Positions 1 to 64,000 of a stretch of 64,000 nucleotides of DNA are shown here, piece by piece. Origin of the DNA: Parvibaculum sp. (GTDB taxonomy: Bacteria > Pseudomonadota > Alphaproteobacteria > Parvibaculales > Parvibaculaceae); NCBI RefSeq assembly GCF_030651915.1, contig NZ_JAUSBV010000005.1:1116001-1180000 (forward strand). Direction: 5' to 3'. A model generated the notes under the pieces. The model saw only the letters and a list, made by a program, of their open reading frames with translations. It searched no databases and had not been told where the DNA came from. Made by a program: the position numbers and the translations under genes. The first letter of the stretch is position 1; each line of letters opens with the position of its first letter.

Positions 1-1
1 G

Positions 2-2974
2 GCTGTTGTCGAAACGCGCATCACCGAGGTCATCGAGGAGCGCATTGCCGGCATCGAGGGCATTTCCTTCGTGCAATCCTCAAGCGAGGATGGACGCTCG
101 CGCATCACCATCGAATTCAACCCGGAACGCGACATTGACGCGGCCGCCAATGATATTCGCGACCGTGTCTCAGGCATTCTCGGCAATCTGCCGGTCGAGG
201 CCGACCCGCCGGACATCCAGAAAGCCGATTCCAGCGACGACGTCATCATGTGGCTCAACGTCGTCAGCGACCGGTTGTCGATGCTGGAGTTGACCGACTA
301 TGTGGAGCGCCATCTTGTCGACCGGTTTTCGACGCAGGACGGCGTGGCACGGGTCAGGCTCAGCGGCGCGCGCAGCTATTCGATGCGCATCTGGCTCGAC
401 CGCACCGCGCTTGCAGCCCGCGCGCTGACGGTGGGCGATGTCGAGGCGGCGCTGATCGCCGAGAATGTCGAGCTGCCGGCCGGCAGCATCGAATCCGTGC
501 AGCGGCAATTCACCGCCCGCGTCGAGCGCGGCTTTCGCAGCGAAGAGGATTTCCGTCAGCTTGTGCTCGGCCAGGGCAGCGACGGCTATCTGGTACGACT
601 CGGCGATGTCGCGCGCGTCGAGCGCGCGGCGGCCGAAGAGCGGACGTTCTTTCGCGGTAATCGCGTGCCGATGGTCGGTATCGGCATCATCAAGCAGTCG
701 CAGGCCAACACGCTCACCGTGGCGCGTGCAGCGAAGGCCGAGGCCGAACGTCTTGCGCCCGGGCTGCCCGAGGGCATGGATATTCGCCGCAGCTACGACA
801 CCAGCGTCTTCATCGAGGGCGCGGTCAACGAGGTCTACAAGACACTGTTCATTGCCATCGGTCTCGTCATCCTGACGATTTTCGTCTTTCTCGGCAGTGC
901 GCGGGCGACGCTGGTGCCGGCCGTCACCGTCCCCGTGTCGCTGATTGCGCCCTTTCTGGTGCTCTTCGCGCTCGGCTTTTCGGTCAACCTGCTGACATTG
1001 CTGGCGCTGGTGCTCGCCATCGGGCTCGTGGTCGACGACACGATCGTGGTACTCGAGAACATTTACCGGCGCATGGAGGAAGGCGAGACGCCGCTTGTCG
1101 CCGCCTATCGCGGGGCGCGACAGGTCGGCTTCGCCGTCATCGCCACCACCGTGGTTCTGATTGCAGTCTTTGTGCCCCTCGCCTTTGTCGAGGGTGCCAT
1201 CGGTCGCCTGTTTTCGGAGTTCGCGATCACGATGGCCGCGGCGGTCGCCTTTTCGAGCCTCGTCGCCCTCAGCCTGTCGCCGATGTTGTCGTCGAAGATA
1301 CTCCGGCCGACATCCAATCACACCCGTTTCAATATCGCCGTCGATGCGGCGTTCGACAAGCTCAAGACGCGCTACCGCGAAGCGCTGGGCCGCGCGCTCG
1401 ACAGGCCGTCGATCACGATGGCGACATTCGGCGGACTTGTGATCGCGGCACTGGGCCTCTTCATCGTCATCCCGTCCGAATATGCGCCACGCGAGGATCG
1501 CGGTATTTTCTTCGTGATGGTCAACGGACCGGAAGGGGCCTCGTTCAATTATATCAACGACTACATGACCGAGATCGAGGACCGATTGATGCCGCTGGTC
1601 GAGAGTGGCGAGATCAACCGGCTGCTGGTGCGCGCGCCGCGTTCGTTCGGAAATCTGTCAAGCTTCAACACCGGCGTCGCCGTCGTCGTTCTGGTCGACT
1701 GGAGCGAGCGGCGTTCGGCCTGGGAGATCATGGCCGATGTGCGCGCCCGCGTTGCCGACCTGCCGGGCGTCACCGCCTCACCGATGATGCGGCAGGGCTT
1801 CGGCCGCGGCGCCGCCAAGCCGGTGCAGTTCGTCATTGGCGGCGGCTCCTACGAGGAGCTCCGGGAATGGCGCGACATCCTGATCGCGGCGGTTGAGGTG
1901 GACAATCCCGGCCTCGTCAATATCGACCACGACTTCAAGGAAACAAAACCGCAGCTTCGCGTCGAGATCGACCGCAACAATGCCGGCGATCTCGGCGTGA
2001 CGGTCGGCAATATCGGGCGCACGCTGGAGACGGTGTTCGGGTCGCGGCGGGTGACGACCTTCACGTCCGGCGGCGAGGAATACGATGTCATTCTGGAAGG
2101 CGAGCGCTCAGCGCAACGAACGCCCAGCGACATGAGCAATGTTTTCGTGCGGTCGGAGCGGACCGGCGAACTGATTCCACTGGCCAACCTTGTCACGGTG
2201 ACCGAGGCCGCCGGGCCGGCAAGCCTCAATCGCTACAACCGGATGCGCGCCATCACCATCGATGCCAACCTGGCCGATGGCTATACGCTTGGCGCAGCGC
2301 TGGAACACATGCGCGATCTCGCCCGCCAGCATCTGCCCCCGAATGTCGCCATCGACTATCGCGGTCAATCGCTCGACTTCATGCGGGCGGGCGGCGCGCT
2401 CGGCTTCATCTTCGTGCTGGGGCTGATCGTTGTCTTCCTGGTTCTGGCCGCACAATTCGAGAGTTTCGTTCATCCGGTCGTCATCATCCTGACGGTGCCG
2501 CTGGCGATCACCGGCGGGCTCTTCGGGATATGGATCAGCGGCGGCACGATCAATCTCTACACGCAGATCGGCCTGATCATGCTTGTGGGGCTCGCGGCCA
2601 AGAACGGCATTCTGATCGTCGAATTCGCCAACCAGTTGCGCGACGAGGGGCGGGAGTTCAGCGAAGCGCTGGTCGAGGCTTCAGTGATCCGCCTGCGCCC
2701 GATCCTGATGACGGCGATCACCACCATCGCCGGTTCGGTGGCGCTGATCCTGTCCTTCGGCGCCGGCGCAGAGACGCGCACGGCCATTGGCGTCGTTATC
2801 TTCTCGGGCGTCATCGCCACTACTATTTTTACGCTCTTCGTGGTGCCGGTGGCCTATCAGGCGCTGGCGCGCCGGACCGGGTCGCCGGGCGACACGCAGC
2901 GCCGGCTCGAAGAGGAGATTGAGCTGGTCGGGGGCGCCGTGCGCCGGCCGCGACCGATGGAAGGGGCGGAATAG
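2..2974 (+). CDS. RND multidrug efflux permease, HAE1/AcrB type (5' end cut by window)
   Basis: Inner-membrane proton-driven pump of the AcrB/MexB type. The frame is open from base 2, so the true start lies outside the window. The first visible residues, AVVETRITEVIEERI, match the start of the AcrB porter domain, so roughly 50 N-terminal residues with the first membrane helix are missing. The fourth-helix proton relay is seen as VVDDTIVVLEN with both aspartates, and the later helix keeps the relay lysine in GLAAKNGILIVEF. Two clusters of hydrophobic helices flank two large periplasmic loops, as in the family. The gene ends 6 bp before the CoA-transferase gene, which suggests cotranscription. 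The adaptor and outer-membrane partners are not visible; the adaptor probably lies upstream. The substrate cannot be read from the sequence. Confidence 0.93.
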   Translation, partial: AVVETRITEVIEERIAGIEGISFVQSSSEDGRSRITIEFNPERDIDAAANDIRDRVSGILGNLPVEADPPDIQKADSSDDVIMWLNVVSDRLSMLELTDYVERHLVDRFSTQDGVARVRLSGARSYSMRIWLDRTALAARALTVGDVEAALIAENVELPAGSIESVQRQFTARVERGFRSEEDFRQLVLGQGSDGYLVRLGDVARVERAAAEERTFFRGNRVPMVGIGIIKQSQANTLTVARAAKAEAERLAPGLPEGMDIRRSYDTSVFIEGAVNEVYKTLFIAIGLVILTIFVFLGSARATLVPAVTVPVSLIAPFLVLFALGFSVNLLTLLALVLAIGLVVDDTIVVLENIYRRMEEGETPLVAAYRGARQVGFAVIATTVVLIAVFVPLAFVEGAIGRLFSEFAITMAAAVAFSSLVALSLSPMLSSKILRPTSNHTRFNIAVDAAFDKLKTRYREALGRALDRPSITMATFGGLVIAALGLFIVIPSEYAPREDRGIFFVMVNGPEGASFNYINDYMTEIEDRLMPLVESGEINRLLVRAPRSFGNLSSFNTGVAVVVLVDWSERRSAWEIMADVRARVADLPGVTASPMMRQGFGRGAAKPVQFVIGGGSYEELREWRDILIAAVEVDNPGLVNIDHDFKETKPQLRVEIDRNNAGDLGVTVGNIGRTLETVFGSRRVTTFTSGGEEYDVILEGERSAQRTPSDMSNVFVRSERTGELIPLANLVTVTEAAGPASLNRYNRMRAITIDANLADGYTLGAALEHMRDLARQHLPPNVAIDYRGQSLDFMRAGGALGFIFVLGLIVVFLVLAAQFESFVHPVVIILTVPLAITGGLFGIWISGGTINLYTQIGLIMLVGLAAKNGILIVEFANQLRDEGREFSEALVEASVIRLRPILMTAITTIAGSVALILSFGAGAETRTAIGVVIFSGVIATTIFTLFVVPVAYQALARRTGSPGDTQRRLEEEIELVGGAVRRPRPMEGAE

Positions 2975-2980
2975 GATCCG

Positions 2981-4816
<1,836 letters not shown>

Positions 4817-4849
4817 AAATTTGCTGCTACGCGCTGGGAGGGCACCCGC

Positions 4850-5575
4850 ATGATCGATCTCTATTACTGGCCGACACCCAACGGCAAGAAAGTGACGATC
4901 CTGCTCGAGGAGTGCGGCCTCGATTACAAGCTGATCCCGCTGCATATCGGCCGCGGCGACCAGTTCAGCCCCGAATTCCTGAAGCTCAATCCCAATCACC
5001 GGATGCCGGCCATGATCGACCATGCGCCAATGGGCGGCGGCGCGCCGATCGGCATTTTCGAGTCCGGCGCGATGATGATGTATATCGCCGAAAAAGCCGG
5101 GAAGTTCTTTCCGCAGGACCCCCACGGCAAGTACGAAGTGATCCAGTGGGTGATGTGGCAGATGGCCAATCAGGGCCCGAAGCTCGGCGAGTGCGGCCAT
5201 TTCCGCCGGCTGGGCGACCGCGAGGGCGACCAGTCCTACGCCGTGCGCCGCTTCACCGACGAGGCCAACCGGCTCTATGGCGTCATGAACAACCGTCTCT
5301 ACGACCGGCGCTACTTGGCCGGCGACGAATACACGATCGCCGACATGATCTGCTACCCATGGGCCGTCAACTGGAAGGCGCAGGGGCAGGAGATCGCGGA
5401 GTTCAAGCATTTCAGGCGCTGGCTCGAGGAGATCGGCGAGCGGCCGGCGGTCCAGCGCGGCATGGCGGCAGGCGGCGACCTTTCGATGGACCTGTCCAAA
5501 ATGACGCCCGAGGAGCAGGAGAAGGTCCGCAAGATGCTCTACAACCAGCGCGCGCGACCGGCGCCGGATGCCTGA
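4850..5575 (+). CDS. Glutathione S-transferase, YfcG/Nu-class-like
   Basis: Cytosolic glutathione transferase of 241 residues. The N-terminal thioredoxin-like half begins MIDLYYWPTPNGKKV and places Thr9 and Asn11 where E. coli YfcG (disulfide-bond reductase GstB/Nu class) has its two active-site residues. ESGAMMMYIAEKAG is the glutathione-binding ESxAI-type motif, and an all-helical C-terminal half follows. A strong Shine-Dalgarno GGGAGGG precedes the ATG. It sits alone between the CoA-transferase gene and the PadR operon. A disulfide-reductase rather than conjugating role is inferred from the YfcG resemblance. Confidence 0.9.
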   Translation: MIDLYYWPTPNGKKVTILLEECGLDYKLIPLHIGRGDQFSPEFLKLNPNHRMPAMIDHAPMGGGAPIGIFESGAMMMYIAEKAGKFFPQDPHGKYEVIQWVMWQMANQGPKLGECGHFRRLGDREGDQSYAVRRFTDEANRLYGVMNNRLYDRRYLAGDEYTIADMICYPWAVNWKAQGQEIAEFKHFRRWLEEIGERPAVQRGMAAGGDLSMDLSKMTPEEQEKVRKMLYNQRARPAPDA

Positions 5576-5680
5576 GACACAGCCACATTTCGTCGCGTCG
5601 CGCTGGTGTTGCGTGTTTGCCGCAGTGCAAAAAAATACAGAAAAGAGCGCGAAAAGCGCGCATCAGGCTCTTGGAATTTA

Positions 5681-5730
5681 ATATATCGGTCCTATATAGG
5701 TTCGATATATCGGTCCGTCATATGGGACCG
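5681..5730. promoter_or_regulatory. Candidate PadR operator/promoter region
   Basis: ATATATCGGTCC occurs twice as a direct repeat (5681-5692 and 5705-5716, 24-bp period). Between them lies the palindrome CCTATATAGG (5691-5700). The second repeat also forms an inverted repeat, CGGTCC-N8-GGACCG (5711-5730). The region ends 20 bp before the padR start. Dyads just upstream of PadR genes are typical autoregulatory operators; binding here is inferred. Confidence 0.5.
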
Positions 5731-5750
5731 CGACATGGACACCCCCCGCG

Positions 5751-6311
5751 ATGCAAGTCACGACGCTCTGTCTCGGCGCGTTGGTTTTTGGCGAAGCCAC
5801 AGGCTACGAAATCAACAAGATGTTCGAGGATGGCCCTTTCAGCCACTTTCTCGACGCCAGCTATGGCTCGATCTATCCGGCGCTGACGCGGCTGACGGAT
5901 GAAGGGCTTGTCACCTGCAAGGAAGAGCAGCAGGAGCGGCGCCCCGACAAGAAAATCTATGCGCTGACCGAAAGAGGCCGGCAGAGCCTGCGCGATGCGC
6001 TGCATATGCCGCTGGCCGCCGACAAGTTTCGTTCGGAATTCCTGTTCGCCGTCCTTTTCGCCCATTTGCTGCCGCGCTCGCGCGTCGCCGAACTGGTCGA
6101 TCAGCGTCTGGCCGAAATGAAAGCCAAGACCGAAGAACTCGCGACACGCGATCCGGGCGACACGCCGGGGACGGATTTCGCGCGCCTCTACGGTCACGCC
6201 GTCTATTCGGCATCCGTCTCCTTTCTCGAGAACAACCGGCACCTGATCGAAGACATAGCGGCGGACGACAAGCCGCAGGACAACCCCAAAGCAGTACATA
6301 CTCATGTTTGA
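5751..6311 (+). CDS. PadR-family transcriptional regulator
   Basis: A 186-residue regulator. The N-terminal winged helix-turn-helix reads LCLGALVFGEATGYEINKMF and then SYGSIYPALTRLTDEGLV, the signature of PadR proteins. The C-terminal half is a helical dimerisation region of the Vir type. The ATG at 5751 fits the family N-terminus; no in-frame start exists just upstream. It overlaps the RND adaptor gene by 8 bp, so it very likely regulates that adaptor and permease operon and itself through the repeats at 5681-5730. PadR proteins usually repress and respond to phenolic or drug-like ligands; the ligand here is unknown. Confidence 0.92.
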   Translation: MQVTTLCLGALVFGEATGYEINKMFEDGPFSHFLDASYGSIYPALTRLTDEGLVTCKEEQQERRPDKKIYALTERGRQSLRDALHMPLAADKFRSEFLFAVLFAHLLPRSRVAELVDQRLAEMKAKTEELATRDPGDTPGTDFARLYGHAVYSASVSFLENNRHLIEDIAADDKPQDNPKAVHTHV

Positions 6312-7437
6312 GCGTCAGCGGAAAATCATCGAACAGACCGGAAGCAAACTCCACCGCTCGCATCTGATCGCGATCGGCATCGGGGTGGCGATCGGCCTCT
6401 GGTTCATCAGTGGCCTTTTCGGCGGCTCGAACGGCGATATCAACGAAATGACCGCGGCCGAGCGCGATGCCGCCAACGCAATCGTTCCCCAGGTGCGCGT
6501 TGTCACATCGACTGCGACCGCCCGGCAGGGAACGGTGGCAATCCGCGGACGCACGGCGGCGAAGCGTGCCGTCGAAGTGCGCGCCGAGACGCAGGGTACC
6601 GTGTCGGAGCTGCCCGTCGAAAAAGGTGCGCGGGTCAAGGCCGGCGAGGTGCTGTGCGGCATCAATCTCGATGCCCGCGACGCACAGCTTGCCGAGGCCA
6701 AGGCGATGGCACGGCAGCGTCAACTTGAATATGACGCCTCGCGCCAGCTGGCCGAAAAAGGCTACCGCGCACCGACCGCGGCGGCGGCTTCGAGAGCGGC
6801 GCATGACGCCGCCCAGGCGCGTCTGAAGCAAATGGAGATCGCGGTTGCCCAGACAAGGCTCGTCGCGCCCTTCGACGGCATATTCGACGACCGCCGTGTC
6901 GAGGTTGGCGACTATCTGCGTGTCGGCGATGTTTGCGGCCTCGTCGTGGAGCTCGATCCGCTGCTGGTCATCGGTCAGGTTTCCGAAGACCGGGTCAGCG
7001 CGCTGCGGATCGGCCTGCCGGGCCGGGCCCGGCTGATCACGGGTGAAACCGCAGAGGGCACCGTCAGCTTTGTCGCCAAGACGGCCGACCCGGCGACACG
7101 CACATTCCGCGTCGAGCTTGAAGTTGCCAATCCGGATTTCGGGATGCGCGCCGGCATCACGGCGGAAATCATCGTGCCCGGCGACGAAGTTCAGGCTCAT
7201 CGCATTCCCAGTTCCGTGATCGCGCTCGACGACAAGGGCGTGATCGGCGTCCGCACGGTGGATAAAGACAGCCGCGTCAAGTTCAACGCGATCCAGCTGG
7301 TCGACGATACGCCCGACGGTCTCTGGGTTTCCGGTCTTCCGCATACGGTGACACTCATCACCGTCGGCCAGGATTACGTGATCGAAGGCCAGAAGGTCGA
7401 GGCAATGCCCACCGCCCAGCTGGGAGCCGGCCTGTGA
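6304..7437 (+). CDS. RND efflux periplasmic adaptor (HlyD/MFP family)
   Basis: Membrane fusion protein of 377 residues linking an RND permease to an outer-membrane channel. One N-terminal membrane anchor (about residues 20-38, LIAIGIGVAIGLWFISGLF) is followed by a split lipoyl/barrel-sandwich domain (VSELPVEKGARVKAGEVL, then TRLVAPFDGIFDDRRVEVG) and a helical hairpin between them. A beta-barrel and membrane-proximal domain follow. There is no lipobox. The start overlaps the end of padR by 8 bp, and the stop overlaps the GTG of the permease gene, so the three genes form one translationally coupled operon. No outer-membrane factor gene is encoded nearby. Confidence 0.92.
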   Translation: MFERQRKIIEQTGSKLHRSHLIAIGIGVAIGLWFISGLFGGSNGDINEMTAAERDAANAIVPQVRVVTSTATARQGTVAIRGRTAAKRAVEVRAETQGTVSELPVEKGARVKAGEVLCGINLDARDAQLAEAKAMARQRQLEYDASRQLAEKGYRAPTAAAASRAAHDAAQARLKQMEIAVAQTRLVAPFDGIFDDRRVEVGDYLRVGDVCGLVVELDPLLVIGQVSEDRVSALRIGLPGRARLITGETAEGTVSFVAKTADPATRTFRVELEVANPDFGMRAGITAEIIVPGDEVQAHRIPSSVIALDDKGVIGVRTVDKDSRVKFNAIQLVDDTPDGLWVSGLPHTVTLITVGQDYVIEGQKVEAMPTAQLGAGL

Positions 7438-10400
7438 ACGGTTTTATCGACGCAATTCAGGGACGCACCCGGACCGTCATGACGACCATGGTCTTGATGG
7501 TCATTGCCGGTCTCATTTCCTATGTGACGATTCCGAAGGAAGCTGACCCCGACATCCCGATTCCGATTTTCTACGTTTCGATCACACATCAGGGCATCTC
7601 GCCGGAAGATGCCGAACGGCTGCTGATCCGTCCGATGGAGACGGAGCTGCGCTCGCTCGAAGGGCTTGAAGATATCACGGCCACAGCCTCGCAGGGCCAT
7701 GCCGGTATCGTGTTGCGTTTCGATGTCAGCTTCGACAAGGACAAGGCGCTGCTGGATGTACGCGAGAAAGTCGATCTCGCCCGCGCCAAGCTCCCGGCCG
7801 ATACCGACGAGCCGACGGTGCGCGAATTCAACGCCGCACTCTTTCCCGTTCTGATCGTGACGCTTTCGGGCGAAGTGCCGGAGCGGACGCTCTACGAGGC
7901 GGCGCGGCGGCTGAAGGACGAGATCGAAGCGGTTCCAACCGTATTGCAGGCCGAGCTTGTCGGCCACCGCGAGGAGTTGCTCGAAGTTGCGATCGATCCG
8001 GCCAAGCTCGAATCCTATGGCATCGCCCAGGCCGAACTCATCAACATCGTGACGATGAACAACCGGCTGGTCGCGGCGGGCAGCATCGATACCGGCCAGG
8101 GCCGCTTTTCGGTCAAGGTACCCGGACTGTTCGAATCGCGTGAAGACGTCCTGACCTTGCCGGTCAAGGTTTCCGGCGACGGGATCGTGACACTTTCGGA
8201 CGTCGCCGAGATTCGCCGGACCTTCAAGGATCCGGACGGCTATGCGCGCTTCAACGGCCATCCGGCCATCGCCATCGAAATCACCAAGCGGATCGGCACC
8301 AACATCGTCGACAACAACACGCATGTGCGCGCCGTCGTCGACGAATTCACGACCGACTGGCCGGAGGCGATCCATGTCGATTTCACACTGGATGCCTCAA
8401 GCTGGATCCATCGTTCACTTGGTTCGCTCCAGTCCTCGATCACGACGGCCATCGTGCTGGTGATGATCGTCGTCGTGGCCGCGCTTGGCCTGCGTTCGGC
8501 GCTGCTCGTCGGCATCGCCATTCCCACCTCCTTCATGATCGGCTTCCTGTTCCTTTCGGTGACGGGCTACACCGTCAACATGATGGTCATGTTCGGCATG
8601 CTGCTGTCCGTCGGCATGCTGGTCGACGGCGCCATTGTGCTGGTCGAATATGCCGACCGCAAAATGTCGGAAGGACTCGACCGGCGGGGGGCCTACGGAC
8701 TTGCGGCCAAGCGCATGTTCTGGCCGATCGCCGCTTCCACGGCGACGACGCTCGCCGCCTTCCTGCCGATGCTGCTGTGGCCCGGCGTCAGCGGCAAGTT
8801 CATGAGCTATCTGCCGATCACGCTGATCGTCGTGCTTTCGGCCTCATTCCTCACCGCCCTTGTCTTCCTGCCCGTGCTCGGCTCGCTGGTCGGCAAGGCC
8901 GAAAGCGCCGGCAGCGATGTTTTGAAACTTCTCGCCGGCGCGGAGACGGGCGACATCCGCTCGCTTCCCGGCTTCACCGGCGCCTATGTCCGGCTGCTCG
9001 CCCGGCTGATCTACTATCCGGGACGGATTCTCGCCGGAACCGCCGTCATTCTCGTCGTCACGATCGCGCTCTTCTCCAACTTCAACAATGGCGTCGAATT
9101 CTTCGTCGACACCGAGCCGGAACAGGCGATCGTTCTGGTGAGCGCGCGCGGCAATCTGTCGGCTCAGGATACGCTGACGCTGGCGCGCGACGTCGAAGAT
9201 ATCGTGCTTTCGACCGATGGCGTCAGGACCGTTTTCACGCGCACCGGACCTGGCCTCGGCTCGGGGCCCGTCGGCCGCGGCGACGTGCCGAAGGATCTCA
9301 TCGCGCAGCTGATGATCGAGTTGAAGCCCTATGAGGAACGGGCCAAGGGCGCCGTCGTTCTCGATGAAATCCGCCAGAGGACCGACAAGATCCCCGGTAT
9401 CAAGGTTGAACTGCGCAAGGTCGAGGACGGCCCGCCGACCGGCAAGGACATCCAGATCGAGCTGACATCCAACGATTATGGCCGGCTGCTGCAGGCCGCC
9501 GCCACCGTTCGCGATCATCTCGACCGGAATGTTGACGGGCTGATCGACGTCGAGGACGGACGGCCGCTGCCCGGGATCGAATGGGTGATGACGGTCGACC
9601 GCGAACTGGCCGGCCGTTTCGGCGCCGATGTGACCTCGGTCGGCGCGACGATCCAGCTCGTCACCAACGGCATCCTGATCGGCAAGTACCGGCCCGACGA
9701 TGCACAGGACGAGGTCGATATCCGGGCGCGTTTCCCCGGCGACTATCGCGTGCTCGACCAGCTCGACCAGTTGCGCGTTCAGACTCCGCATGGCCTCGTG
9801 CCGATTTCGAATTTCGTCACACGGACGGCGCAGCCGCAGGTCGGCACGATCGAGCGTATCGACGGCTTTCGCCGGATCATGGTCAAGGCCAACACCGCCT
9901 TCGACCGCGAGACGCAGACCAAGATCAATATTGACGAGAAGACGCGCGAGATACAGGAATGGATCGAGACACAGGATTTCGGCGCCGGCGTTCGCGTGAA
10001 GTTCCGTGGTGCCAATGAGGAGCAGAAAAAGGCATCGAACTTCCTCGGCGGGGCGCTTGTCGGCGCCATGTTTTTGATGTTCGTGATCCTGCTGACGCAA
10101 TTCAACAGTTTCTACCATTCGGTGCTGACGCTCTCGACGGTTGTGCTCTCGACCGTCGGCGTGCTGATCGGGATGATGGTCACCGGCCAGCCCTTCTCCG
10201 TCATCATGACGGGCACGGGCATTGTCGCGTTGGCCGGTATCGTGGTGAACAATTCGATCGTGCTGATCGATACCTATCAGCGCCTGCTCGGCGAAGGCAT
10301 GGAGGTCGTCGAGGCGGTGTTGCGCACGGCGGGGCAGCGTCTCAGGCCGATCATGTTGACCACGATCACCACCATGTTCGGTCTCTTGCCGATGGCGCTG

Positions 10401-10616
10401 CAGATCAATTTCGATTTCGCCGCGCGCGAAATCATTCTCGGCGGCCCGGTCGCGGCCTGGTGGGTGCAGTTGTCGACCGCGATCATTTTCGGTCTCGGCT
10501 TCTCGACGCTTCTGACGCTGGTGCTGGTGCCGGTGCTGCTGGCCGCGCCGTCGACCTTCAGGGAGCGGCGCAGGGGTTCGGCGCGGTTCGGCGCGATACC
10601 ACACGCGGCCGAATAG
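7434..10616 (+). CDS. RND efflux permease, AcrB superfamily (atypical relay residues)
   Basis: Inner-membrane pump of 1060 residues starting at a GTG that overlaps the adaptor stop (GTGA). The N-terminus has the usual first helix and YVTIPKEADPDIPIPIFYVS. It differs from the first permease in this window: helix 4 reads SVGMLVDGAIVLVEYADR, with one aspartate where AcrB has two, and the later relay helix reads ALAGIVVNNSIVLID, with Asn where AcrB has Lys940. This resembles the subgroup of RND pumps distinct from classical HAE1 drug pumps. It works with the adjacent adaptor and is probably controlled by PadR. The substrate is unknown. Confidence 0.93.
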   Translation: MNGFIDAIQGRTRTVMTTMVLMVIAGLISYVTIPKEADPDIPIPIFYVSITHQGISPEDAERLLIRPMETELRSLEGLEDITATASQGHAGIVLRFDVSFDKDKALLDVREKVDLARAKLPADTDEPTVREFNAALFPVLIVTLSGEVPERTLYEAARRLKDEIEAVPTVLQAELVGHREELLEVAIDPAKLESYGIAQAELINIVTMNNRLVAAGSIDTGQGRFSVKVPGLFESREDVLTLPVKVSGDGIVTLSDVAEIRRTFKDPDGYARFNGHPAIAIEITKRIGTNIVDNNTHVRAVVDEFTTDWPEAIHVDFTLDASSWIHRSLGSLQSSITTAIVLVMIVVVAALGLRSALLVGIAIPTSFMIGFLFLSVTGYTVNMMVMFGMLLSVGMLVDGAIVLVEYADRKMSEGLDRRGAYGLAAKRMFWPIAASTATTLAAFLPMLLWPGVSGKFMSYLPITLIVVLSASFLTALVFLPVLGSLVGKAESAGSDVLKLLAGAETGDIRSLPGFTGAYVRLLARLIYYPGRILAGTAVILVVTIALFSNFNNGVEFFVDTEPEQAIVLVSARGNLSAQDTLTLARDVEDIVLSTDGVRTVFTRTGPGLGSGPVGRGDVPKDLIAQLMIELKPYEERAKGAVVLDEIRQRTDKIPGIKVELRKVEDGPPTGKDIQIELTSNDYGRLLQAAATVRDHLDRNVDGLIDVEDGRPLPGIEWVMTVDRELAGRFGADVTSVGATIQLVTNGILIGKYRPDDAQDEVDIRARFPGDYRVLDQLDQLRVQTPHGLVPISNFVTRTAQPQVGTIERIDGFRRIMVKANTAFDRETQTKINIDEKTREIQEWIETQDFGAGVRVKFRGANEEQKKASNFLGGALVGAMFLMFVILLTQFNSFYHSVLTLSTVVLSTVGVLIGMMVTGQPFSVIMTGTGIVALAGIVVNNSIVLIDTYQRLLGEGMEVVEAVLRTAGQRLRPIMLTTITTMFGLLPMALQINFDFAAREIILGGPVAAWWVQLSTAIIFGLGFSTLLTLVLVPVLLAAPSTFRERRRGSARFGAIPHAAE

Positions 10617-10631
10617 GCACGCCTATTCGGC
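10608..10631. terminator. Perfect 11-bp inverted repeat spanning two convergent stop codons
   Basis: GCCGAATAGGC, a 2-nt AC loop, then GCCTATTCGGC. Both convergent genes end in GCC GAA TAG (Ala-Glu-stop), so the dyad contains both stop codons. There is no T run on either side, so if it stops transcription it would do so as a bare hairpin. It may work as a bidirectional barrier or may be a coincidence of two identical 3' ends. Confidence 0.45.
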
Positions 10632-11459
10632 GACAACGGGGTTGGCCAGCAGGCCGACCCCCTCGATCTCGATTTCGATCCGGTCGCCCGGCTTCATCCA
10701 GACGGGTGGCGTGCGCGCGAAGCCGACGCCGGCCGGCGTGCCCATCACCAGAACGTCGCCGGCCTCCAGCGTCAGGCAGTCGCTCAGAAGCGCGATCGTC
10801 TCGTCGACCGGGAAAATCATGTCGCGCGTATTGGCGCTTTGCATCGTCGCGCCGTTGAGGCGCGAGGCGATGTTGAGGCCCGTCGCGCCCGGCGGCAATT
10901 CATCCGCCGTCACGAAGACGGGGCCGAAAGGGCCGGTGGTGTCGAAATTTTTGCCGATGGTCCATTGCGGCGTGCGGCGCTGATAATCGCGCACCGAGAC
11001 ATCGTTGAAGCAGCTGTAGCCGGCCACATAATCGAGCGCTTCGGCGCGGGCGACGTGGCGCGGCACGGTGCGGCCGATGACGGCCGCCAGCTCGGCCTCG
11101 AAATCGAGCTGTTCGGAAACGCGGGGCCGCACCACCGGGCGGCCGTGGCCGACCAGCGAGGTCGCACCGCGCATGAAGAAATTCGGATAGTCGGGCTTTT
11201 CGCGCCCGCCTTCGGCGGCATGTTCGGCATAGTTGAGGCCGAGACAGATGATCTTGCCGGGCCGCGGGATGACCGGCAGCAGCGTCAGCCCGTCAAGCGG
11301 CAGGCGCGGGCCCGTTGCCGCCTTTGCCGCTTGCGCGAGACCCGTCGCGCCGGCGCGGAGCGCGTCGATCAGCGCGACGGTGCCCAGATCGGCGACCTCG
11401 CTGCCCTCGACCAGTCCAAGCCGCGCCGCGCCCGCCGTTTCGAATGTCACAAACCGCAT
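10623..11459 (-). CDS. Fumarylacetoacetate hydrolase (FAH) family protein
   Basis: A 278-residue enzyme of the FAH superfamily, metal-dependent hydrolases, decarboxylases or isomerases acting on beta-keto or hydroxy acids in aromatic and related catabolism. The signature region reads IICLGLNYAEHAAE, followed by DFEAELAAVIGR, which supplies metal-binding acidic residues, then GYSCFNDVSVRDYQ and IGKNFDTTGPFGP. MGTPAGVGFARTPPVWMKPGD is the conserved C-terminal turn. The ATG at 11459 is preceded by GGAGGA; the frame stays open further upstream but that part is not FAH-like. It diverges from recQ. The exact substrate cannot be assigned. Confidence 0.9.
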   Translation of the reverse strand: MRFVTFETAGAARLGLVEGSEVADLGTVALIDALRAGATGLAQAAKAATGPRLPLDGLTLLPVIPRPGKIICLGLNYAEHAAEGGREKPDYPNFFMRGATSLVGHGRPVVRPRVSEQLDFEAELAAVIGRTVPRHVARAEALDYVAGYSCFNDVSVRDYQRRTPQWTIGKNFDTTGPFGPVFVTADELPPGATGLNIASRLNGATMQSANTRDMIFPVDETIALLSDCLTLEAGDVLVMGTPAGVGFARTPPVWMKPGDRIEIEIEGVGLLANPVVAE

Positions 11460-11594
11460 CGATTCATCCTCCGCCGCTGCCGCTTCCTTATCCCATGCGG
11501 CGCGGCCGCGCGCCAGATCGCAACTTTCCCCGAGGCGCTCCCCATGCGACGGTAAGGTCCCGATTCGCCTCTCCTTCCCGGATAGTGTCCCCCG

Positions 11595-13424
<1,830 letters not shown>

Positions 13425-13481
13425 ACCGCGCCGCCCTTGCGCTACCTTTCTGTCCGGGCCAGGACCGGAGCGGAAAAGGCA

Positions 13482-14384
13482 ATGAGAGATATCGAAAGAT
13501 CATGCCGGCGACACATCGCGCCGCTCGTCCTTGCGGCGCTGTTCGTTCTGGCAGCGCCGCCGCGCGCCTCGGCCAGCGGCGAGATCGCCGTGCCGGGCGG
13601 CACCGAGGTCGACCTCACCTATCATGTCTATGGCGGCGGCCTGCTGGTCCTCTCGCTCGACACCAGGGCCGCCTTCGGCACCGGCCAGTATGCGATCGCC
13701 TCCGACATTGCGACCGAAGGTCTTGTCGACCGGCTTTTCCACGGCCGCATGTCGAGCCGCGCGCATGGGCTGCTGACCGATGCCGGGCCGCAAATGCAGC
13801 ATTATGCGCAGGCCTATAAGGGCCGCTTCGGCGCGCGTTCGGTCGACATGCGGCGCGCCGCGGATGGCGGCTACGACGTCGAGGCCGAACCCGACGCCGG
13901 ATATATGGAGCATGGCCCGCTCGATCCGAAAAAGATCGTCGGCACCGTCGACCCCCTGACCGCCTCGATCTATGCCGCGCTGACCGGCGCCGCCAGGCCG
14001 TGCACGTCCAGCGTCCCGGTCTTCGACGGCCGGCGCGTCTACGATCTCGATTTCTCGATGCTGCAAACCGATCGGCTGGAACCGCGCATCGCCGGCGAAT
14101 ATGCGGGCGAGGCGTGGCGCTGCAAGGTCGTCTACAAACCGGTCTCGGGTTTCAGCCGCGAATGGCATATCCGCCGGATCAAGGATCCGCTGCAGCCGGC
14201 CACCGTCTGGATGGCCCGTTTCGACGGCGGCGAAAACGGCGATGGCGAGGCGCAGAGCTTCCTGATACCGGTGCGGCTGCAGATCGAATCGAACTGGTTC
14301 AACGCCGTCGCCCATCTGACGCGGGCCAGCATCGACGGGCGCGAACTCATCGCCGGTGCCGCCGCCGACGCCGCGGGCGACTGA
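13482..14384 (+). CDS. DUF3108 domain-containing exported protein
   Basis: A 300-residue protein. An N-terminal signal peptide (basic start, hydrophobic LVLAALFVLAAPPRASA, cleavage near residue 34) sends it to the periplasm. The rest matches the DUF3108 pattern of alphaproteobacteria: VDLTYHVYGGGLLVLSLD early, a VDPLTASIY motif in the middle, and a beta-rich C-terminus ending with a conserved IPVRLQIES stretch. Function is unknown; the fold is beta-rich like outer-envelope proteins. The ATG at 13482 was chosen over an earlier in-frame start because of a GGAG/AAGG ribosome site and the signal peptide. Confidence 0.8.
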   Translation: MRDIERSCRRHIAPLVLAALFVLAAPPRASASGEIAVPGGTEVDLTYHVYGGGLLVLSLDTRAAFGTGQYAIASDIATEGLVDRLFHGRMSSRAHGLLTDAGPQMQHYAQAYKGRFGARSVDMRRAADGGYDVEAEPDAGYMEHGPLDPKKIVGTVDPLTASIYAALTGAARPCTSSVPVFDGRRVYDLDFSMLQTDRLEPRIAGEYAGEAWRCKVVYKPVSGFSREWHIRRIKDPLQPATVWMARFDGGENGDGEAQSFLIPVRLQIESNWFNAVAHLTRASIDGRELIAGAAADAAGD

Positions 14385-14392
14385 GCGCCCGC
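14373..14392. terminator. Hairpin between convergent genes
   Basis: GCGGGCG, a 6-nt loop, CGCCCGC, overlapping the DUF3108 stop and lying just before the stop of the convergent livJ-like gene. It is GC-rich without a T run; it could slow transcription from both sides. Confidence 0.3.
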
Positions 14393-14398
14393 ATTCGA

Positions 14399-15595
14399 TC
14401 AGCTATCGCCGTCGACCGACATCGGCTCGGTCAGCGTCACCCAGCGGCCATCCTTGATCTGCGCCAGGAAACCCGCCTTGCTGCCCAGGTGATCGCCTTC
14501 ATGGAAGTCGACCGGCACACCGCCGAGATCGGGATCGACCCAGGGCTCCATATCGACCAGCGCCTGGGCCAGATTTTCCGGCGTCGGCTCCGGTCCGGCG
14601 CGCTCCAGCGCCTCGGCGAAAAGTCGCGCCAGCGTATAGGCGCCGACCGCCTGCACATTGGCGACCAGGTTGAAGCGCTCCTGATAGGCGGCCGTCCATT
14701 CGCGCAGTTTCGGATTGGGATCGTCGGGATAGGGGATCGGCGTCTGGGCAACCGCATAAACGCCGTTGACCGTGTCGCCGCCGAGATCGTGCACCTCGGG
14801 CGTGTAGCAGGCCTGCGAGCAGAGGAAGATCGGATCCCAGCCGAGCGAACGGGCCGATTGCATCGCGCCGATCGTCTCGCGCACCACCGTGCCCAGCACG
14901 ACAAGCTCGACATCGGCGGCGCGCAGCCGCGCGATCTGGCTCGAAAAATCGGTCGCGCCGCGCTTGTAGGTGGTGCTTTCGACAATCTCGAATCCATGCG
15001 CGATGGCTTCCTGCTCGGCGCCGCGCTTGACGTTGAGGCCGAATTCATCGTCCTGATAAAGCAGACCGATCCTGGTCACGCCGGCGGTCTCGATGAAATG
15101 CCGCGTGCCGATGCGCATCGCATGCACGTAAGGAATGTTCGAGGCGAATTTCAGCGGATGATAGGGGTCGTAGGTCTGGTCGGCGGCGGTGAAGGGAAAG
15201 AGCACCGGCACGCCGCGCCTGAGCGCCAGCGGCATCGAGGCGATGACGGTCGGCGAACCGAGCGCGGCGATGATCGCAAACACCTTGTCGCGGTTGATCA
15301 GCTTCTGCGTCGCCAGCACCGCCCGGCGCGGATCGTAACCGGTATCCTCGACCACAAGACGGATCTGGCGGCCATTGACGCCGCCGGCCGCATTGATTTC
15401 GTCGAAGGCCATGATCAGCCCGTTGCGCACCGGCACGCCCCAGGAGGTCAACGGACCGGAAAGGTCCTGATGCGTGCCGAGAACGATTTCGGTCGGGCTG
15501 ACGCCCTGCGCATCGGCAAAGGCCGGCGTGGCGGCAGGCGCGGCGGCGAGGAGAAGGCCCGCGGCCAGCGCCATCCCGGTGTTCCTGATTGTCAT
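14399..15595 (-). CDS. ABC transporter substrate-binding protein, LivJ-like
   Basis: Periplasmic binding protein of 398 residues (Peripla_BP_6 fold). It has a signal peptide at residues 1-28 (ending PAFA-DA), followed by the family opening PTEIVLGTHQDLSGPLTSWG and AFDEINAAGGVNGRQIRLVV. Last gene of the operon livH-livM-livG-livF-ligase-livJ; its ATG overlaps the ligase stop by 4 bp. Proteins of this family bind amino acids, urea, amides or aromatic and aliphatic carboxylates. The companion acyl-CoA ligase argues for a carboxylate, but this is inference. Confidence 0.92.
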   Translation of the reverse strand: MTIRNTGMALAAGLLLAAAPAATPAFADAQGVSPTEIVLGTHQDLSGPLTSWGVPVRNGLIMAFDEINAAGGVNGRQIRLVVEDTGYDPRRAVLATQKLINRDKVFAIIAALGSPTVIASMPLALRRGVPVLFPFTAADQTYDPYHPLKFASNIPYVHAMRIGTRHFIETAGVTRIGLLYQDDEFGLNVKRGAEQEAIAHGFEIVESTTYKRGATDFSSQIARLRAADVELVVLGTVVRETIGAMQSARSLGWDPIFLCSQACYTPEVHDLGGDTVNGVYAVAQTPIPYPDDPNPKLREWTAAYQERFNLVANVQAVGAYTLARLFAEALERAGPEPTPENLAQALVDMEPWVDPDLGGVPVDFHEGDHLGSKAGFLAQIKDGRWVTLTEPMSVDGDS

Positions 15596-17433
15596 GCGGC
15601 TTCTCCCTTGTACATACCCTCGATCAGCGTCGCATATTTCTCGTTGACCAGCGACCGTTTCAGCTTGCCGGTCGCGGTGATCTCGTCGTCCTCGGCCTGA
15701 ATCTGGTGTTCGATAACGCGGAACTTCTTGATCGTTTCGACGCGGGCGAATTTCTTGTTGGCGCGGTCGATCTCGGCCTGCAGCAGCTCCTGCACTTCCG
15801 CCGCGCGGCAGAGGCTGCGGAAATCGGAAAAGGGCACATTGGCGTCCTGCGCGAATTTCTCGACATTGTCGCGGTCGATCATGATCAGCGCCGACAGGAA
15901 CTTGCGCCGGTCGCCGATCACCACCGCGTCCTGAATATAGGGCGAGAATTTCAACTCGTTCTCGATTTCCGACGGCGTGATGTTCTTGCCGCCTGCGGTG
16001 ATGATGATGTCCTTCTTGCGGTCGGTGATGCGCACCCAGCCTTCATTGTCGATGGTGCCGATATCGCCGGTATGCAGCCAGCCGTCGATAACCGTTTCGG
16101 CGGTCTTGTCGGGCTTGTTCCAGTAACCGAGAAAGACATGCGGCCCGCGCATCAGGATCTCGCCGTCCTCGGCGAGCCGGAGCTCGGTGTTCGGCACCGG
16201 CTTGCCGACAAGACCGAACTTGTAGGTGCCGAAGGGCTGCGGGATCGTCGCGATGCCGGCATTCTCGGTCTGGCCATAGCCTTCGGCCATATAGAGACCC
16301 AGCGCGAAGTACCAGCGGATCAGTTCGGGTGAAATCGGCGCCGCGCCGGAGAGAATATAGCGGCATGAATCGATACCGATCATCTTGCGGATGTTTTTCA
16401 GCACCAGCAGATCGGCAAGCTTGAAATACCAGTTGAGCGCCGCCGGCACCGGCTCGCCAGCGATCCGCCGGTCGGCCACTTTCTCGCCGACGCCGATGGC
16501 CCAGCGATAGGCCAGCCGTTCGGCCAGCGTCGCATCCTTCAGCGCGATCGAAACGGTCGAATAGAATTTCTCCCAGATGCGCGGCACGGCGAAGAAGGCG
16601 GTCGGCTGCACCTCGCGCAAATTCTCCGGCACGGTTTCGAGGTTCTCGGCGAAGTTGACCGTCTGCCCGGTCATCAACTGGTTGAAGGTCGTGAAGGTGC
16701 GCTCGGCGATATGGCAGAGCGGCAGGAAGGCCAGCGAGCGGTCCTCCGGCGTATGCGGCAGCAGGTTCTGGTTGTTTTCGATCTGGAACATGATGTTGGC
16801 ATGGCTGATCATCGCCCCCTTAGGCGGACCGGTCGTGCCGCTGGTATAGACCAGGATCGCGGTGTCGCCGGGCGCGGTCTTGCCGACCGCCTCGTCGAAG
16901 CGCTTCGGCGCATCGCGCGCTTCCTTGCGGCCGAGATCGATGAAGGCGTCGAAACCCATCACCATCGGATCGTGGAAGTCGTGCAGGCCCTCCATGTCGA
17001 AAACGACGATACGTTTCAGCGAGGGAATGCGGTCGCGTACTTCGAGAATCTTGTCGAGCTGCTCTTCATTCTCGGCGAAATAGAACTCGGCGGCACAGTC
17101 GTTCATGATGTACTCGACCTGCGGCGCCGTGTCGGTCGAATAAATCCCCATCGAGACGCCGCCGACGCCCATGCAGCCGAGATCGACGAAAAGCCATTCG
17201 GGGCAGACTTCCGAGACGATGGCGATGCGGCCGCCATCCGACAGGCCGAGCGCCTTCAGCGCCAGCCCCGAGGCGCGCGCCTTTTCATAATAATCGTTCC
17301 AGCTGATCGGCTCCCACAGCCCGAACTTCTTGTCGCGCATGGCGACGCGGGCCCCAAGCTCCTTCGCCCGCTTGACGAAGAGCTTCGGCACGGTGTCGCA
17401 ATCGGGAGCGATGACGAGCGGCGCGAGCTTCAT
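15592..17433 (-). CDS. AMP-dependent long-chain acyl-CoA synthetase (FadD/FAA1-like)
   Basis: Cytosolic ligase of 613 residues of the ANL superfamily, activating a carboxylic acid to an acyl-AMP and then the CoA thioester. Visible: P-loop AILVYTSGTTGPPKGAM (near 185), the substrate region YGQTENAG, hinge motif WLHTGDIGTIDNEGWVRI and the catalytic-lysine region TATGKLKRS near the C-terminus. It is encoded between the LivF-type ATPase and the LivJ-type binding protein, overlapping the latter by 4 bp, so its substrate is probably what the transporter imports. The long form resembles eukaryotic-type long-chain ligases; aromatic or branched acids are alternatives. Confidence 0.92.
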   Translation of the reverse strand: MKLAPLVIAPDCDTVPKLFVKRAKELGARVAMRDKKFGLWEPISWNDYYEKARASGLALKALGLSDGGRIAIVSEVCPEWLFVDLGCMGVGGVSMGIYSTDTAPQVEYIMNDCAAEFYFAENEEQLDKILEVRDRIPSLKRIVVFDMEGLHDFHDPMVMGFDAFIDLGRKEARDAPKRFDEAVGKTAPGDTAILVYTSGTTGPPKGAMISHANIMFQIENNQNLLPHTPEDRSLAFLPLCHIAERTFTTFNQLMTGQTVNFAENLETVPENLREVQPTAFFAVPRIWEKFYSTVSIALKDATLAERLAYRWAIGVGEKVADRRIAGEPVPAALNWYFKLADLLVLKNIRKMIGIDSCRYILSGAAPISPELIRWYFALGLYMAEGYGQTENAGIATIPQPFGTYKFGLVGKPVPNTELRLAEDGEILMRGPHVFLGYWNKPDKTAETVIDGWLHTGDIGTIDNEGWVRITDRKKDIIITAGGKNITPSEIENELKFSPYIQDAVVIGDRRKFLSALIMIDRDNVEKFAQDANVPFSDFRSLCRAAEVQELLQAEIDRANKKFARVETIKKFRVIEHQIQAEDDEITATGKLKRSLVNEKYATLIEGMYKGEAA

Positions 17434-17447
17434 TTGGGTCTCTTTCC

Positions 17448-18233
17448 CTATCGCCAGACTTTTCGTTTCTTCCAGCGCCGCTTGCCGCGGGCGCCCTGTT
17501 CCTTCATTCCCAGATAGAATTCCCGGATATCCTCGTTCTCCAGCAGCCTTGTGCTGTCGCCTTCCATGACGATGCGGCCGACTTCGAGAACATAGCCGTA
17601 ATCCGAAAGCTGCAGCGCCATGTTGGCGTTCTGCTCGACCAGCAGGATCGTCACCCCGCGCTCCTCGTTGATGCGGCGGATAATGGCGAAGATTTCCTTC
17701 ACCAGCCGCGGCGAGAGGCCGAGCGACGGTTCGTCGAGCAGCAGCACGCGCGGCCGCGCCATCAGCGCGCGCGAAATCGCCAGCATCTGCTGTTCGCCGC
17801 CCGACAACTGCCCGGCCTGCTGATGCATGCGCGTCTTCAGCACCGGGAAGTAGGTGTAGACTAGCTCCAGATCCTCGGCGACGCCCTTGCGATCGTTGCG
17901 CAGATAGGCGCCCATCCTCAGATTGTCGCCGACCGACAATGTCGGGAAGACCTCGCGGCCTTCCGGCACATGGCTGACGCCGAGCCGCACGATCTTCGCC
18001 GGGTCGAGCCCGTCGATGCGTTTGTCGCGATAGGCGATCGTGCCCTTTTGCGGGTCCATGATGCCCGATACCGTTTTCAGGATCGTCGTCTTGCCGGCGC
18101 CGTTGGCGCCCAGCACGGTAACGATCTGGCCCTCGCGCACATCGAGCGAGACGCCGCGGATCGCCATGATCGGCCCGTAAAAGGTCTCGACATTGCGCAG
18201 CGAGAGAATGACGGGTGCGTCGGGCCTGTTCAT
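17448..18233 (-). CDS. livF: ABC transporter ATP-binding protein, LivF type
   Basis: ATPase of 261 residues for a branched-chain-type importer. Walker A GANGAGKTTIL, Q-loop region, signature LSGGEQQMLAISRAL, Walker B VLLLDEPSLGLSP and the H-loop replaced by LVEQN, as is normal for LivF. The C-terminal tail is very basic (KEQGARGKRRWKKRK), seen in members of this subgroup that stand next to acyl-CoA ligase genes. It overlaps livG by 4 bp and precedes the ligase gene. Confidence 0.95.
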   Translation of the reverse strand: MNRPDAPVILSLRNVETFYGPIMAIRGVSLDVREGQIVTVLGANGAGKTTILKTVSGIMDPQKGTIAYRDKRIDGLDPAKIVRLGVSHVPEGREVFPTLSVGDNLRMGAYLRNDRKGVAEDLELVYTYFPVLKTRMHQQAGQLSGGEQQMLAISRALMARPRVLLLDEPSLGLSPRLVKEIFAIIRRINEERGVTILLVEQNANMALQLSDYGYVLEVGRIVMEGDSTRLLENEDIREFYLGMKEQGARGKRRWKKRKVWR

Positions 18234-19012
18234 GCGGCCTCCGTCTCGGTGTCGTCGCCGCCGAGATAGGCGCGGATCACTTCCGGATGCGCCTGCACCT
18301 CGGCCGGCGTGCCGGTGGCAATGACGCGGCCGTAATTCAGCGCCAGCACGCGGTCGGAGACCTCGTTGACGAGGTTCATGTCGTGCTCGACCATGATCAC
18401 GGTGATGCCGAGAATGTTCTTGATGTCGGAAATCCAGAACGACATGTCCTCGGTCTCCTCGACATTGAGACCGGAGGAAGGTTCGTCGAGCAGCAGGATT
18501 TTCGGTTCGGTGCAGAGCGCGCGGCCAAGCTCGACCACCTTGCGCACGCCGTAAGGCAGATTGGCGATCATCTGGTCGCGGTAATGCTGCAGGTCGAGAA
18601 AATCGATCACCTCCTCGATCTTGCGCCGATGCGCCAGTTCCTCGGCGCGCGTGGCCGGTCCGAAAAAGAGATGCGCGAAAGGCCCGGTGCGGCGATGCGC
18701 ATGACGGCCCAGCATCATGTTGTCGAGCACGGTTGCCATGTCGAACAGCTCGATGTTCTGGAAGGTGCGCGCAATGCCGAGACCGGCGATGCGATGCGCC
18801 GGCAGGCCGGTAATGTCCTTGCCCTCGAAGCGGATGCGCCCGGATGTCGGTTGATAGATGCGGCTCACCAGATTGAAGATCGTCGACTTGCCGGCGCCGT
18901 TCGGGCCGATGATGGTGAAGATCTCGCCCTTGTCGACGCCGAAGCTGACGCCGTCGACCGCCTTGATGCCGCCGAAATGAACCGCCAGATTTTCAACCTC
19001 GAGCAATGTCAT
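18230..19012 (-). CDS. livG: ABC transporter ATP-binding protein, LivG type
   Basis: Second importer ATPase, 260 residues. Walker A GPNGAGKSTIFNL, the LivG-specific GIARTFQNIELF segment, the signature region LPYGVRKVVELGRAL (degenerate LSGGQ), Walker B ILLLDEPSSGLN, and the BCA_ABC_TP C-tail TGTPAEVQAHPEVIRAYLG. It overlaps livM at its start (ATGA) and livF at its end, showing tight coupling. It pairs with LivF to energise LivHM. Confidence 0.95.
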   Translation of the reverse strand: MTLLEVENLAVHFGGIKAVDGVSFGVDKGEIFTIIGPNGAGKSTIFNLVSRIYQPTSGRIRFEGKDITGLPAHRIAGLGIARTFQNIELFDMATVLDNMMLGRHAHRRTGPFAHLFFGPATRAEELAHRRKIEEVIDFLDLQHYRDQMIANLPYGVRKVVELGRALCTEPKILLLDEPSSGLNVEETEDMSFWISDIKNILGITVIMVEHDMNLVNEVSDRVLALNYGRVIATGTPAEVQAHPEVIRAYLGGDDTETEAA

Positions 19013-20256
19013 CGGTTCTTCTCGCTGACCATGTAGCTCTTCTGGCGCCGGAAGGTGCCGCGTTTATAGAGCGGGAAAAGCTGGAAATAGGTTTTGATCT
19101 TCATCCAGCGGCCGTGCAGGCCCATCGGTTCGAGGATCACGAAGAGAATGATCACCAGACCGAAAATGCCGGATTCAAGGCCGGGCAACTGGCCGACAAC
19201 GGGCGGCAGGCTGTCTTTCGTCAACGAGATCAGCTGCGGCAGCACGACGATGAAGGCGGCGCCGAAAATCGCGCCATGCATCGAGGCCAGCCCGCCGATC
19301 ACCGCCAGCACCAGCAGGTTGATCGACAGCAAGATCGTGAAGCCTTCGGGGCTGATGAAGAACAGCAGATGCGCATAGACGGCGCCGGCCAGTCCCGCCA
19401 TGCCGGCCGAGATCGCGAAGGCAGTCGTCTTGTAGACGGCCAGATTGACGCCCATCGCTTCGGCCGCCGTTTCGGAATCGCGAATGGCCATGAAGGCGCG
19501 GCCCGTCGAGGAGCGGCGGATGTTGAGCCCGGCCAGCAGCGTCAGCGCGAACAACACCATGGCCAGGTAATACATCTTCTGTTCGCTGTCGAAGGTATAG
19601 CCGAGGATCGAGGGATCGGAGAGCACGAAACCCATATTGCCGCCGGTCAGCCCGTCCCAGCGCGCCAGCACTTCCTCGACGATGAAGGCGAAGGCATAAG
19701 TCGCGAAAGCGAGATAGATGCCGGTCATGCGCAGCGCCGGCAGGCCGATCACGACGCCGAGCAGCGCCGACAGCAGGATCGCGGCCGGCAGCGTCACCAG
19801 CAGGTCGAAGCCCTGCGCCTGCAGCAGCGCGGCCGTGTAGGCGCCGCAGGCCATGAAGGCCGCATGGCCGAGCGAAATCTGGCCGCACATGCCCAAGAGC
19901 AGGATCAACCCGACACCGGCAATCGCATAGACATAGACGAAGGTGATCTGGCTCAGGAAATAGAGATCGAGCACGAAGGGCGCCGACAGCGCCGCAACGC
20001 CCAGCAGCCCGTACCAGAAGGCCGCATGGCCGCCCTCGCCATCGGCATTCTGGCGCAAGAGCACGGCGCCGAAGGCGACCGCATAGACGATCGCCAGCCC
20101 CAGCCAATGCGTCGAGGTCAGCGCGACCGGCGCGTAATGGGCCAGCGCGGCAAGGATCGCCGCATAAAGCGCGAGCCCGGACCAGAAGCGTTTGGTGCCG
20201 CCAAAGGGAAAGAGCCGGGTGTCCTGGGCATAGTCGGTCTTGAACAGGAAGCGCAT
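19009..20256 (-). CDS. livM: Branched-chain-type ABC transporter permease, LivM
   Basis: Inner-membrane permease of 415 residues with about ten hydrophobic helices. LLLGMCGQISLGHAAFMACGAY is the LivM family signature, and SSTGRAFMAIRDSETAAEAMGV is the cytoplasmic EAA-type loop contacting the ATPases. About 90 extra N-terminal residues with helices precede the core. It starts 7 bp after livH ends and overlaps livG. Confidence 0.93.
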   Translation of the reverse strand: MRFLFKTDYAQDTRLFPFGGTKRFWSGLALYAAILAALAHYAPVALTSTHWLGLAIVYAVAFGAVLLRQNADGEGGHAAFWYGLLGVAALSAPFVLDLYFLSQITFVYVYAIAGVGLILLLGMCGQISLGHAAFMACGAYTAALLQAQGFDLLVTLPAAILLSALLGVVIGLPALRMTGIYLAFATYAFAFIVEEVLARWDGLTGGNMGFVLSDPSILGYTFDSEQKMYYLAMVLFALTLLAGLNIRRSSTGRAFMAIRDSETAAEAMGVNLAVYKTTAFAISAGMAGLAGAVYAHLLFFISPEGFTILLSINLLVLAVIGGLASMHGAIFGAAFIVVLPQLISLTKDSLPPVVGQLPGLESGIFGLVIILFVILEPMGLHGRWMKIKTYFQLFPLYKRGTFRRQKSYMVSEKNR

Positions 20257-20263
20257 GTCGCTC

Positions 20264-21253
20264 TTACACCTTCTTGACGACGACGCGGCCGAAAATGCCC
20301 TCGGGCTTCAGCAGCAAGACGATCAGCAGCACCACATAGGCCGCCACATCCTTGAACCCTTCGGGCAGGTAGAAACCGGCCAGCGCCTCGACGATGCCGA
20401 TGATCAGCCCGCCGACAATGGCGCCGGGGATCGAACCGAAGCCGCCCAGGATCGCGGCCGGAAAGGCCTTGAAAATGACGCCGAAGCCCATCTGGGTATG
20501 GATGAAGGTGATCGGCGCCAGCAGGAGACCGGCAAAGGCCGCGACACCGGCCGACAGGCCCCAGATCAGCGTGTAGACGCGCTTGACGGGGATGCCCATG
20601 TAATAGGCCGCGAGCTGGTTTTCCGACGAGGCTTCCATGGCGACGCCGAGCCGCGTGTAGCGGAAGAAGAGAAAGAGAAAACCGCAAAGCACGACGGTGC
20701 TGGCGATGATCGCCGCGTAATCCTGACTGACCACCAGCGCGCCGAGGCGCAGATCGGCGCCCGAAAAGGGCGTCGCCAGCGCATAGGTGTCGGTGCCCCA
20801 GCCGGGCACCATGCTGACAACGGCGCGCACGACGAAACCGAAGCCCAGCGTCACCATGACGATGGCGAAAACCGGCTGGCCGACCACGGGGCGGATGATG
20901 GCGCGGTCGGTCGCCATGCCGAACAGCACGCCGCCCGCCACCGCCAACGCCGCGCCGAGCCAGAAATTGAGGCCGTACATGGTGATGAAGGTGAAGGCGA
21001 GGAAGGCGCCGACCATCATCAGCTCGCCTTGCGCGAAATTGATCGTTTCGGTGGCCTTGTAGATCAGCACGATGCCGAGCGCGACCAGCGCATAGACGCA
21101 GCCATTGGCCGTGCCGCTGACGACCTGCTGCAGATATTGCGTCAGCTGCGCGCCGTCCATGACGCCGAAAAGCCAGAGAACCGGCGGCGAAAAGAACGCA
21201 ATGACGGCGCTGGCCGAAAGCAGCCACCATATCCGCCCAAGAACTCTGTCCAT
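20264..21253 (-). CDS. livH: Branched-chain-type ABC transporter permease, LivH
   Basis: Inner-membrane permease of 329 residues, first gene of the importer operon. The motifs GTANGCVYALVALGIVLIYK, TINFAQGELMMVGAF and KAFPAAILGGFGSIPGAIVGG are typical of LivH. The ATG at 21253, with GGAGGGG just upstream, was preferred because the 21 residues encoded before it are arginine/glycine rich and not membrane-like. Confidence 0.93.
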   Translation of the reverse strand: MDRVLGRIWWLLSASAVIAFFSPPVLWLFGVMDGAQLTQYLQQVVSGTANGCVYALVALGIVLIYKATETINFAQGELMMVGAFLAFTFITMYGLNFWLGAALAVAGGVLFGMATDRAIIRPVVGQPVFAIVMVTLGFGFVVRAVVSMVPGWGTDTYALATPFSGADLRLGALVVSQDYAAIIASTVVLCGFLFLFFRYTRLGVAMEASSENQLAAYYMGIPVKRVYTLIWGLSAGVAAFAGLLLAPITFIHTQMGFGVIFKAFPAAILGGFGSIPGAIVGGLIIGIVEALAGFYLPEGFKDVAAYVVLLIVLLLKPEGIFGRVVVKKV

Positions 21254-21564
21254 TCCCCTCCGCCCGCATCCCTTCCGTCGCGCCGCCGGCCGCCGCCTGC
21301 GGCCTCCCCCTCCCAAGGGACGGCAAGCTTAGATAAACATGGGCGTGCCGATCAATTTTAATCGGTCGGTTACAGCAAAAAAGAACCGCGTCTTACCTGA
21401 CTGAATGTCAGCCCTGTTCCTCTATCGGGTCGTGTCGCCGCGTCAGTCGGGCCCGGTTCATTTCTGCAGAGCCGGCCGACATCCCCGCGGTCTTGTATTC
21501 AGCCGCCGGGCCGCTATGACTCATGCAACCGAAACAGGCAGAGAACAACCGGGAGGCTTCGCTC
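21254..21564. promoter_or_regulatory. Divergent control region between livH operon and crotonase operon
   Basis: Non-coding, about 310 bp. The sequence AATCGGTCGGTT at 21360-21371 (AACCGACCGATT on the other strand) lies in a locally AT-rich stretch about 110 bp before livH; such motifs resemble TetR-type operators of acyl-CoA catabolism, but the resemblance is loose. A small dyad CTGAC-TGAAT-GTCAG lies near 21400. I see no gene here. Confidence 0.35.
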
Positions 21565-22377
21565 ATGGAAGAGCGCATCAAGACGACAATCGTGGACGGG
21601 GTCGCCGATGTGCGCCTCAGCCGCGCCGACAAGATGAACGCGCTCGACGATGCGATGTTCATGGCCCTGCTCGAGACCGGCGAAAAACTGAAAGCCGACA
21701 AGTTGGTCCGTGCCGTCGTCATCTCGGGCGAGGGCCGCGCCTTTTGCGCCGGGCTCGACATGGGCAATTTCGGCCGCATGGCCAGCGGCGAGCGCGACGC
21801 GAACAAATCGGAGGTCACCGGCCGCCTCGCGCAGCGCACCCACGGCATCGCCAACCGCGCGCAATATGCGGCCCTTGTCTGGCGCGACATTCCGGTGCCG
21901 GTGATCGCGGCGGTCCATGGCGTCGCCTTTGGCGGCGGCTTCCAGGTGGCGCTCGGCGCCGATATGCGCTTCGTGGCGCCCGGCACGCGCTTTTCGGTCA
22001 TGGAAATCAAATGGGGCCTCGTGCCCGACATGGCCGGCATGTATCTGATGCGCGGGCTGGCGCGCGAGGACGTTATTCGCGACCTCACCTATACCGGCCG
22101 CATCTTCGAGACCGACGAGGCGCTGGCCTTCGGTTTCGCCACCCGCGTCTGCAACGACCCTTACGCCGAGGCGCTGACGGTGGCGCGCGAGATCGCCGAC
22201 AAGAGCCCGTCGGCCATCCGCGCCGCCAAGCGCATTCTCAACGACGCGCCGGATGCTGACGCCGGTGCGATCCTGCTCGCCGAATCCGTCGAGCAGGACA
22301 AGCTCATCGGCGGCGCGCATCAGAAAGAAGCCATCATGGCCAATCTCGAAAAGCGCCGCCCGAATTTCGCCGGCTGA
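21565..22377 (+). CDS. Crotonase / enoyl-CoA hydratase family protein
   Basis: A 270-residue crotonase-fold enzyme acting on acyl-CoA. Oxyanion-hole segments are visible as GRAFCAGLDMG and HGVAFGGGFQVALGAD. The second catalytic glutamate of hydratases is kept (SVMEIKWGLVPD), but the first (E144 of rat hydratase, in the GGGxE position) is Gln here, so simple 2-enoyl-CoA hydration is doubtful and an isomerase or other crotonase reaction is possible. The start at 21565 has GGGAGG 8 bp upstream; an earlier in-frame ATG at 21523 lacks one. It is divergent from the ligase-containing importer operon and is followed by the nitronate monooxygenase gene. Confidence 0.9.
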   Translation: MEERIKTTIVDGVADVRLSRADKMNALDDAMFMALLETGEKLKADKLVRAVVISGEGRAFCAGLDMGNFGRMASGERDANKSEVTGRLAQRTHGIANRAQYAALVWRDIPVPVIAAVHGVAFGGGFQVALGADMRFVAPGTRFSVMEIKWGLVPDMAGMYLMRGLAREDVIRDLTYTGRIFETDEALAFGFATRVCNDPYAEALTVAREIADKSPSAIRAAKRILNDAPDADAGAILLAESVEQDKLIGGAHQKEAIMANLEKRRPNFAG

Positions 22378-22424
22378 TCCGGCATTCCCGTATTCCACTC
22401 CATCGAAAACCGAAGGCAACACAC

Positions 22425-23402
22425 ATGAAGACGCGCATTACCGAACTTTTCGGCATAAAGCACCCGATCATCCAGGGCGGCATGCATTTCGTCGGCCTCG
22501 CCGAAATGGCGGCGGCCGTTTCGAATGCCGGCGGGCTCGGCATCATCACGGCGCTGACGCAGCCGACGCCGAAGGATCTCGCCAACGAGATCGCCAAATG
22601 CAGGAAGATGACCGACAAGCCGATCGGCGTGAACCTGACCTTCCTGCCGGGCTTCGCCAATCCGCCCTACCCCGAATACATCAAGGCGATCATCGATGGC
22701 GGTGTACGCATCGTCGAGACGGCCGGCCGCAGCCCGGAGGCTTACATGCCGGCGATGAAGGACGCGGGCATCAAGGTCATTCACAAATGCACCTCGGTCC
22801 GCCATTCGCTGAAAGCCGAGCGCATCGGCTGCGACGCGGTCAGCGTCGACGGATTCGAATGCGGCGGCCATCCGGGCGAGGACGACATTCCGAACATGAT
22901 CCTGCTGCCGCGCGCGGCCGAAGAATTGAAAATCCCCTTCGTCGCCTCGGGCGGCATGGGCACGGCCTCGCAGCTCGTCGCCTCGCTGGCGCTCGGCGCC
23001 GACGGCATCAACATGGGCACGCGCTTCATCGCCACCAAGGAAGCGCCGGTGCATGAGAACGTCAAGCAGGCGCTGATTGCCGCCAGCGAACTCGACACGC
23101 GCCTGATCATGCGCCCCTTGCGCAACACCGAGCGCGTGCTGGCGAATGCCGCGGTCGAAAAGATCGTCGAGATCGAGCGTGAAAAAGGCGCCAGCCTCGG
23201 CATCGAGGACATTCGCGAACTGGTCGGCGGCGTCTATCCGCGCGTCATGCAGGGCGGCGAGATGGATGCGGGCGCCTGGAGCTGCGGCATGGTCGCCGGC
23301 CTCATCCACGACATCCCGACCTGCAAGGAACTGATCGACCGCATCATGTCGGAAGCCGAGCAGATCATCCGCAAGCGGCTCGAAGGCCTGCTCGCGGCTT
23401 GA
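22425..23402 (+). CDS. Nitronate monooxygenase (2-nitropropane dioxygenase family)
   Basis: FMN-dependent TIM-barrel oxygenase of 325 residues. It starts ITELFGIKHPIIQGGMHFVG, typical for the family, with the flavin and active-site segment DGFECGGHPGEDD containing the conserved His, followed by VASGGMGTASQLVASLALGADG for phosphate binding. Family members oxidise nitronates such as propionate-3-nitronate; many genomic members next to acyl-CoA genes have no proven substrate. It lies 47 bp after the crotonase gene on the same strand, likely cotranscribed. Confidence 0.9.
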   Translation: MKTRITELFGIKHPIIQGGMHFVGLAEMAAAVSNAGGLGIITALTQPTPKDLANEIAKCRKMTDKPIGVNLTFLPGFANPPYPEYIKAIIDGGVRIVETAGRSPEAYMPAMKDAGIKVIHKCTSVRHSLKAERIGCDAVSVDGFECGGHPGEDDIPNMILLPRAAEELKIPFVASGGMGTASQLVASLALGADGINMGTRFIATKEAPVHENVKQALIAASELDTRLIMRPLRNTERVLANAAVEKIVEIEREKGASLGIEDIRELVGGVYPRVMQGGEMDAGAWSCGMVAGLIHDIPTCKELIDRIMSEAEQIIRKRLEGLLAA

Positions 23403-23412
23403 GGGCCACCTG

Positions 23413-23625
23413 ATGGCCTGGCGCGTCACCCATGGCCGCATCGCCGCGCATGTCGTTTCGTGCGCGGCGGGCGCTGCCGTCGTCGTCGGCGCCGAAGCGC
23501 TGCTGCGACTTGTGGGCGTGCCGCTGCCCTTCGATCCCGAATGGGCCTGGATCGACTTTCTCGGCATCGCGCTTGTCATCGGCGTGGTGACGGCGTCGTT
23601 CTTCTACAAGGATGTCGAGGAGTGA
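23413..23625 (+). CDS. Small predicted membrane protein
   Basis: A 70-residue open frame 10 bp after the nitronate monooxygenase gene, with GAGG before its ATG. Two hydrophobic stretches (about 10-33 and 46-64) suggest two membrane helices, and the C-terminus is KDVEE. No family recognised. Its position just after a stop and ending 4 bp before the convergent monooxygenase stop supports a real gene, but homology was not checked. Confidence 0.5.
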   Translation: MAWRVTHGRIAAHVVSCAAGAAVVVGAEALLRLVGVPLPFDPEWAWIDFLGIALVIGVVTASFFYKDVEE

Positions 23626-23629
23626 GCCG

Positions 23630-25084
23630 TCAGGCGACCTCGAAATCCTCCCAGACCGGCTCGCGCATATCGGCCTCGAACTTCTCATAGGTCCATGGCC
23701 ATGAGGCGATGTTGCCATGCGGGTCGATGTACCAGCTCTGGCAGCCGGTCGCCCAGACCGTGTCGGGGAGCTTGGCGCGCACCGCTTCGTTGAAGGCCTG
23801 CGCGGCTTCGCGTTTCGGCGCGATCTCCGACACGTTCCCGTCCCGGAGCTTCAGAATCAGCTTGAGCGCGAAGTTGAACTGGTTTTCGGCCGTCAGCAGC
23901 CAGGAGAAATTTCCGATCGGGCTGTTCGGTCCGCCGATCATGAACCAGTTGGGAAAATCGGGCACGGTGACGGCCTTGTAGCCTTCGTTGCCCTTGGCCC
24001 AGGCGGCGTCCATCGTCTTGCCGCCGCGCCCCGTCACTTCCATCGGCCGGAACAGCTGATGCGTGTTGAAGCCGGTCGCCAGCACGATCACGTCGAGCGG
24101 ATGAAGCCGGCCGTCTTTGGTGCGGATGCCGTCGCGCTCGAAGCGTTCGATCCCTTCTGTCACCAGCTCGGCATTGGGCCGCTGCAGCGCCTCGTAGAAA
24201 TTGTCCGACAGGATCATGCGCTTGCAGCCGACCGCATAGCTCGGTGTCAGCTTGGCGCGCAGCACGGGGTCGGCGACGCGGGCGAGATTTTCCTCACAGG
24301 CCGTCACCATCGCCCGATAGGCGCCCGGATTGGCGCCGACGATCGCGGCGGCGAATTTCGAATTGTTCTCGAAGGAGATGCGCTGATATTCCTGTTCGAG
24401 CAGCGCCGGATCGGCGCGGTAGAGCGCCTTCTGTTCCTCGGGGATCGGTGCCTGCGGCAGCGGCAGAATCCATTGCGCCGTACGCTGAAAAAGCGACAGA
24501 TGCGCCACCTCGCCGACCACCGCGCCGACAATCTGCGTCGCCGTCGAGCCGGTGCCGATCACGCCGACGCGTTTGCCCGCGAGCGAGACCTCGTCCTTCC
24601 AGCGCGCGGTGTGAAACGCCTCGCCGTCGAAATCGTCGAGACCCGGAATATCGGGCATGACCGGGTGATGCAGAATGCCGGTCGCGGTGATCACCGCATC
24701 GAAAGCGCCCTGATCGCCCTTCGATGTTTCGAGATGCCAGTGGCGGTCGCGCCAGTCGGCGCGCGTGACCTCGTGCCCGTAGCGGATCGAGGCCTCGACA
24801 TTATGCTTGCGCGCCACATCCTTCAGGTAATCGAGAATTTCCGTCCCCGGCGCGCAGACGCGGCTCCATTCGGCATTGGGTTCGAAGGAATAACGATAGC
24901 CGTGCGAGGGCACGTCGCAGGTGACGCCCGGATAGCGATTGTCGCGCCAGGTGCCGCCCAGCGTGTCGGCCTTCTCGTAGATCGTCACATCCTCGATGCC
25001 GGCCTCGCGCAATTTGATCAGCGCCATGATGCCGGAGGCGCCGGCGCCGATGATCGCGATACGGAGTTTTCTGGCGCGCGTCAT
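23630..25084 (-). CDS. Flavin-containing / Baeyer-Villiger-type monooxygenase
   Basis: FAD and NADPH dependent monooxygenase of 484 residues. First Rossmann motif IAIIGAGASGIMAL near residue 9; second GVIGTGSTATQIVG near 175. FDGEAFHTARWKD between them fits FxGxxxHxxxW, the Baeyer-Villiger fingerprint, although the residue after Trp is Lys rather than Pro/Asp. ATGFNTHQLF is the C-terminal ATG motif. It probably inserts oxygen into a ketone or heteroatom. A second such gene lies 201 bp upstream on the same strand, separated by the repeat element described below. Confidence 0.9.
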   Translation of the reverse strand: MTRARKLRIAIIGAGASGIMALIKLREAGIEDVTIYEKADTLGGTWRDNRYPGVTCDVPSHGYRYSFEPNAEWSRVCAPGTEILDYLKDVARKHNVEASIRYGHEVTRADWRDRHWHLETSKGDQGAFDAVITATGILHHPVMPDIPGLDDFDGEAFHTARWKDEVSLAGKRVGVIGTGSTATQIVGAVVGEVAHLSLFQRTAQWILPLPQAPIPEEQKALYRADPALLEQEYQRISFENNSKFAAAIVGANPGAYRAMVTACEENLARVADPVLRAKLTPSYAVGCKRMILSDNFYEALQRPNAELVTEGIERFERDGIRTKDGRLHPLDVIVLATGFNTHQLFRPMEVTGRGGKTMDAAWAKGNEGYKAVTVPDFPNWFMIGGPNSPIGNFSWLLTAENQFNFALKLILKLRDGNVSEIAPKREAAQAFNEAVRAKLPDTVWATGCQSWYIDPHGNIASWPWTYEKFEADMREPVWEDFEVA

Positions 25085-25138
25085 GCTGTCTGTCCTTGTG
25101 TTCGGGTCGCGGCGACCGGCCGGTCCGGCGGCGGGGCT

Positions 25139-25285
25139 CCGAAAGCGGGGATAAGTTCCGGTTATCCCCGCCTTTGAGAGGCCTCAAAAGCGGGGACAAG
25201 TTTTTTTCGACGCCCCGCCACGGTCATTTATGACAGTTTTATGACAGTTTCGTGACAGAGGGGGGTCTGCAGCGGTTTTTTGCTG

Positions 25286-25288
<3 letters not shown>
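25139..25288 (-). repeat. Dispersed intergenic repeat, copy A (62-bp core plus TTATCCCCG boxes)
   Basis: Core 25227-25288, read on the minus strand: TGACAG at its first bases (overlapping the stop codon of the upstream monooxygenase), an A run, a C run, then three CTGTCA boxes ending at 25253, 25242 and 25231, an exact 11-bp period. It matches the second copy at 60847-60908 without gaps, about 51 of 62 bases by hand count. Beyond the core are GGGGACAAG (25192-25200) and a perfect dyad GCGGGGATAA-N7-TTATCCCCGC (25145-25171). The block AACTTATCCCCGCTTTCGG is shared with copy B. It fills most of the 201-bp gap between the two monooxygenase genes. Function unknown. Confidence 0.8.
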
Positions 25289-26920
<1,632 letters not shown>

Positions 26921-27019
26921 GATTTCCTCCCGTTTTTATTGTTGCCCGATTGTAGCCCGCGGGAGGGCGGGCACAAGGGAGGAAGCGATCCGGAGGATCG
27001 GCGGTGGCGCGGTTGCCGC

Positions 27020-27838
27020 TCAACTTTTCAGGCCGAAGAGCCCTCGTTCGCCGGTCAATACCTGAAACGCATCGGATATTCCGACAACGGTTTCCGCGCC
27101 GCCGAGGCACAGGTAGCCCCAGGGCCGCATGACTTTCGCAAGACCGGAAAAGACCCTGCGCCGCGTCGTCTCATCGAAATAGATCAGAACATTGCGGCAA
27201 AATATAATATCAAAGGGCCCCAGACCATTGGCGGCAGGGTCATCGAGAAGATTGTAGCGCCGAAAGCTGATCATGCTGCGCAGACTATCTTTGGCGCGCC
27301 ATCCATCCTTCTCCGGCTCAAAATATTTTTGCAGCAGCGGCTCGGACAGCCCCCGGGATACTTCGAAGACCGAATAGCGTCCGGTCTGCGCGCGGGCCAG
27401 CATCTCATCGGAAATATCGGTCGCAACAATCTCGACCTGCCATCCCGCGAGCGCCGAGCCCAGCTCAGCCATGATCATGGCGAGAGAATAGGGCTCCTGT
27501 CCACTCGAACAGGCCGCGCTCCAGATACGGATTCGCCGCGACGCTTTCGTCTTCTCCATAATTTCCGGCAGAAGGTTTGACCGAAGCCGCTCGAAGGGCC
27601 AGCCGTCCCGGAAAAACAAAGTCTCGTTCGTCGTCATCGCGTCAACGATCTGCGCTAGCGCTGTTTCGTCGCGCGTTCGACGAATTTCCTCGATAAGCCG
27701 GCCGACGTTCTCTATTCCGCGGTGCCGTGCAATTGGCATGAGACGGCTCTCGATGAGATAGCCCTTCTCCGGCGTGACAACCAGACCGGAGCGCTCGTAG
27801 AGCATGGTCTTCAGATAATCGAACTCGGCGGTATTCAT
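27020..27838 (-). CDS. cheR: Chemotaxis protein methyltransferase CheR
   Basis: A 272-residue SAM-dependent enzyme that methylates glutamates on chemoreceptors. The N-terminal helical domain is followed by the SAM-binding motif IWSAACSSGQEPYSLAM and by FDIIFCRNVLIYFD, both family hallmarks. Last gene of the minus-strand che operon; its ATG overlaps the cheB stop by 4 bp. Two GC-rich dyads without T runs follow it (26955-26972 and 26986-27000) and may end the operon. Confidence 0.96.
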   Translation of the reverse strand: MNTAEFDYLKTMLYERSGLVVTPEKGYLIESRLMPIARHRGIENVGRLIEEIRRTRDETALAQIVDAMTTNETLFFRDGWPFERLRSNLLPEIMEKTKASRRIRIWSAACSSGQEPYSLAMIMAELGSALAGWQVEIVATDISDEMLARAQTGRYSVFEVSRGLSEPLLQKYFEPEKDGWRAKDSLRSMISFRRYNLLDDPAANGLGPFDIIFCRNVLIYFDETTRRRVFSGLAKVMRPWGYLCLGGAETVVGISDAFQVLTGERGLFGLKS

Positions 27839-28962
27839 TTTCCGTTTTCTCCCGCGATGCGCACGATGGCAGGCCCGATTTTTGTCAGGGGAAGAATTTC
27901 ACTGCAGAGTCCGGCCTGCGCGACCGCGCCAGGCATCCCCCAAACAACACTGGTTTCCTGATCCTGTGCGAGCACACTTCCTCCTTCAGCGATAACCTCC
28001 TCGCAACCCTTGAGGCCGTCACACCCCATTCCGGTCAGGATCACGGCAAGAAGCCGGTCCTTGAATATCCGGGCAAGGCTGCGGAGCATTGGATCGACAG
28101 CGGGCTTGCATGAGTTTTCCGGCGGCCCATCATCGAGACGAATCATGATGCCACCCGCCGCCCGCGGCTCGACGACAAGATGCTGACCTCCGGGTGCAAT
28201 GTAGATGTGGCCCGGCTCCGGAACTTGCCCGTCGCGCGCTTCGCTGGCCGGCCGGCCCGAATAACGCGCCATATGCTCGGCGAGCAATGCTGTGAAACTC
28301 GCCGGCATATGCTGCGTAACGAGAATGGGCTGGCGCACGGAGGGGGCGAGGTTCCTGAGAACTTCCGCCAGCGCCTGCGGACCGCCGGTCGACGACCCGA
28401 TCGCAATAATGTCGGGGCGCTCCATTTTCTTGCGCCCGGCACTGCGGGTCTGCACTGTGGGCACAACTTTCGCAGGCATTGAGGGAAGCAACGCTTTCCT
28501 CTTTGCGCCGACGTTGCCCGATCCCCTGCACGCGGCGTGGTGCTTCACTTTTGCGATGAGCTCGCGCCTGAAGTTTTCGGCGCCGCCGAGGCCCGCACTC
28601 GGCTTCTGAACAAAGTCGACGGCCCCAATCGCCATTGCCCGCATGGCTATATCGGCGTCCCGGTGGCTGGCGGCCGACGCCATGATAATCTTCAGGTCCG
28701 GGTCGACGGCCAACAGGCGGGGAAGCGCTGCCATGCCATCAAGCTCGGGCATCTCGATATCGAGTACGACTACATCTATTTCATGCGTCAGCATTGCCTT
28801 TAGCGCCAATACGCCGTTCGGCGCCGAGGCCACAACCTTAATTCCCTGCTCCTGCTCCAACGAGCGCGTTACGATGCCGCGCGCGACAGCGGAATCGTCC
28901 ACGACCATCACCCGGCAAGGTACCTTTTCTGCCTCGGCGTTCGTCCGCAGTTCGATGGCCAT
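27835..28962 (-). CDS. cheB: Chemotaxis response regulator / protein-glutamate methylesterase CheB
   Basis: A 375-residue receptor demethylase/deamidase. The N-terminal receiver domain has the DD pair in VMVVDDSAVARG and the phosphoacceptor Asp in VVLDIEMPELDG. The C-terminal esterase has the Ser in IGSSTGGPQAL, the His in VTQHMPASF and the Asp in ILTGMGCDGLKG, a complete Ser-His-Asp triad. Overlaps cheR and follows cheZ by 33 bp. Counterpart of CheR in adaptation. Confidence 0.96.
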   Translation of the reverse strand: MAIELRTNAEAEKVPCRVMVVDDSAVARGIVTRSLEQEQGIKVVASAPNGVLALKAMLTHEIDVVVLDIEMPELDGMAALPRLLAVDPDLKIIMASAASHRDADIAMRAMAIGAVDFVQKPSAGLGGAENFRRELIAKVKHHAACRGSGNVGAKRKALLPSMPAKVVPTVQTRSAGRKKMERPDIIAIGSSTGGPQALAEVLRNLAPSVRQPILVTQHMPASFTALLAEHMARYSGRPASEARDGQVPEPGHIYIAPGGQHLVVEPRAAGGIMIRLDDGPPENSCKPAVDPMLRSLARIFKDRLLAVILTGMGCDGLKGCEEVIAEGGSVLAQDQETSVVWGMPGAVAQAGLCSEILPLTKIGPAIVRIAGENGK

Positions 28963-28995
28963 ATACCCCCCAACCCGATTTGATTTTGATTATGA

Positions 28996-29508
28996 TTATG
29001 GTTTTTTGCCGGCCGCCAGCAGTGCATCCACCGAATCCTGGCCGAGGCCGTTGCCGGGCAAGGCCGGACCGTTCAGCAACGACTCGTCCGACAATTCATT
29101 CGGCGTCTCGTCGGCGCTTGCGCAATCGCCGTCCAGCGCATCGAGGCTTTTATCGACGATACGGAGCGTCTCGATTGTTTGCGAAAGGCGTTGGCCGGTG
29201 ATGTCCTGAAAGCTGCAGGCTTCCATGATCTCGCCGCAGCAGTCCGACATTTCCGTTGCTGCCGCTTCCGGATTGGAAAAATCGATCGTCATCATGCGTT
29301 CAGCGGCGCCCAGAATCCGGTCGACGGCGACTTCCATCTCGCCCCTGGCCGTGCGCTGTTCTTCGATGGCACGCTTCAGCTCTCCGGTGCGAAACGATGG
29401 ATCCAGAAGAGGCTTCAAATGCTGGCGCCGGTGAAAAACGATCTTGTACAAATCGATGCATTCATCGGTCAAGCGCTCGACAAGACCGTGGTCTCTCAAG
29501 TTCTTCAT
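28996..29508 (-). CDS. cheZ: CheZ-like CheY-P phosphatase
   Basis: A 170-residue, mostly helical protein. CSFQDITGQRLSQTIE matches the catalytic helix of CheZ, with Asp and Gln at the spacing of D143/Q147 of E. coli CheZ. The C-terminal end GQDSVDALLAAGKKP resembles the CheY-binding tail of CheZ (QDQVDDLL type), after an acidic linker. It is shorter than the E. coli protein (214 residues), as in other non-enteric members. The start codon overlaps the cheY stop (TGATG), which supports a direct partnership with CheY. Confidence 0.85.
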   Translation of the reverse strand: MKNLRDHGLVERLTDECIDLYKIVFHRRQHLKPLLDPSFRTGELKRAIEEQRTARGEMEVAVDRILGAAERMMTIDFSNPEAAATEMSDCCGEIMEACSFQDITGQRLSQTIETLRIVDKSLDALDGDCASADETPNELSDESLLNGPALPGNGLGQDSVDALLAAGKKP

Positions 29509-29894
29509 CAGAAATCTCCGAGAACGGTCTTCAGTTTTGCCTTGAGAACCTCGGCGCTGAATGGCTTGATGATGTAGTTGTTTACACCAGCCTGGCGCGC
29601 CGCAATGACGTTCTCGGCCTTCGACTCTGCCGTCACCATGACGAAAGGCAATGACGACAATCCTGCATCTCCGCGAACTTCTTTCAGAAGTTCGAATCCA
29701 GTCATGGGTTGCATGTTCCAGTCGGAAATCACGAGTCCATAGGTCCGTTTTCGCAGTTTTTCCAGCGCTTCCTTGCCATCGGTCGCTTCGTCGATGTCGG
29801 TGAAGCCGATCTTGTTGAGCAGATTGCGTACGATACGCAACATGGTTCGGTAGTCGTCCACAATCAGGACGGGCATTCTAAGGTCGACCGCCAT
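29508..29894 (-). CDS. cheY: Chemotaxis response regulator CheY
   Basis: Single receiver domain of 128 residues. Acidic pair in VLIVDDYRTM, phosphoacceptor Asp in LVISDWNMQPMTG, switch Thr in VMVTAES, conserved Lys in YIIKPFSAE. It carries the signal from CheA to the flagellar motor or another output. The ATG at 29894, which has a GGGAG-like site nearby, fits the family start; the frame upstream overlaps cheW and is not CheY-like. It overlaps cheZ by the stop/start. Confidence 0.96.
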   Translation of the reverse strand: MAVDLRMPVLIVDDYRTMLRIVRNLLNKIGFTDIDEATDGKEALEKLRKRTYGLVISDWNMQPMTGFELLKEVRGDAGLSSLPFVMVTAESKAENVIAARQAGVNNYIIKPFSAEVLKAKLKTVLGDF

Positions 29895-29931
29895 TTTGAA
29901 TTCTCCCTTGGGCGATTTTCGGTCTCTTCGA

Positions 29932-30426
29932 TCAGGCATCCGCGCGGATGGCGCCAAGGACATCGGCAACACTGAGCACGATAAGAAGCCGGTCATCCAG
30001 GCGATAAATGCCTTGCGCGACCTCGCGCCAGCGCGCATCGAGTGTCGCAGGCACCGACTCACGTCGCGTGGCCGGAAGGCTCAAGACTTCACCCACTTCA
30101 TCAACCAGCAGACTGAAGGGCTCATCGTCATGTTCGACGACCACCGCCATCGCACTTGCGACAAAATCGTCCGCCGGCAGGCCGAGACGCTTCCTCATAT
30201 TGATTGCGGTTACGATTCGTCCGCGCAGGTTGAGCGAGCCGGCAACCTCGTCGGGCGCGAGCGGTACGCGAGTAATGTTCTGTGGTCCCAGTACGTCGCG
30301 AACGCTGAGTACCGGGATTCCAAAGGCCTGACCTCCCACACTCATGGTCACATAATCGTCCGCAAGACCAGATGCGGCGGCCTCGAACGAACCGCTGGCG
30401 GTCCGACTGTCGACGTTGTTCCTCAT
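29932..30426 (-). CDS. cheW: Chemotaxis coupling protein CheW
   Basis: A 164-residue adaptor linking receptors to CheA. The beta-barrel core includes VTMSVGGQAFGIPVLSVRDV, then SLNLRGRIVTAINMRKRLGL, the usual CheW segment, and FSLLVDEVGEVLSL. About 24 low-complexity residues precede the core. Its start overlaps the cheA stop by 4 bp. Confidence 0.95.
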   Translation of the reverse strand: MRNNVDSRTASGSFEAAASGLADDYVTMSVGGQAFGIPVLSVRDVLGPQNITRVPLAPDEVAGSLNLRGRIVTAINMRKRLGLPADDFVASAMAVVVEHDDEPFSLLVDEVGEVLSLPATRRESVPATLDARWREVAQGIYRLDDRLLIVLSVADVLGAIRADA

Positions 30427-33350
30427 GCTGCTATATCCTTCCCGGACTCATCAGATGAAAGCACGCGAGACAAAGCGCCGAGCAACGCTTTGGGGTCGAG
30501 TTTCGTCACATATTCCGTAAACCCCGCACTCATTCCCCGCTCGATATCCTTCGGGTTGGCGTGAGAGGAAAGCGCAATGATCGGCACCCCTTTCATATGC
30601 CCGTCGCTCTTCAGCAAGCGAGCGAGATCGAAGCCCGACAGGCCCGGCATTTCGATGTCCGACACGACAATGTCGAAGCGACCGCTGCCCTTGCATATCT
30701 CGAGCGCGGCCTCACCGTGCTCCGCCACGGTCACGTGGTAACCTGCCAGCGTAAGCATCGGCATCAGCAAATTGCGGAAGAACGCGCTGTCCTCGACGAG
30801 CAGAACATTTCGGCTATCATCCTCGCCGAAAGCCTTTTCCGTCTCGACGCTGAACCAGTCGGCATCGCTCTGGCGAAGATAGTGAACTGTGTCGATAACG
30901 TCTGTCGTCGTACTTGCGATGACGGCGCTGCCGAGGATACCTGCACGACTTCCGCCGGTGAGCTGAAGGTCGAGCGGCGCCTCTATGATATCGATCACGC
31001 GATCCACGACGAGACCAAGCATGCGCGAGCCATCGACGAAAACCAGGATCGGATGCTTTCCCGTCCGCACGGCAGGCTCGCCATCGAGCCCGATCAGCGG
31101 CATCAGGCCGCCACGATACTGAAGGACGGTGCGTGCACCGGCCTGCTCGGCGGTCGAGAGATCTGCCTCTTCGAGGCGGGCAACGAGCGACAAGGGAACT
31201 GCCTTGGGTCCACCGTCGCCAGCCTCGAATACGAGCATCGAAACGGCATCGCGATCGTGGGTCAGGTTGTCGCCCGTCGTCGTCTGCGCGGACTCGATAT
31301 GGGGCACGGCTGAAACGGCTGAGGCGAGACCGTTTGGATCGAGGATCATGATGACCTGGCCGTCGCCGAGAATTGTGGTGCCTGAAAAGCACGAGATGTG
31401 GCGGATCGTGCGCGACACCGGCTTGACGACGATCTCTTCGGTATCGAAGACCTTGTCGACGATAATTCCGAAAACGAAGGCGCCAACCTGCGAGACGACG
31501 ACATACGTGCTTTCTGTTCCACTATCGTCATCCGCGGCACGATCCGGACGCGGCAGGTCGAGTATCTCCGCAAGGGATACGAGCGGCAGGAGTCTGTCGC
31601 GCAACCGATAGACCGGCCGGCCATTGATTTCTTCAAGACCTTTCGCTGAAGTGTGGCTGATGCGCACGAGCTCAACGACGCTGTTTTGCGGCATGGCGAA
31701 GCGTTCGCCCGCACATTCCACAATGATCGCGGAGACAATCGCCAGCGTTAGCGGAATCTTGATGACGAAGCGCGAACCGACACCCTCCGTCGACTGAAAT
31801 TCGATGATGCCGCCGATCTTTTCGATGTTGCTTCGCACCACGTCCATGCCGACGCCACGCCCGGAAACACTCGTAACCGATGCAGCGGTTGAGAAGCCCG
31901 GGCGGAAGATGAATTGCTGAATCTGCTGCTCGGTCATGGTCTCGAGTTGCGCTTCGGTTGCCAGACCGTTCGCCACGACCTTTTCGCGTATGCGCGCCGT
32001 CGGCAGACCTCGTCCGTTGTCCGACACCTGAACGATAATATGGCCACCTTCGTGACGCGCCGAGAGCTCGACCGTTCCATGTTCGGGCTTGCCGGCGGCA
32101 AGGCGCTCGCCGACTGTCTCGATGCCATGATCGGCCGAGTTCCGCACCATATGGGTCAGCGGATCGCGAATCGATTCAAGTATCTGGCGATCGAGTTCGG
32201 TGTCAGCGCCGGTCATCACCAGTTCAATTTTCTTGTCGAGCTCCTGTGTCAGGTCGCGCACGAGCCGCGGGAGCTTTCCCCAGGCATTCCCGATCGGCTG
32301 CATACGCGTCATCATGACGTTTTCCTGCAGTTCCGTCGTGATCTGGTTGAGCCGTTGCAGCGGCGCACCGAAGGGGCTTTCATTATAACCGCGCAGAATC
32401 TGTAGAAGCTGGTTTCGCGTCAGCACCAGCTCGCTCACCATGGTCATCAGGTCTTCGAGCACATTGATGTTGACCCGCAACGTCTCGGATGGGGCGTTCG
32501 CCGCTACGTCGCGACGTTCGGTCGCCGCTGGCATGGTTTCGGCTCCCTTTTTCGGTTTGGCTTCTTCCACTGCGGGCAGCGCGATAGCCTCTTCAGGCGC
32601 CTCACGCGTCAAATGGCGAAGCAGGGCCGCAACGTCGTCGGCGTCGACGCCGAGAGAGGCAAATGCCTTTCCGATTTCGGTGCGCAACGTGGCAAGATCG
32701 GCCTCCGTCCAGCCATTGTCCGCAAGGCAGGTCAGAACATCGACGATGTCGATTCCGGGCGTCTTCTGCAGGGCGGCCGTCAGGCCGCCGGCGAGCGCGA
32801 ACTGCAGCTTCAGCATGTCGGGCTCAAGTGCCTCGCGTTGCGCGGATTGCTCGAGAAATGCCATGCAGGCCAACTCGCAGGCGGTATCGATACCCGAGGC
32901 GCCGCCGGCGCGATCATAGAGCTTTCCCGCTTTCGCAGACGGGGCAATGTCGGCCGGCCTGGACGCTTCGACCTCGCCTGAGGCGAGGCGGCGCAGCGCA
33001 CCGATCAGCTCTTCGTCACTGCCGGCCGGTTCGCTGCCTGTTGCGCCAAGCGCCGCCACAAGTTCCTTGATGCGGTCGAGCGCTGATAGCACCAGAGAAA
33101 CAACTTCGGGCGATACCAGGAGGCCACCGTCGCGGACGCGGCCGAGAACATCCTCAGCGGCATGGGCGACCGTTTCGAGCCTCGGCAAGCCAAGGAAGCC
33201 GCATGTTCCCTTGATGGTGTGCATGATCCGGAAGATGCTGCCGAGAAGCGCCGGATCTTCCGGCCGTTGTTCCAGCTCGACCAATTCGCTGTCCAGTACG
33301 TCCAGCGACTCGCGGGCCTCGGCGAGAAACTCATTGAGGAGATCGTCCAT
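30423..33350 (-). CDS. cheA: Hybrid chemotaxis histidine kinase CheA with CheW-like tandem and C-terminal receiver
   Basis: Multi-domain kinase of about 975 residues. Order: HPt with phospho-His in IMHTIKGTCGFLG (near 44); linker (about 125-285); dimerisation domain (LRVNINVLEDLMTMVSELV); HATPase (HMVRNSADHGIE, DNGRGL, GRGVGMDVV); CheW-like domain; a second CheW-like region; receiver domain with Asp in VVSDIEMPGLSG (near 898). A C-terminal CheW plus receiver resembles a fused CheV. No classic CheY-binding P2 domain is obvious in the linker. Start uncertain: MDDLLNEFL at 33350 fits homologues, but in-frame ATG 33377 and GTG 33401 exist; none has a convincing ribosome site. It heads cheA-W-Y-Z-B-R. 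Confidence 0.93.
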   Translation of the reverse strand: MDDLLNEFLAEARESLDVLDSELVELEQRPEDPALLGSIFRIMHTIKGTCGFLGLPRLETVAHAAEDVLGRVRDGGLLVSPEVVSLVLSALDRIKELVAALGATGSEPAGSDEELIGALRRLASGEVEASRPADIAPSAKAGKLYDRAGGASGIDTACELACMAFLEQSAQREALEPDMLKLQFALAGGLTAALQKTPGIDIVDVLTCLADNGWTEADLATLRTEIGKAFASLGVDADDVAALLRHLTREAPEEAIALPAVEEAKPKKGAETMPAATERRDVAANAPSETLRVNINVLEDLMTMVSELVLTRNQLLQILRGYNESPFGAPLQRLNQITTELQENVMMTRMQPIGNAWGKLPRLVRDLTQELDKKIELVMTGADTELDRQILESIRDPLTHMVRNSADHGIETVGERLAAGKPEHGTVELSARHEGGHIIVQVSDNGRGLPTARIREKVVANGLATEAQLETMTEQQIQQFIFRPGFSTAASVTSVSGRGVGMDVVRSNIEKIGGIIEFQSTEGVGSRFVIKIPLTLAIVSAIIVECAGERFAMPQNSVVELVRISHTSAKGLEEINGRPVYRLRDRLLPLVSLAEILDLPRPDRAADDDSGTESTYVVVSQVGAFVFGIIVDKVFDTEEIVVKPVSRTIRHISCFSGTTILGDGQVIMILDPNGLASAVSAVPHIESAQTTTGDNLTHDRDAVSMLVFEAGDGGPKAVPLSLVARLEEADLSTAEQAGARTVLQYRGGLMPLIGLDGEPAVRTGKHPILVFVDGSRMLGLVVDRVIDIIEAPLDLQLTGGSRAGILGSAVIASTTTDVIDTVHYLRQSDADWFSVETEKAFGEDDSRNVLLVEDSAFFRNLLMPMLTLAGYHVTVAEHGEAALEICKGSGRFDIVVSDIEMPGLSGFDLARLLKSDGHMKGVPIIALSSHANPKDIERGMSAGFTEYVTKLDPKALLGALSRVLSSDESGKDIAA

Positions 33351-33401
33351 GTCGGAATGCCCCGTTTCCTGTCCCATCGCGGCGATGGTAAATAGGGGCA
33401 C

Positions 33402-33514
33402 TTAACAGGTAATAAAACTTGTGAATATTGTAGTTAGTTGTTTTTATACAAGTAATAATAGAACGTAAGAGATATGGTATCGGCGTGTATGCGATTTATT
33501 AACATGATCGACGG
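33402..33514 (-). promoter_or_regulatory. AT-rich spacer upstream of the che operon
   Basis: About 110 bp, strongly AT-rich against the GC-rich genes around it, between the PAS kinase stop and the earliest cheA start. It holds an inverted repeat ACTTGT (33417-33422) and ACAAGT (33448-33453). It most likely carries the che promoter, but no clear -35/-10 pair can be fixed. Confidence 0.4.
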
Positions 33515-36238
33515 CTAGCTGCCGGATACATGGCGGCGCGGCGCAACATCGGGGATCGCCCTTGTACGCCATGACGGGAAATGAACCGCAACACGCGTGC
33601 CTTTATCGAGTTCACTGTCGATGGTGATCGTCGCATCGTGAAGAAGCGCAAATTGTTTGACGAGCGCGAGGCCGAGGCCGACCCCGTCGAAACGCCGCGA
33701 GAGGCTGCCTTCCACCTGCACGAACGGCTCCATCACGCGCTCGATATCCGCCGGGGCGATGCCGATGCCGCTATCCGACACCTGGAGGACAATGCCGCCA
33801 TCCGTATCGCGTCTGGCGGCAAAACTGACCGTGCCGCCCGCCGGCGTAAACTTGATCGCATTGGAGAGGAGATTGAGGATGATCTGCTTCAGCAACCGTT
33901 CGTCCGCATAGAGCGCCGGGAACGCCACAGGTATCTCACGGGCGAGCGTTAAACCCGCCAACGCGGCACGACCGTCCACGATGCGCATGCAGGCACAGGC
34001 CAGATCATCGACGACAAGCGGAGACTCGTCCATGTCCGTTGCGCCGACTTCGATGCGGCTGAGGTCCAGGATATCGTTGACGACGGCGAGAAGGTGATGG
34101 CCGCTGTCATTGATATCCTTGGCATAGGAACGATATTGCGGCACCTCCATCGGACCCAGAACGTCGCTGGCCATCAACTCGGAGAAACCGATGATAGCGT
34201 TCAGCGGCGTCCTGAGTTCATGGCTCATATTGGCCAGAAACTGCGACTTCGCCTCATTGGCAAATTCTGCGCGCTTGAGCGCTTCCCGCAAACTGTCGGT
34301 CACATGATTAATGACCGTTGTATCCAGAACGGTTCCGCGCATGCGCACCGCCCTGCCCGTTGCATCGCGCTCAATTTCCGCGTGTTCACGAACAACCCGG
34401 ATCGAACCATCAGGCAGCACGATGCGATGTTCGATCTTGTAAGGCTCTTTGCTCTCAAGCGCCTGTGCGATGGCCTGCTCGACGGTATCGCGATCTTCCG
34501 GATGTACATATGCAAGAAAGACGGGATAGGTCATTTCCACGCGGTGCGGTTCCAGACCAAATATCCGATAGGCTTCGTCTGACCAGCGAAGCGTGTTGGG
34601 CGCAATATCCCAAAGCCAGTTACCCAGATGGGCAATTCGTTCGGCTTCGGCAAGGTTGTAGGCGCTTTCACGCAGCGCACTGACTGCACGGTGCCGGTCG
34701 GTCACATCGTAGCAACCGATCAATGTTACGTCATCGCCCGCCATACTCATCGCGACAGCCGAAAAAGCGCACCAAACGACACGGCCGTTATCGGTTCTTA
34801 TGCGCGCTTCAATTCCGGCAACCTTTCCATCGGCACTGGATCCCCCCGACAGGTCCGCAACAAGCTTGTCGTCGAGGAATTCGGCAATGTTCCTGCCTGC
34901 CACCTCCGAATGCGTTGCCTCGACAAGCGTGGAGAAGGCGCCGTTGGAAAATAGAACCCCGCCGTCGGCCCGGCGCACGATCACGAGTCCGAACGGCATT
35001 GCCTCGACGATCATCCGCAATTGGCGCTCTCGCGCATGCAGCGCCTCCTCGGTCTGCCGCAAGGCCGTCAGGTCACGCACGACGGCGGTATAGACCATCT
35101 CATTGTCGATCACCACGCGGGAGACCGACGCCTCTGCCGGAAATTCGGTACCATCTTTACGGCGCCCTCTTACCTCCGGCCGTGCCGCCATATGCTTCGT
35201 CGAGGCCTCGTCCTTGGCGAAGCGGGCCACGTGCGCCTTGTGGCGTGTCCGGGCGCTGGGCGGCAGCAGGACATCGAGAGACTGCCCGATGATGTCTTCA
35301 GCGGCATATCCAAAGATGCGCTCGGCCTGCTTGTTGAAGATCCGGATTTTGTGTTTGCTGTCGGTCGCCACAATGGCATCGCCTGCCGTCGCCAACAGTT
35401 CGTCGAGTTGACGGCGGGCGTCGCCGGCTTCTTCTGCCTTGAGACGGGATTGCAGTGCCATGCCAAGGCGGTCGGATACCCCTTCCAGAACATCAAGGGT
35501 CAGCCGGTCACGCGGATGCGCGTGGCTGAAGCCGAACGTCAGCACGGCGACAGTCTCGTCATTTGCCCGAAGCGGCACCGCAACGCATCCGCCGGTATCG
35601 ACCATGCCGCCGTCATGGTCACGATAGACAATCTCCCCTGATTGCCATGCCTCTTCGGCTATCCCGCGACCGCTCGACAGCGATCGCTCCGGCGTCTCGT
35701 GGTCCACAGGACGGTTGCTCGGCAAGATACGTGTCGCCTTCCGCGTCAGGCGCCCTTCGCGCTGCAACCACGCCTCCGCATAAGGCCAACCGGCATAGAG
35801 CGAGATCATATGCAGGAGGGTATCGAGCGCACCCCCGAGCGTCGTCGACTTCATCAAGCGGTCGATAACCGTCTGGGAAAAACGAAGCCGACGGTCCTCA
35901 CGCACGGATTCGGAGATGTCCGCCACGATAAGAATCGTGTTCGATCCGGGTCCCCACACACGCGTCAGGGCAAGTTCGCTTCCGTCCGGACGACGGCAAC
36001 GGCGACGGAGTTCGTGGTTCACCTCATCGCCGGAGCCGGGCGTACTCGGCAATGCGACGGTTTTACCTCCGGCGGCGAGCAGCCGTTCGACCATGGAGAG
36101 CGTCGGGCGCTCTCCGCCCATATTCCCGACATTTTCCAGCAGCACAACGGAAGCGGCATTCTGCGAGACGAGTTGCCCCGTGGCTGGATCGAAAACGAAT
36201 ACCGCGGGCGAGTGCGGCTGGACAAGCGCACGATTCAT
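33515..36238 (-). CDS. PAS/GAF sensor histidine kinase
   Basis: Soluble kinase of 907 residues, no membrane segments. Order: an N-terminal PAS-like region (about 10-110), a GAF domain (about 120-265), then PAS domains at about 275-400, 410-520 and 545-655, followed by HisKA (FLANMSHELRTPLNAIIGFSEL, phospho-His) and HATPase (NLLSNAIKFTPAGG, DSGIGI, GVGLGLALVKQF). No receiver domain. The stop of the globin-coupled receptor gene lies 27 bp upstream, so the two are probably cotranscribed. Its cognate response regulator is not obvious. The PAS and GAF inputs may bind haem, flavin or small ligands; this cannot be read from sequence. Confidence 0.93.
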   Translation of the reverse strand: MNRALVQPHSPAVFVFDPATGQLVSQNAASVVLLENVGNMGGERPTLSMVERLLAAGGKTVALPSTPGSGDEVNHELRRRCRRPDGSELALTRVWGPGSNTILIVADISESVREDRRLRFSQTVIDRLMKSTTLGGALDTLLHMISLYAGWPYAEAWLQREGRLTRKATRILPSNRPVDHETPERSLSSGRGIAEEAWQSGEIVYRDHDGGMVDTGGCVAVPLRANDETVAVLTFGFSHAHPRDRLTLDVLEGVSDRLGMALQSRLKAEEAGDARRQLDELLATAGDAIVATDSKHKIRIFNKQAERIFGYAAEDIIGQSLDVLLPPSARTRHKAHVARFAKDEASTKHMAARPEVRGRRKDGTEFPAEASVSRVVIDNEMVYTAVVRDLTALRQTEEALHARERQLRMIVEAMPFGLVIVRRADGGVLFSNGAFSTLVEATHSEVAGRNIAEFLDDKLVADLSGGSSADGKVAGIEARIRTDNGRVVWCAFSAVAMSMAGDDVTLIGCYDVTDRHRAVSALRESAYNLAEAERIAHLGNWLWDIAPNTLRWSDEAYRIFGLEPHRVEMTYPVFLAYVHPEDRDTVEQAIAQALESKEPYKIEHRIVLPDGSIRVVREHAEIERDATGRAVRMRGTVLDTTVINHVTDSLREALKRAEFANEAKSQFLANMSHELRTPLNAIIGFSELMASDVLGPMEVPQYRSYAKDINDSGHHLLAVVNDILDLSRIEVGATDMDESPLVVDDLACACMRIVDGRAALAGLTLAREIPVAFPALYADERLLKQIILNLLSNAIKFTPAGGTVSFAARRDTDGGIVLQVSDSGIGIAPADIERVMEPFVQVEGSLSRRFDGVGLGLALVKQFALLHDATITIDSELDKGTRVAVHFPSWRTRAIPDVAPRRHVSGS

Positions 36239-36265
36239 TATACTGAGCTTTCGCGGAACGCGTCC

Positions 36266-37612
36266 TCAGGCCGCTCGCGCCCGCGTGAGGAACTTGTCAA
36301 CCTGTTCACGAAGCGTCTCGGCCTGGCGGGCGAGAATGTCCGACGAACCGGAGATCTGCGCGGCCGCCGAACCCGTTTCGGCTGCAGCTTCGGCGACAGC
36401 GACAATGTTGGACGAAACGTCCTGGGTGCCACGTGCGGCCTCCTGGACGTTGCGCGCGATTTCGTTCGTCGCCGCGTCCTGCTCGTCGACCGCCGCGGCG
36501 ATCGAGGTGGCAATCTGGTTCATTTCCGTGATCGTCTTTTCGATCGACTTGATCGCATCGACCGATTCCTGGGTCGCGCCCTGCATAGCCTTGATCTGCT
36601 CGGCAATCTCTTCGGTCGCCTTCGCCGTCTGATTGGCGAGACTCTTGACTTCGGAGGCAACGACCGCAAATCCCTTGCCCGCTTCGCCCGCGCGTGCGGC
36701 CTCGATTGTGGCGTTCAATGCAAGGAGGTTCGTCTGCGCCGCAATATCGTTGATGAGCGTCACGACATCGCCGATCTTCTGTGCCGCATCGGCCAGACCC
36801 TGGACCTTGCCGTCTGTGCGATGCGCTTCCTGAACAGCCTGTCCGGCGATCTTGGTGGACATCGACGCCTGACGACCAATTTCGGCGATCGAACTGGAGA
36901 GTTGCTCGCTTGCTGAAGCGACCGTCTGAACGTTTGTGGATGCTTCCTCGGAAGCCGCCGCGACGGTTGTGGTCTTGGCGCTCGTCTGTTCAGCCGTCAC
37001 GCTCATCGCCTGAGCCGATGCTTGCAGTTCCGTGGAGGCCGATGCGACGGATTTGATGATCTCATTGACCGCCACATCGAAGTCGGCGATGGCCGTCTCA
37101 AGCGTCCTCTGGCGTCCTGCGCGTTCTTCCACCATGGCATCCTGATAGGCCGAGATGGCGAGATCCATATCCAGCAGAACGGCTGTGTTCAGTGCGCCGA
37201 TGACTTCGGCAAGACGCTTGGGCGTCCAGCGATATTTCTGGACGGCGACGTCGACCAGCCGGTTCATCACGAACTTGTAACCACCGATGTACCAGCGCGG
37301 CTCCAGGCCGATGCGGTTGTGTGTGAGGCCGATCGTATGCACGCTTTGCATATAGGCGTCGTCGAAACGACCGGAGAAAAGGCGGCCCCAATGCGTGCCC
37401 TGCGCCTGCTTGAGGCGCGGCGTCTGTGTGCCGACAAGTTTGGCGAGTTCGGGAACGGCACCAAGATGAGCGTAGAAAGCATCGAGAACGTCCGGCAGAT
37501 GCGGCTCGATCACCTTCCAGAAATCACGCAGCGCTTCCCCGGTTGCTTCCGAGACCTCCATGAAACGCATGCGCCCGTCGCGATCGACCCTCGACATCTG
37601 GTTTTCCGTCAT
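36266..37612 (-). CDS. Globin-coupled methyl-accepting chemotaxis protein (HemAT-like aerotaxis receptor)
   Basis: Soluble receptor of 448 residues. The N-terminal protoglobin sensor (about 15-180) has the proximal haem His at about residue 98 in [20 protein letters not shown] coiled-coil adaptor and the MCP signalling domain follow, with the hairpin tip [22 protein letters not shown] fully conserved. No membrane helices and no C-terminal CheR-tethering pentapeptide. The ATG at 37612 has GGGGGGAATT upstream. It probably senses O2 and signals through the adjacent CheA/CheW. It is divergent from the Fnr-like gene. Confidence 0.93.
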
Positions 37613-37962
37613 AATTCCCCCCACCGAAAACGGGCCAGCTGCGCCGGCCTCAAGCCCAATCCTGCGCCGATCCGGACTCCTCAAGCAGCAGGTTCTGCGA
37701 CTTTTTGTCCATCGAATCAGTGCGATTGAAGTTGATTCTAGAATTCAATTTGAAATAAATAGTTAATGGTAAAGTATTGATGATTATATATATTATAGCA
37801 TTACGATATATACTGTATTTATATACTATGTTGAAAAATATATATTTTACCCTGTCCCCTCTAGGAAAAGTATTTTGGGCGCGATAACTGTTTCACTCTT
37901 GGGTATAAAAACCGTGGTGAACCCTGCCCACACGGGGCGGTGCCAGGCGGGAAGTATAGTTT
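37613..37962. promoter_or_regulatory. AT-rich divergent intergenic region, receptor gene / Fnr-like gene
   Basis: 350 bp without a gene. 37715-37860 is extremely AT-rich with TATATA runs. A near-palindrome TTGATTCTAGAATTCAA lies at 37732-37748 (TTCTAGAA core with TTGA/TCAA arms); it resembles but does not match the Fnr/FixK consensus TTGAT-N4-ATCAA. A TATAAA box at 37904-37909 lies before the Fnr-like gene with no good -35 partner. Likely holds both divergent promoters. Confidence 0.45.
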
Positions 37963-38664
37963 GTGAGCAACGGTTCATCCGACGACTGCGATGATTGCGC
38001 ATTCCGGCATATGCCGTTTTGCGGCGCCGTCTTGGGTCCCAATCGGGATACCGCGCACCGCGGCCGAAAGACAGATGGTACGGTCCGGGCACGCCAGAAT
38101 CTCTACAAGCAGGGCGAAGCACGCGGCCGTGTCATGGTGTTGCGCGACGGATGGGCAATCAGGTTTGCGCTCACGCCCGACGGACGGCGTCAGATTCTGT
38201 CGATCCTGCTTCCCGGCGATATCGCCGGCGGCGAATTCCTCATGCGCGGCGAGGTGCGAATCCCGGCCCAAGCCATTACGCCGGTTCGCTATTGCGCGTT
38301 CGAGGCCGGTGACCTGAGGGAAGTCGCAAAAGACGATCCCGACCTCGTCTGGACCTTTGCCGACATTTGCTTTTCCGGGCATGAAGCGGTCGAAGCGCGC
38401 CTCGTCGATCTCGGCCGGCGCAATGCCGAGCAGCGCATCGCGCGGCTCCTTATTGAAATACACGGGCGGCTGGCAAAGCGCGGGCTGGCCAATGGAAATA
38501 CGATTCCGTTTCCGTTGCGCCAACAAATTATCGCCGACGCATTCGGACTTACCCAGGTTCATGTCAGCCGCGTCATGACCTCGATGCGCGACCGCGACAT
38601 CATTCGGCTATCGGCTGGTTTCCTGACCATACTTGACATGGATTTGCTGAACGAGATCGCATAG
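37963..38664 (+). CDS. Crp/Fnr-family transcriptional regulator with FnrN-type cysteine cluster
   Basis: A 233-residue regulator. The N-terminus holds C9-x2-C12-x7-C20 with the CxxCxxRHxxxC layout of FnrN/FnrL proteins, and a possible fourth ligand Cys (VRYCAFEAGDL), so an oxygen-labile iron-sulfur cluster is plausible. The cyclic-nucleotide-binding fold follows (about 45-135), then a winged helix FGLTQVHVSRVMTSMR. In the recognition helix the Fnr Glu (ETISR) is Val (VHVSR), so its target differs from a classical Fnr box. Start is GTG at 37963 with a weak ribosome site. It is divergent from the globin-coupled receptor, a likely target. Confidence 0.9.
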   Translation: MSNGSSDDCDDCAFRHMPFCGAVLGPNRDTAHRGRKTDGTVRARQNLYKQGEARGRVMVLRDGWAIRFALTPDGRRQILSILLPGDIAGGEFLMRGEVRIPAQAITPVRYCAFEAGDLREVAKDDPDLVWTFADICFSGHEAVEARLVDLGRRNAEQRIARLLIEIHGRLAKRGLANGNTIPFPLRQQIIADAFGLTQVHVSRVMTSMRDRDIIRLSAGFLTILDMDLLNEIA

Positions 38665-38667
38665 ACG

Positions 38668-38683
38668 ATACCGCCCGCGGTAT
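38668..38683 (+). terminator. Hairpin after the Fnr-like gene
   Basis: ATACCGC-CC-GCGGTAT, a perfect 7-bp stem starting 4 bp after the stop codon. No T run, so only a weak terminator candidate between this gene and the convergent tRNA gene. Confidence 0.35.
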
Positions 38684-38725
38684 GCGGGAACATTCGTCTA
38701 CCGATAATCGTGACCGGGGATGAAT

Positions 38726-38801
<76 letters not shown>

Positions 38802-38930
38802 GCCTTGTATCCGGCGCGGGATGGGCCCCGCACCGACGGTGGCGGAACTTAGGGCCGCGCCCCCCGGCGATCAAGAGAAACTTGATGCCGGAGAGATCGC
38901 GCAACCGCGGCGTCCCGCCTTGCCGTTATT

Positions 38931-39311
38931 TCAGTCGTCGTCGCCCTTGCCGCCGCGAACGATGCCGGTGACATCGTCATCCTCGTCTTCGTCGTCGGGC
39001 AGGAAGGCGTCGTCGGCGTCGTCATCCTCGACCTCGACGTCCACATCGACATCGATATCGTCGTCGTCGACCGCCAGCTCCTCGTCGCGCATCGCATCGA
39101 GCGAGACGGTGTCCCCGTCATCGACCACGACGCGCTTCAGCGGCTTCTCCTTCGGCTTTTCAACCGGCTTGGCACGCTTCGCCTTGGTGCCTGTGTCGGG
39201 CACATATTCGTGCTTGCACTTGGGGCACACGACCGGGTTCTTGTTCAGGTCGTAAAACTTCGCGCCGCAACTCGGGCAATCGCGTTTGGTTCCCAACTCG
39301 GGTTTCGACAA
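38931..39311 (-). CDS. TIGR02300 family (FYDLN acid domain) protein
   Basis: A 126-residue alphaproteobacterial protein. The N-terminus contains a zinc-ribbon-like C-x2-C ... C-x2-C pattern (CPSCGAKFYDLNKNPVVCPKC) that includes the FYDLN motif. After a Lys/Pro linker the C-terminal half is extremely acidic (long Asp/Glu runs). Function unknown; the family is conserved upstream of aroA, as here, where the two genes diverge. Nucleic-acid or protein binding by the zinc ribbon is a guess. Confidence 0.93.
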   Translation of the reverse strand: MSKPELGTKRDCPSCGAKFYDLNKNPVVCPKCKHEYVPDTGTKAKRAKPVEKPKEKPLKRVVVDDGDTVSLDAMRDEELAVDDDDIDVDVDVEVEDDDADDAFLPDDEDEDDDVTGIVRGGKGDDD

Positions 39312-39316
39312 GCTAG

Positions 39317-41484
<2,168 letters not shown>

Positions 41485-41493
41485 GTGCGTTTT

Positions 41494-41518
41494 CGCCGTT
41501 CGGGCGGCGCGCCTTTTT
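41494..41518 (+). terminator. Candidate Rho-independent terminator after cmk
   Basis: CGCCG-TTCGGG-CGGCG stem-loop, four bases, then TTTTT. It lies 10 bp after the cmk stop and 160 bp before rpsA, so it may separate aroA-cmk from rpsA or act as an attenuator. Confidence 0.5.
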
Positions 41519-41679
41519 CGCATTGCTCTGACGCAGGATTCCGCCGGTCGGGTCGTTTTTTGCAACCTCTAACCGACACCGCCCAAATCCACATGCTCCC
41601 GGACGTTCTATGATTTCGGGGGAAGACCCGCGGACCCAACCGCCGGCCGGAATAAAAGCATCGTCAGGAGACTTTTACA

Positions 41680-43389
41680 TTGGCTAACACCGCAAGCGCG
41701 CTCAATCCGAGCCGCGAAGATTTTGCCGCCCTGCTGGAGCAGTCCTTTTCCGAAGGCAGCATGCAGGAAGGCTCCGTCATCAAGGGGACGGTCGTCGCCA
41801 TCGAAAACGACCTCGCTATCATCGATGTCGGCCTCAAGACGGAAGGTCGCGTCGCCCTCAAGGAATTTGCGACACCCGGCAAGCCCGCCAACCTCAATGT
41901 CGGCGATATTGTCGAGGTTTATCTCGAGCGCATCGAGAACGCGATGGGCGAAGCGGTGCTCAGCCGCGAAAAAGCCAAGCGTGAGGAAAGCTGGATCCGC
42001 CTCGAGGAAGCCTTCGAGAAACAGGATCGCGTCGACGGTCAGATTTTCGGCCGCGTCAAAGGCGGCTTCACGGTCGATCTCGACGGCGCTGTGGCCTTCC
42101 TGCCCGGCAGCCAGGTCGATATTCGTCCCGTGCGCGACGTGACGCCGCTGATGAATATTCCGCAGCCCTTCCAGATTCTGAAAATGGACAAGCGGCGCGG
42201 CAATATCGTCGTCTCGCGCCGTGCGGTGCTCGAGGAAACGCGCGCCGAACAGCGGCAGGAGCTGGTCGAGAACCTGAAAGAAGGCCAGGTGCTTGAAGGC
42301 GTCGTCAAGAACATCACCGATTACGGCGCCTTCGTCGATCTCGGCGGCGTCGACGGCCTCCTCCATGTCACCGACATCGCCTGGCGCCGCGTCAATCATC
42401 CGACCGAAGTGCTCTCGATCGGCCAGACGCTGAAGGTTCAGGTCATCAAGGTCAATCATGACACGCAGCGCATTTCGCTGGGCATGAAGCAGCTCGAAGC
42501 CGATCCCTGGGAAGGCGTCGAGGCAAAATATCCGCTCGAGGCACGCTTCAAGGGCCGCGTCACCAACATCACCGACTACGGTGCGTTCGTGGAGCTCGAG
42601 CCCGGCGTGGAAGGCCTCGTCCATGTCTCCGAGATGAGCTGGACCAAGAAGAACGTGCATCCGGGCAAGATCGTTTCCACCTCGCAGGAAGTGGAAGTGA
42701 TGGTGCTCGAAGTCGATCCGGTGAAGCGCCGCATCTCGCTTGGCCTCAAGCACTGCATGGACAATCCCTGGACGACCTTCGCCGAGAAATATCCCTCGGG
42801 CACGATGGTCGAGGGCGAGATCAAGAACATCACCGAGTTCGGGCTCTTTATCGGTCTCGACGCCGATGTGGACGGCATGGTGCACATGTCCGATCTCGAC
42901 TGGAACCGCCCGGGCGAAGAGGCGATGACCGATTACCAGAAGGGCCAGATCGTGAAAGCGGTCGTGCTCGATGTCGACACCGAGAAGGAACGCATCTCGC
43001 TGGGCATCAAGCAGCTCTCCGGCGATCCGATGGAATCGCTGGGCGATATCCGCAAGGGTGCCGTCGTGACCTGCACGGTTACCGCCGTCACCGAAAACGG
43101 CCTCGAGGTCACGGTGGGTGCGGACGACATGTCGGCCTTCATCCGTCGCGCCGAACTGGCGCGCGACCGTGGCGATCAGCGACCGGAACGTTTCTCGGTC
43201 GGTGACAAGATCGATGCCCGCGTGACGCAGTTCGACCGCGCGGCTCGCAAGATCCAGCTTTCGATCAAGGCGCTCGAAATCGCCGAAGAGAAAGAAGCCG
43301 TGGCGCAGTACGGCTCGTCGGATTCGGGCGCGTCGCTGGGCGACATTCTGGGTGCGGCCCTCAACAAGGCCAGCACGGACGATAAATAA
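41680..43389 (+). CDS. rpsA: 30S ribosomal protein S1
   Basis: A 569-residue translation protein with six S1 (OB-fold) repeats, four of them highly alike (for example GVVKNITDYGAFVDLGGVDGL, GRVTNITDYGAFVELEPGVEG, GEIKNITEFGLFIGLDADVDG). It binds mRNA on the small subunit. The start is TTG at 41680, preceded by AGGAG at the right distance; no ATG fits the family N-terminus ANTASALNPSREDFAALL. It has its own leader of about 195 bp. Confidence 0.97.
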   Translation: MANTASALNPSREDFAALLEQSFSEGSMQEGSVIKGTVVAIENDLAIIDVGLKTEGRVALKEFATPGKPANLNVGDIVEVYLERIENAMGEAVLSREKAKREESWIRLEEAFEKQDRVDGQIFGRVKGGFTVDLDGAVAFLPGSQVDIRPVRDVTPLMNIPQPFQILKMDKRRGNIVVSRRAVLEETRAEQRQELVENLKEGQVLEGVVKNITDYGAFVDLGGVDGLLHVTDIAWRRVNHPTEVLSIGQTLKVQVIKVNHDTQRISLGMKQLEADPWEGVEAKYPLEARFKGRVTNITDYGAFVELEPGVEGLVHVSEMSWTKKNVHPGKIVSTSQEVEVMVLEVDPVKRRISLGLKHCMDNPWTTFAEKYPSGTMVEGEIKNITEFGLFIGLDADVDGMVHMSDLDWNRPGEEAMTDYQKGQIVKAVVLDVDTEKERISLGIKQLSGDPMESLGDIRKGAVVTCTVTAVTENGLEVTVGADDMSAFIRRAELARDRGDQRPERFSVGDKIDARVTQFDRAARKIQLSIKALEIAEEKEAVAQYGSSDSGASLGDILGAALNKASTDDK

Positions 43390-43397
43390 GGGCGCAA

Positions 43398-43422
43398 CGG
43401 GTGGGGCGACAAGCCCCGCCCG
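43398..43422 (+). terminator. Strong hairpin between rpsA and sppA
   Basis: CGGGTGGGGC, 5-nt loop, GCCCCGCCCG: a 10-bp stem with one wobble pair, 9 bp after the rpsA stop. There is no T run, so it may be a 3'-end stabiliser or weak terminator. Confidence 0.4.
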
Positions 43423-43471
43423 TCGCGTTAAGCTCCGGCTCCACTTTCGTCCTGTCCGGAGGGTAAGACAC

Positions 43472-44416
43472 GTGTCGCTCGATGCAGATACATTGACAGA
43501 CAGGCGGCGTTTGAAGCGCCGCCTGTTTTTTTGGCGCGCCGGCGCCGTCCTCGCGCTGGCCGTGGCATTGATTGCATTGATGTCCGAGCGCGGCTGGCCC
43601 GGCCGTTCGCATATTGCCCGTGTCGAGATCGGCGGCATTGTCGTCGACGATCGCTTGCGGCACGAAATGCTGGACAAGATTGCCAAGGACCCGAGCGTCA
43701 AGGCGGTGATCCTCGCCATCGACAGCCCCGGCGGCACGACGACGGGCGCCGAGGCACTCTACGAATCCATCCGCCATGTCGCGGCCGAGAAGCCGGTCGT
43801 CGCCGTGCTGGGGACGGTTGCCGCGTCGGGCGGCTATATCGTCGCCATGTCGGCCGACCGCATCGTCGCCCGCGGCAACACCATCACCGGCTCCATCGGC
43901 GTCATCTTCCAATGGGCGCAGCTTGAGGAACTTCTGAAGCATATCGGTGTCGAGATGCGCGAGGTCAAATCGGCGCCGCTGAAGGCCGAGCCGAACCCCT
44001 TCCACCGGCCGAGCCCGGAGGCGCTGCAGGTGACAAAGGATCTCGTCGACAGCTCCTATGACTGGTTCCTGCATCTCGTTATGGAACGGCGCGGCATGGA
44101 CGAGGCAATGGCGCGACGCCTCGGCGACGGACGCGTCTTCACCGGCTGGCAGGCGGTGGAAAACGGGCTCGTCGACGAGATCGGCAGCGAAGAGCAGGCG
44201 ATCGCCTGGCTTGCCGAGGAATACGAGCTCGATGCCCGCCTCCCGGTCCAGACATGGGAACCGGCCTATCCCGGTCTCGGCTTTGTGGGCTTCGCCGGCC
44301 GGATGCTGGGCGAGACGATCATTGTCGCCGGTGAGGTCGTGGCCGGAAAAACACTGCAAACAAAAAGACTTACACTTGACGGTCTGACAAGCGTTTGGCA
44401 ACCTGACCGCCAATAA
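43472..44416 (+). CDS. sppA: Signal peptide peptidase SppA (S49 family, short form)
   Basis: Membrane-anchored serine protease of 314 residues that degrades cleaved signal peptides. One N-terminal membrane helix (AGAVLALAVALIALM) precedes the protease domain; LAIDSPGGTTTGAEALY, the Ser in TVAASGGYIVAM and the Lys in VKSAPLKAEPNPF form the Ser-Lys dyad; TGSIGVIFQ is also conserved. A GTG start with GGAGG 9 bp upstream was chosen; the frame runs back into rpsA. It is followed by ihfB. Confidence 0.94.
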   Translation: MSLDADTLTDRRRLKRRLFFWRAGAVLALAVALIALMSERGWPGRSHIARVEIGGIVVDDRLRHEMLDKIAKDPSVKAVILAIDSPGGTTTGAEALYESIRHVAAEKPVVAVLGTVAASGGYIVAMSADRIVARGNTITGSIGVIFQWAQLEELLKHIGVEMREVKSAPLKAEPNPFHRPSPEALQVTKDLVDSSYDWFLHLVMERRGMDEAMARRLGDGRVFTGWQAVENGLVDEIGSEEQAIAWLAEEYELDARLPVQTWEPAYPGLGFVGFAGRMLGETIIVAGEVVAGKTLQTKRLTLDGLTSVWQPDRQ

Positions 44417-44485
44417 GGGGAGAGTCAGGACCGCTTCCGGTGACGGTCAAGGACAATGCGAGGCACGGCCGGGGGACGCAAGCAT

Positions 44486-44815
44486 ATGATAAAATCGGAA
44501 CTCGTCGCGCGTCTGGCTCAGGCCAATCCGCATCTCTACCAGCGCGACGTCGAACGCATCGTCGGGACGATTTTCGACGAGATCAGCGCCGCGCTGGCGC
44601 GGGGCGACCGGGTTGAGTTGCGCGGCTTCGGGGCCTTTTCGGTCAAGAGCCGGCCGGCGCGCACCGGCCGCAATCCGCGCACCGGCGAACCTGTTCACGT
44701 CGAGGAAAAATCGGTGCCCTTCTTCAAGACGGGCAAGGAATTGCGCGAGCGCCTTAACAATGCCGATATTTCCGACGACAAGCTGATGGCGGCCGACGAC
44801 GGCGACGACGATTGA
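44486..44815 (+). CDS. ihfB: Integration host factor subunit beta
   Basis: A 109-residue DNA-bending protein of the HU/IHF fold. [17 protein letters not shown] at the start and [25 protein letters not shown] in the DNA-binding arm are diagnostic of IHF-beta; the tail is acidic. ATG at 44486 follows a GGGGGA site. It partners with IhfA, encoded elsewhere. Confidence 0.96.
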
Positions 44816-44864
44816 TCCCGGCGCCGGCGGCTCTTGTTGACGCCCTGATTTCGGGACAGAACGC

Positions 44865-45152
44865 GTGAAACTCCTGCGCTGGATATTGCTGCCGCCCATC
44901 GTTCTCCTTGCGATGGCACTGGCGGTCGCCAACCGGTCGAGCGTGACCTTCAGCCTCGATCCCTTCAACCCGGAGAGCCCGGCGCTCGGCGTCGATATCC
45001 CGCTTTTCCTGATCGTGCTGGTTTCGGTGCTTGTCGGTATTCTGGCCGGCGGCTTCGGCGCCTGGGCGCAGGCCCGGCGAAAAGCGGCGCGGAGCAAGGG
45101 CGCGGCCCCGGTGGGCGGTTTGCCGGCGCTTCGAGCCGCCGAAAACGACTAA
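44865..45152 (+). CDS. LapA-domain (DUF1049) membrane protein
   Basis: A 95-residue inner-membrane protein with two hydrophobic helices (about 5-22 and 46-66) and a basic cytoplasmic tail. The pattern ANRSSVTFSLDPF between the helices fits the LapA (lipopolysaccharide assembly protein A) domain. GTG start at 44865. It lies in the conserved alphaproteobacterial order ihfB-lapA-pyrF/trpF. A role in envelope lipid balance is inferred from the family. Confidence 0.85.
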   Translation: MKLLRWILLPPIVLLAMALAVANRSSVTFSLDPFNPESPALGVDIPLFLIVLVSVLVGILAGGFGAWAQARRKAARSKGAAPVGGLPALRAAEND

Positions 45153-45199
45153 ATCCGGTCCCCTTGCGGCGCCGATCTGCTATAAGGCGGCCCAAGGAC

Positions 45200-45916
45200 A
45201 TGAGCAGGCCCGCGATGACACTTGGCAACCCGATTTTCTGCGCACTGGACACCACCGATGTCGATCGGGCGGTGATGCTTGCGCGCGGCCTCAAGGGCAG
45301 CGTCGGCGGTGCCAAGATCGGCATGGAATTCTTCAACGCCCATGGGCCGGCCGGCTACCGGGCGGTGGCTGAAACGGGACTGCCGATCTTTCTCGACCTG
45401 AAGCTTCACGACATTCCGAACACGGTCGCCGGTGGCATTCGCGCGGTACTGCCGCTCGCGCCCGCCATCGTCAACGTCCATGCGGCCGGCGGCAGCGCCA
45501 TGATGCGCGCGGCCGCCGAGGCGGCGCGCGAGGCGGGCGAGCGCCGTCCGCTGATCATCGGCGTCACGCTGCTGACGAGCCTTGATGAAACCGATCTGGC
45601 GGCAACCGGCGTCGGCGGCACGACATCCGATCAGGTGCGCCGGCTTGCAGGCCTTGCGGCCGCTGCCGGTCTCGACGGCGTCGTCTGCTCGGGCCATGAG
45701 ATCGAAACCCTGCGCCGCGATCTCGGGTCTGACTTCAAACTGATCGTGCCGGGTATCCGTCCGGCCGGAAGCGCCATCGGCGACCAGAAGCGGGTGATGA
45801 CGCCGACCGAAGCCCTGGCGCTCGGCGCCGATGTGCTCGTTATCGGCCGACCCATTACCGGCGCGGGCGATCCGCGGGCCGCGGCCGAAGAGATCGTCCG
45901 CTCGCTTGCGGCATGA
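45200..45916 (+). CDS. pyrF: Orotidine 5'-phosphate decarboxylase
   Basis: Last step of UMP synthesis, 238 residues from this start. LDLKLHDIPNTVAGG holds the catalytic Asp-x-Lys-x-x-Asp triad; FCALDTTDVDRAV opens the TIM barrel; VIGRPITGAGDPRAAA binds phosphate. The ATG at 45200 (AAGGA just upstream) and the ATG at 45215 are both possible. It ends 7 bp before trpF. Confidence 0.96.
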   Translation: MSRPAMTLGNPIFCALDTTDVDRAVMLARGLKGSVGGAKIGMEFFNAHGPAGYRAVAETGLPIFLDLKLHDIPNTVAGGIRAVLPLAPAIVNVHAAGGSAMMRAAAEAAREAGERRPLIIGVTLLTSLDETDLAATGVGGTTSDQVRRLAGLAAAAGLDGVVCSGHEIETLRRDLGSDFKLIVPGIRPAGSAIGDQKRVMTPTEALALGADVLVIGRPITGAGDPRAAAEEIVRSLAA

Positions 45917-45923
45917 TCCCGTC

Positions 45924-46571
45924 ATGACGGTCCGTGTCAAAATCTGCGGCTTGTCGACACCGGAAACGATCGAGGCATCGGTCGCCGCCGGTGCCGACTA
46001 TCTCGGTTTTATCTTCTATCCGAAAAGCCCCCGAAACATCTCGCTCGCACAGGCCCGCGCGCTGGCGGCCGGCGTTCCTTCCTCCGTGCTCAAGGTCTCA
46101 CTCACCGTCGATGCCGACGACCGGACGCTTGACGGGGTGGTCGAGGCACTCCAGCCCGACATCCTGCAGCTTCATGGCGCGGAAACGCCGGACCGCCTTG
46201 TCGAACTCAAATCACGCTATGGCATCACGCTGATGAAGGTCATTGGCGTCGCCGAGCCGGGCGATCCGGAACTTTGCGAAATTTACCGAGATTCCGCCGA
46301 TTTGTTGCTGTTCGATGCCAAACCGCCTAAATCTATGGCGGGTGCGCTGCCGGGCGGAAACGGCTTGGTTTTCGACTGGTCGCTGATCGCCGGCCATCGG
46401 CCGGACATGCCCTGGATGCTTTCAGGCGGCCTCACCGCCGAAAATGTCGCCGAGGCGATCCGCATTACCGGCGCCGAAGCGGTCGACGTTTCATCCGGTG
46501 TCGAAAGCGCGCCGGGCAAGAAGGATCCGGCCGCGATCGCAGCCTTTATTCGTGCGGCCAAGGGCGCCTGA
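45924..46571 (+). CDS. trpF: Phosphoribosylanthranilate isomerase
   Basis: Third step of tryptophan synthesis, 215 residues, TIM barrel. VKICGLSTPETIEA carries the catalytic Cys; LQLHGAETPDRL and LLFDAKPPK (catalytic Asp) follow, with LSGGLTAENVAEAI binding phosphate. The ATG at 45924 fits the family start. First of trpF-trpB-trpA. Confidence 0.97.
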   Translation: MTVRVKICGLSTPETIEASVAAGADYLGFIFYPKSPRNISLAQARALAAGVPSSVLKVSLTVDADDRTLDGVVEALQPDILQLHGAETPDRLVELKSRYGITLMKVIGVAEPGDPELCEIYRDSADLLLFDAKPPKSMAGALPGGNGLVFDWSLIAGHRPDMPWMLSGGLTAENVAEAIRITGAEAVDVSSGVESAPGKKDPAAIAAFIRAAKGA

Positions 46572-46607
46572 CGGCAGCCTGAATTTGGTGGAAGAGAAAG
46601 TTCGAGC

Positions 46608-47825
46608 GTGAGCACTTCGCAAGCCAACTCACTACGCAACGGACCCGACGAGCGGGGTCGCTTCGGCATTTTCGGCGGCCGCTTCGTCGCCGAAACGCTG
46701 ATGCCGCTGGTGCTCGATCTCGACAAGGCCTACACCGCCGCGAAGAACGACCCAGCCTTCCAGGCGCAGATCGATTTCATGCAGCGCGATTATGTGGGCC
46801 GGCCAAGCCCGCTTTATCTCGCCGAACGTCTGACCGAGAAATTCGGCGGCGCCAAAATCTACATGAAGCGCGACGAGCTCAACCATACCGGCAGCCACAA
46901 GATCAACAATTGCCTCGGACAGATTCTGCTGGCGATGCGCATGGGCAAGACGCGCATCATCGCCGAAACCGGTGCCGGCCAGCACGGCGTCGCGACCGCC
47001 ACCGTCTGCGCGCGTTTTGGTCTGCCCTGCGTCGTCTATATGGGCACCACCGACATCGAGCGGCAGAAGCCCAATGTCTTCCGCATGAAGCTTCTCGGCG
47101 CCGAGGTTGTGCCGGTCACGTCTGGAACCGGCACGCTGAAGGATGCGATGAACGAGGCCTTGCGCGACTGGGTGACCAATGTCGACAACACCTATTATCT
47201 CATCGGCACGGTCGCAGGCCCCCATCCCTATCCGGCGATGGTGCGCGACTTTCAGTCGGTGATCGGCAACGAAACGAAAGCGCAGATGCAGGAGCGCGAA
47301 GGGCGGTTGCCGGATTCGCTGGTCGCCTGTATCGGCGGCGGCTCCAATGCGATGGGATTGTTCCATCCCTTCCTCGACGATCGGTCGGTGAAAATCTACG
47401 GCGTCGAGGCGGCCGGCAAGGGCCTTGAAACCGGCGAGCATTGCGCCTCGCTGAAAGGCGGCTCGGCCGGCGTGCTGCATGGCAACCGGACCTATCTGCT
47501 GCAGGACGAAGACGGGCAGATCAAGGACGGTCATTCGATTTCGGCCGGCCTCGACTATCCGGGTATCGGGCCCGAGCATGCATGGCTGCACGAAACGGGC
47601 CGTGCCGAATATGTGTCGGCGACCGACAAGGAAGCGCTTGAGGCGTTCCAGCTCTGCTCGCGGCTCGAAGGCATCATTCCGGCGCTTGAACCGGCGCATG
47701 CGCTGGCTTTCGTCTCGAAACTCGCACCGACGCTGCCGAAAGACCACCTGATGGTGATGAATATGTGCGGGCGTGGCGACAAGGACGTGTTCGCGGTTGC
47801 CGACCATCTGGGGGTGACGCTGTGA
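46608..47825 (+). CDS. trpB: Tryptophan synthase beta chain
   Basis: PLP enzyme of 405 residues joining indole and serine. [20 protein letters not shown] contains the PLP lysine; [16 protein letters not shown] is the family signature; [15 protein letters not shown] binds PLP phosphate. GTG start at 46608. Stop overlaps the GTG of trpA. Forms the alpha2beta2 complex with TrpA. Confidence 0.98.
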
Positions 47826-48661
47826 CGACGCGGCTCGACAAACGCTTTGCGCGTCTGAAGACGGAAGCCCGCGCGGCCTTCGTCACCTTCATCACCGCCG
47901 GCGATCCCGATTTCGACACGACGCTGGCCATCCTGAAAGGCCTGCCGGCTGCCGGCGCCGACGTCATCGAACTCGGCATGCCGTTCACCGATCCAATGGC
48001 CGATGGGCCGGCGATCCAGGCATCGACGCAGCGGGCGCTGAAAGCGGGCGCCAGCATGATGAAGACGCTTGATCTCGTGCGCCGGTTCCGCGCCAGCGAC
48101 AGCGATACGCCGATCGTGCTGATGGGCTATTACAATCCGATCTATCACATGGGCGTCGAACTGTTCCTTTCCCGCGCGACCGAAGCGGGCGTCGACGGAT
48201 TGATCGTGGTCGATCTGCCGCCTGAGGAAGATGACGAGCTCTGCGAACCCGCCATGCGCGCCGGTCTCAATTTCATTCGTCTCGCGACGCCGACGACCGA
48301 CGACCGGCGCCTGCCGGCCGTTCTCGCCAACACGTCGGGCTTCGTCTACTACGTCTCGATCAACGGCATCACCGGCTCGGCAAGCCCCGAGACGCGCAAT
48401 GTCGCGGCGGCGGTCGCCCGCATCAAACGTCACACTTCTTTGCCGGTCGCTGTCGGCTTCGGCATCCGCACGCCGGAACAGGCAGCCGAGATCGCACGCA
48501 ACGCCGATGGCGCTGTGGTCGGCTCGGCGATCGTCGATGCCATTGCCGCCGAAATCGATCCGCAAGGCCGGGTGAAACCGGGCGCCGCCGAGCGCGTTCT
48601 TGCATTCGTGCGTAAGCTTGCCGATGGCGTTCACGGCGCGCGCGCCACCGCAGCGGAATAG
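47822..48661 (+). CDS. trpA: Tryptophan synthase alpha chain
   Basis: A 279-residue TIM barrel cleaving indole-3-glycerol phosphate. [17 protein letters not shown] has the catalytic Asp (and the family Glu nearby); [12 protein letters not shown] and [14 protein letters not shown] are conserved. GTG start overlapping the trpB stop (GTGA), proving translational coupling of the pair. accD follows after 13 bp. Confidence 0.97.
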
Positions 48662-48674
48662 AAGGAAGGACCCG

Positions 48675-49586
48675 ATGAACTGGATCAACAATGTCGTCCG
48701 GCCGAAAATTCAGCGGGTTTTCAAGAAGCGCGAACAGGCGCCCGACAATCTCTGGCACAAATGCGGAAATTGCGGCGAGATGATCTTCCACCGCGATCTC
48801 GATGCGGCGATGCGCGTCTGCCCGGCCTGCGATCATCATTTGCGGTTCGGCACGAAGGAGCGCCTCGCGTCGATTTTCGACAATGCCGACTACCAGCTCG
48901 TGCCTGTCGACGGTGTCCCGCTCGATCCGCTGAAGTTTCGCGACCAGAAAAAATATCCCGACCGCCTCAAGGAAGCGCGCAGCAAGACCGGCCGGGACGA
49001 CGCCGTGACCGTCGCGCACGGACCGCTCGACGGTGTCGAGGCTGTGGTCGCGGTTGAAGACTTTTCTTTCATGGGCGGTTCGCTCGGCATGGCAGCCGGC
49101 GAGGCGATCATTCGCGGCGCCGAGGTGGCGCGCGAGATGAAGGCACCCTACATCCTCTTCACCGCCGCCGGTGGCGCGCGCATGCAGGAGGGCATCCTTT
49201 CGCTGATGCAGATGCCCCGCACCACGGTGGCCATCCAGCTGCTGCGCGAAGCGGGCCTTCCCTTCATTGTCGTGCTGACCGATCCGACGACCGGCGGCGT
49301 TCTCGCCTCCTATGCCATGCTGGGCGATATTCAGATCGCCGAGCCGAAGGCGTTGATCGGCTTTTCGGGCCGTCGCGTCATCGAGCAGACGATCCGCGAA
49401 AAATTGCCGGACGATTTCCAGCGGGCAGAGTTCCAGATGGAACATGGCATGGTCGACATGATCGTGCATCGTCACAAGATGAAGGAAACGCTGGCGCGTA
49501 TTGTTCGGCTGATGACGCACCGCCCGCGCAGCGCAAAGCAGCAAAGCGCCAATGTCCCGGCGACGGTTGCCGCGCCGGCGCCGTGA
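48675..49586 (+). CDS. accD: Acetyl-CoA carboxylase carboxyltransferase subunit beta
   Basis: A 303-residue subunit making malonyl-CoA for fatty acid synthesis with AccA. N-terminal four-Cys zinc finger, C-x2-C-x15-C-x2-C in KCGNCGEM and VCPACDHH. Then [14 protein letters not shown] and [13 protein letters not shown] of the carboxyltransferase fold. GAAGGAAGGA ribosome site before ATG 48675. Stop overlaps folC (GTGA). The trpA-accD-folC order is common in proteobacteria. Confidence 0.97.
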
Positions 49587-50905
49587 GCGAACAGGAACGC
49601 TTAACCAGCGACGTCATCCTCGACCGCTTGACCGGGCTTCATCCGAAGCTGATCGACCTTTCGCTCGATCGCACATGGCGATTGCTTGCCGCACTCGGTC
49701 ATCCGGAACGCGCCTTGCCGCCGGTTTTCCACGTTGCCGGAACCAACGGCAAGGGATCGGTTGCCGCTTACTTGCGGGCCTGCCTCGAAGCGGGCGGCTA
49801 TGCCGTTCACAGCTATACCTCGCCGCATCTCGTGCGCTTTCACGAACGCATCCGCCTCGCCGGACATCCACACAGTTCCTTCATCGCGGAACCGGCGCTG
49901 GCGGCGCTGCTCGACGAATGCGAGCGCGCCAACGGCGGTCAGCCGATCACTTTTTTTGAAATCACCACCTGTGCCGCGCTGCTCGCCTTTTCACGCGCAC
50001 CGGCAGACGCCCTGATCCTCGAAGTCGGCATGGGCGGACGGCTCGACACGACCAATGTCGTTGCAAGGCCCGCCGTCTCCGTCGTCACGCCGGTCGATCT
50101 CGACCATCAGGCCTTTCTCGGCGACACGATTGCGCTGATCGCGGCCGAGAAAGCCGGCATTCTGAAGCGCGGCGTTCCCGCCGTCATCGGCCCGCAACCT
50201 GACGAGGCGCGTGTTGCCATTGAAATGGCGGCCGAAAAAACCGGTACGCCGCTCTTCATGCACGGACAGGAATTCACCGCACATGAGGAGGCGGGATCGC
50301 TTGTCTATCAGGACGAGGCCGGCCTTCTTGACCTTCCCTTGCCGCGGCTTGCCGGCCGGCATCAGATCGACAATGCCGGCATCGCCATTTGCGCGCTGCG
50401 CCGCGCGGAGATTTTCCCGCTCGATCGGACAGCGATCGCCGAGGGACTGACCCATGTCGAATGGCCGGCACGGATGCAGCGCCTGACGCGCGGACCGCTG
50501 TTCGATTTGTTGCCGAAGGAGAGCGATCTCTGGCTCGATGGCGGCCACAATCCCGCGGCCGGACGCGCCATCGCCGAGACCATGGCCGATCTCGCCGCGC
50601 GGGATCCAAAGCCGCTCGTGCTCATCTGCGGCATGCTCGACACCAAAGACGCCACCGGCTTCTTCGCGCCGTTCGCCGGGCTCGCCGCGCATGTCGAGAC
50701 GGTCACCATTCCGGACGCGCCAGCATCGCTGCCGGCCGAAAAGCTCGCCGAGGCCGCACATGCCGCCGGGCTCGACGCGACGCCGGCCGCATCGCTCGAG
50801 CAGGCGCTTTCCCGCGCCAATGTCGATGCCGGCCGTGCCAGCCCGCGCGTCCTTATTTGCGGCTCGCTCTATCTTGCCGGTCACGTGCTGCGCGACCACG
50901 CATGA
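49583..50905 (+). CDS. folC: Folylpolyglutamate / dihydrofolate synthase
   Basis: Mur-ligase-type ATPase of 440 residues adding glutamates to folates. P-loop [45 protein letters not shown]; central DLDHQAFLG metal-binding His; [11 protein letters not shown] near the C-terminal domain. GTG start overlapping accD. A bidirectional terminator follows immediately. Confidence 0.96.
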
Positions 50906-50936
50906 AAAAGGCCGGTTCGTGAGAACCGGCCTTCTT
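50905..50936. terminator. Bidirectional Rho-independent terminator, folC / trxA
   Basis: GGCCGGTTC-GTGA-GAACCGGCC, a perfect 9-bp stem (50910-50931). On the minus strand it is followed by TTTTT (50909-50905), on the plus strand by TTCTTT. It sits between convergent folC and trxA. Confidence 0.88.
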
Positions 50937-50956
50937 TAAATCTCCCGCAACGGCAA

Positions 50957-51277
50957 TCAGATCGCGCCGTCGATCCATTCGACGATCTTGCCTTTCGGCA
51001 GAGCGCCGACTTTTGTCGCAGCCACCTGACCGTCCTTGAAGATCATCAATGTCGGGATACCGCGCACGCCGTACTTGGTCGGCACATTCGGGTTCTCGTC
51101 GATATTGATCTTCGCGACGGTCAGCTTGCCGCCGTAATCCTTGGCGATCTCTTCCAGCGCCGGGCCGATCTGCTTGCAGGGGCCGCACCACTCCGCCCAG
51201 AAATCGACCAGAACGGGGCCGGAAGCATCCAGCACATCGCTCTCGAAGGATTGATCGGTCACTTTGTTGGTCGCCAT
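50957..51277 (-). CDS. trxA: Thioredoxin
   Basis: A 106-residue cytosolic disulfide reductase. Active site in [15 protein letters not shown] (WCGPC). Cis-Pro region RGIPTLMIF. Full family length. It lies downstream of addA on the same strand, an order conserved in Rhizobiales. Confidence 0.97.
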
Positions 51278-51396
51278 CTTCTTCCTTTCCTGGCCCAGGT
51301 TCCTGTTTCACCAGGCGGGCCTGCGCGCCAAAAGGGCGCGAATACGAGGGTACAAATTCAACCTGACATCAAATCTAGGAACGCGCCACCCCAAGG

Positions 51397-54300
51397 TCAA
51401 GGCGCGCTCTTTGTCGCGGATTTGGCTGATTCCAGAACATTTTCCAGCATCCGGGCGGGCAATTCCATCAGTGCCGGGCCCTCGGTCCACAAAAGTGCGC
51501 AGCGCACCTTGCGGTCAGGGAAAATGCGCGCCAATACGGCGCGATAGGCGGCCATCTGCGCCACATAGGCCGGCGCGACATCCGCCGGTGTCGCGGGCGG
51601 CGGGCGATTCGTCTTGTAGTCAATGATCATCACCGCGTCGCTTGTGACACAGAGGCGATCGATCTGGCCGGTCACCGGAAAGGGCGTACCGCCGAAATCG
51701 ATCATGCCGGCAATCGGCGCTTCGGCGCGGCTGCCGGGCGCGAAGACGCGCGAAAATTTCTCATCGTTCAGCACACGGAAGACGGCATCCTCAATCTCGG
51801 CCCGCGCATCCGCGTCGAGCCCATGCGCGGGCAGGGCCAGATAACGTTTGGCCGCGCCGGCGCGGGCGTCGGGCGGCATGTCCGGCAATGTTTCGAGCAG
51901 GCGGTGAATGAGACTGCCGCGCTGAAATCGGCGCGTTGCATCGCCGGCGCGCGGCGATACCGGCACGGGCTCCGCCATGCCCTCGGGCGGCAGGCGCGAC
52001 GGCGCCAGCGGGCGCGAGGGTCGCGGCTCGGCACCGGCGTCGCGCCGCGTCCAGTCCGGACGTTCCGGCAGCGGAGAGGGAGTAGCGGCCTTTTCCGGCT
52101 CGGGTTTGCGCTTCTGTTTGCCTTCGATACGCCAGACGGGTCCGCCATCGGCATGCGCCGCTGCCTTCGCCTCCGGCAGCAACGCCTCGCAGGCAAGTTC
52201 GTACCAGCATTCGGGCGGCGGCGGATTGACGCCACGATAGCCCGCCACATAGAGCCGGTCGCGGGCGCGCGTCATCGCCACATAGAGAAGCCGCCGGTAT
52301 TCCTCGGCTTGCACGCGGCGATGCCCCTCGCGTGCGATGGCACTGACCTCGTCCTCGTCCTTCTTGCGCACCGGCCACAGCAGCAGTTTCGGTCCGTCAT
52401 TCGGCAGCGGCAATTCGAGCAGCGCCGGATCGTGACTGCCGCCCGGCACGGCGCAGGTGTCGGGCATGAAGACGATTTCGGCCTCGAGACCTTTCGCACC
52501 ATGCACGGTCATCACGCGCACCTCGTCGCGGCCCTGATCCATGTCGCGCTTGATTTCGGCGGCGCCGCGCTCGACCCAATGCACAAAGGCTTCAAGCGAG
52601 GGCGCGTGACGGCGTTCGAATTCGAGCGCCAGCGACAAAAGTTCGTCGATCGGATCGGCCGCGTCCGGCCCGAGCCGCGCCAGCAACCGCTCGCGGCCCT
52701 TCTCGGCCACCACATGCGCGAAGAATTCATAAGGTGGTTCGAAATCGGCGCGGGCGAGCAGGCCCGTCAACAGCGCCTCGGCCTCGGCGAAGCGGGCATT
52801 GCCGCCCGCCTTTTCCTGCAGTGCCTTCCAGAGCGACCCCTTGCGATCGATCGCCAGATCGAAAAGCTCGTCTTCGGCGAGGCCGACCAACGGACTTTTC
52901 AGGACCGTCGCCAGCGTCAGATCGTCGTCCGGCAGCAGCGCGAAATGCGCCAGCGCCAGCAGATCCATCACCGCAAGCTGTTCGGTCAGTACCATGCGGT
53001 CGGCGCCGGCGACCGCGATCCCTTGCTCCTTCAGATTTCGTACCATTTCGCCGACAAAGGCGTTTCGGCGGCGCACCAGAATCAGAATGTCGCCGGGCCG
53101 AATCGGACGGCCGCGCCCGGCGAGTATTTCCTTGTTGTCGAGCCAGCCCTTGATGGTCAGCGCGATGCGCGCGGCCAGCTTCGCCATCGGCGCCGTCTCG
53201 GTCATGTAGTCGAGCGGCGCGTCCCAGACGACCGCCTCCTCGCCCTCCTCCGGTTCCTCCAGCGGCCAGATCTCGACGAGACCCGCATCACTGGCGCGGA
53301 AGGCGATGTGATCGTCGAATTCGCCGGACGCCGTCAGCCCGTCGCGAGCATGCGCCAGCGCAAAAACCCTGTCGACCGCCGCGAGCACTTCGGGCACCGA
53401 GCGGAAGGAGCGCGTCAGGGGCACATAGTCCCATTTGCGCTCGGCCGCCTTCACGCGCTTTTCGAAATAGCGTTTCATCGTATCGAAGCGGGCCGGATCG
53501 GCGCCCTGAAATGAAAAGATCGACTGTTTTTCGTCGCCGACCGCGAAGACGGTGCGCACCCGCTCGCGCGCGCCATGGCCCACCAGGAACTCTTCGGCCA
53601 GCGCCGCAATCACATCCCATTGGTCGGGACTGGTGTCCTGTGCCTCGTCGACCAGAATGTGATCGATACCGCCGTCGAGCTTGTAGAGAACCCAGGCGGC
53701 CATGCGGCTGCGTGTCAGCAGTTCGCGCGTCGCCGAAATCAGATCGTCGTAATCGAGCAAGGCGCGGGCGCGTTTGGCGTCGCGGAAGGCATCGAGAATG
53801 GCGACCGCCAGCGTCAGGATCGCCTCGGTCGCCTCGACAACGGCGACCGCGCGTATCCGCCCGTAAAGCCCCAGTATTCTCTGCTGCTCGGTATAAAGCG
53901 CGTCGGCGGCTTGCGGATTGTCGGCCGCAAGCTTCGCTGTCATCAGGGTTTTGCGGGGCTCGTTTTTCTGCGTCAGGAAAATGGAAAGATAGTCTTCCAG
54001 ATTGTCGGTCCGGCTGTCGGGCGTTTCGAGAAAACCGGCAAGCGCCGCGCCACGCTCGATATCCGTTTTAGTGCCGCCCGCCAGTACGGCCGCCGCCACC
54101 CGCATTCCGGCTTCGGGCAGGCGCGCGATCGCCGCGCGCAGTCCCTCGACCGTTTCATCCGCGTCGACCGAGAGCGCCAGGCGCAACGCGGCGCGGATGC
54201 CGTCGAGCCCGCCAAGCCCTTCCATCAGTTCGGCGAAATTTTCGCGTTGCGTGGTGATTTCCTTCAGCAGATTTCCGAAGGCAAGTTCGTCGACGCGCGC

Positions 54301-54861
54301 CACCACATGCGCCAGCGCCGCCGACAGAGCCGTGTCCCGTTCCGCACCGGCGCGGCGCAAAACAGCGTCGCGTACCTCCGCCATCAATTCATCGGCGCTG
54401 CGTTCGTCGAGAATATCGAAATGCGGCGGCACGCCGGCCTCGAGCGGAAAGCGGCCGAGCAGGCGTTCGCAGAAAGCATGGATGGTCTGGATTTTCAGGC
54501 CGCCCGGCGTTTCGATCGCACGGGCGAAAAGCTTGCGCGCCTCCTTGAGCATCGCCGCATCGGGCGCGACACCTTCGAGCCCCTGAATTTCAGCGGCGAG
54601 CGCCTTGTCGGTCATCATCGCCCAGTCGCCGAGACGCTTGTAGAGACGCGACGACATTTCGGCCGCCGCCGCCTTGGTGAAAGTCAGACAGAGAATGCGT
54701 TCAGGCGCATTGCCGGCCAGCAACAGCCGCGCCACACGCGTCGTCAGCGCGTGGGTCTTTCCGGAGCCTGCATTGGCCGACACCCAGACCGAGGCTTCGG
54801 GATCGGAAGCGCGGCGCTGCGCGTTGTCGGCGCCGTGACTTTTCTCCGATGCCGCCGTCAT
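51397..54861 (-). CDS. addA: Double-strand break repair helicase/nuclease AddA
   Basis: A 1154-residue UvrD-like helicase with a C-terminal RecB nuclease domain; with AddB it resects DNA ends for RecA, as RecBCD does. Walker A VSANAGSGKTHALTTR near residue 32, helicase motif II in LVDEAQDTSPDQW, VALTRSFRSVPEVL-like motif IV (TRSFRSVPEVL), VMTVHGAKGLEAEIVF motif V. Nuclease motif MIIDYKTNRPPP near the C-terminus with the catalytic D-x-K. The start overlaps the addB stop by 4 bp. Confidence 0.96.
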   Translation of the reverse strand: MTAASEKSHGADNAQRRASDPEASVWVSANAGSGKTHALTTRVARLLLAGNAPERILCLTFTKAAAAEMSSRLYKRLGDWAMMTDKALAAEIQGLEGVAPDAAMLKEARKLFARAIETPGGLKIQTIHAFCERLLGRFPLEAGVPPHFDILDERSADELMAEVRDAVLRRAGAERDTALSAALAHVVARVDELAFGNLLKEITTQRENFAELMEGLGGLDGIRAALRLALSVDADETVEGLRAAIARLPEAGMRVAAAVLAGGTKTDIERGAALAGFLETPDSRTDNLEDYLSIFLTQKNEPRKTLMTAKLAADNPQAADALYTEQQRILGLYGRIRAVAVVEATEAILTLAVAILDAFRDAKRARALLDYDDLISATRELLTRSRMAAWVLYKLDGGIDHILVDEAQDTSPDQWDVIAALAEEFLVGHGARERVRTVFAVGDEKQSIFSFQGADPARFDTMKRYFEKRVKAAERKWDYVPLTRSFRSVPEVLAAVDRVFALAHARDGLTASGEFDDHIAFRASDAGLVEIWPLEEPEEGEEAVVWDAPLDYMTETAPMAKLAARIALTIKGWLDNKEILAGRGRPIRPGDILILVRRRNAFVGEMVRNLKEQGIAVAGADRMVLTEQLAVMDLLALAHFALLPDDDLTLATVLKSPLVGLAEDELFDLAIDRKGSLWKALQEKAGGNARFAEAEALLTGLLARADFEPPYEFFAHVVAEKGRERLLARLGPDAADPIDELLSLALEFERRHAPSLEAFVHWVERGAAEIKRDMDQGRDEVRVMTVHGAKGLEAEIVFMPDTCAVPGGSHDPALLELPLPNDGPKLLLWPVRKKDEDEVSAIAREGHRRVQAEEYRRLLYVAMTRARDRLYVAGYRGVNPPPPECWYELACEALLPEAKAAAHADGGPVWRIEGKQKRKPEPEKAATPSPLPERPDWTRRDAGAEPRPSRPLAPSRLPPEGMAEPVPVSPRAGDATRRFQRGSLIHRLLETLPDMPPDARAGAAKRYLALPAHGLDADARAEIEDAVFRVLNDEKFSRVFAPGSRAEAPIAGMIDFGGTPFPVTGQIDRLCVTSDAVMIIDYKTNRPPPATPADVAPAYVAQMAAYRAVLARIFPDRKVRCALLWTEGPALMELPARMLENVLESAKSATKSAP

Positions 54862-57800
54862 TCGCCCTCGCCTCCCGAAGCCGACCATTCCTTGACGCGC
54901 GCCAGATGGTCGTAATCGCCGAAGCGGCTTGTGAACATCGGCCGCGGCCGCGAGAGATAGGGTGTCACCTCGTCCTCATACTGCTTCAGCAGATCGACGA
55001 GTCGCGCGTAGATGTCCTCGGCGAGATCGCCGCCGGGATCGGGAATGACGCGTTCCTCGCCGGCCGTTTCGCCGCCGGTCAGGCGCAGATAGACAAGCCG
55101 CGAAGCGCGCGCCTCGGGCAATCCCGCCTTTTCCTGAAAGCCACCCCGCGCCGCCATCGCCGCTTCGAGCGGCAGTTGCGGCGCCAGACCGGACTCGACC
55201 TGCTTCTTGCTCGGCACGCTGCCGGTCTTGTAGTCGGCGATGCTCAGCGTGCCGTCCTTCATCCGATCGATGCGGTCGGCCTTGCCGGTCAGCCGGACCG
55301 GACGCGCCAGCCCCTTGATTTCGATCTCGCCTGCGGCCTCGGGATAGGAGCGGGCGATCTCGCCACGATGCTCGCGCTCATATTCGACCATCCAGCGGGC
55401 GATGCGCTGGAAGCGCGGCCACCAGAAAGCGGCGACGCCCGGCCGCTCCATCGCACTTTGGAAAACCTCTTCGCCAATCTCGATCAGCTTCGCGCGCGCA
55501 TGGTCGGGCAGGGCTTCGGGAAAGGCGGAGACGAATTTCTCGAGCGCCTTGTGAACAATGGTGCCGCGTTCAGCCGCGGCAATATCGGCGTCGAGCGGGT
55601 CGAGCACGCGCAACTTCAATATCTTCTTCGCATAGATCGCATAAGGGTCGCGGATCAGCGTTTCGATTTCGGTGACCGAGAATTGCGTCGGACGCGCCGC
55701 GAGCGGCGGCCTCGGGCGCGGCCGGACGGGATCGATTTTCGCAGCCGGCCGGTCGAGGTCGTGCGCCCAGTGCGCCCAATGCGGCGCCAGCGGCGCCTTT
55801 TCCTCTCCGAGACCGGTCAGCACGCTTGCCAGCCTGAGCCACCAGCGCGAGGCGACCGTCGGCGCGCCCTCGACCTTGGCCGCCCGCGTCAGCACGGCTT
55901 CCGCCGCGCTCGCGCCTTCGACGAAATCATGCGCGGCAAGACCGATCCGGCGTTCCGGCGGATCGATGCCGAGGGCGGCGCGCATCGGACGATTGAGCCA
56001 GGGATCGATGCCGGCCTCGGCCGGCCAGGTGCCTTCATTGAGGCCGCCCAGAATAATCCGGTCGGCATGCTGCAGCCGCGCTTCGAGCGGTCCCCAGATG
56101 AAGAGCCTGGGGTGGCGGCCCCAGCGCGGGCGCAGCACGCGGCCTTCCGCCAGTTGATCGAAAAAGCGGGGATAAGATTTGGCGTCGAGCGTTCCGAAAG
56201 CGGGCGCCGCATCGATCAGTTCACGGATGAAGGTGGCCGCCGCCTCGCCCTCCTCGCGCGCCCAGAGGCGGTCGGCGCCGGCTTCCGTGGCGGTCGCTGC
56301 GAGGCGCTCGGCGGTCTCGATATGGGCCCCGACAAGCGCCTCGAGCGGGGCGTCCGCGCGCCAGGCCTCGAGCATCGGCAAAGCATCATGCTCAACCCTG
56401 TCGAGCATGTTGATGGTTTCGGCGAGATCGCGGTCAAAAGCGGCGGAAATCCGCCCGCTTTCTTCGCGGGCCTGCCTTTCGGCCATGCATGCCATGCGCA
56501 TGCCTTCGATGCCCGGCGCGGGGCGCGGTCCGCGCAGGATCAGGCGCTCCATGGCGCGCACGCGGGCGCGGAAACGCGCCGATTCTTCGCCGGCCGATGC
56601 CAGCGGATGCTTCAGACAGGCCAGCAACGCCACCGGCGCGAAGTCCTCGGCGATCATGGTCATGACGAGGCGCAAGAAGGCCATGGGCGGCGTTCTGGCC
56701 AGCGGCTCGCCGCCTGAGTCGTCGACCTCGATCTTCCAGCGCCGCAATTCCATCGCGACGCGCCGCGCCAGCTTTCGGTCGGGCGTCACCAGCGCCGCCG
56801 TTTTCGCTGGCGTTTCAAGCACTTCGCGCATCAGCAGCGCGATCGCGCCGGCTTCGTCGCGCTCGCTCGCCGCCTCAATCAGCGTCAGCCCGTCCAGCGC
56901 TTCGCGCGCCTGTTTTTTCATCCCGGCCAGACGCGCGCGCCAGCGTTCCGTCGTCTCGGCCGGCCGCATCGCTTCCGACAAAATTCGGCCGCGCGCCGCC
57001 GTTTTCTGTGCCGTTTCCGCGCCCGGCCAGAAGGCGACATCGGCGCGTGTCGCCTCCAAATGGCGCAGCAGTTTCGACATGCCGTATTGCGGATGCGACG
57101 CCGTTCCCGGTTCGCCGATAACGGCCCAGCTTTCCTCGTCGAGATCGAGATCGAGGCCCGGCAGCACGACCGCACCTGACGGCAGAGACGCCACAACCTT
57201 CAGCAAATCGGCGGTGGCGGGGATCGAACCGGTCGATCCGGCGGCGATGACAGGTGCTTGGGGCGGATGCGCGCGCCAGAGATCGGCTTGCGCGCGGATC
57301 AGGCGATTGCGGCGCTCGGCCTGCTCCATGAAACCGAGGCGTTCCATTTCATCCGGCCATGCAGCGGTCAGCAGTTTCAGGAATTCAAGCGTCACCTGCC
57401 AGTGATCGGCAAATTCGTCGGGCACCAGATTGGCGAGCGCGCCGAGATCGACGCCCTCGGTCAGGCCCATGTCGAGGAAGCGGCCGAGATCGGCGGCCAG
57501 CGCCAGCGCGCGCGCCTCGTCTTCGCCACGGCCTTCGACAATCATCCGTGCCAGGCGCAATTGTCGTTCGAGCGCCGGCATGGCGGGCGGCAGACCGAGT
57601 GCATCGGCACCCATGCCTTTCGGATCGAGGATCAGATCGTCCTCATCGACATCGCCAAGCGTGCGGATCGTCGGCAGGATCAACGCCGCGCCGCCGCTGG
57701 CGCGCAGAAAGGCTTCGCCGAGCGCCCGCACCGCGCGGCGCGTCGGCAGCAGGATCGTGATGTCGGCTAGTTCGGGCGCACCGGCGAAACGACCGCCCAG

Positions 57801-57899
57801 CGCCGGATCGGCCAGCAAGGCGGCCGCCAGCCGCTCCAGAAAGGGCGAACCGGGCGGCATGGTGAAAAGGGCGCGGGAATCGGCGGACATGGCCGCCAT
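54858..57899 (-). CDS. addB: Double-strand break repair protein AddB
   Basis: About 1013 residues. A degenerate N-terminal helicase-like half (ILLPTRRAVRALGEAFL) and a C-terminal PDDEXK nuclease (SIADYKTGSVPSKKQVESG). Very few cysteines, so the iron-sulfur cluster of Firmicute AddB is absent, as expected for the alphaproteobacterial type. Two close in-frame starts, 57899 and 57890; no clear ribosome site, perhaps coupled to the gene 16 bp upstream. Overlaps addA. Confidence 0.94.
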   Translation of the reverse strand: MAAMSADSRALFTMPPGSPFLERLAAALLADPALGGRFAGAPELADITILLPTRRAVRALGEAFLRASGGAALILPTIRTLGDVDEDDLILDPKGMGADALGLPPAMPALERQLRLARMIVEGRGEDEARALALAADLGRFLDMGLTEGVDLGALANLVPDEFADHWQVTLEFLKLLTAAWPDEMERLGFMEQAERRNRLIRAQADLWRAHPPQAPVIAAGSTGSIPATADLLKVVASLPSGAVVLPGLDLDLDEESWAVIGEPGTASHPQYGMSKLLRHLEATRADVAFWPGAETAQKTAARGRILSEAMRPAETTERWRARLAGMKKQAREALDGLTLIEAASERDEAGAIALLMREVLETPAKTAALVTPDRKLARRVAMELRRWKIEVDDSGGEPLARTPPMAFLRLVMTMIAEDFAPVALLACLKHPLASAGEESARFRARVRAMERLILRGPRPAPGIEGMRMACMAERQAREESGRISAAFDRDLAETINMLDRVEHDALPMLEAWRADAPLEALVGAHIETAERLAATATEAGADRLWAREEGEAAATFIRELIDAAPAFGTLDAKSYPRFFDQLAEGRVLRPRWGRHPRLFIWGPLEARLQHADRIILGGLNEGTWPAEAGIDPWLNRPMRAALGIDPPERRIGLAAHDFVEGASAAEAVLTRAAKVEGAPTVASRWWLRLASVLTGLGEEKAPLAPHWAHWAHDLDRPAAKIDPVRPRPRPPLAARPTQFSVTEIETLIRDPYAIYAKKILKLRVLDPLDADIAAAERGTIVHKALEKFVSAFPEALPDHARAKLIEIGEEVFQSAMERPGVAAFWWPRFQRIARWMVEYEREHRGEIARSYPEAAGEIEIKGLARPVRLTGKADRIDRMKDGTLSIADYKTGSVPSKKQVESGLAPQLPLEAAMAARGGFQEKAGLPEARASRLVYLRLTGGETAGEERVIPDPGGDLAEDIYARLVDLLKQYEDEVTPYLSRPRPMFTSRFGDYDHLARVKEWSASGGEGE

Positions 57900-57915
57900 C
57901 GTAGCCGTTCGGGCG

Positions 57916-58626
57916 TCACAAATCCCGCAGGAAGGCCTCGGCCTCGGCGAGATCGTCCGGCGCGCCGACATGCATCCAGGTGCCACCCATGCGCTGGCCG
58001 TAGAGCCGGCCCTGCTCGATCAGGCGGTCCCAGATCAGATTGGTCGAAAAAGCGCCATCCGGCCCGTCGGCGAAGAGCGCCGGCTTGACGATCTGGACAC
58101 CGGCAAACATGAAGGGCGCCGTGGTGCTTTCGCCGCGCCGCGCCAGCAGGCCCGTCGGGTCCATCGTGAAATCGCCGCGGCCGACATAACCGATGGTGCG
58201 GGCGGCATCGGCGATCATCAGCAGCGCATCCATGCGTTCGGCATCGAAAGCGGCGATCAGCGCCTTGAGGTTCGAGCCCAGTCCCTCGACCCAGACGGAA
58301 TCGGAATTGAAGGTCAGGACCGGCTCGTCGCCGAGCAGCGGCAGCGCCTTTTTTGTGCCGCCGCCGGTGTCGAGCAGGCCCGCGCGTTCGTCGGAGATGA
58401 CGATGCGCGGGTGCCGGCGTGTCGCCAGATGCGCTTCGAGCAGATCGGCGAAATGGTAGACGTTGACCACCGCCTCTTCGATGCCGGCTTCGGCCAGACG
58501 ATCGAGCACGTGATCGATCAGCGGCTTGCCGGCGAGGCGCACCAGCGGCTTCGGTATCGTTTCGGTCAGCGGGCGCATGCGTGTGCCCCTGCCCGCCGCC
58601 ATCACCATTGCCTTGCGTATTTTCAT
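57916..58626 (-). CDS. murU: N-acetylmuramate-alpha-1-phosphate uridylyltransferase (MurU-like)
   Basis: Sugar-phosphate nucleotidyltransferase of 236 residues. AMVMAAGRGTRMRPLTETI with PKPLVRLAGKPLI is the nucleotide-binding signature; FNSDSVWVEG contains the metal Asp. With the adjacent AmgK kinase it fits the anhydro-MurNAc recycling shortcut (MurNAc to MurNAc-1-P to UDP-MurNAc). Overlaps amgK by 4 bp. Many homologues are annotated mannose-1-phosphate guanylyltransferase; the amgK context favours MurU. Confidence 0.88.
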   Translation of the reverse strand: MKIRKAMVMAAGRGTRMRPLTETIPKPLVRLAGKPLIDHVLDRLAEAGIEEAVVNVYHFADLLEAHLATRRHPRIVISDERAGLLDTGGGTKKALPLLGDEPVLTFNSDSVWVEGLGSNLKALIAAFDAERMDALLMIADAARTIGYVGRGDFTMDPTGLLARRGESTTAPFMFAGVQIVKPALFADGPDGAFSTNLIWDRLIEQGRLYGQRMGGTWMHVGAPDDLAEAEAFLRDL

Positions 58627-59711
58627 GGAAGTGCACCCAGCACATGCGCGTCGAGCCAGACTTTCAACGCGGCGAGCGCGGGATGAGCGAGATTGCGGCG
58701 CAGATAGTCGACGGTGCGCGGCATATGCGCCATGTAATGCGGCTTGCCGTCGCGTTTCAGCAGGCGCGGCCAGAGACCCATCAGGCGCAACGCGCGTTCG
58801 GCGCCGAGCGCGGCATAGGCGGCCAGGAATTCCTCTTCGTCGAAACCCGGCAACTCGCTCCTGGCGCGCTCGACATAAAGGGCGCGCATGGCCTGTTCGC
58901 GCGACGGCGGCACGTCGCGGCGGGCATCCTGCAGGAAGGAAACGAGGTCATAGGCACGCGAGCCGATCAGCGCGTCCTGAAAGTCGATCACGCCGACGCG
59001 GGCCGCGCCTTGCCGCGCGCCGAGCCAGAGCATGTTGGGCGAGTGAAAGTCGCGCAGGAAAAGCGTTTGCGGACCGGCATCGATCAGCGGCCGCAGATCG
59101 CTCCAGAGGGCATGAAATTCGGCCCTTTGCCGCGCGGTTGCCTCGCCGCCCAGCACGACCGGGAAATGCCAGTCGAGAAGGACGTCGAGTTCGGCGCGGA
59201 AGACACCATCGTCGAAATGCGGCACGACATGCGTCTCGCCATTGCCGACCGGAAGCATGGCCGGCGCCGGCGCCGATTGCAGGCGCAGCAGGGTTTCGAT
59301 GGCGGCGCGGTAGAGCTCGTCGAGCGGCTCGCCGGCGGGACCGGCGCCCTTCTCGATCAATGTTCCGTAGACGTCATCGCCGAGATCTTCGAGCAGCAGC
59401 AAGCCTTGCGCGATGTCGGCGGCGTAGATTTCCGGTGCTGAAAGGCCGAGACCGCGCAGATGTTCGCCGACGGCGACGAAAGCGCGGACGTCTTCGGCCA
59501 GATGGGCGACGCGGCTATAGGCGGCGCGGCCGGCGGCGGCCGGCGCGTCGGGGCCAGAAGGCCAGTCCATCAACAGAGCGGGACGGCCGTTCAACGAAAG
59601 GCGTTCGTAGCGGCGCGTCGAGGCGTCGCCGGCCAGCGCCTGGCGCGTTGCCTCGCTCCAGCCGGCGCCCGTCAGAAAGGCGCGGATCGTTTCCTCGCGC
59701 GTGGTCGTCAA
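58623..59711 (-). CDS. amgK: N-acetylmuramate/N-acetylglucosamine anomeric kinase (AmgK-like, APH fold)
   Basis: Aminoglycoside-phosphotransferase-fold kinase of 362 residues. DASTRRYERL early; LFLRDFHSPNMLWLG is the catalytic loop (HxDxxxxN variant); VGVIDFQDALIGSRAYDLVS is the metal-binding Asp region. A TTG start at 59711 is chosen because it overlaps the tsaE stop (TTGA) and fits the family length; no suitable ATG follows in the expected place. Overlaps murU, confirming an AmgK-MurU pair for peptidoglycan sugar recycling. Confidence 0.87.
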   Translation of the reverse strand: MTTTREETIRAFLTGAGWSEATRQALAGDASTRRYERLSLNGRPALLMDWPSGPDAPAAAGRAAYSRVAHLAEDVRAFVAVGEHLRGLGLSAPEIYAADIAQGLLLLEDLGDDVYGTLIEKGAGPAGEPLDELYRAAIETLLRLQSAPAPAMLPVGNGETHVVPHFDDGVFRAELDVLLDWHFPVVLGGEATARQRAEFHALWSDLRPLIDAGPQTLFLRDFHSPNMLWLGARQGAARVGVIDFQDALIGSRAYDLVSFLQDARRDVPPSREQAMRALYVERARSELPGFDEEEFLAAYAALGAERALRLMGLWPRLLKRDGKPHYMAHMPRTVDYLRRNLAHPALAALKVWLDAHVLGALP

Positions 59712-60196
59712 ATCGTCAGCCCCTCGAGCCGCGCGGCCCAGCTTCCCGATCCGGTCAGGCGGGCGCGGCGCCCGCCTTCTGGCACGAGAGTGAGGTCGAT
59801 GTCGAGACGGGCCGCCGCGAGGCGGAGCAGATCGGGCCCGCCGCGCTCCGGCCATTCGACGATCGCAACGCCTTCGTCGAGCAATTCGGCAAGGCCGAGC
59901 TCGCGCAAATCGCCCGTGTTTTCAAGGCGGTAGAGATCGACATGGGCGATCAGAAGGGCCGGGCTTTCATAGCTCTGGACCAATGTGAAGGTCGGCGAAG
60001 GGACGTCTTCGGCGAGACCGTGGGCGGCCAGATGGGCGCCGATCAGGGCGCGGGCCAGCGCCGTTTTGCCGGCGCCGAGATCGCCCCGGAGCAGGATCAG
60101 ATCGCCGATCGCCAGCCGCGGCGCCAGGGCCGCGCCGAGGCGGTCGGTGGCGGCGGCGTCGGGCAGGTCGAGATCGAGGGAACGGGTGGCGCTCAT
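59708..60196 (-). CDS. tsaE: tRNA threonylcarbamoyladenosine biosynthesis ATPase TsaE
   Basis: A 162-residue P-loop ATPase that works with TsaB and TsaD to make t6A37 in tRNA. Walker A LRGDLGAGKTALARALIG; PSPTFTLVQSYES and HVDLYRLEN are family hallmarks; IVEWPERG near the end. First gene of tsaE-amgK-murU-addB-addA, all overlapping or nearly so. Confidence 0.95.
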   Translation of the reverse strand: MSATRSLDLDLPDAAATDRLGAALAPRLAIGDLILLRGDLGAGKTALARALIGAHLAAHGLAEDVPSPTFTLVQSYESPALLIAHVDLYRLENTGDLRELGLAELLDEGVAIVEWPERGGPDLLRLAAARLDIDLTLVPEGGRRARLTGSGSWAARLEGLTI

Positions 60197-60237
60197 GGCT
60201 GCTTTTCTAGCGCGGCTTTGCCGGACGGAATAGTAAA

Positions 60238-60266
60238 TTGACGTGACTTTAGGCGCTTCTTAACGC
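60238..60266 (+). promoter_or_regulatory. Candidate sigma-70 promoter for the PAS gene
   Basis: TTGACG (60238-60243), 17 bp, TAACGC (60261-60266), 42 bp before the PAS-domain gene. The -35 is good, the -10 weak. It lies in the divergent gap between tsaE and that gene. Confidence 0.35.
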
Positions 60267-60307
60267 GGAGCGCCCAGACTCCCGCCCGGATCAGGGGGGG
60301 CGGACAC

Positions 60308-60826
60308 ATGACCGGAAAGTTGCAGGGAACGACGGTCGAGATTTCGCCGACCGATATCGAGCATGCAACGCTCGCCGCGATTTATTCCTACTGGGACAAA
60401 AAACGCGGTACACGGACAATGCCGGCACGCGCCGACATCAACCCGCCCGACCTTCGCGAACATCTCGGCTGGATCATCCTGCTCGACGTGCTGCCTGATC
60501 TCTCCGATTTCCGCTACCGGCTGATCGGCACCAAGGTGGCGCGCTATTTTCGCGCCGAGGCGACCGGCCTCACCGTCAGCGAAGCTTTCCGGCCCTATGG
60601 CGCCGGCGCGGTGAAGGGCATTCTTGCCATACATCGGAAAACCGCGCGCGACCGCGTGCCGGTGATGGCGCTTGGCGAATCCGCCTGGCTCGCGGAAGGC
60701 TACGACAATTTCGCAACGATCTACCTGCCGCTCTCGGATGACGGAGAGGTGTGCAACATGATCCTGTCGGCCTTCGTTTTCGACTATTCGGCGGTCCGGG
60801 CCGCGAGCGAATCGATGCTGCCCTGA
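60308..60826 (+). CDS. PAS_5-type (alphaproteobacterial) PAS domain protein
   Basis: A 172-residue soluble protein made almost wholly of one divergent PAS domain of the PF07310 type. The LAAIYSYWDKKRGTRTMPARADINPPDL opening is represented by YWDKKRG and MPARADI; FRYRLIGTKVARYF and a terminal beta-strand pattern YLPLSDDG follow. No output domain or membrane segment. GGGGGGG precedes the ATG. Members are often single-domain proteins of unknown function; sensing is presumed. The repeat copy B begins 20 bp after its stop. Confidence 0.88.
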   Translation: MTGKLQGTTVEISPTDIEHATLAAIYSYWDKKRGTRTMPARADINPPDLREHLGWIILLDVLPDLSDFRYRLIGTKVARYFRAEATGLTVSEAFRPYGAGAVKGILAIHRKTARDRVPVMALGESAWLAEGYDNFATIYLPLSDDGEVCNMILSAFVFDYSAVRAASESMLP

Positions 60827-60846
60827 GCCCGCCGCGGGGCGGTTTG

Positions 60847-60987
60847 TGACAGCGAAAAAGGCTCAAATACCCCCCTCTGTCACAAAACTGTCATAAAACT
60901 GTCACAAACGAGGATAAGTTTGTTCCGTGTACGGAGCGATCGACAATTTATCCCCGCCTGAAAATAAACTTATCCCCGGTTTCGGGA
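60847..60987 (+). repeat. Dispersed intergenic repeat, copy B (62-bp core plus TTATCCCCG boxes)
   Basis: Core 60847-60908: TGACAG (60847), A run, CCCCCCT, then CTGTCA at 60877, 60888 and 60899 (11-bp period). The first box pair forms a perfect stem TTTGTGACAG/CTGTCACAAA (60843-60852 with 60877-60886). Further on: GAGGATAAGTTT (60910-60921), ATTTATCCCCGCC (60946-60958) and AACTTATCCCCGGTTTCGG (60967-60985), the last nearly identical to a block in copy A at 25139-25157. It lies between the convergent PAS and TetR genes. A further small dyad CGGGA/TCCCG (60983-60999) follows. Confidence 0.8.
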
Positions 60988-61016
60988 TATTTTTTCCCGT
61001 AATAAATTATCCGCCG

Positions 61017-61649
61017 TCATGACGGGACCCGCATGCCGCTCTCGATCGCCTTGCGGGCCTTTGCCGGTGGCATGCCGAGGAGGCGGAGGATGCTTTCGCA
61101 GACCTGCTGCGTGACCGCGGGGTCGGCCCCCGCCTGGAGCTGGACGCGGATCGCGACGGCGATCAGGGACGCCACCTGGTCGAGCAGGAAGGACGTGACC
61201 TCGACATTGAAGCGCCCCTGCGCGACACCCCGTTCGAGATCGCCGCGCAGATAGCGGAACATCTCTTCGCGCATGCCGGGCAGATGGTCGGCGCTGCCGA
61301 GAAGCACGGCCGCCCAATCGGGTTCGATCATCAATATGGCGATGAAACGCGAGGTGGCGGTGACGACGCGCCTGGCGGCGTCCTCGATGCCGGCCATCTC
61401 GGCGTCGAGCTGGCGGGCGACCTCGAGGCCGAGGCCATAGGCGGCCTCGCGCAGGATTTGGTCCTTGTCGGTGAAGTGATTGTAGAAGGTGCCGTTGGCG
61501 AGACCGGCGGCGGTGGTGATGTCGCTGATTTTGGCGGCTTCCAGCCCTTTTTCGGCCACCACATGGACGGCGGCATCGAGCAGCGCGGCGCGGGTGCGCT
61601 CGCGTTTGCCCTGGCCTGCCGCGTGATCCTGGAAATGTCCGTGCCGCAT
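61017..61649 (-). CDS. TetR/AcrR-family transcriptional regulator
   Basis: A 210-residue one-component repressor. The N-terminal HTH, RTRAALLDAAVHVVAEKG then ITTAAGLANGTFYNHFTDKDQIL, is typical of TetR; the C-terminal ligand domain is all-helical. The frame is open upstream but the ATG at 61649 places the HTH at the normal distance; the ribosome site is poor. It is divergent from the FAD monooxygenase gene and very likely controls it through the triple palindrome at 61687-61733. Confidence 0.93.
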   Translation of the reverse strand: MRHGHFQDHAAGQGKRERTRAALLDAAVHVVAEKGLEAAKISDITTAAGLANGTFYNHFTDKDQILREAAYGLGLEVARQLDAEMAGIEDAARRVVTATSRFIAILMIEPDWAAVLLGSADHLPGMREEMFRYLRGDLERGVAQGRFNVEVTSFLLDQVASLIAVAIRVQLQAGADPAVTQQVCESILRLLGMPPAKARKAIESGMRVPS

Positions 61650-61676
61650 GGGGGAGAGGATACATCGGCTTGCGGG

Positions 61677-61733
61677 TTGACAAAAGTCATTTATGAGGTG
61701 TATCTCAAATATGAGACTACTCTCATTTATGAG
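61677..61733 (+). promoter_or_regulatory. Promoter with three phased palindromes (candidate TetR operator)
   Basis: TTGACA (61677-61682) with a weak -10 near 61700-61706. Three dyads: TCAT-TT-ATGA (61687-61696), TCTCA-AATA-TGAGA (61703-61716) and CTCAT-TT-ATGAG (61722-61733). Their centres are 18 bp apart each time. The first lies in the -35/-10 spacer, the second starts at the -10, and the third includes the GAGG ribosome site of the downstream gene, so a bound repressor would block both transcription and the start region. Confidence 0.6.
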
Positions 61734-61740
61734 GCCCCGC

Positions 61741-63405
61741 ATGTCCCGCATTCCCGTCCTGATCGCCGGCGCCGGCCCGGTGGGCCAGATCGCGGCGCTG
61801 CTGCTGGCGCGGGCCGGGATCGCCTCGCGGCTGATCGACCGGCGGCTCGAACCGCTGCTGGCGCCGAAGGCCCATGCGGTCAATCCCAGGACGCTCGAAA
61901 TCTGCGAGAGCGTGGGCGTTGCGGCCGAGGCGCTGCGCGCGGCGGGCGCCAGCGCCAATGATGGCGGCCATGTGCGTTTCGTCGGCACATTGACCGGCCC
62001 TGAATTCGGCAGCCTGCCCTATGAGCGGCAGGACGACGCGGCGCTTGCCGACACGCCCTTTCCGCTGACCAATATTCCGCAGCCGAAATTCGAGGCGGCG
62101 CTGACACGGGCGATTGCCGCCGAGCCGCTGATCGCCTTCACGCGCGGCGTCGCCTGCAGCGGGTTTGCCGAGACGGCCGGCGGCGTGACCGCCACGCTCG
62201 AAAGCGCCGACGGCACGCGCTCGACGCTCGATTGCGCCTATGTCATCGCCGCCGACGGCGCCGGTTCGCCGCTGCGCGCCATGCTCGGGATCGAGATGGA
62301 AGGCCCGGAAGCGCTGCAGCACTACATCATGATCCATTTCGAGGCCGATTTGCGCGCGCTGACCGATGCGCGGCCGGGCGTGCTCTATTTCCTGTTCGAC
62401 CCGGCGACCAGCGGCGTGCTGATCGCCTATGACCGCGGTTCGACCTGGGTGCTGATGCATCCCTACAATCCCGAGCGCGAAACGCGCGACGATTTCGACG
62501 ATGCACGCTGTCGCAAGCTGATCGCGGCAGCGATCGGCACGGCACCGCCCGCGCTCGAGATACGCCATGTCAGCCCGTGGGCGATGTCGGCGCAGGTCGC
62601 CGCGCGCTATCGCAAGGGGCGGGTGTTCCTTGCCGGCGACGCGGCACACCGCTTTCCGCCGACCGGCGGGCTGGGGCTCAATACCGGCGTGGTCGACGCG
62701 CAGAACCTTGCCTGGAAACTCGCCGCCGTGCTGAAGGGCGAAGCGGGCGCAGCACTGCTCGACAGCTACGAGGTCGAGCGCCGGCCGGTGGCGCAGGTCA
62801 ATTGCGAACAGAGCCTTGCCAATTCGGCCAAGCTTTTCGACTTGCTGTTCGCGCTGCATGGCGTCGAAGCCGACAAGACGGCGGCGCATTATGCGGCGGT
62901 CGCGGCCGATCCCGAGGCGGCGGCGCTCGCGCCCGTCATCGAGGCGCAGCGGCCGCATTTCGACAGTTTCAATCTGCAGCTCGGCTATCGCTATGCGTCG
63001 GCCGCGACCATCGGCGCGCCGGCGCTGACGGCGGCACAGGATGTCGATATCAGCAATTACGAAGCTTCGTGGATGCCGGGCGCGCATCTGCCGCATCGCT
63101 GGGTGATCCATCAAAGCGACCGCGTCTCGCTGCTGCGGCTGATCGACCCGACCCGCTTCACGCTGATCGCCGGCCCGGCCGGTACGGGCTGGCGCGATGC
63201 CGGCGCCACGGCCGGCATTGCGGTGCATCTGGCCGAACAGGATTTCAGCGACACCGACGCCGACTGGGGCGCGTTGACCGGCCTGCCCGCCGACGGCGCG
63301 CTGCTGGTGCGGCCGGACGGACATATCGGCTGCCGCTTCGAAACGGCGGCGAACGCGACGGGGCAACTCGACCGGCATATGGCGCAACTGCTTTCGCGCC
63401 CCTGA
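61741..63405 (+). CDS. FAD-dependent aromatic hydroxylase (PHBH/PheA-TfdB type)
   Basis: Class A flavoprotein monooxygenase of 554 residues. IPVLIAGAGPVGQIAALLLAR is the FAD-binding GxGxxG; VIAADGAGSPLR is the DG motif; FLAGDAAHRFPPTGGLGLNTG is the GD motif with the FAD ribityl contacts; the C-terminal thioredoxin-like domain is present (about 470-554). It probably ortho-hydroxylates a phenolic or similar ring using NAD(P)H. The ATG at 61741 with GAGG upstream is chosen; earlier ATGs lie inside the operator. The SDR gene follows after 12 bp, likely the same pathway. Confidence 0.92.
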   Translation: MSRIPVLIAGAGPVGQIAALLLARAGIASRLIDRRLEPLLAPKAHAVNPRTLEICESVGVAAEALRAAGASANDGGHVRFVGTLTGPEFGSLPYERQDDAALADTPFPLTNIPQPKFEAALTRAIAAEPLIAFTRGVACSGFAETAGGVTATLESADGTRSTLDCAYVIAADGAGSPLRAMLGIEMEGPEALQHYIMIHFEADLRALTDARPGVLYFLFDPATSGVLIAYDRGSTWVLMHPYNPERETRDDFDDARCRKLIAAAIGTAPPALEIRHVSPWAMSAQVAARYRKGRVFLAGDAAHRFPPTGGLGLNTGVVDAQNLAWKLAAVLKGEAGAALLDSYEVERRPVAQVNCEQSLANSAKLFDLLFALHGVEADKTAAHYAAVAADPEAAALAPVIEAQRPHFDSFNLQLGYRYASAATIGAPALTAAQDVDISNYEASWMPGAHLPHRWVIHQSDRVSLLRLIDPTRFTLIAGPAGTGWRDAGATAGIAVHLAEQDFSDTDADWGALTGLPADGALLVRPDGHIGCRFETAANATGQLDRHMAQLLSRP

Positions 63406-63417
63406 CAGGAGACGCCG

Positions 63418-64000
63418 ATGGATCTCGGATTGAGCGGACGCAAGGCGATTGTCTGCGCTTCGTCGCGCGGGCTCGGCAAGGCCTGCGCGCTGGCGCTGGC
63501 GCGCGAGGGCGCCGATGTGACCATCAACGGGCGCAACGAAGAGACGCTGGCCCAGGCAGCGGCCGAAATTTCGCGCGTGGCGACGGGCCGAGTGGCGGCG
63601 GTCGCCGCCGACATCAACACGGGCGAAGGCCGCGCCGCGCTTGTCGCCGCCTGTCCCGATGCCGACATCCTGGTCAACAATAATGACGGACCGCCGCCCG
63701 GCGCCTTTCAGCAATGGGAGGAAAGCCACTGGCATGCCGCGCTCGAGGCCAATCTGCTGGCGCCGGTCTTCATGATCAAGGCGCTGATCGAGGGCATGAA
63801 GGAACGCCGCTTCGGCCGCATCGTCAACATCACCTCGGCGATGGTGAAAGCGCCGCGCAGCGCGATGGGGCTTTCGACGACGGCGCGTTCGGGCCTGACC
63901 GCGATCTCGAAGGCGCTGTCGGTCGATGTGGCGCCCTTCAACGTCACCATCAACAACATGCTGCCCGAACGCTTCGACACCGACCGGCAACAGCAGATGG
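63418..64000 (+). CDS. Short-chain dehydrogenase/reductase (3' end cut by window)
   Basis: First 194 residues of an SDR. The cofactor motif ASSRGLGKACALAL near residue 14 is a variant of GxxxGxG; ADILVNNNDGPPPGAF is the NNxG turn; the catalytic Ser is kept in IVNITSAM. At the position of the usual Tyr-x-x-x-Lys the sequence reads STTAR, so both Tyr and Lys are replaced (Ser and Arg). This fits a known divergent SDR group with GLSxxAR rather than a frameshift, since flanking segments (NVTINNMLPERFDTDR) are well conserved. GGAGACGCCG precedes the ATG. Likely cotranscribed with the FAD monooxygenase. Confidence 0.88.
   Translation, partial: MDLGLSGRKAIVCASSRGLGKACALALAREGADVTINGRNEETLAQAAAEISRVATGRVAAVAADINTGEGRAALVAACPDADILVNNNDGPPPGAFQQWEESHWHAALEANLLAPVFMIKALIEGMKERRFGRIVNITSAMVKAPRSAMGLSTTARSGLTAISKALSVDVAPFNVTINNMLPERFDTDRQQQM

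Follow-up and report, generated by a model that had tools for sequence, protein, structure and literature searches.

Tandem Pho box-like arrays with a linked second motif are dispersed over the Parvibaculum chromosome

Species of one Parvibaculum clade carry, scattered over the chromosome, an element in which three CTGTCA-type boxes stand in tandem at an 11-bp period, with copies of a second motif, ACTTATCCCCG, close by. In the genome that contains the 64,000-nucleotide stretch analyzed here (the window) the element occupies 70 loci, which are more evenly spaced than random placement gives and mostly directed toward the replication origin. We propose a composite protein-binding element that recurs chromosome-wide, in which three tandem PhoB-type half-sites (YGTCA boxes at an 11-bp period with A-rich spacers) would make up one part. 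The other would consist of ACTTATCCCCG-type sites, between one and several per copy, located mostly 3′ of the boxes and presumably for a second protein. The copies, mostly intergenic, placed about every 45-65 kb and mostly origin-facing, may serve as fixed anchors or boundary points of chromosome organization, perhaps coupled to phosphate through PhoB, rather than as controls of neighboring genes. This reading of a chromosome-wide PhoB-type element with an architectural role, drawn from sequence comparison, is a tentative one, to which we give somewhat less than an even chance.

Composition of the element

The window corresponds to positions 1116001-1180000 of contig C8 in an assembly of 3,498,796 bases and 11 contigs (G000), and it contains two copies. 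The minus strand of 25288-25227 aligns without gaps to the plus strand of 60847-60908, and a recount of the alignment gave 51 identities in 62 bases, in agreement with the first-pass annotation. Both copies were confirmed to hold the three CTGTCA boxes described there, repeating every 11 bp exactly; the four CTGTCA-N5-CTGTCA pairs of the window resolve into two triplets, and none of 100 dinucleotide shuffles yielded four. In copy 1 the boxes, located from the sequence and the alignment of the copies, occupy 25231-25258 of the minus strand, with a C-tract and a T (25259-25265, minus strand) immediately 5′ of box 1. A variant of the second motif, TTGTCCCC, backed by motif enrichment, lies on the 3′ side of the array (25192-25199, minus strand), and of two TTATCCCC motifs, likewise backed by enrichment, one is on the array strand (25147-25154, minus) and one on the opposite strand (25162-25169, plus). 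The neighbors of copy 1 are two FMO-like monooxygenase genes on one strand (23630-25084 and 25286-26920; genes were called by codon score, with a simple script for which the window served as training data). Copy 2 lies between convergent PAS_5 and TetR genes, with its boxes, again three at an 11-bp period, at 60877-60904, the C-tract and T at 60870-60876, a TTATCCCC motif at 60948-60955 (also from enrichment) and another, inside ACTTATCCCCG, at 60970-60977, all on the plus strand. The C-tract (CCCCCT) is lineage-specific: it precedes box 1 in 65 of the 68 G000 copies and at the four loci read in G026, as against 2 of 54 arrays in G001, a related species assembled as one 3.59-Mb contig. Most per-copy counts for G000 cover 68 of its 70 loci, with L067 and L083 omitted. 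These two (C8:86753 and C8:796697, respectively) have G001-type spacers (TCGAA, TCGTT, CTGAA) and no C-tract, as if they were older copies spared by a genome-wide change.

The 11-bp period would place the boxes on one face of the helix, in the manner of arrays of protein-binding sites, and the sequence evidence supports this earlier suggestion. The first-pass annotation had also pointed to an inverted box, TGACAG, separated from the first CTGTCA by 24 nt. It is present in both window copies (25283-25288, minus strand, overlapping the stop codon of an FMO-like gene; 60847-60852, plus strand, from the alignment of the copies), but its place is not conserved, the 24-nt distance being exact in only 10 of the 68 G000 copies; the stem-loop appearance is therefore not part of the core of the element. 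An RNA hairpin or terminator was rejected on the same count together with that for G001, where TGACAG occurs anywhere between -60 and -8 in 8 of 54 arrays. A search of the window against Rfam at the gathering threshold returned tRNA only.

Among the 8-mers found near the arrays, those of the ACTTATCCCCG type were the strongest neighbors in both G000 and G001. Across the whole of G000, 62 of 68 copies of ACTTATCCCCG are no more than 350 bp away from an array, against 1.06 expected. For 1.165 Mb of G001 the same distance takes in 108 of 147 matches to TTRTCCCC, most of them 3′ of the array. At least one TTRTCCCC falls between -100 and +300 of 58 of 68 arrays in G000 and 44 of 54 in G001. The motif was also present in 20 of 21 pieces labeled as array species versus 3 of 18 labeled as array-less, these pieces being short, picked around array or phoB loci and in some cases taken twice from one species. 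The conserved core of the element is the three boxes with nearby ACTTATCCCCG motifs. TTATCCCC may resemble the DnaA box; among the papers listed by a literature search for its meaning, none appeared relevant. Several arrays (for example L031, L052 and L120) have a palindrome similar to TCCGTGTACGGA in their vicinity, and TGTACGGA is ~30-fold enriched near those of G001.

Copy number, spacing and orientation

Exact box triplets gave 73 matches at 70 distinct loci in G000 and the reversed pattern gave one, a control that is not independent for unanchored box patterns in that a reversed array partly matches itself. The element had been read from the window as dispersed rather than locally duplicated, and the genome-wide search for further copies bears this out: the box spacing is kept at 70 scattered loci, most of which have the same gene neighbors in a second species. 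A local duplication is ruled out, and the condition named as refuting, a lack of further copies or mere remnants of one recent duplication, does not hold.

The loci are over-dispersed, with a mean gap of 46.9 kb and a CV of 0.542 versus 0.934 (sd 0.106) for random placement; none of 10,000 random sets was as low, and no gap was shorter than 10 kb where 11.5 were expected. Adding five one-mismatch sites, one of which is the pstS operator, gave a CV of 0.56 (again 0 of 10,000). When decayed arrays were sought in 20 chosen stretches (gaps and orphan motifs; 305,574 bases), none with at least 16 of 21 consensus matches was found. At one locus of G000, L037, two arrays lie 125 bp apart (C4:65912 and 66037), of which the second lacks the C-tract and has spacers that have diverged. 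The 54 array clusters of G001 have a mean gap of 66 kb and a CV of 0.58 versus 0.97 (0 of 10,000). For G014, also a single contig, the site list is incomplete, its boxes having drifted; with that list the CV was not significant (p 0.29), and a single gap shorter than 30 kb was seen versus 9.4 expected (0 of 10,000).

The CTGTCA strand is directed toward the origin in 41 of 54 G001 arrays (p 0.00018), with the origin placed by inference at parS (2.003 Mb) and the terminus from gene orientation. This orientation opposes the bias of the genes, 642 of 1,103 of which, as called, are co-directional with the fork. In G000, where contig directions were taken from the gene order of G001 (C3 and C9 unplaced, L067 and L083 not included), 47 of 66 arrays are origin-directed (p 0.0008). 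The corresponding count from the incomplete G014 list, 25 of 38, was not significant (p 0.07). Such a bias raises the prospect of polar fork control, in which occupied arrays would slow or pause forks arriving from the 3′ side, for example at low phosphate: the arrays mostly face the fork, counter to the gene bias, in both G001 and G000, and even spacing would catch forks anywhere. However, 13 of the 54 G001 arrays face the other way, the orientation in G014 lacks significance, and we know of no PhoB-type fork barrier; we regard fork control by itself as decidedly unlikely. A broader proposal, that the stress regulator PhoB was co-opted to label the entire chromosome and that fork-facing, evenly spaced PhoB arrays and the ACTTATCCCCG sites of a second protein might together form phosphate-responsive domain boundaries or fork pause sites, is unlikely. 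Were it true, DNA compaction or replication would be tied to phosphate supply.

Site systems that organize chromosomes have come to light singly, and each is known from few lineages. Nucleoid occlusion (Noc, SlmA) employs tens of protein-binding sites over the chromosome. The arrays resemble these in being spread sites and differ in being direct repeats and in lying also near the inferred terminus (in G001 at 12.7, 83 and 3,576 kb), whereas Noc and SlmA sites are excluded from the terminus region, according to a published account (PMC4786541). The same account gives the FtsK-orienting KOPS as GGGNAGGG, enriched toward ter, and describes matS as over-represented in one domain, Ter (PMC4786541). 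With KOPS the arrays share an orientation bias along both replichores, but they are 28-bp arrays of other sequence about every 50 kb, and near-even spacing was found rather than a GGGNAGGG-type octamer enriched toward dif. MatP/matS is likewise a site-specific system, for a chromosome domain; the arrays, unlike matS, are chromosome-wide. Their profile is an unusual one, combining the grammar of a stress operator with near-regular ~50-kb spacing, origin-facing polarity and positions conserved even within coding sequences. No prior description of the element was found among the papers listed by searches of the open-access literature, and the data suggest that the arrays are an undescribed way of marking or organizing a bacterial chromosome.

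Distribution and orthologous positions

A relaxed three-box pattern matched 18 of 27 Parvibaculum genomes, and its reversed control none of the 27. Fourteen of these genomes have 12-49 matches (array species) and four, G002, G010, G012 and G021, have one each (array-poor species). Among 385 sampled Alphaproteobacteria 10 match; two of these are Parvibaculum, and the other eight have one site apiece. In a four-protein tree the 14 array and four array-poor species form one clade with a support of 100; the array-poor species are nested inside the array clade, their exact place being weakly supported, and monophyly of the array species was not rejected (AU p 0.159). Because G010 retains two intact exact arrays at G000-like places, beside genes that also adjoin G000 arrays (L112 and L119, matched by eye), secondary loss in the four-species sub-clade appears more likely than late gain. 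One Parvibaculum clade with arrays and a sub-clade with nearly none offer a pattern of gain and loss by which the participating proteins could be traced.

Of the 68 G000 arrays, 52 share a homologous flanking gene with a G001 array, although for a few of them the match depends on just one gene farther away. Among 48 pairs matched more strictly, the 18 box positions are identical, agreement in the spacers ranges from 0.04 to 0.94 and that in the upstream flanks (-60 to -10) from 0.23 to 0.46. Full agreement of the boxes in these pairs follows by construction, both sides having been found through exact boxes; what does not is the presence of many exact arrays at matching places despite near-chance flanks. 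Orthologous positions span species whose RNase III is about 57-98% identical to that of G000. Three in-register GTCA boxes lie at rnc-era in 11 of the 27 genomes, and in three of the 14 array species (G008, G014 and G024) box 2 is damaged with boxes 1 and 3 kept; the remaining 13 genomes have none. Of the 12 readable array species, 11 have three boxes in an extra loop of mutY and the twelfth, G025, has two and a broken third, and several carry TTRTCCCC motifs there as well; none of the 12 readable array-poor or array-less species has the triplet (G008, a partial match, and G022, with no match, are left out of these readings). Three arrays, L041, L073 and L077, are inside coding sequences in G000 and also in G001. 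The coding sequences concerned are those of a putative molybdenum-cofactor enzyme, identified by eye, and of a citrate synthase and a MutY-like protein, both identified by Pfam; the G000 and G001 gene sets come from related species and so are not independent evidence. From this conservation it seems that the array positions have been maintained by selection on the DNA. One intergenic array, L085 (C8:879341 in G000), is inverted in place relative to the same array at 2541954 in G001.

Retention of this kind bears on whether the arrays could be a mobile repeat, spread in a transposition-like manner with target immunity and a replication-linked orientation and then passively retained. The change of spacers and C-tract across the whole genome of one lineage does resemble homogenization, and the mutY loop looks like an insertion. 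But no conserved boundaries exist outside the boxes and motifs, the boxes are kept where the flanks are near chance, and positions are orthologous across species as far apart as those above, and this is the least probable of the explanations that we weighed. REP and BIME elements lie outside genes, frequently just after a gene or in the space that separates two convergent ones, and REP sequences are palindromic. The arrays share this extragenic placement at gene 3′ ends and in convergent regions but have a direct-repeat core and orthologous positions, and some are intragenic; judged by that core and those positions, they differ from REP or MITE repeats, which are palindromic or inverted and lack orthologous positions.

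Pho-box grammar and the candidate binder

The first-pass annotation knew of no named family with this layout. That claim is not supported: two papers (PMC4415409, PMC3465305) describe the Pho box as an 11-nt unit with CTGTCAT at its core, repeated directly. The arrays share with it the 11-nt direct repeats, the CTGTCA core and the A-rich spacers, and the same layout is found at pit in the same species. A pit gene was found in 17 of the 27 Parvibaculum genomes, with three in-register boxes upstream in all 17. The sole matches in G021 and in G012 lie directly upstream of a gene for a PHO4/PiT-family phosphate transporter. Of the eight single matches outside Parvibaculum, two are placed in the same way, one of them in reverse orientation. 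In Sinorhizobium meliloti, phosphate starvation represses orfA-pit, which has a Pho box just upstream of its start, as reported in a Rhizobium leguminosarum paper (PMC3131613).

The pit operator and the arrays also drift together. Scored against array matrices from six hand-chosen species (those of G000 and G013 built from 14 and 17 listed arrays), the assignment of pit operators to the matrix of their own species ranked second of 720 permutations; four of the six scored best in their own matrix and the other two in that of another species. The C-tract is present at the pit operator too in G000 and G026. At the pstS operator GTC units stand 11 bp apart in all 13 readable genomes, including G002 and G012. 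One PhoB per genome scored above the model cut-off in 24 of 27 genomes. A clade-specific PhoB paralogue was sought and rejected, none lying above the cut-off; among the matches listed, the best other protein scored 234.6 bits versus at least 354.4. PhoB, or a regulator of the PhoB type, is the likely binder of the arrays because of the Pho-box grammar, the layout at pit in 17 of 17 genomes and the co-drift of pit operator and arrays. Binding of PhoB in head-to-tail arrays would be the most likely arrangement, and binding by another regulator of the same specificity less so.

The four array-poor species retain the pit operator, and two of them, G002 and G012, also a PhoB above the cut-off; PhoB alone therefore does not explain the arrays, and a further factor, perhaps the binder of ACTTATCCCCG, is probably part of the system. 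That G002 and G012 lost nearly all arrays yet kept PhoB and the pit operator, as if some other factor had been lost, might instead mean that the boxes are bound by a different tandem-site protein, PhoB-like in specificity only, and that the arrays are unrelated to phosphate. Against this stand the co-drift of pit operator and arrays, including the C-tract that the pit operator carries in G000 and G026, and the lack of a second PhoB-like protein above the cut-off among the matches listed, and we consider a separate binder about as improbable as fork control. Across 24 PhoB sequences (G022 is not among them) no residue separated array from array-less species, and the DNA-binding domain is nearly unchanged between species with different boxes.

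The arrays could instead act on the genes next to them, whether as promoters, as sites for a repressor or, where they follow a gene, as roadblocks that terminate transcription. The earlier description had the copies beginning at gene 3′ ends, which holds as a tendency: in only 17 of 68 G000 copies does box 1 start no more than 30 bp past the stop codon of a gene on the same strand. These 17 would suit local regulation, as would two arrays that follow tRNA genes, one (L072) that is the pit operator itself, and the enrichment in convergent regions (25 of 64 intergenic matches in G000, where two loci, neither convergent, are counted twice, and 17 of 50 in G001, versus 15.9% of G001 intergenic length). 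Matches are scarcer than expected in the divergent regions of G000 (10 of 64, p 0.009); for G001 the count, 10 of 50, was not significant (p 0.12). However, the element [CG]TAG[CG], used as a proxy for the promoter, follows the boxes in 15 of 17 pit operators versus 1 of 68 G000 arrays, that one being L072, and none of 54 in G001. Even spacing is not predicted by local regulation, and the flanking genes identified (RNase III, MutY, citrate synthase and monooxygenases) have no common theme, so that regulation of neighbors is quite unlikely. By this proxy the arrays do not sit at a promoter that they control, and with the pit promoter element absent, convergent regions enriched and spacing even, they are not ordinary Pho operators. 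They differ from the Pho box also in coming as some 70 even copies, mostly off promoters, with linked ACTTATCCCCG and an orientation toward the origin; in E. coli, ChIP located 43 sites of PhoB, of which 20 fall within coding regions (PMC3465305).

The main rival is titration of PhoB by decoy sites, in which the arrays would absorb phosphorylated PhoB and thereby sharpen or delay the starvation response, their positions mattering little. About 70 Pho-type sites against few promoters, and arrays that co-drift with the pit operator, fit such a role, and decoy sites are able to alter regulator responses (PMC9725139). Even spacing, origin-facing orientation and a linked second motif are not predicted by it, and site-by-site orthologous retention exceeds the need of a decoy pool; we judge titration unlikely. 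An architectural role is favored over pure titration, for which neither polarity nor even spacing would be required. Should PhoB prove to be the binder, phosphate sensing would be linked directly to chromosome structure or replication, and the arrays would provide a natural test of how site spacing matters. One difference in PhoB itself was observed, a K-to-R change in the region of the recognition helix (RLRKAL to RLRRAL), which occurs only in G000, G026, G001 and G013, the strict-CTGTCA species examined.
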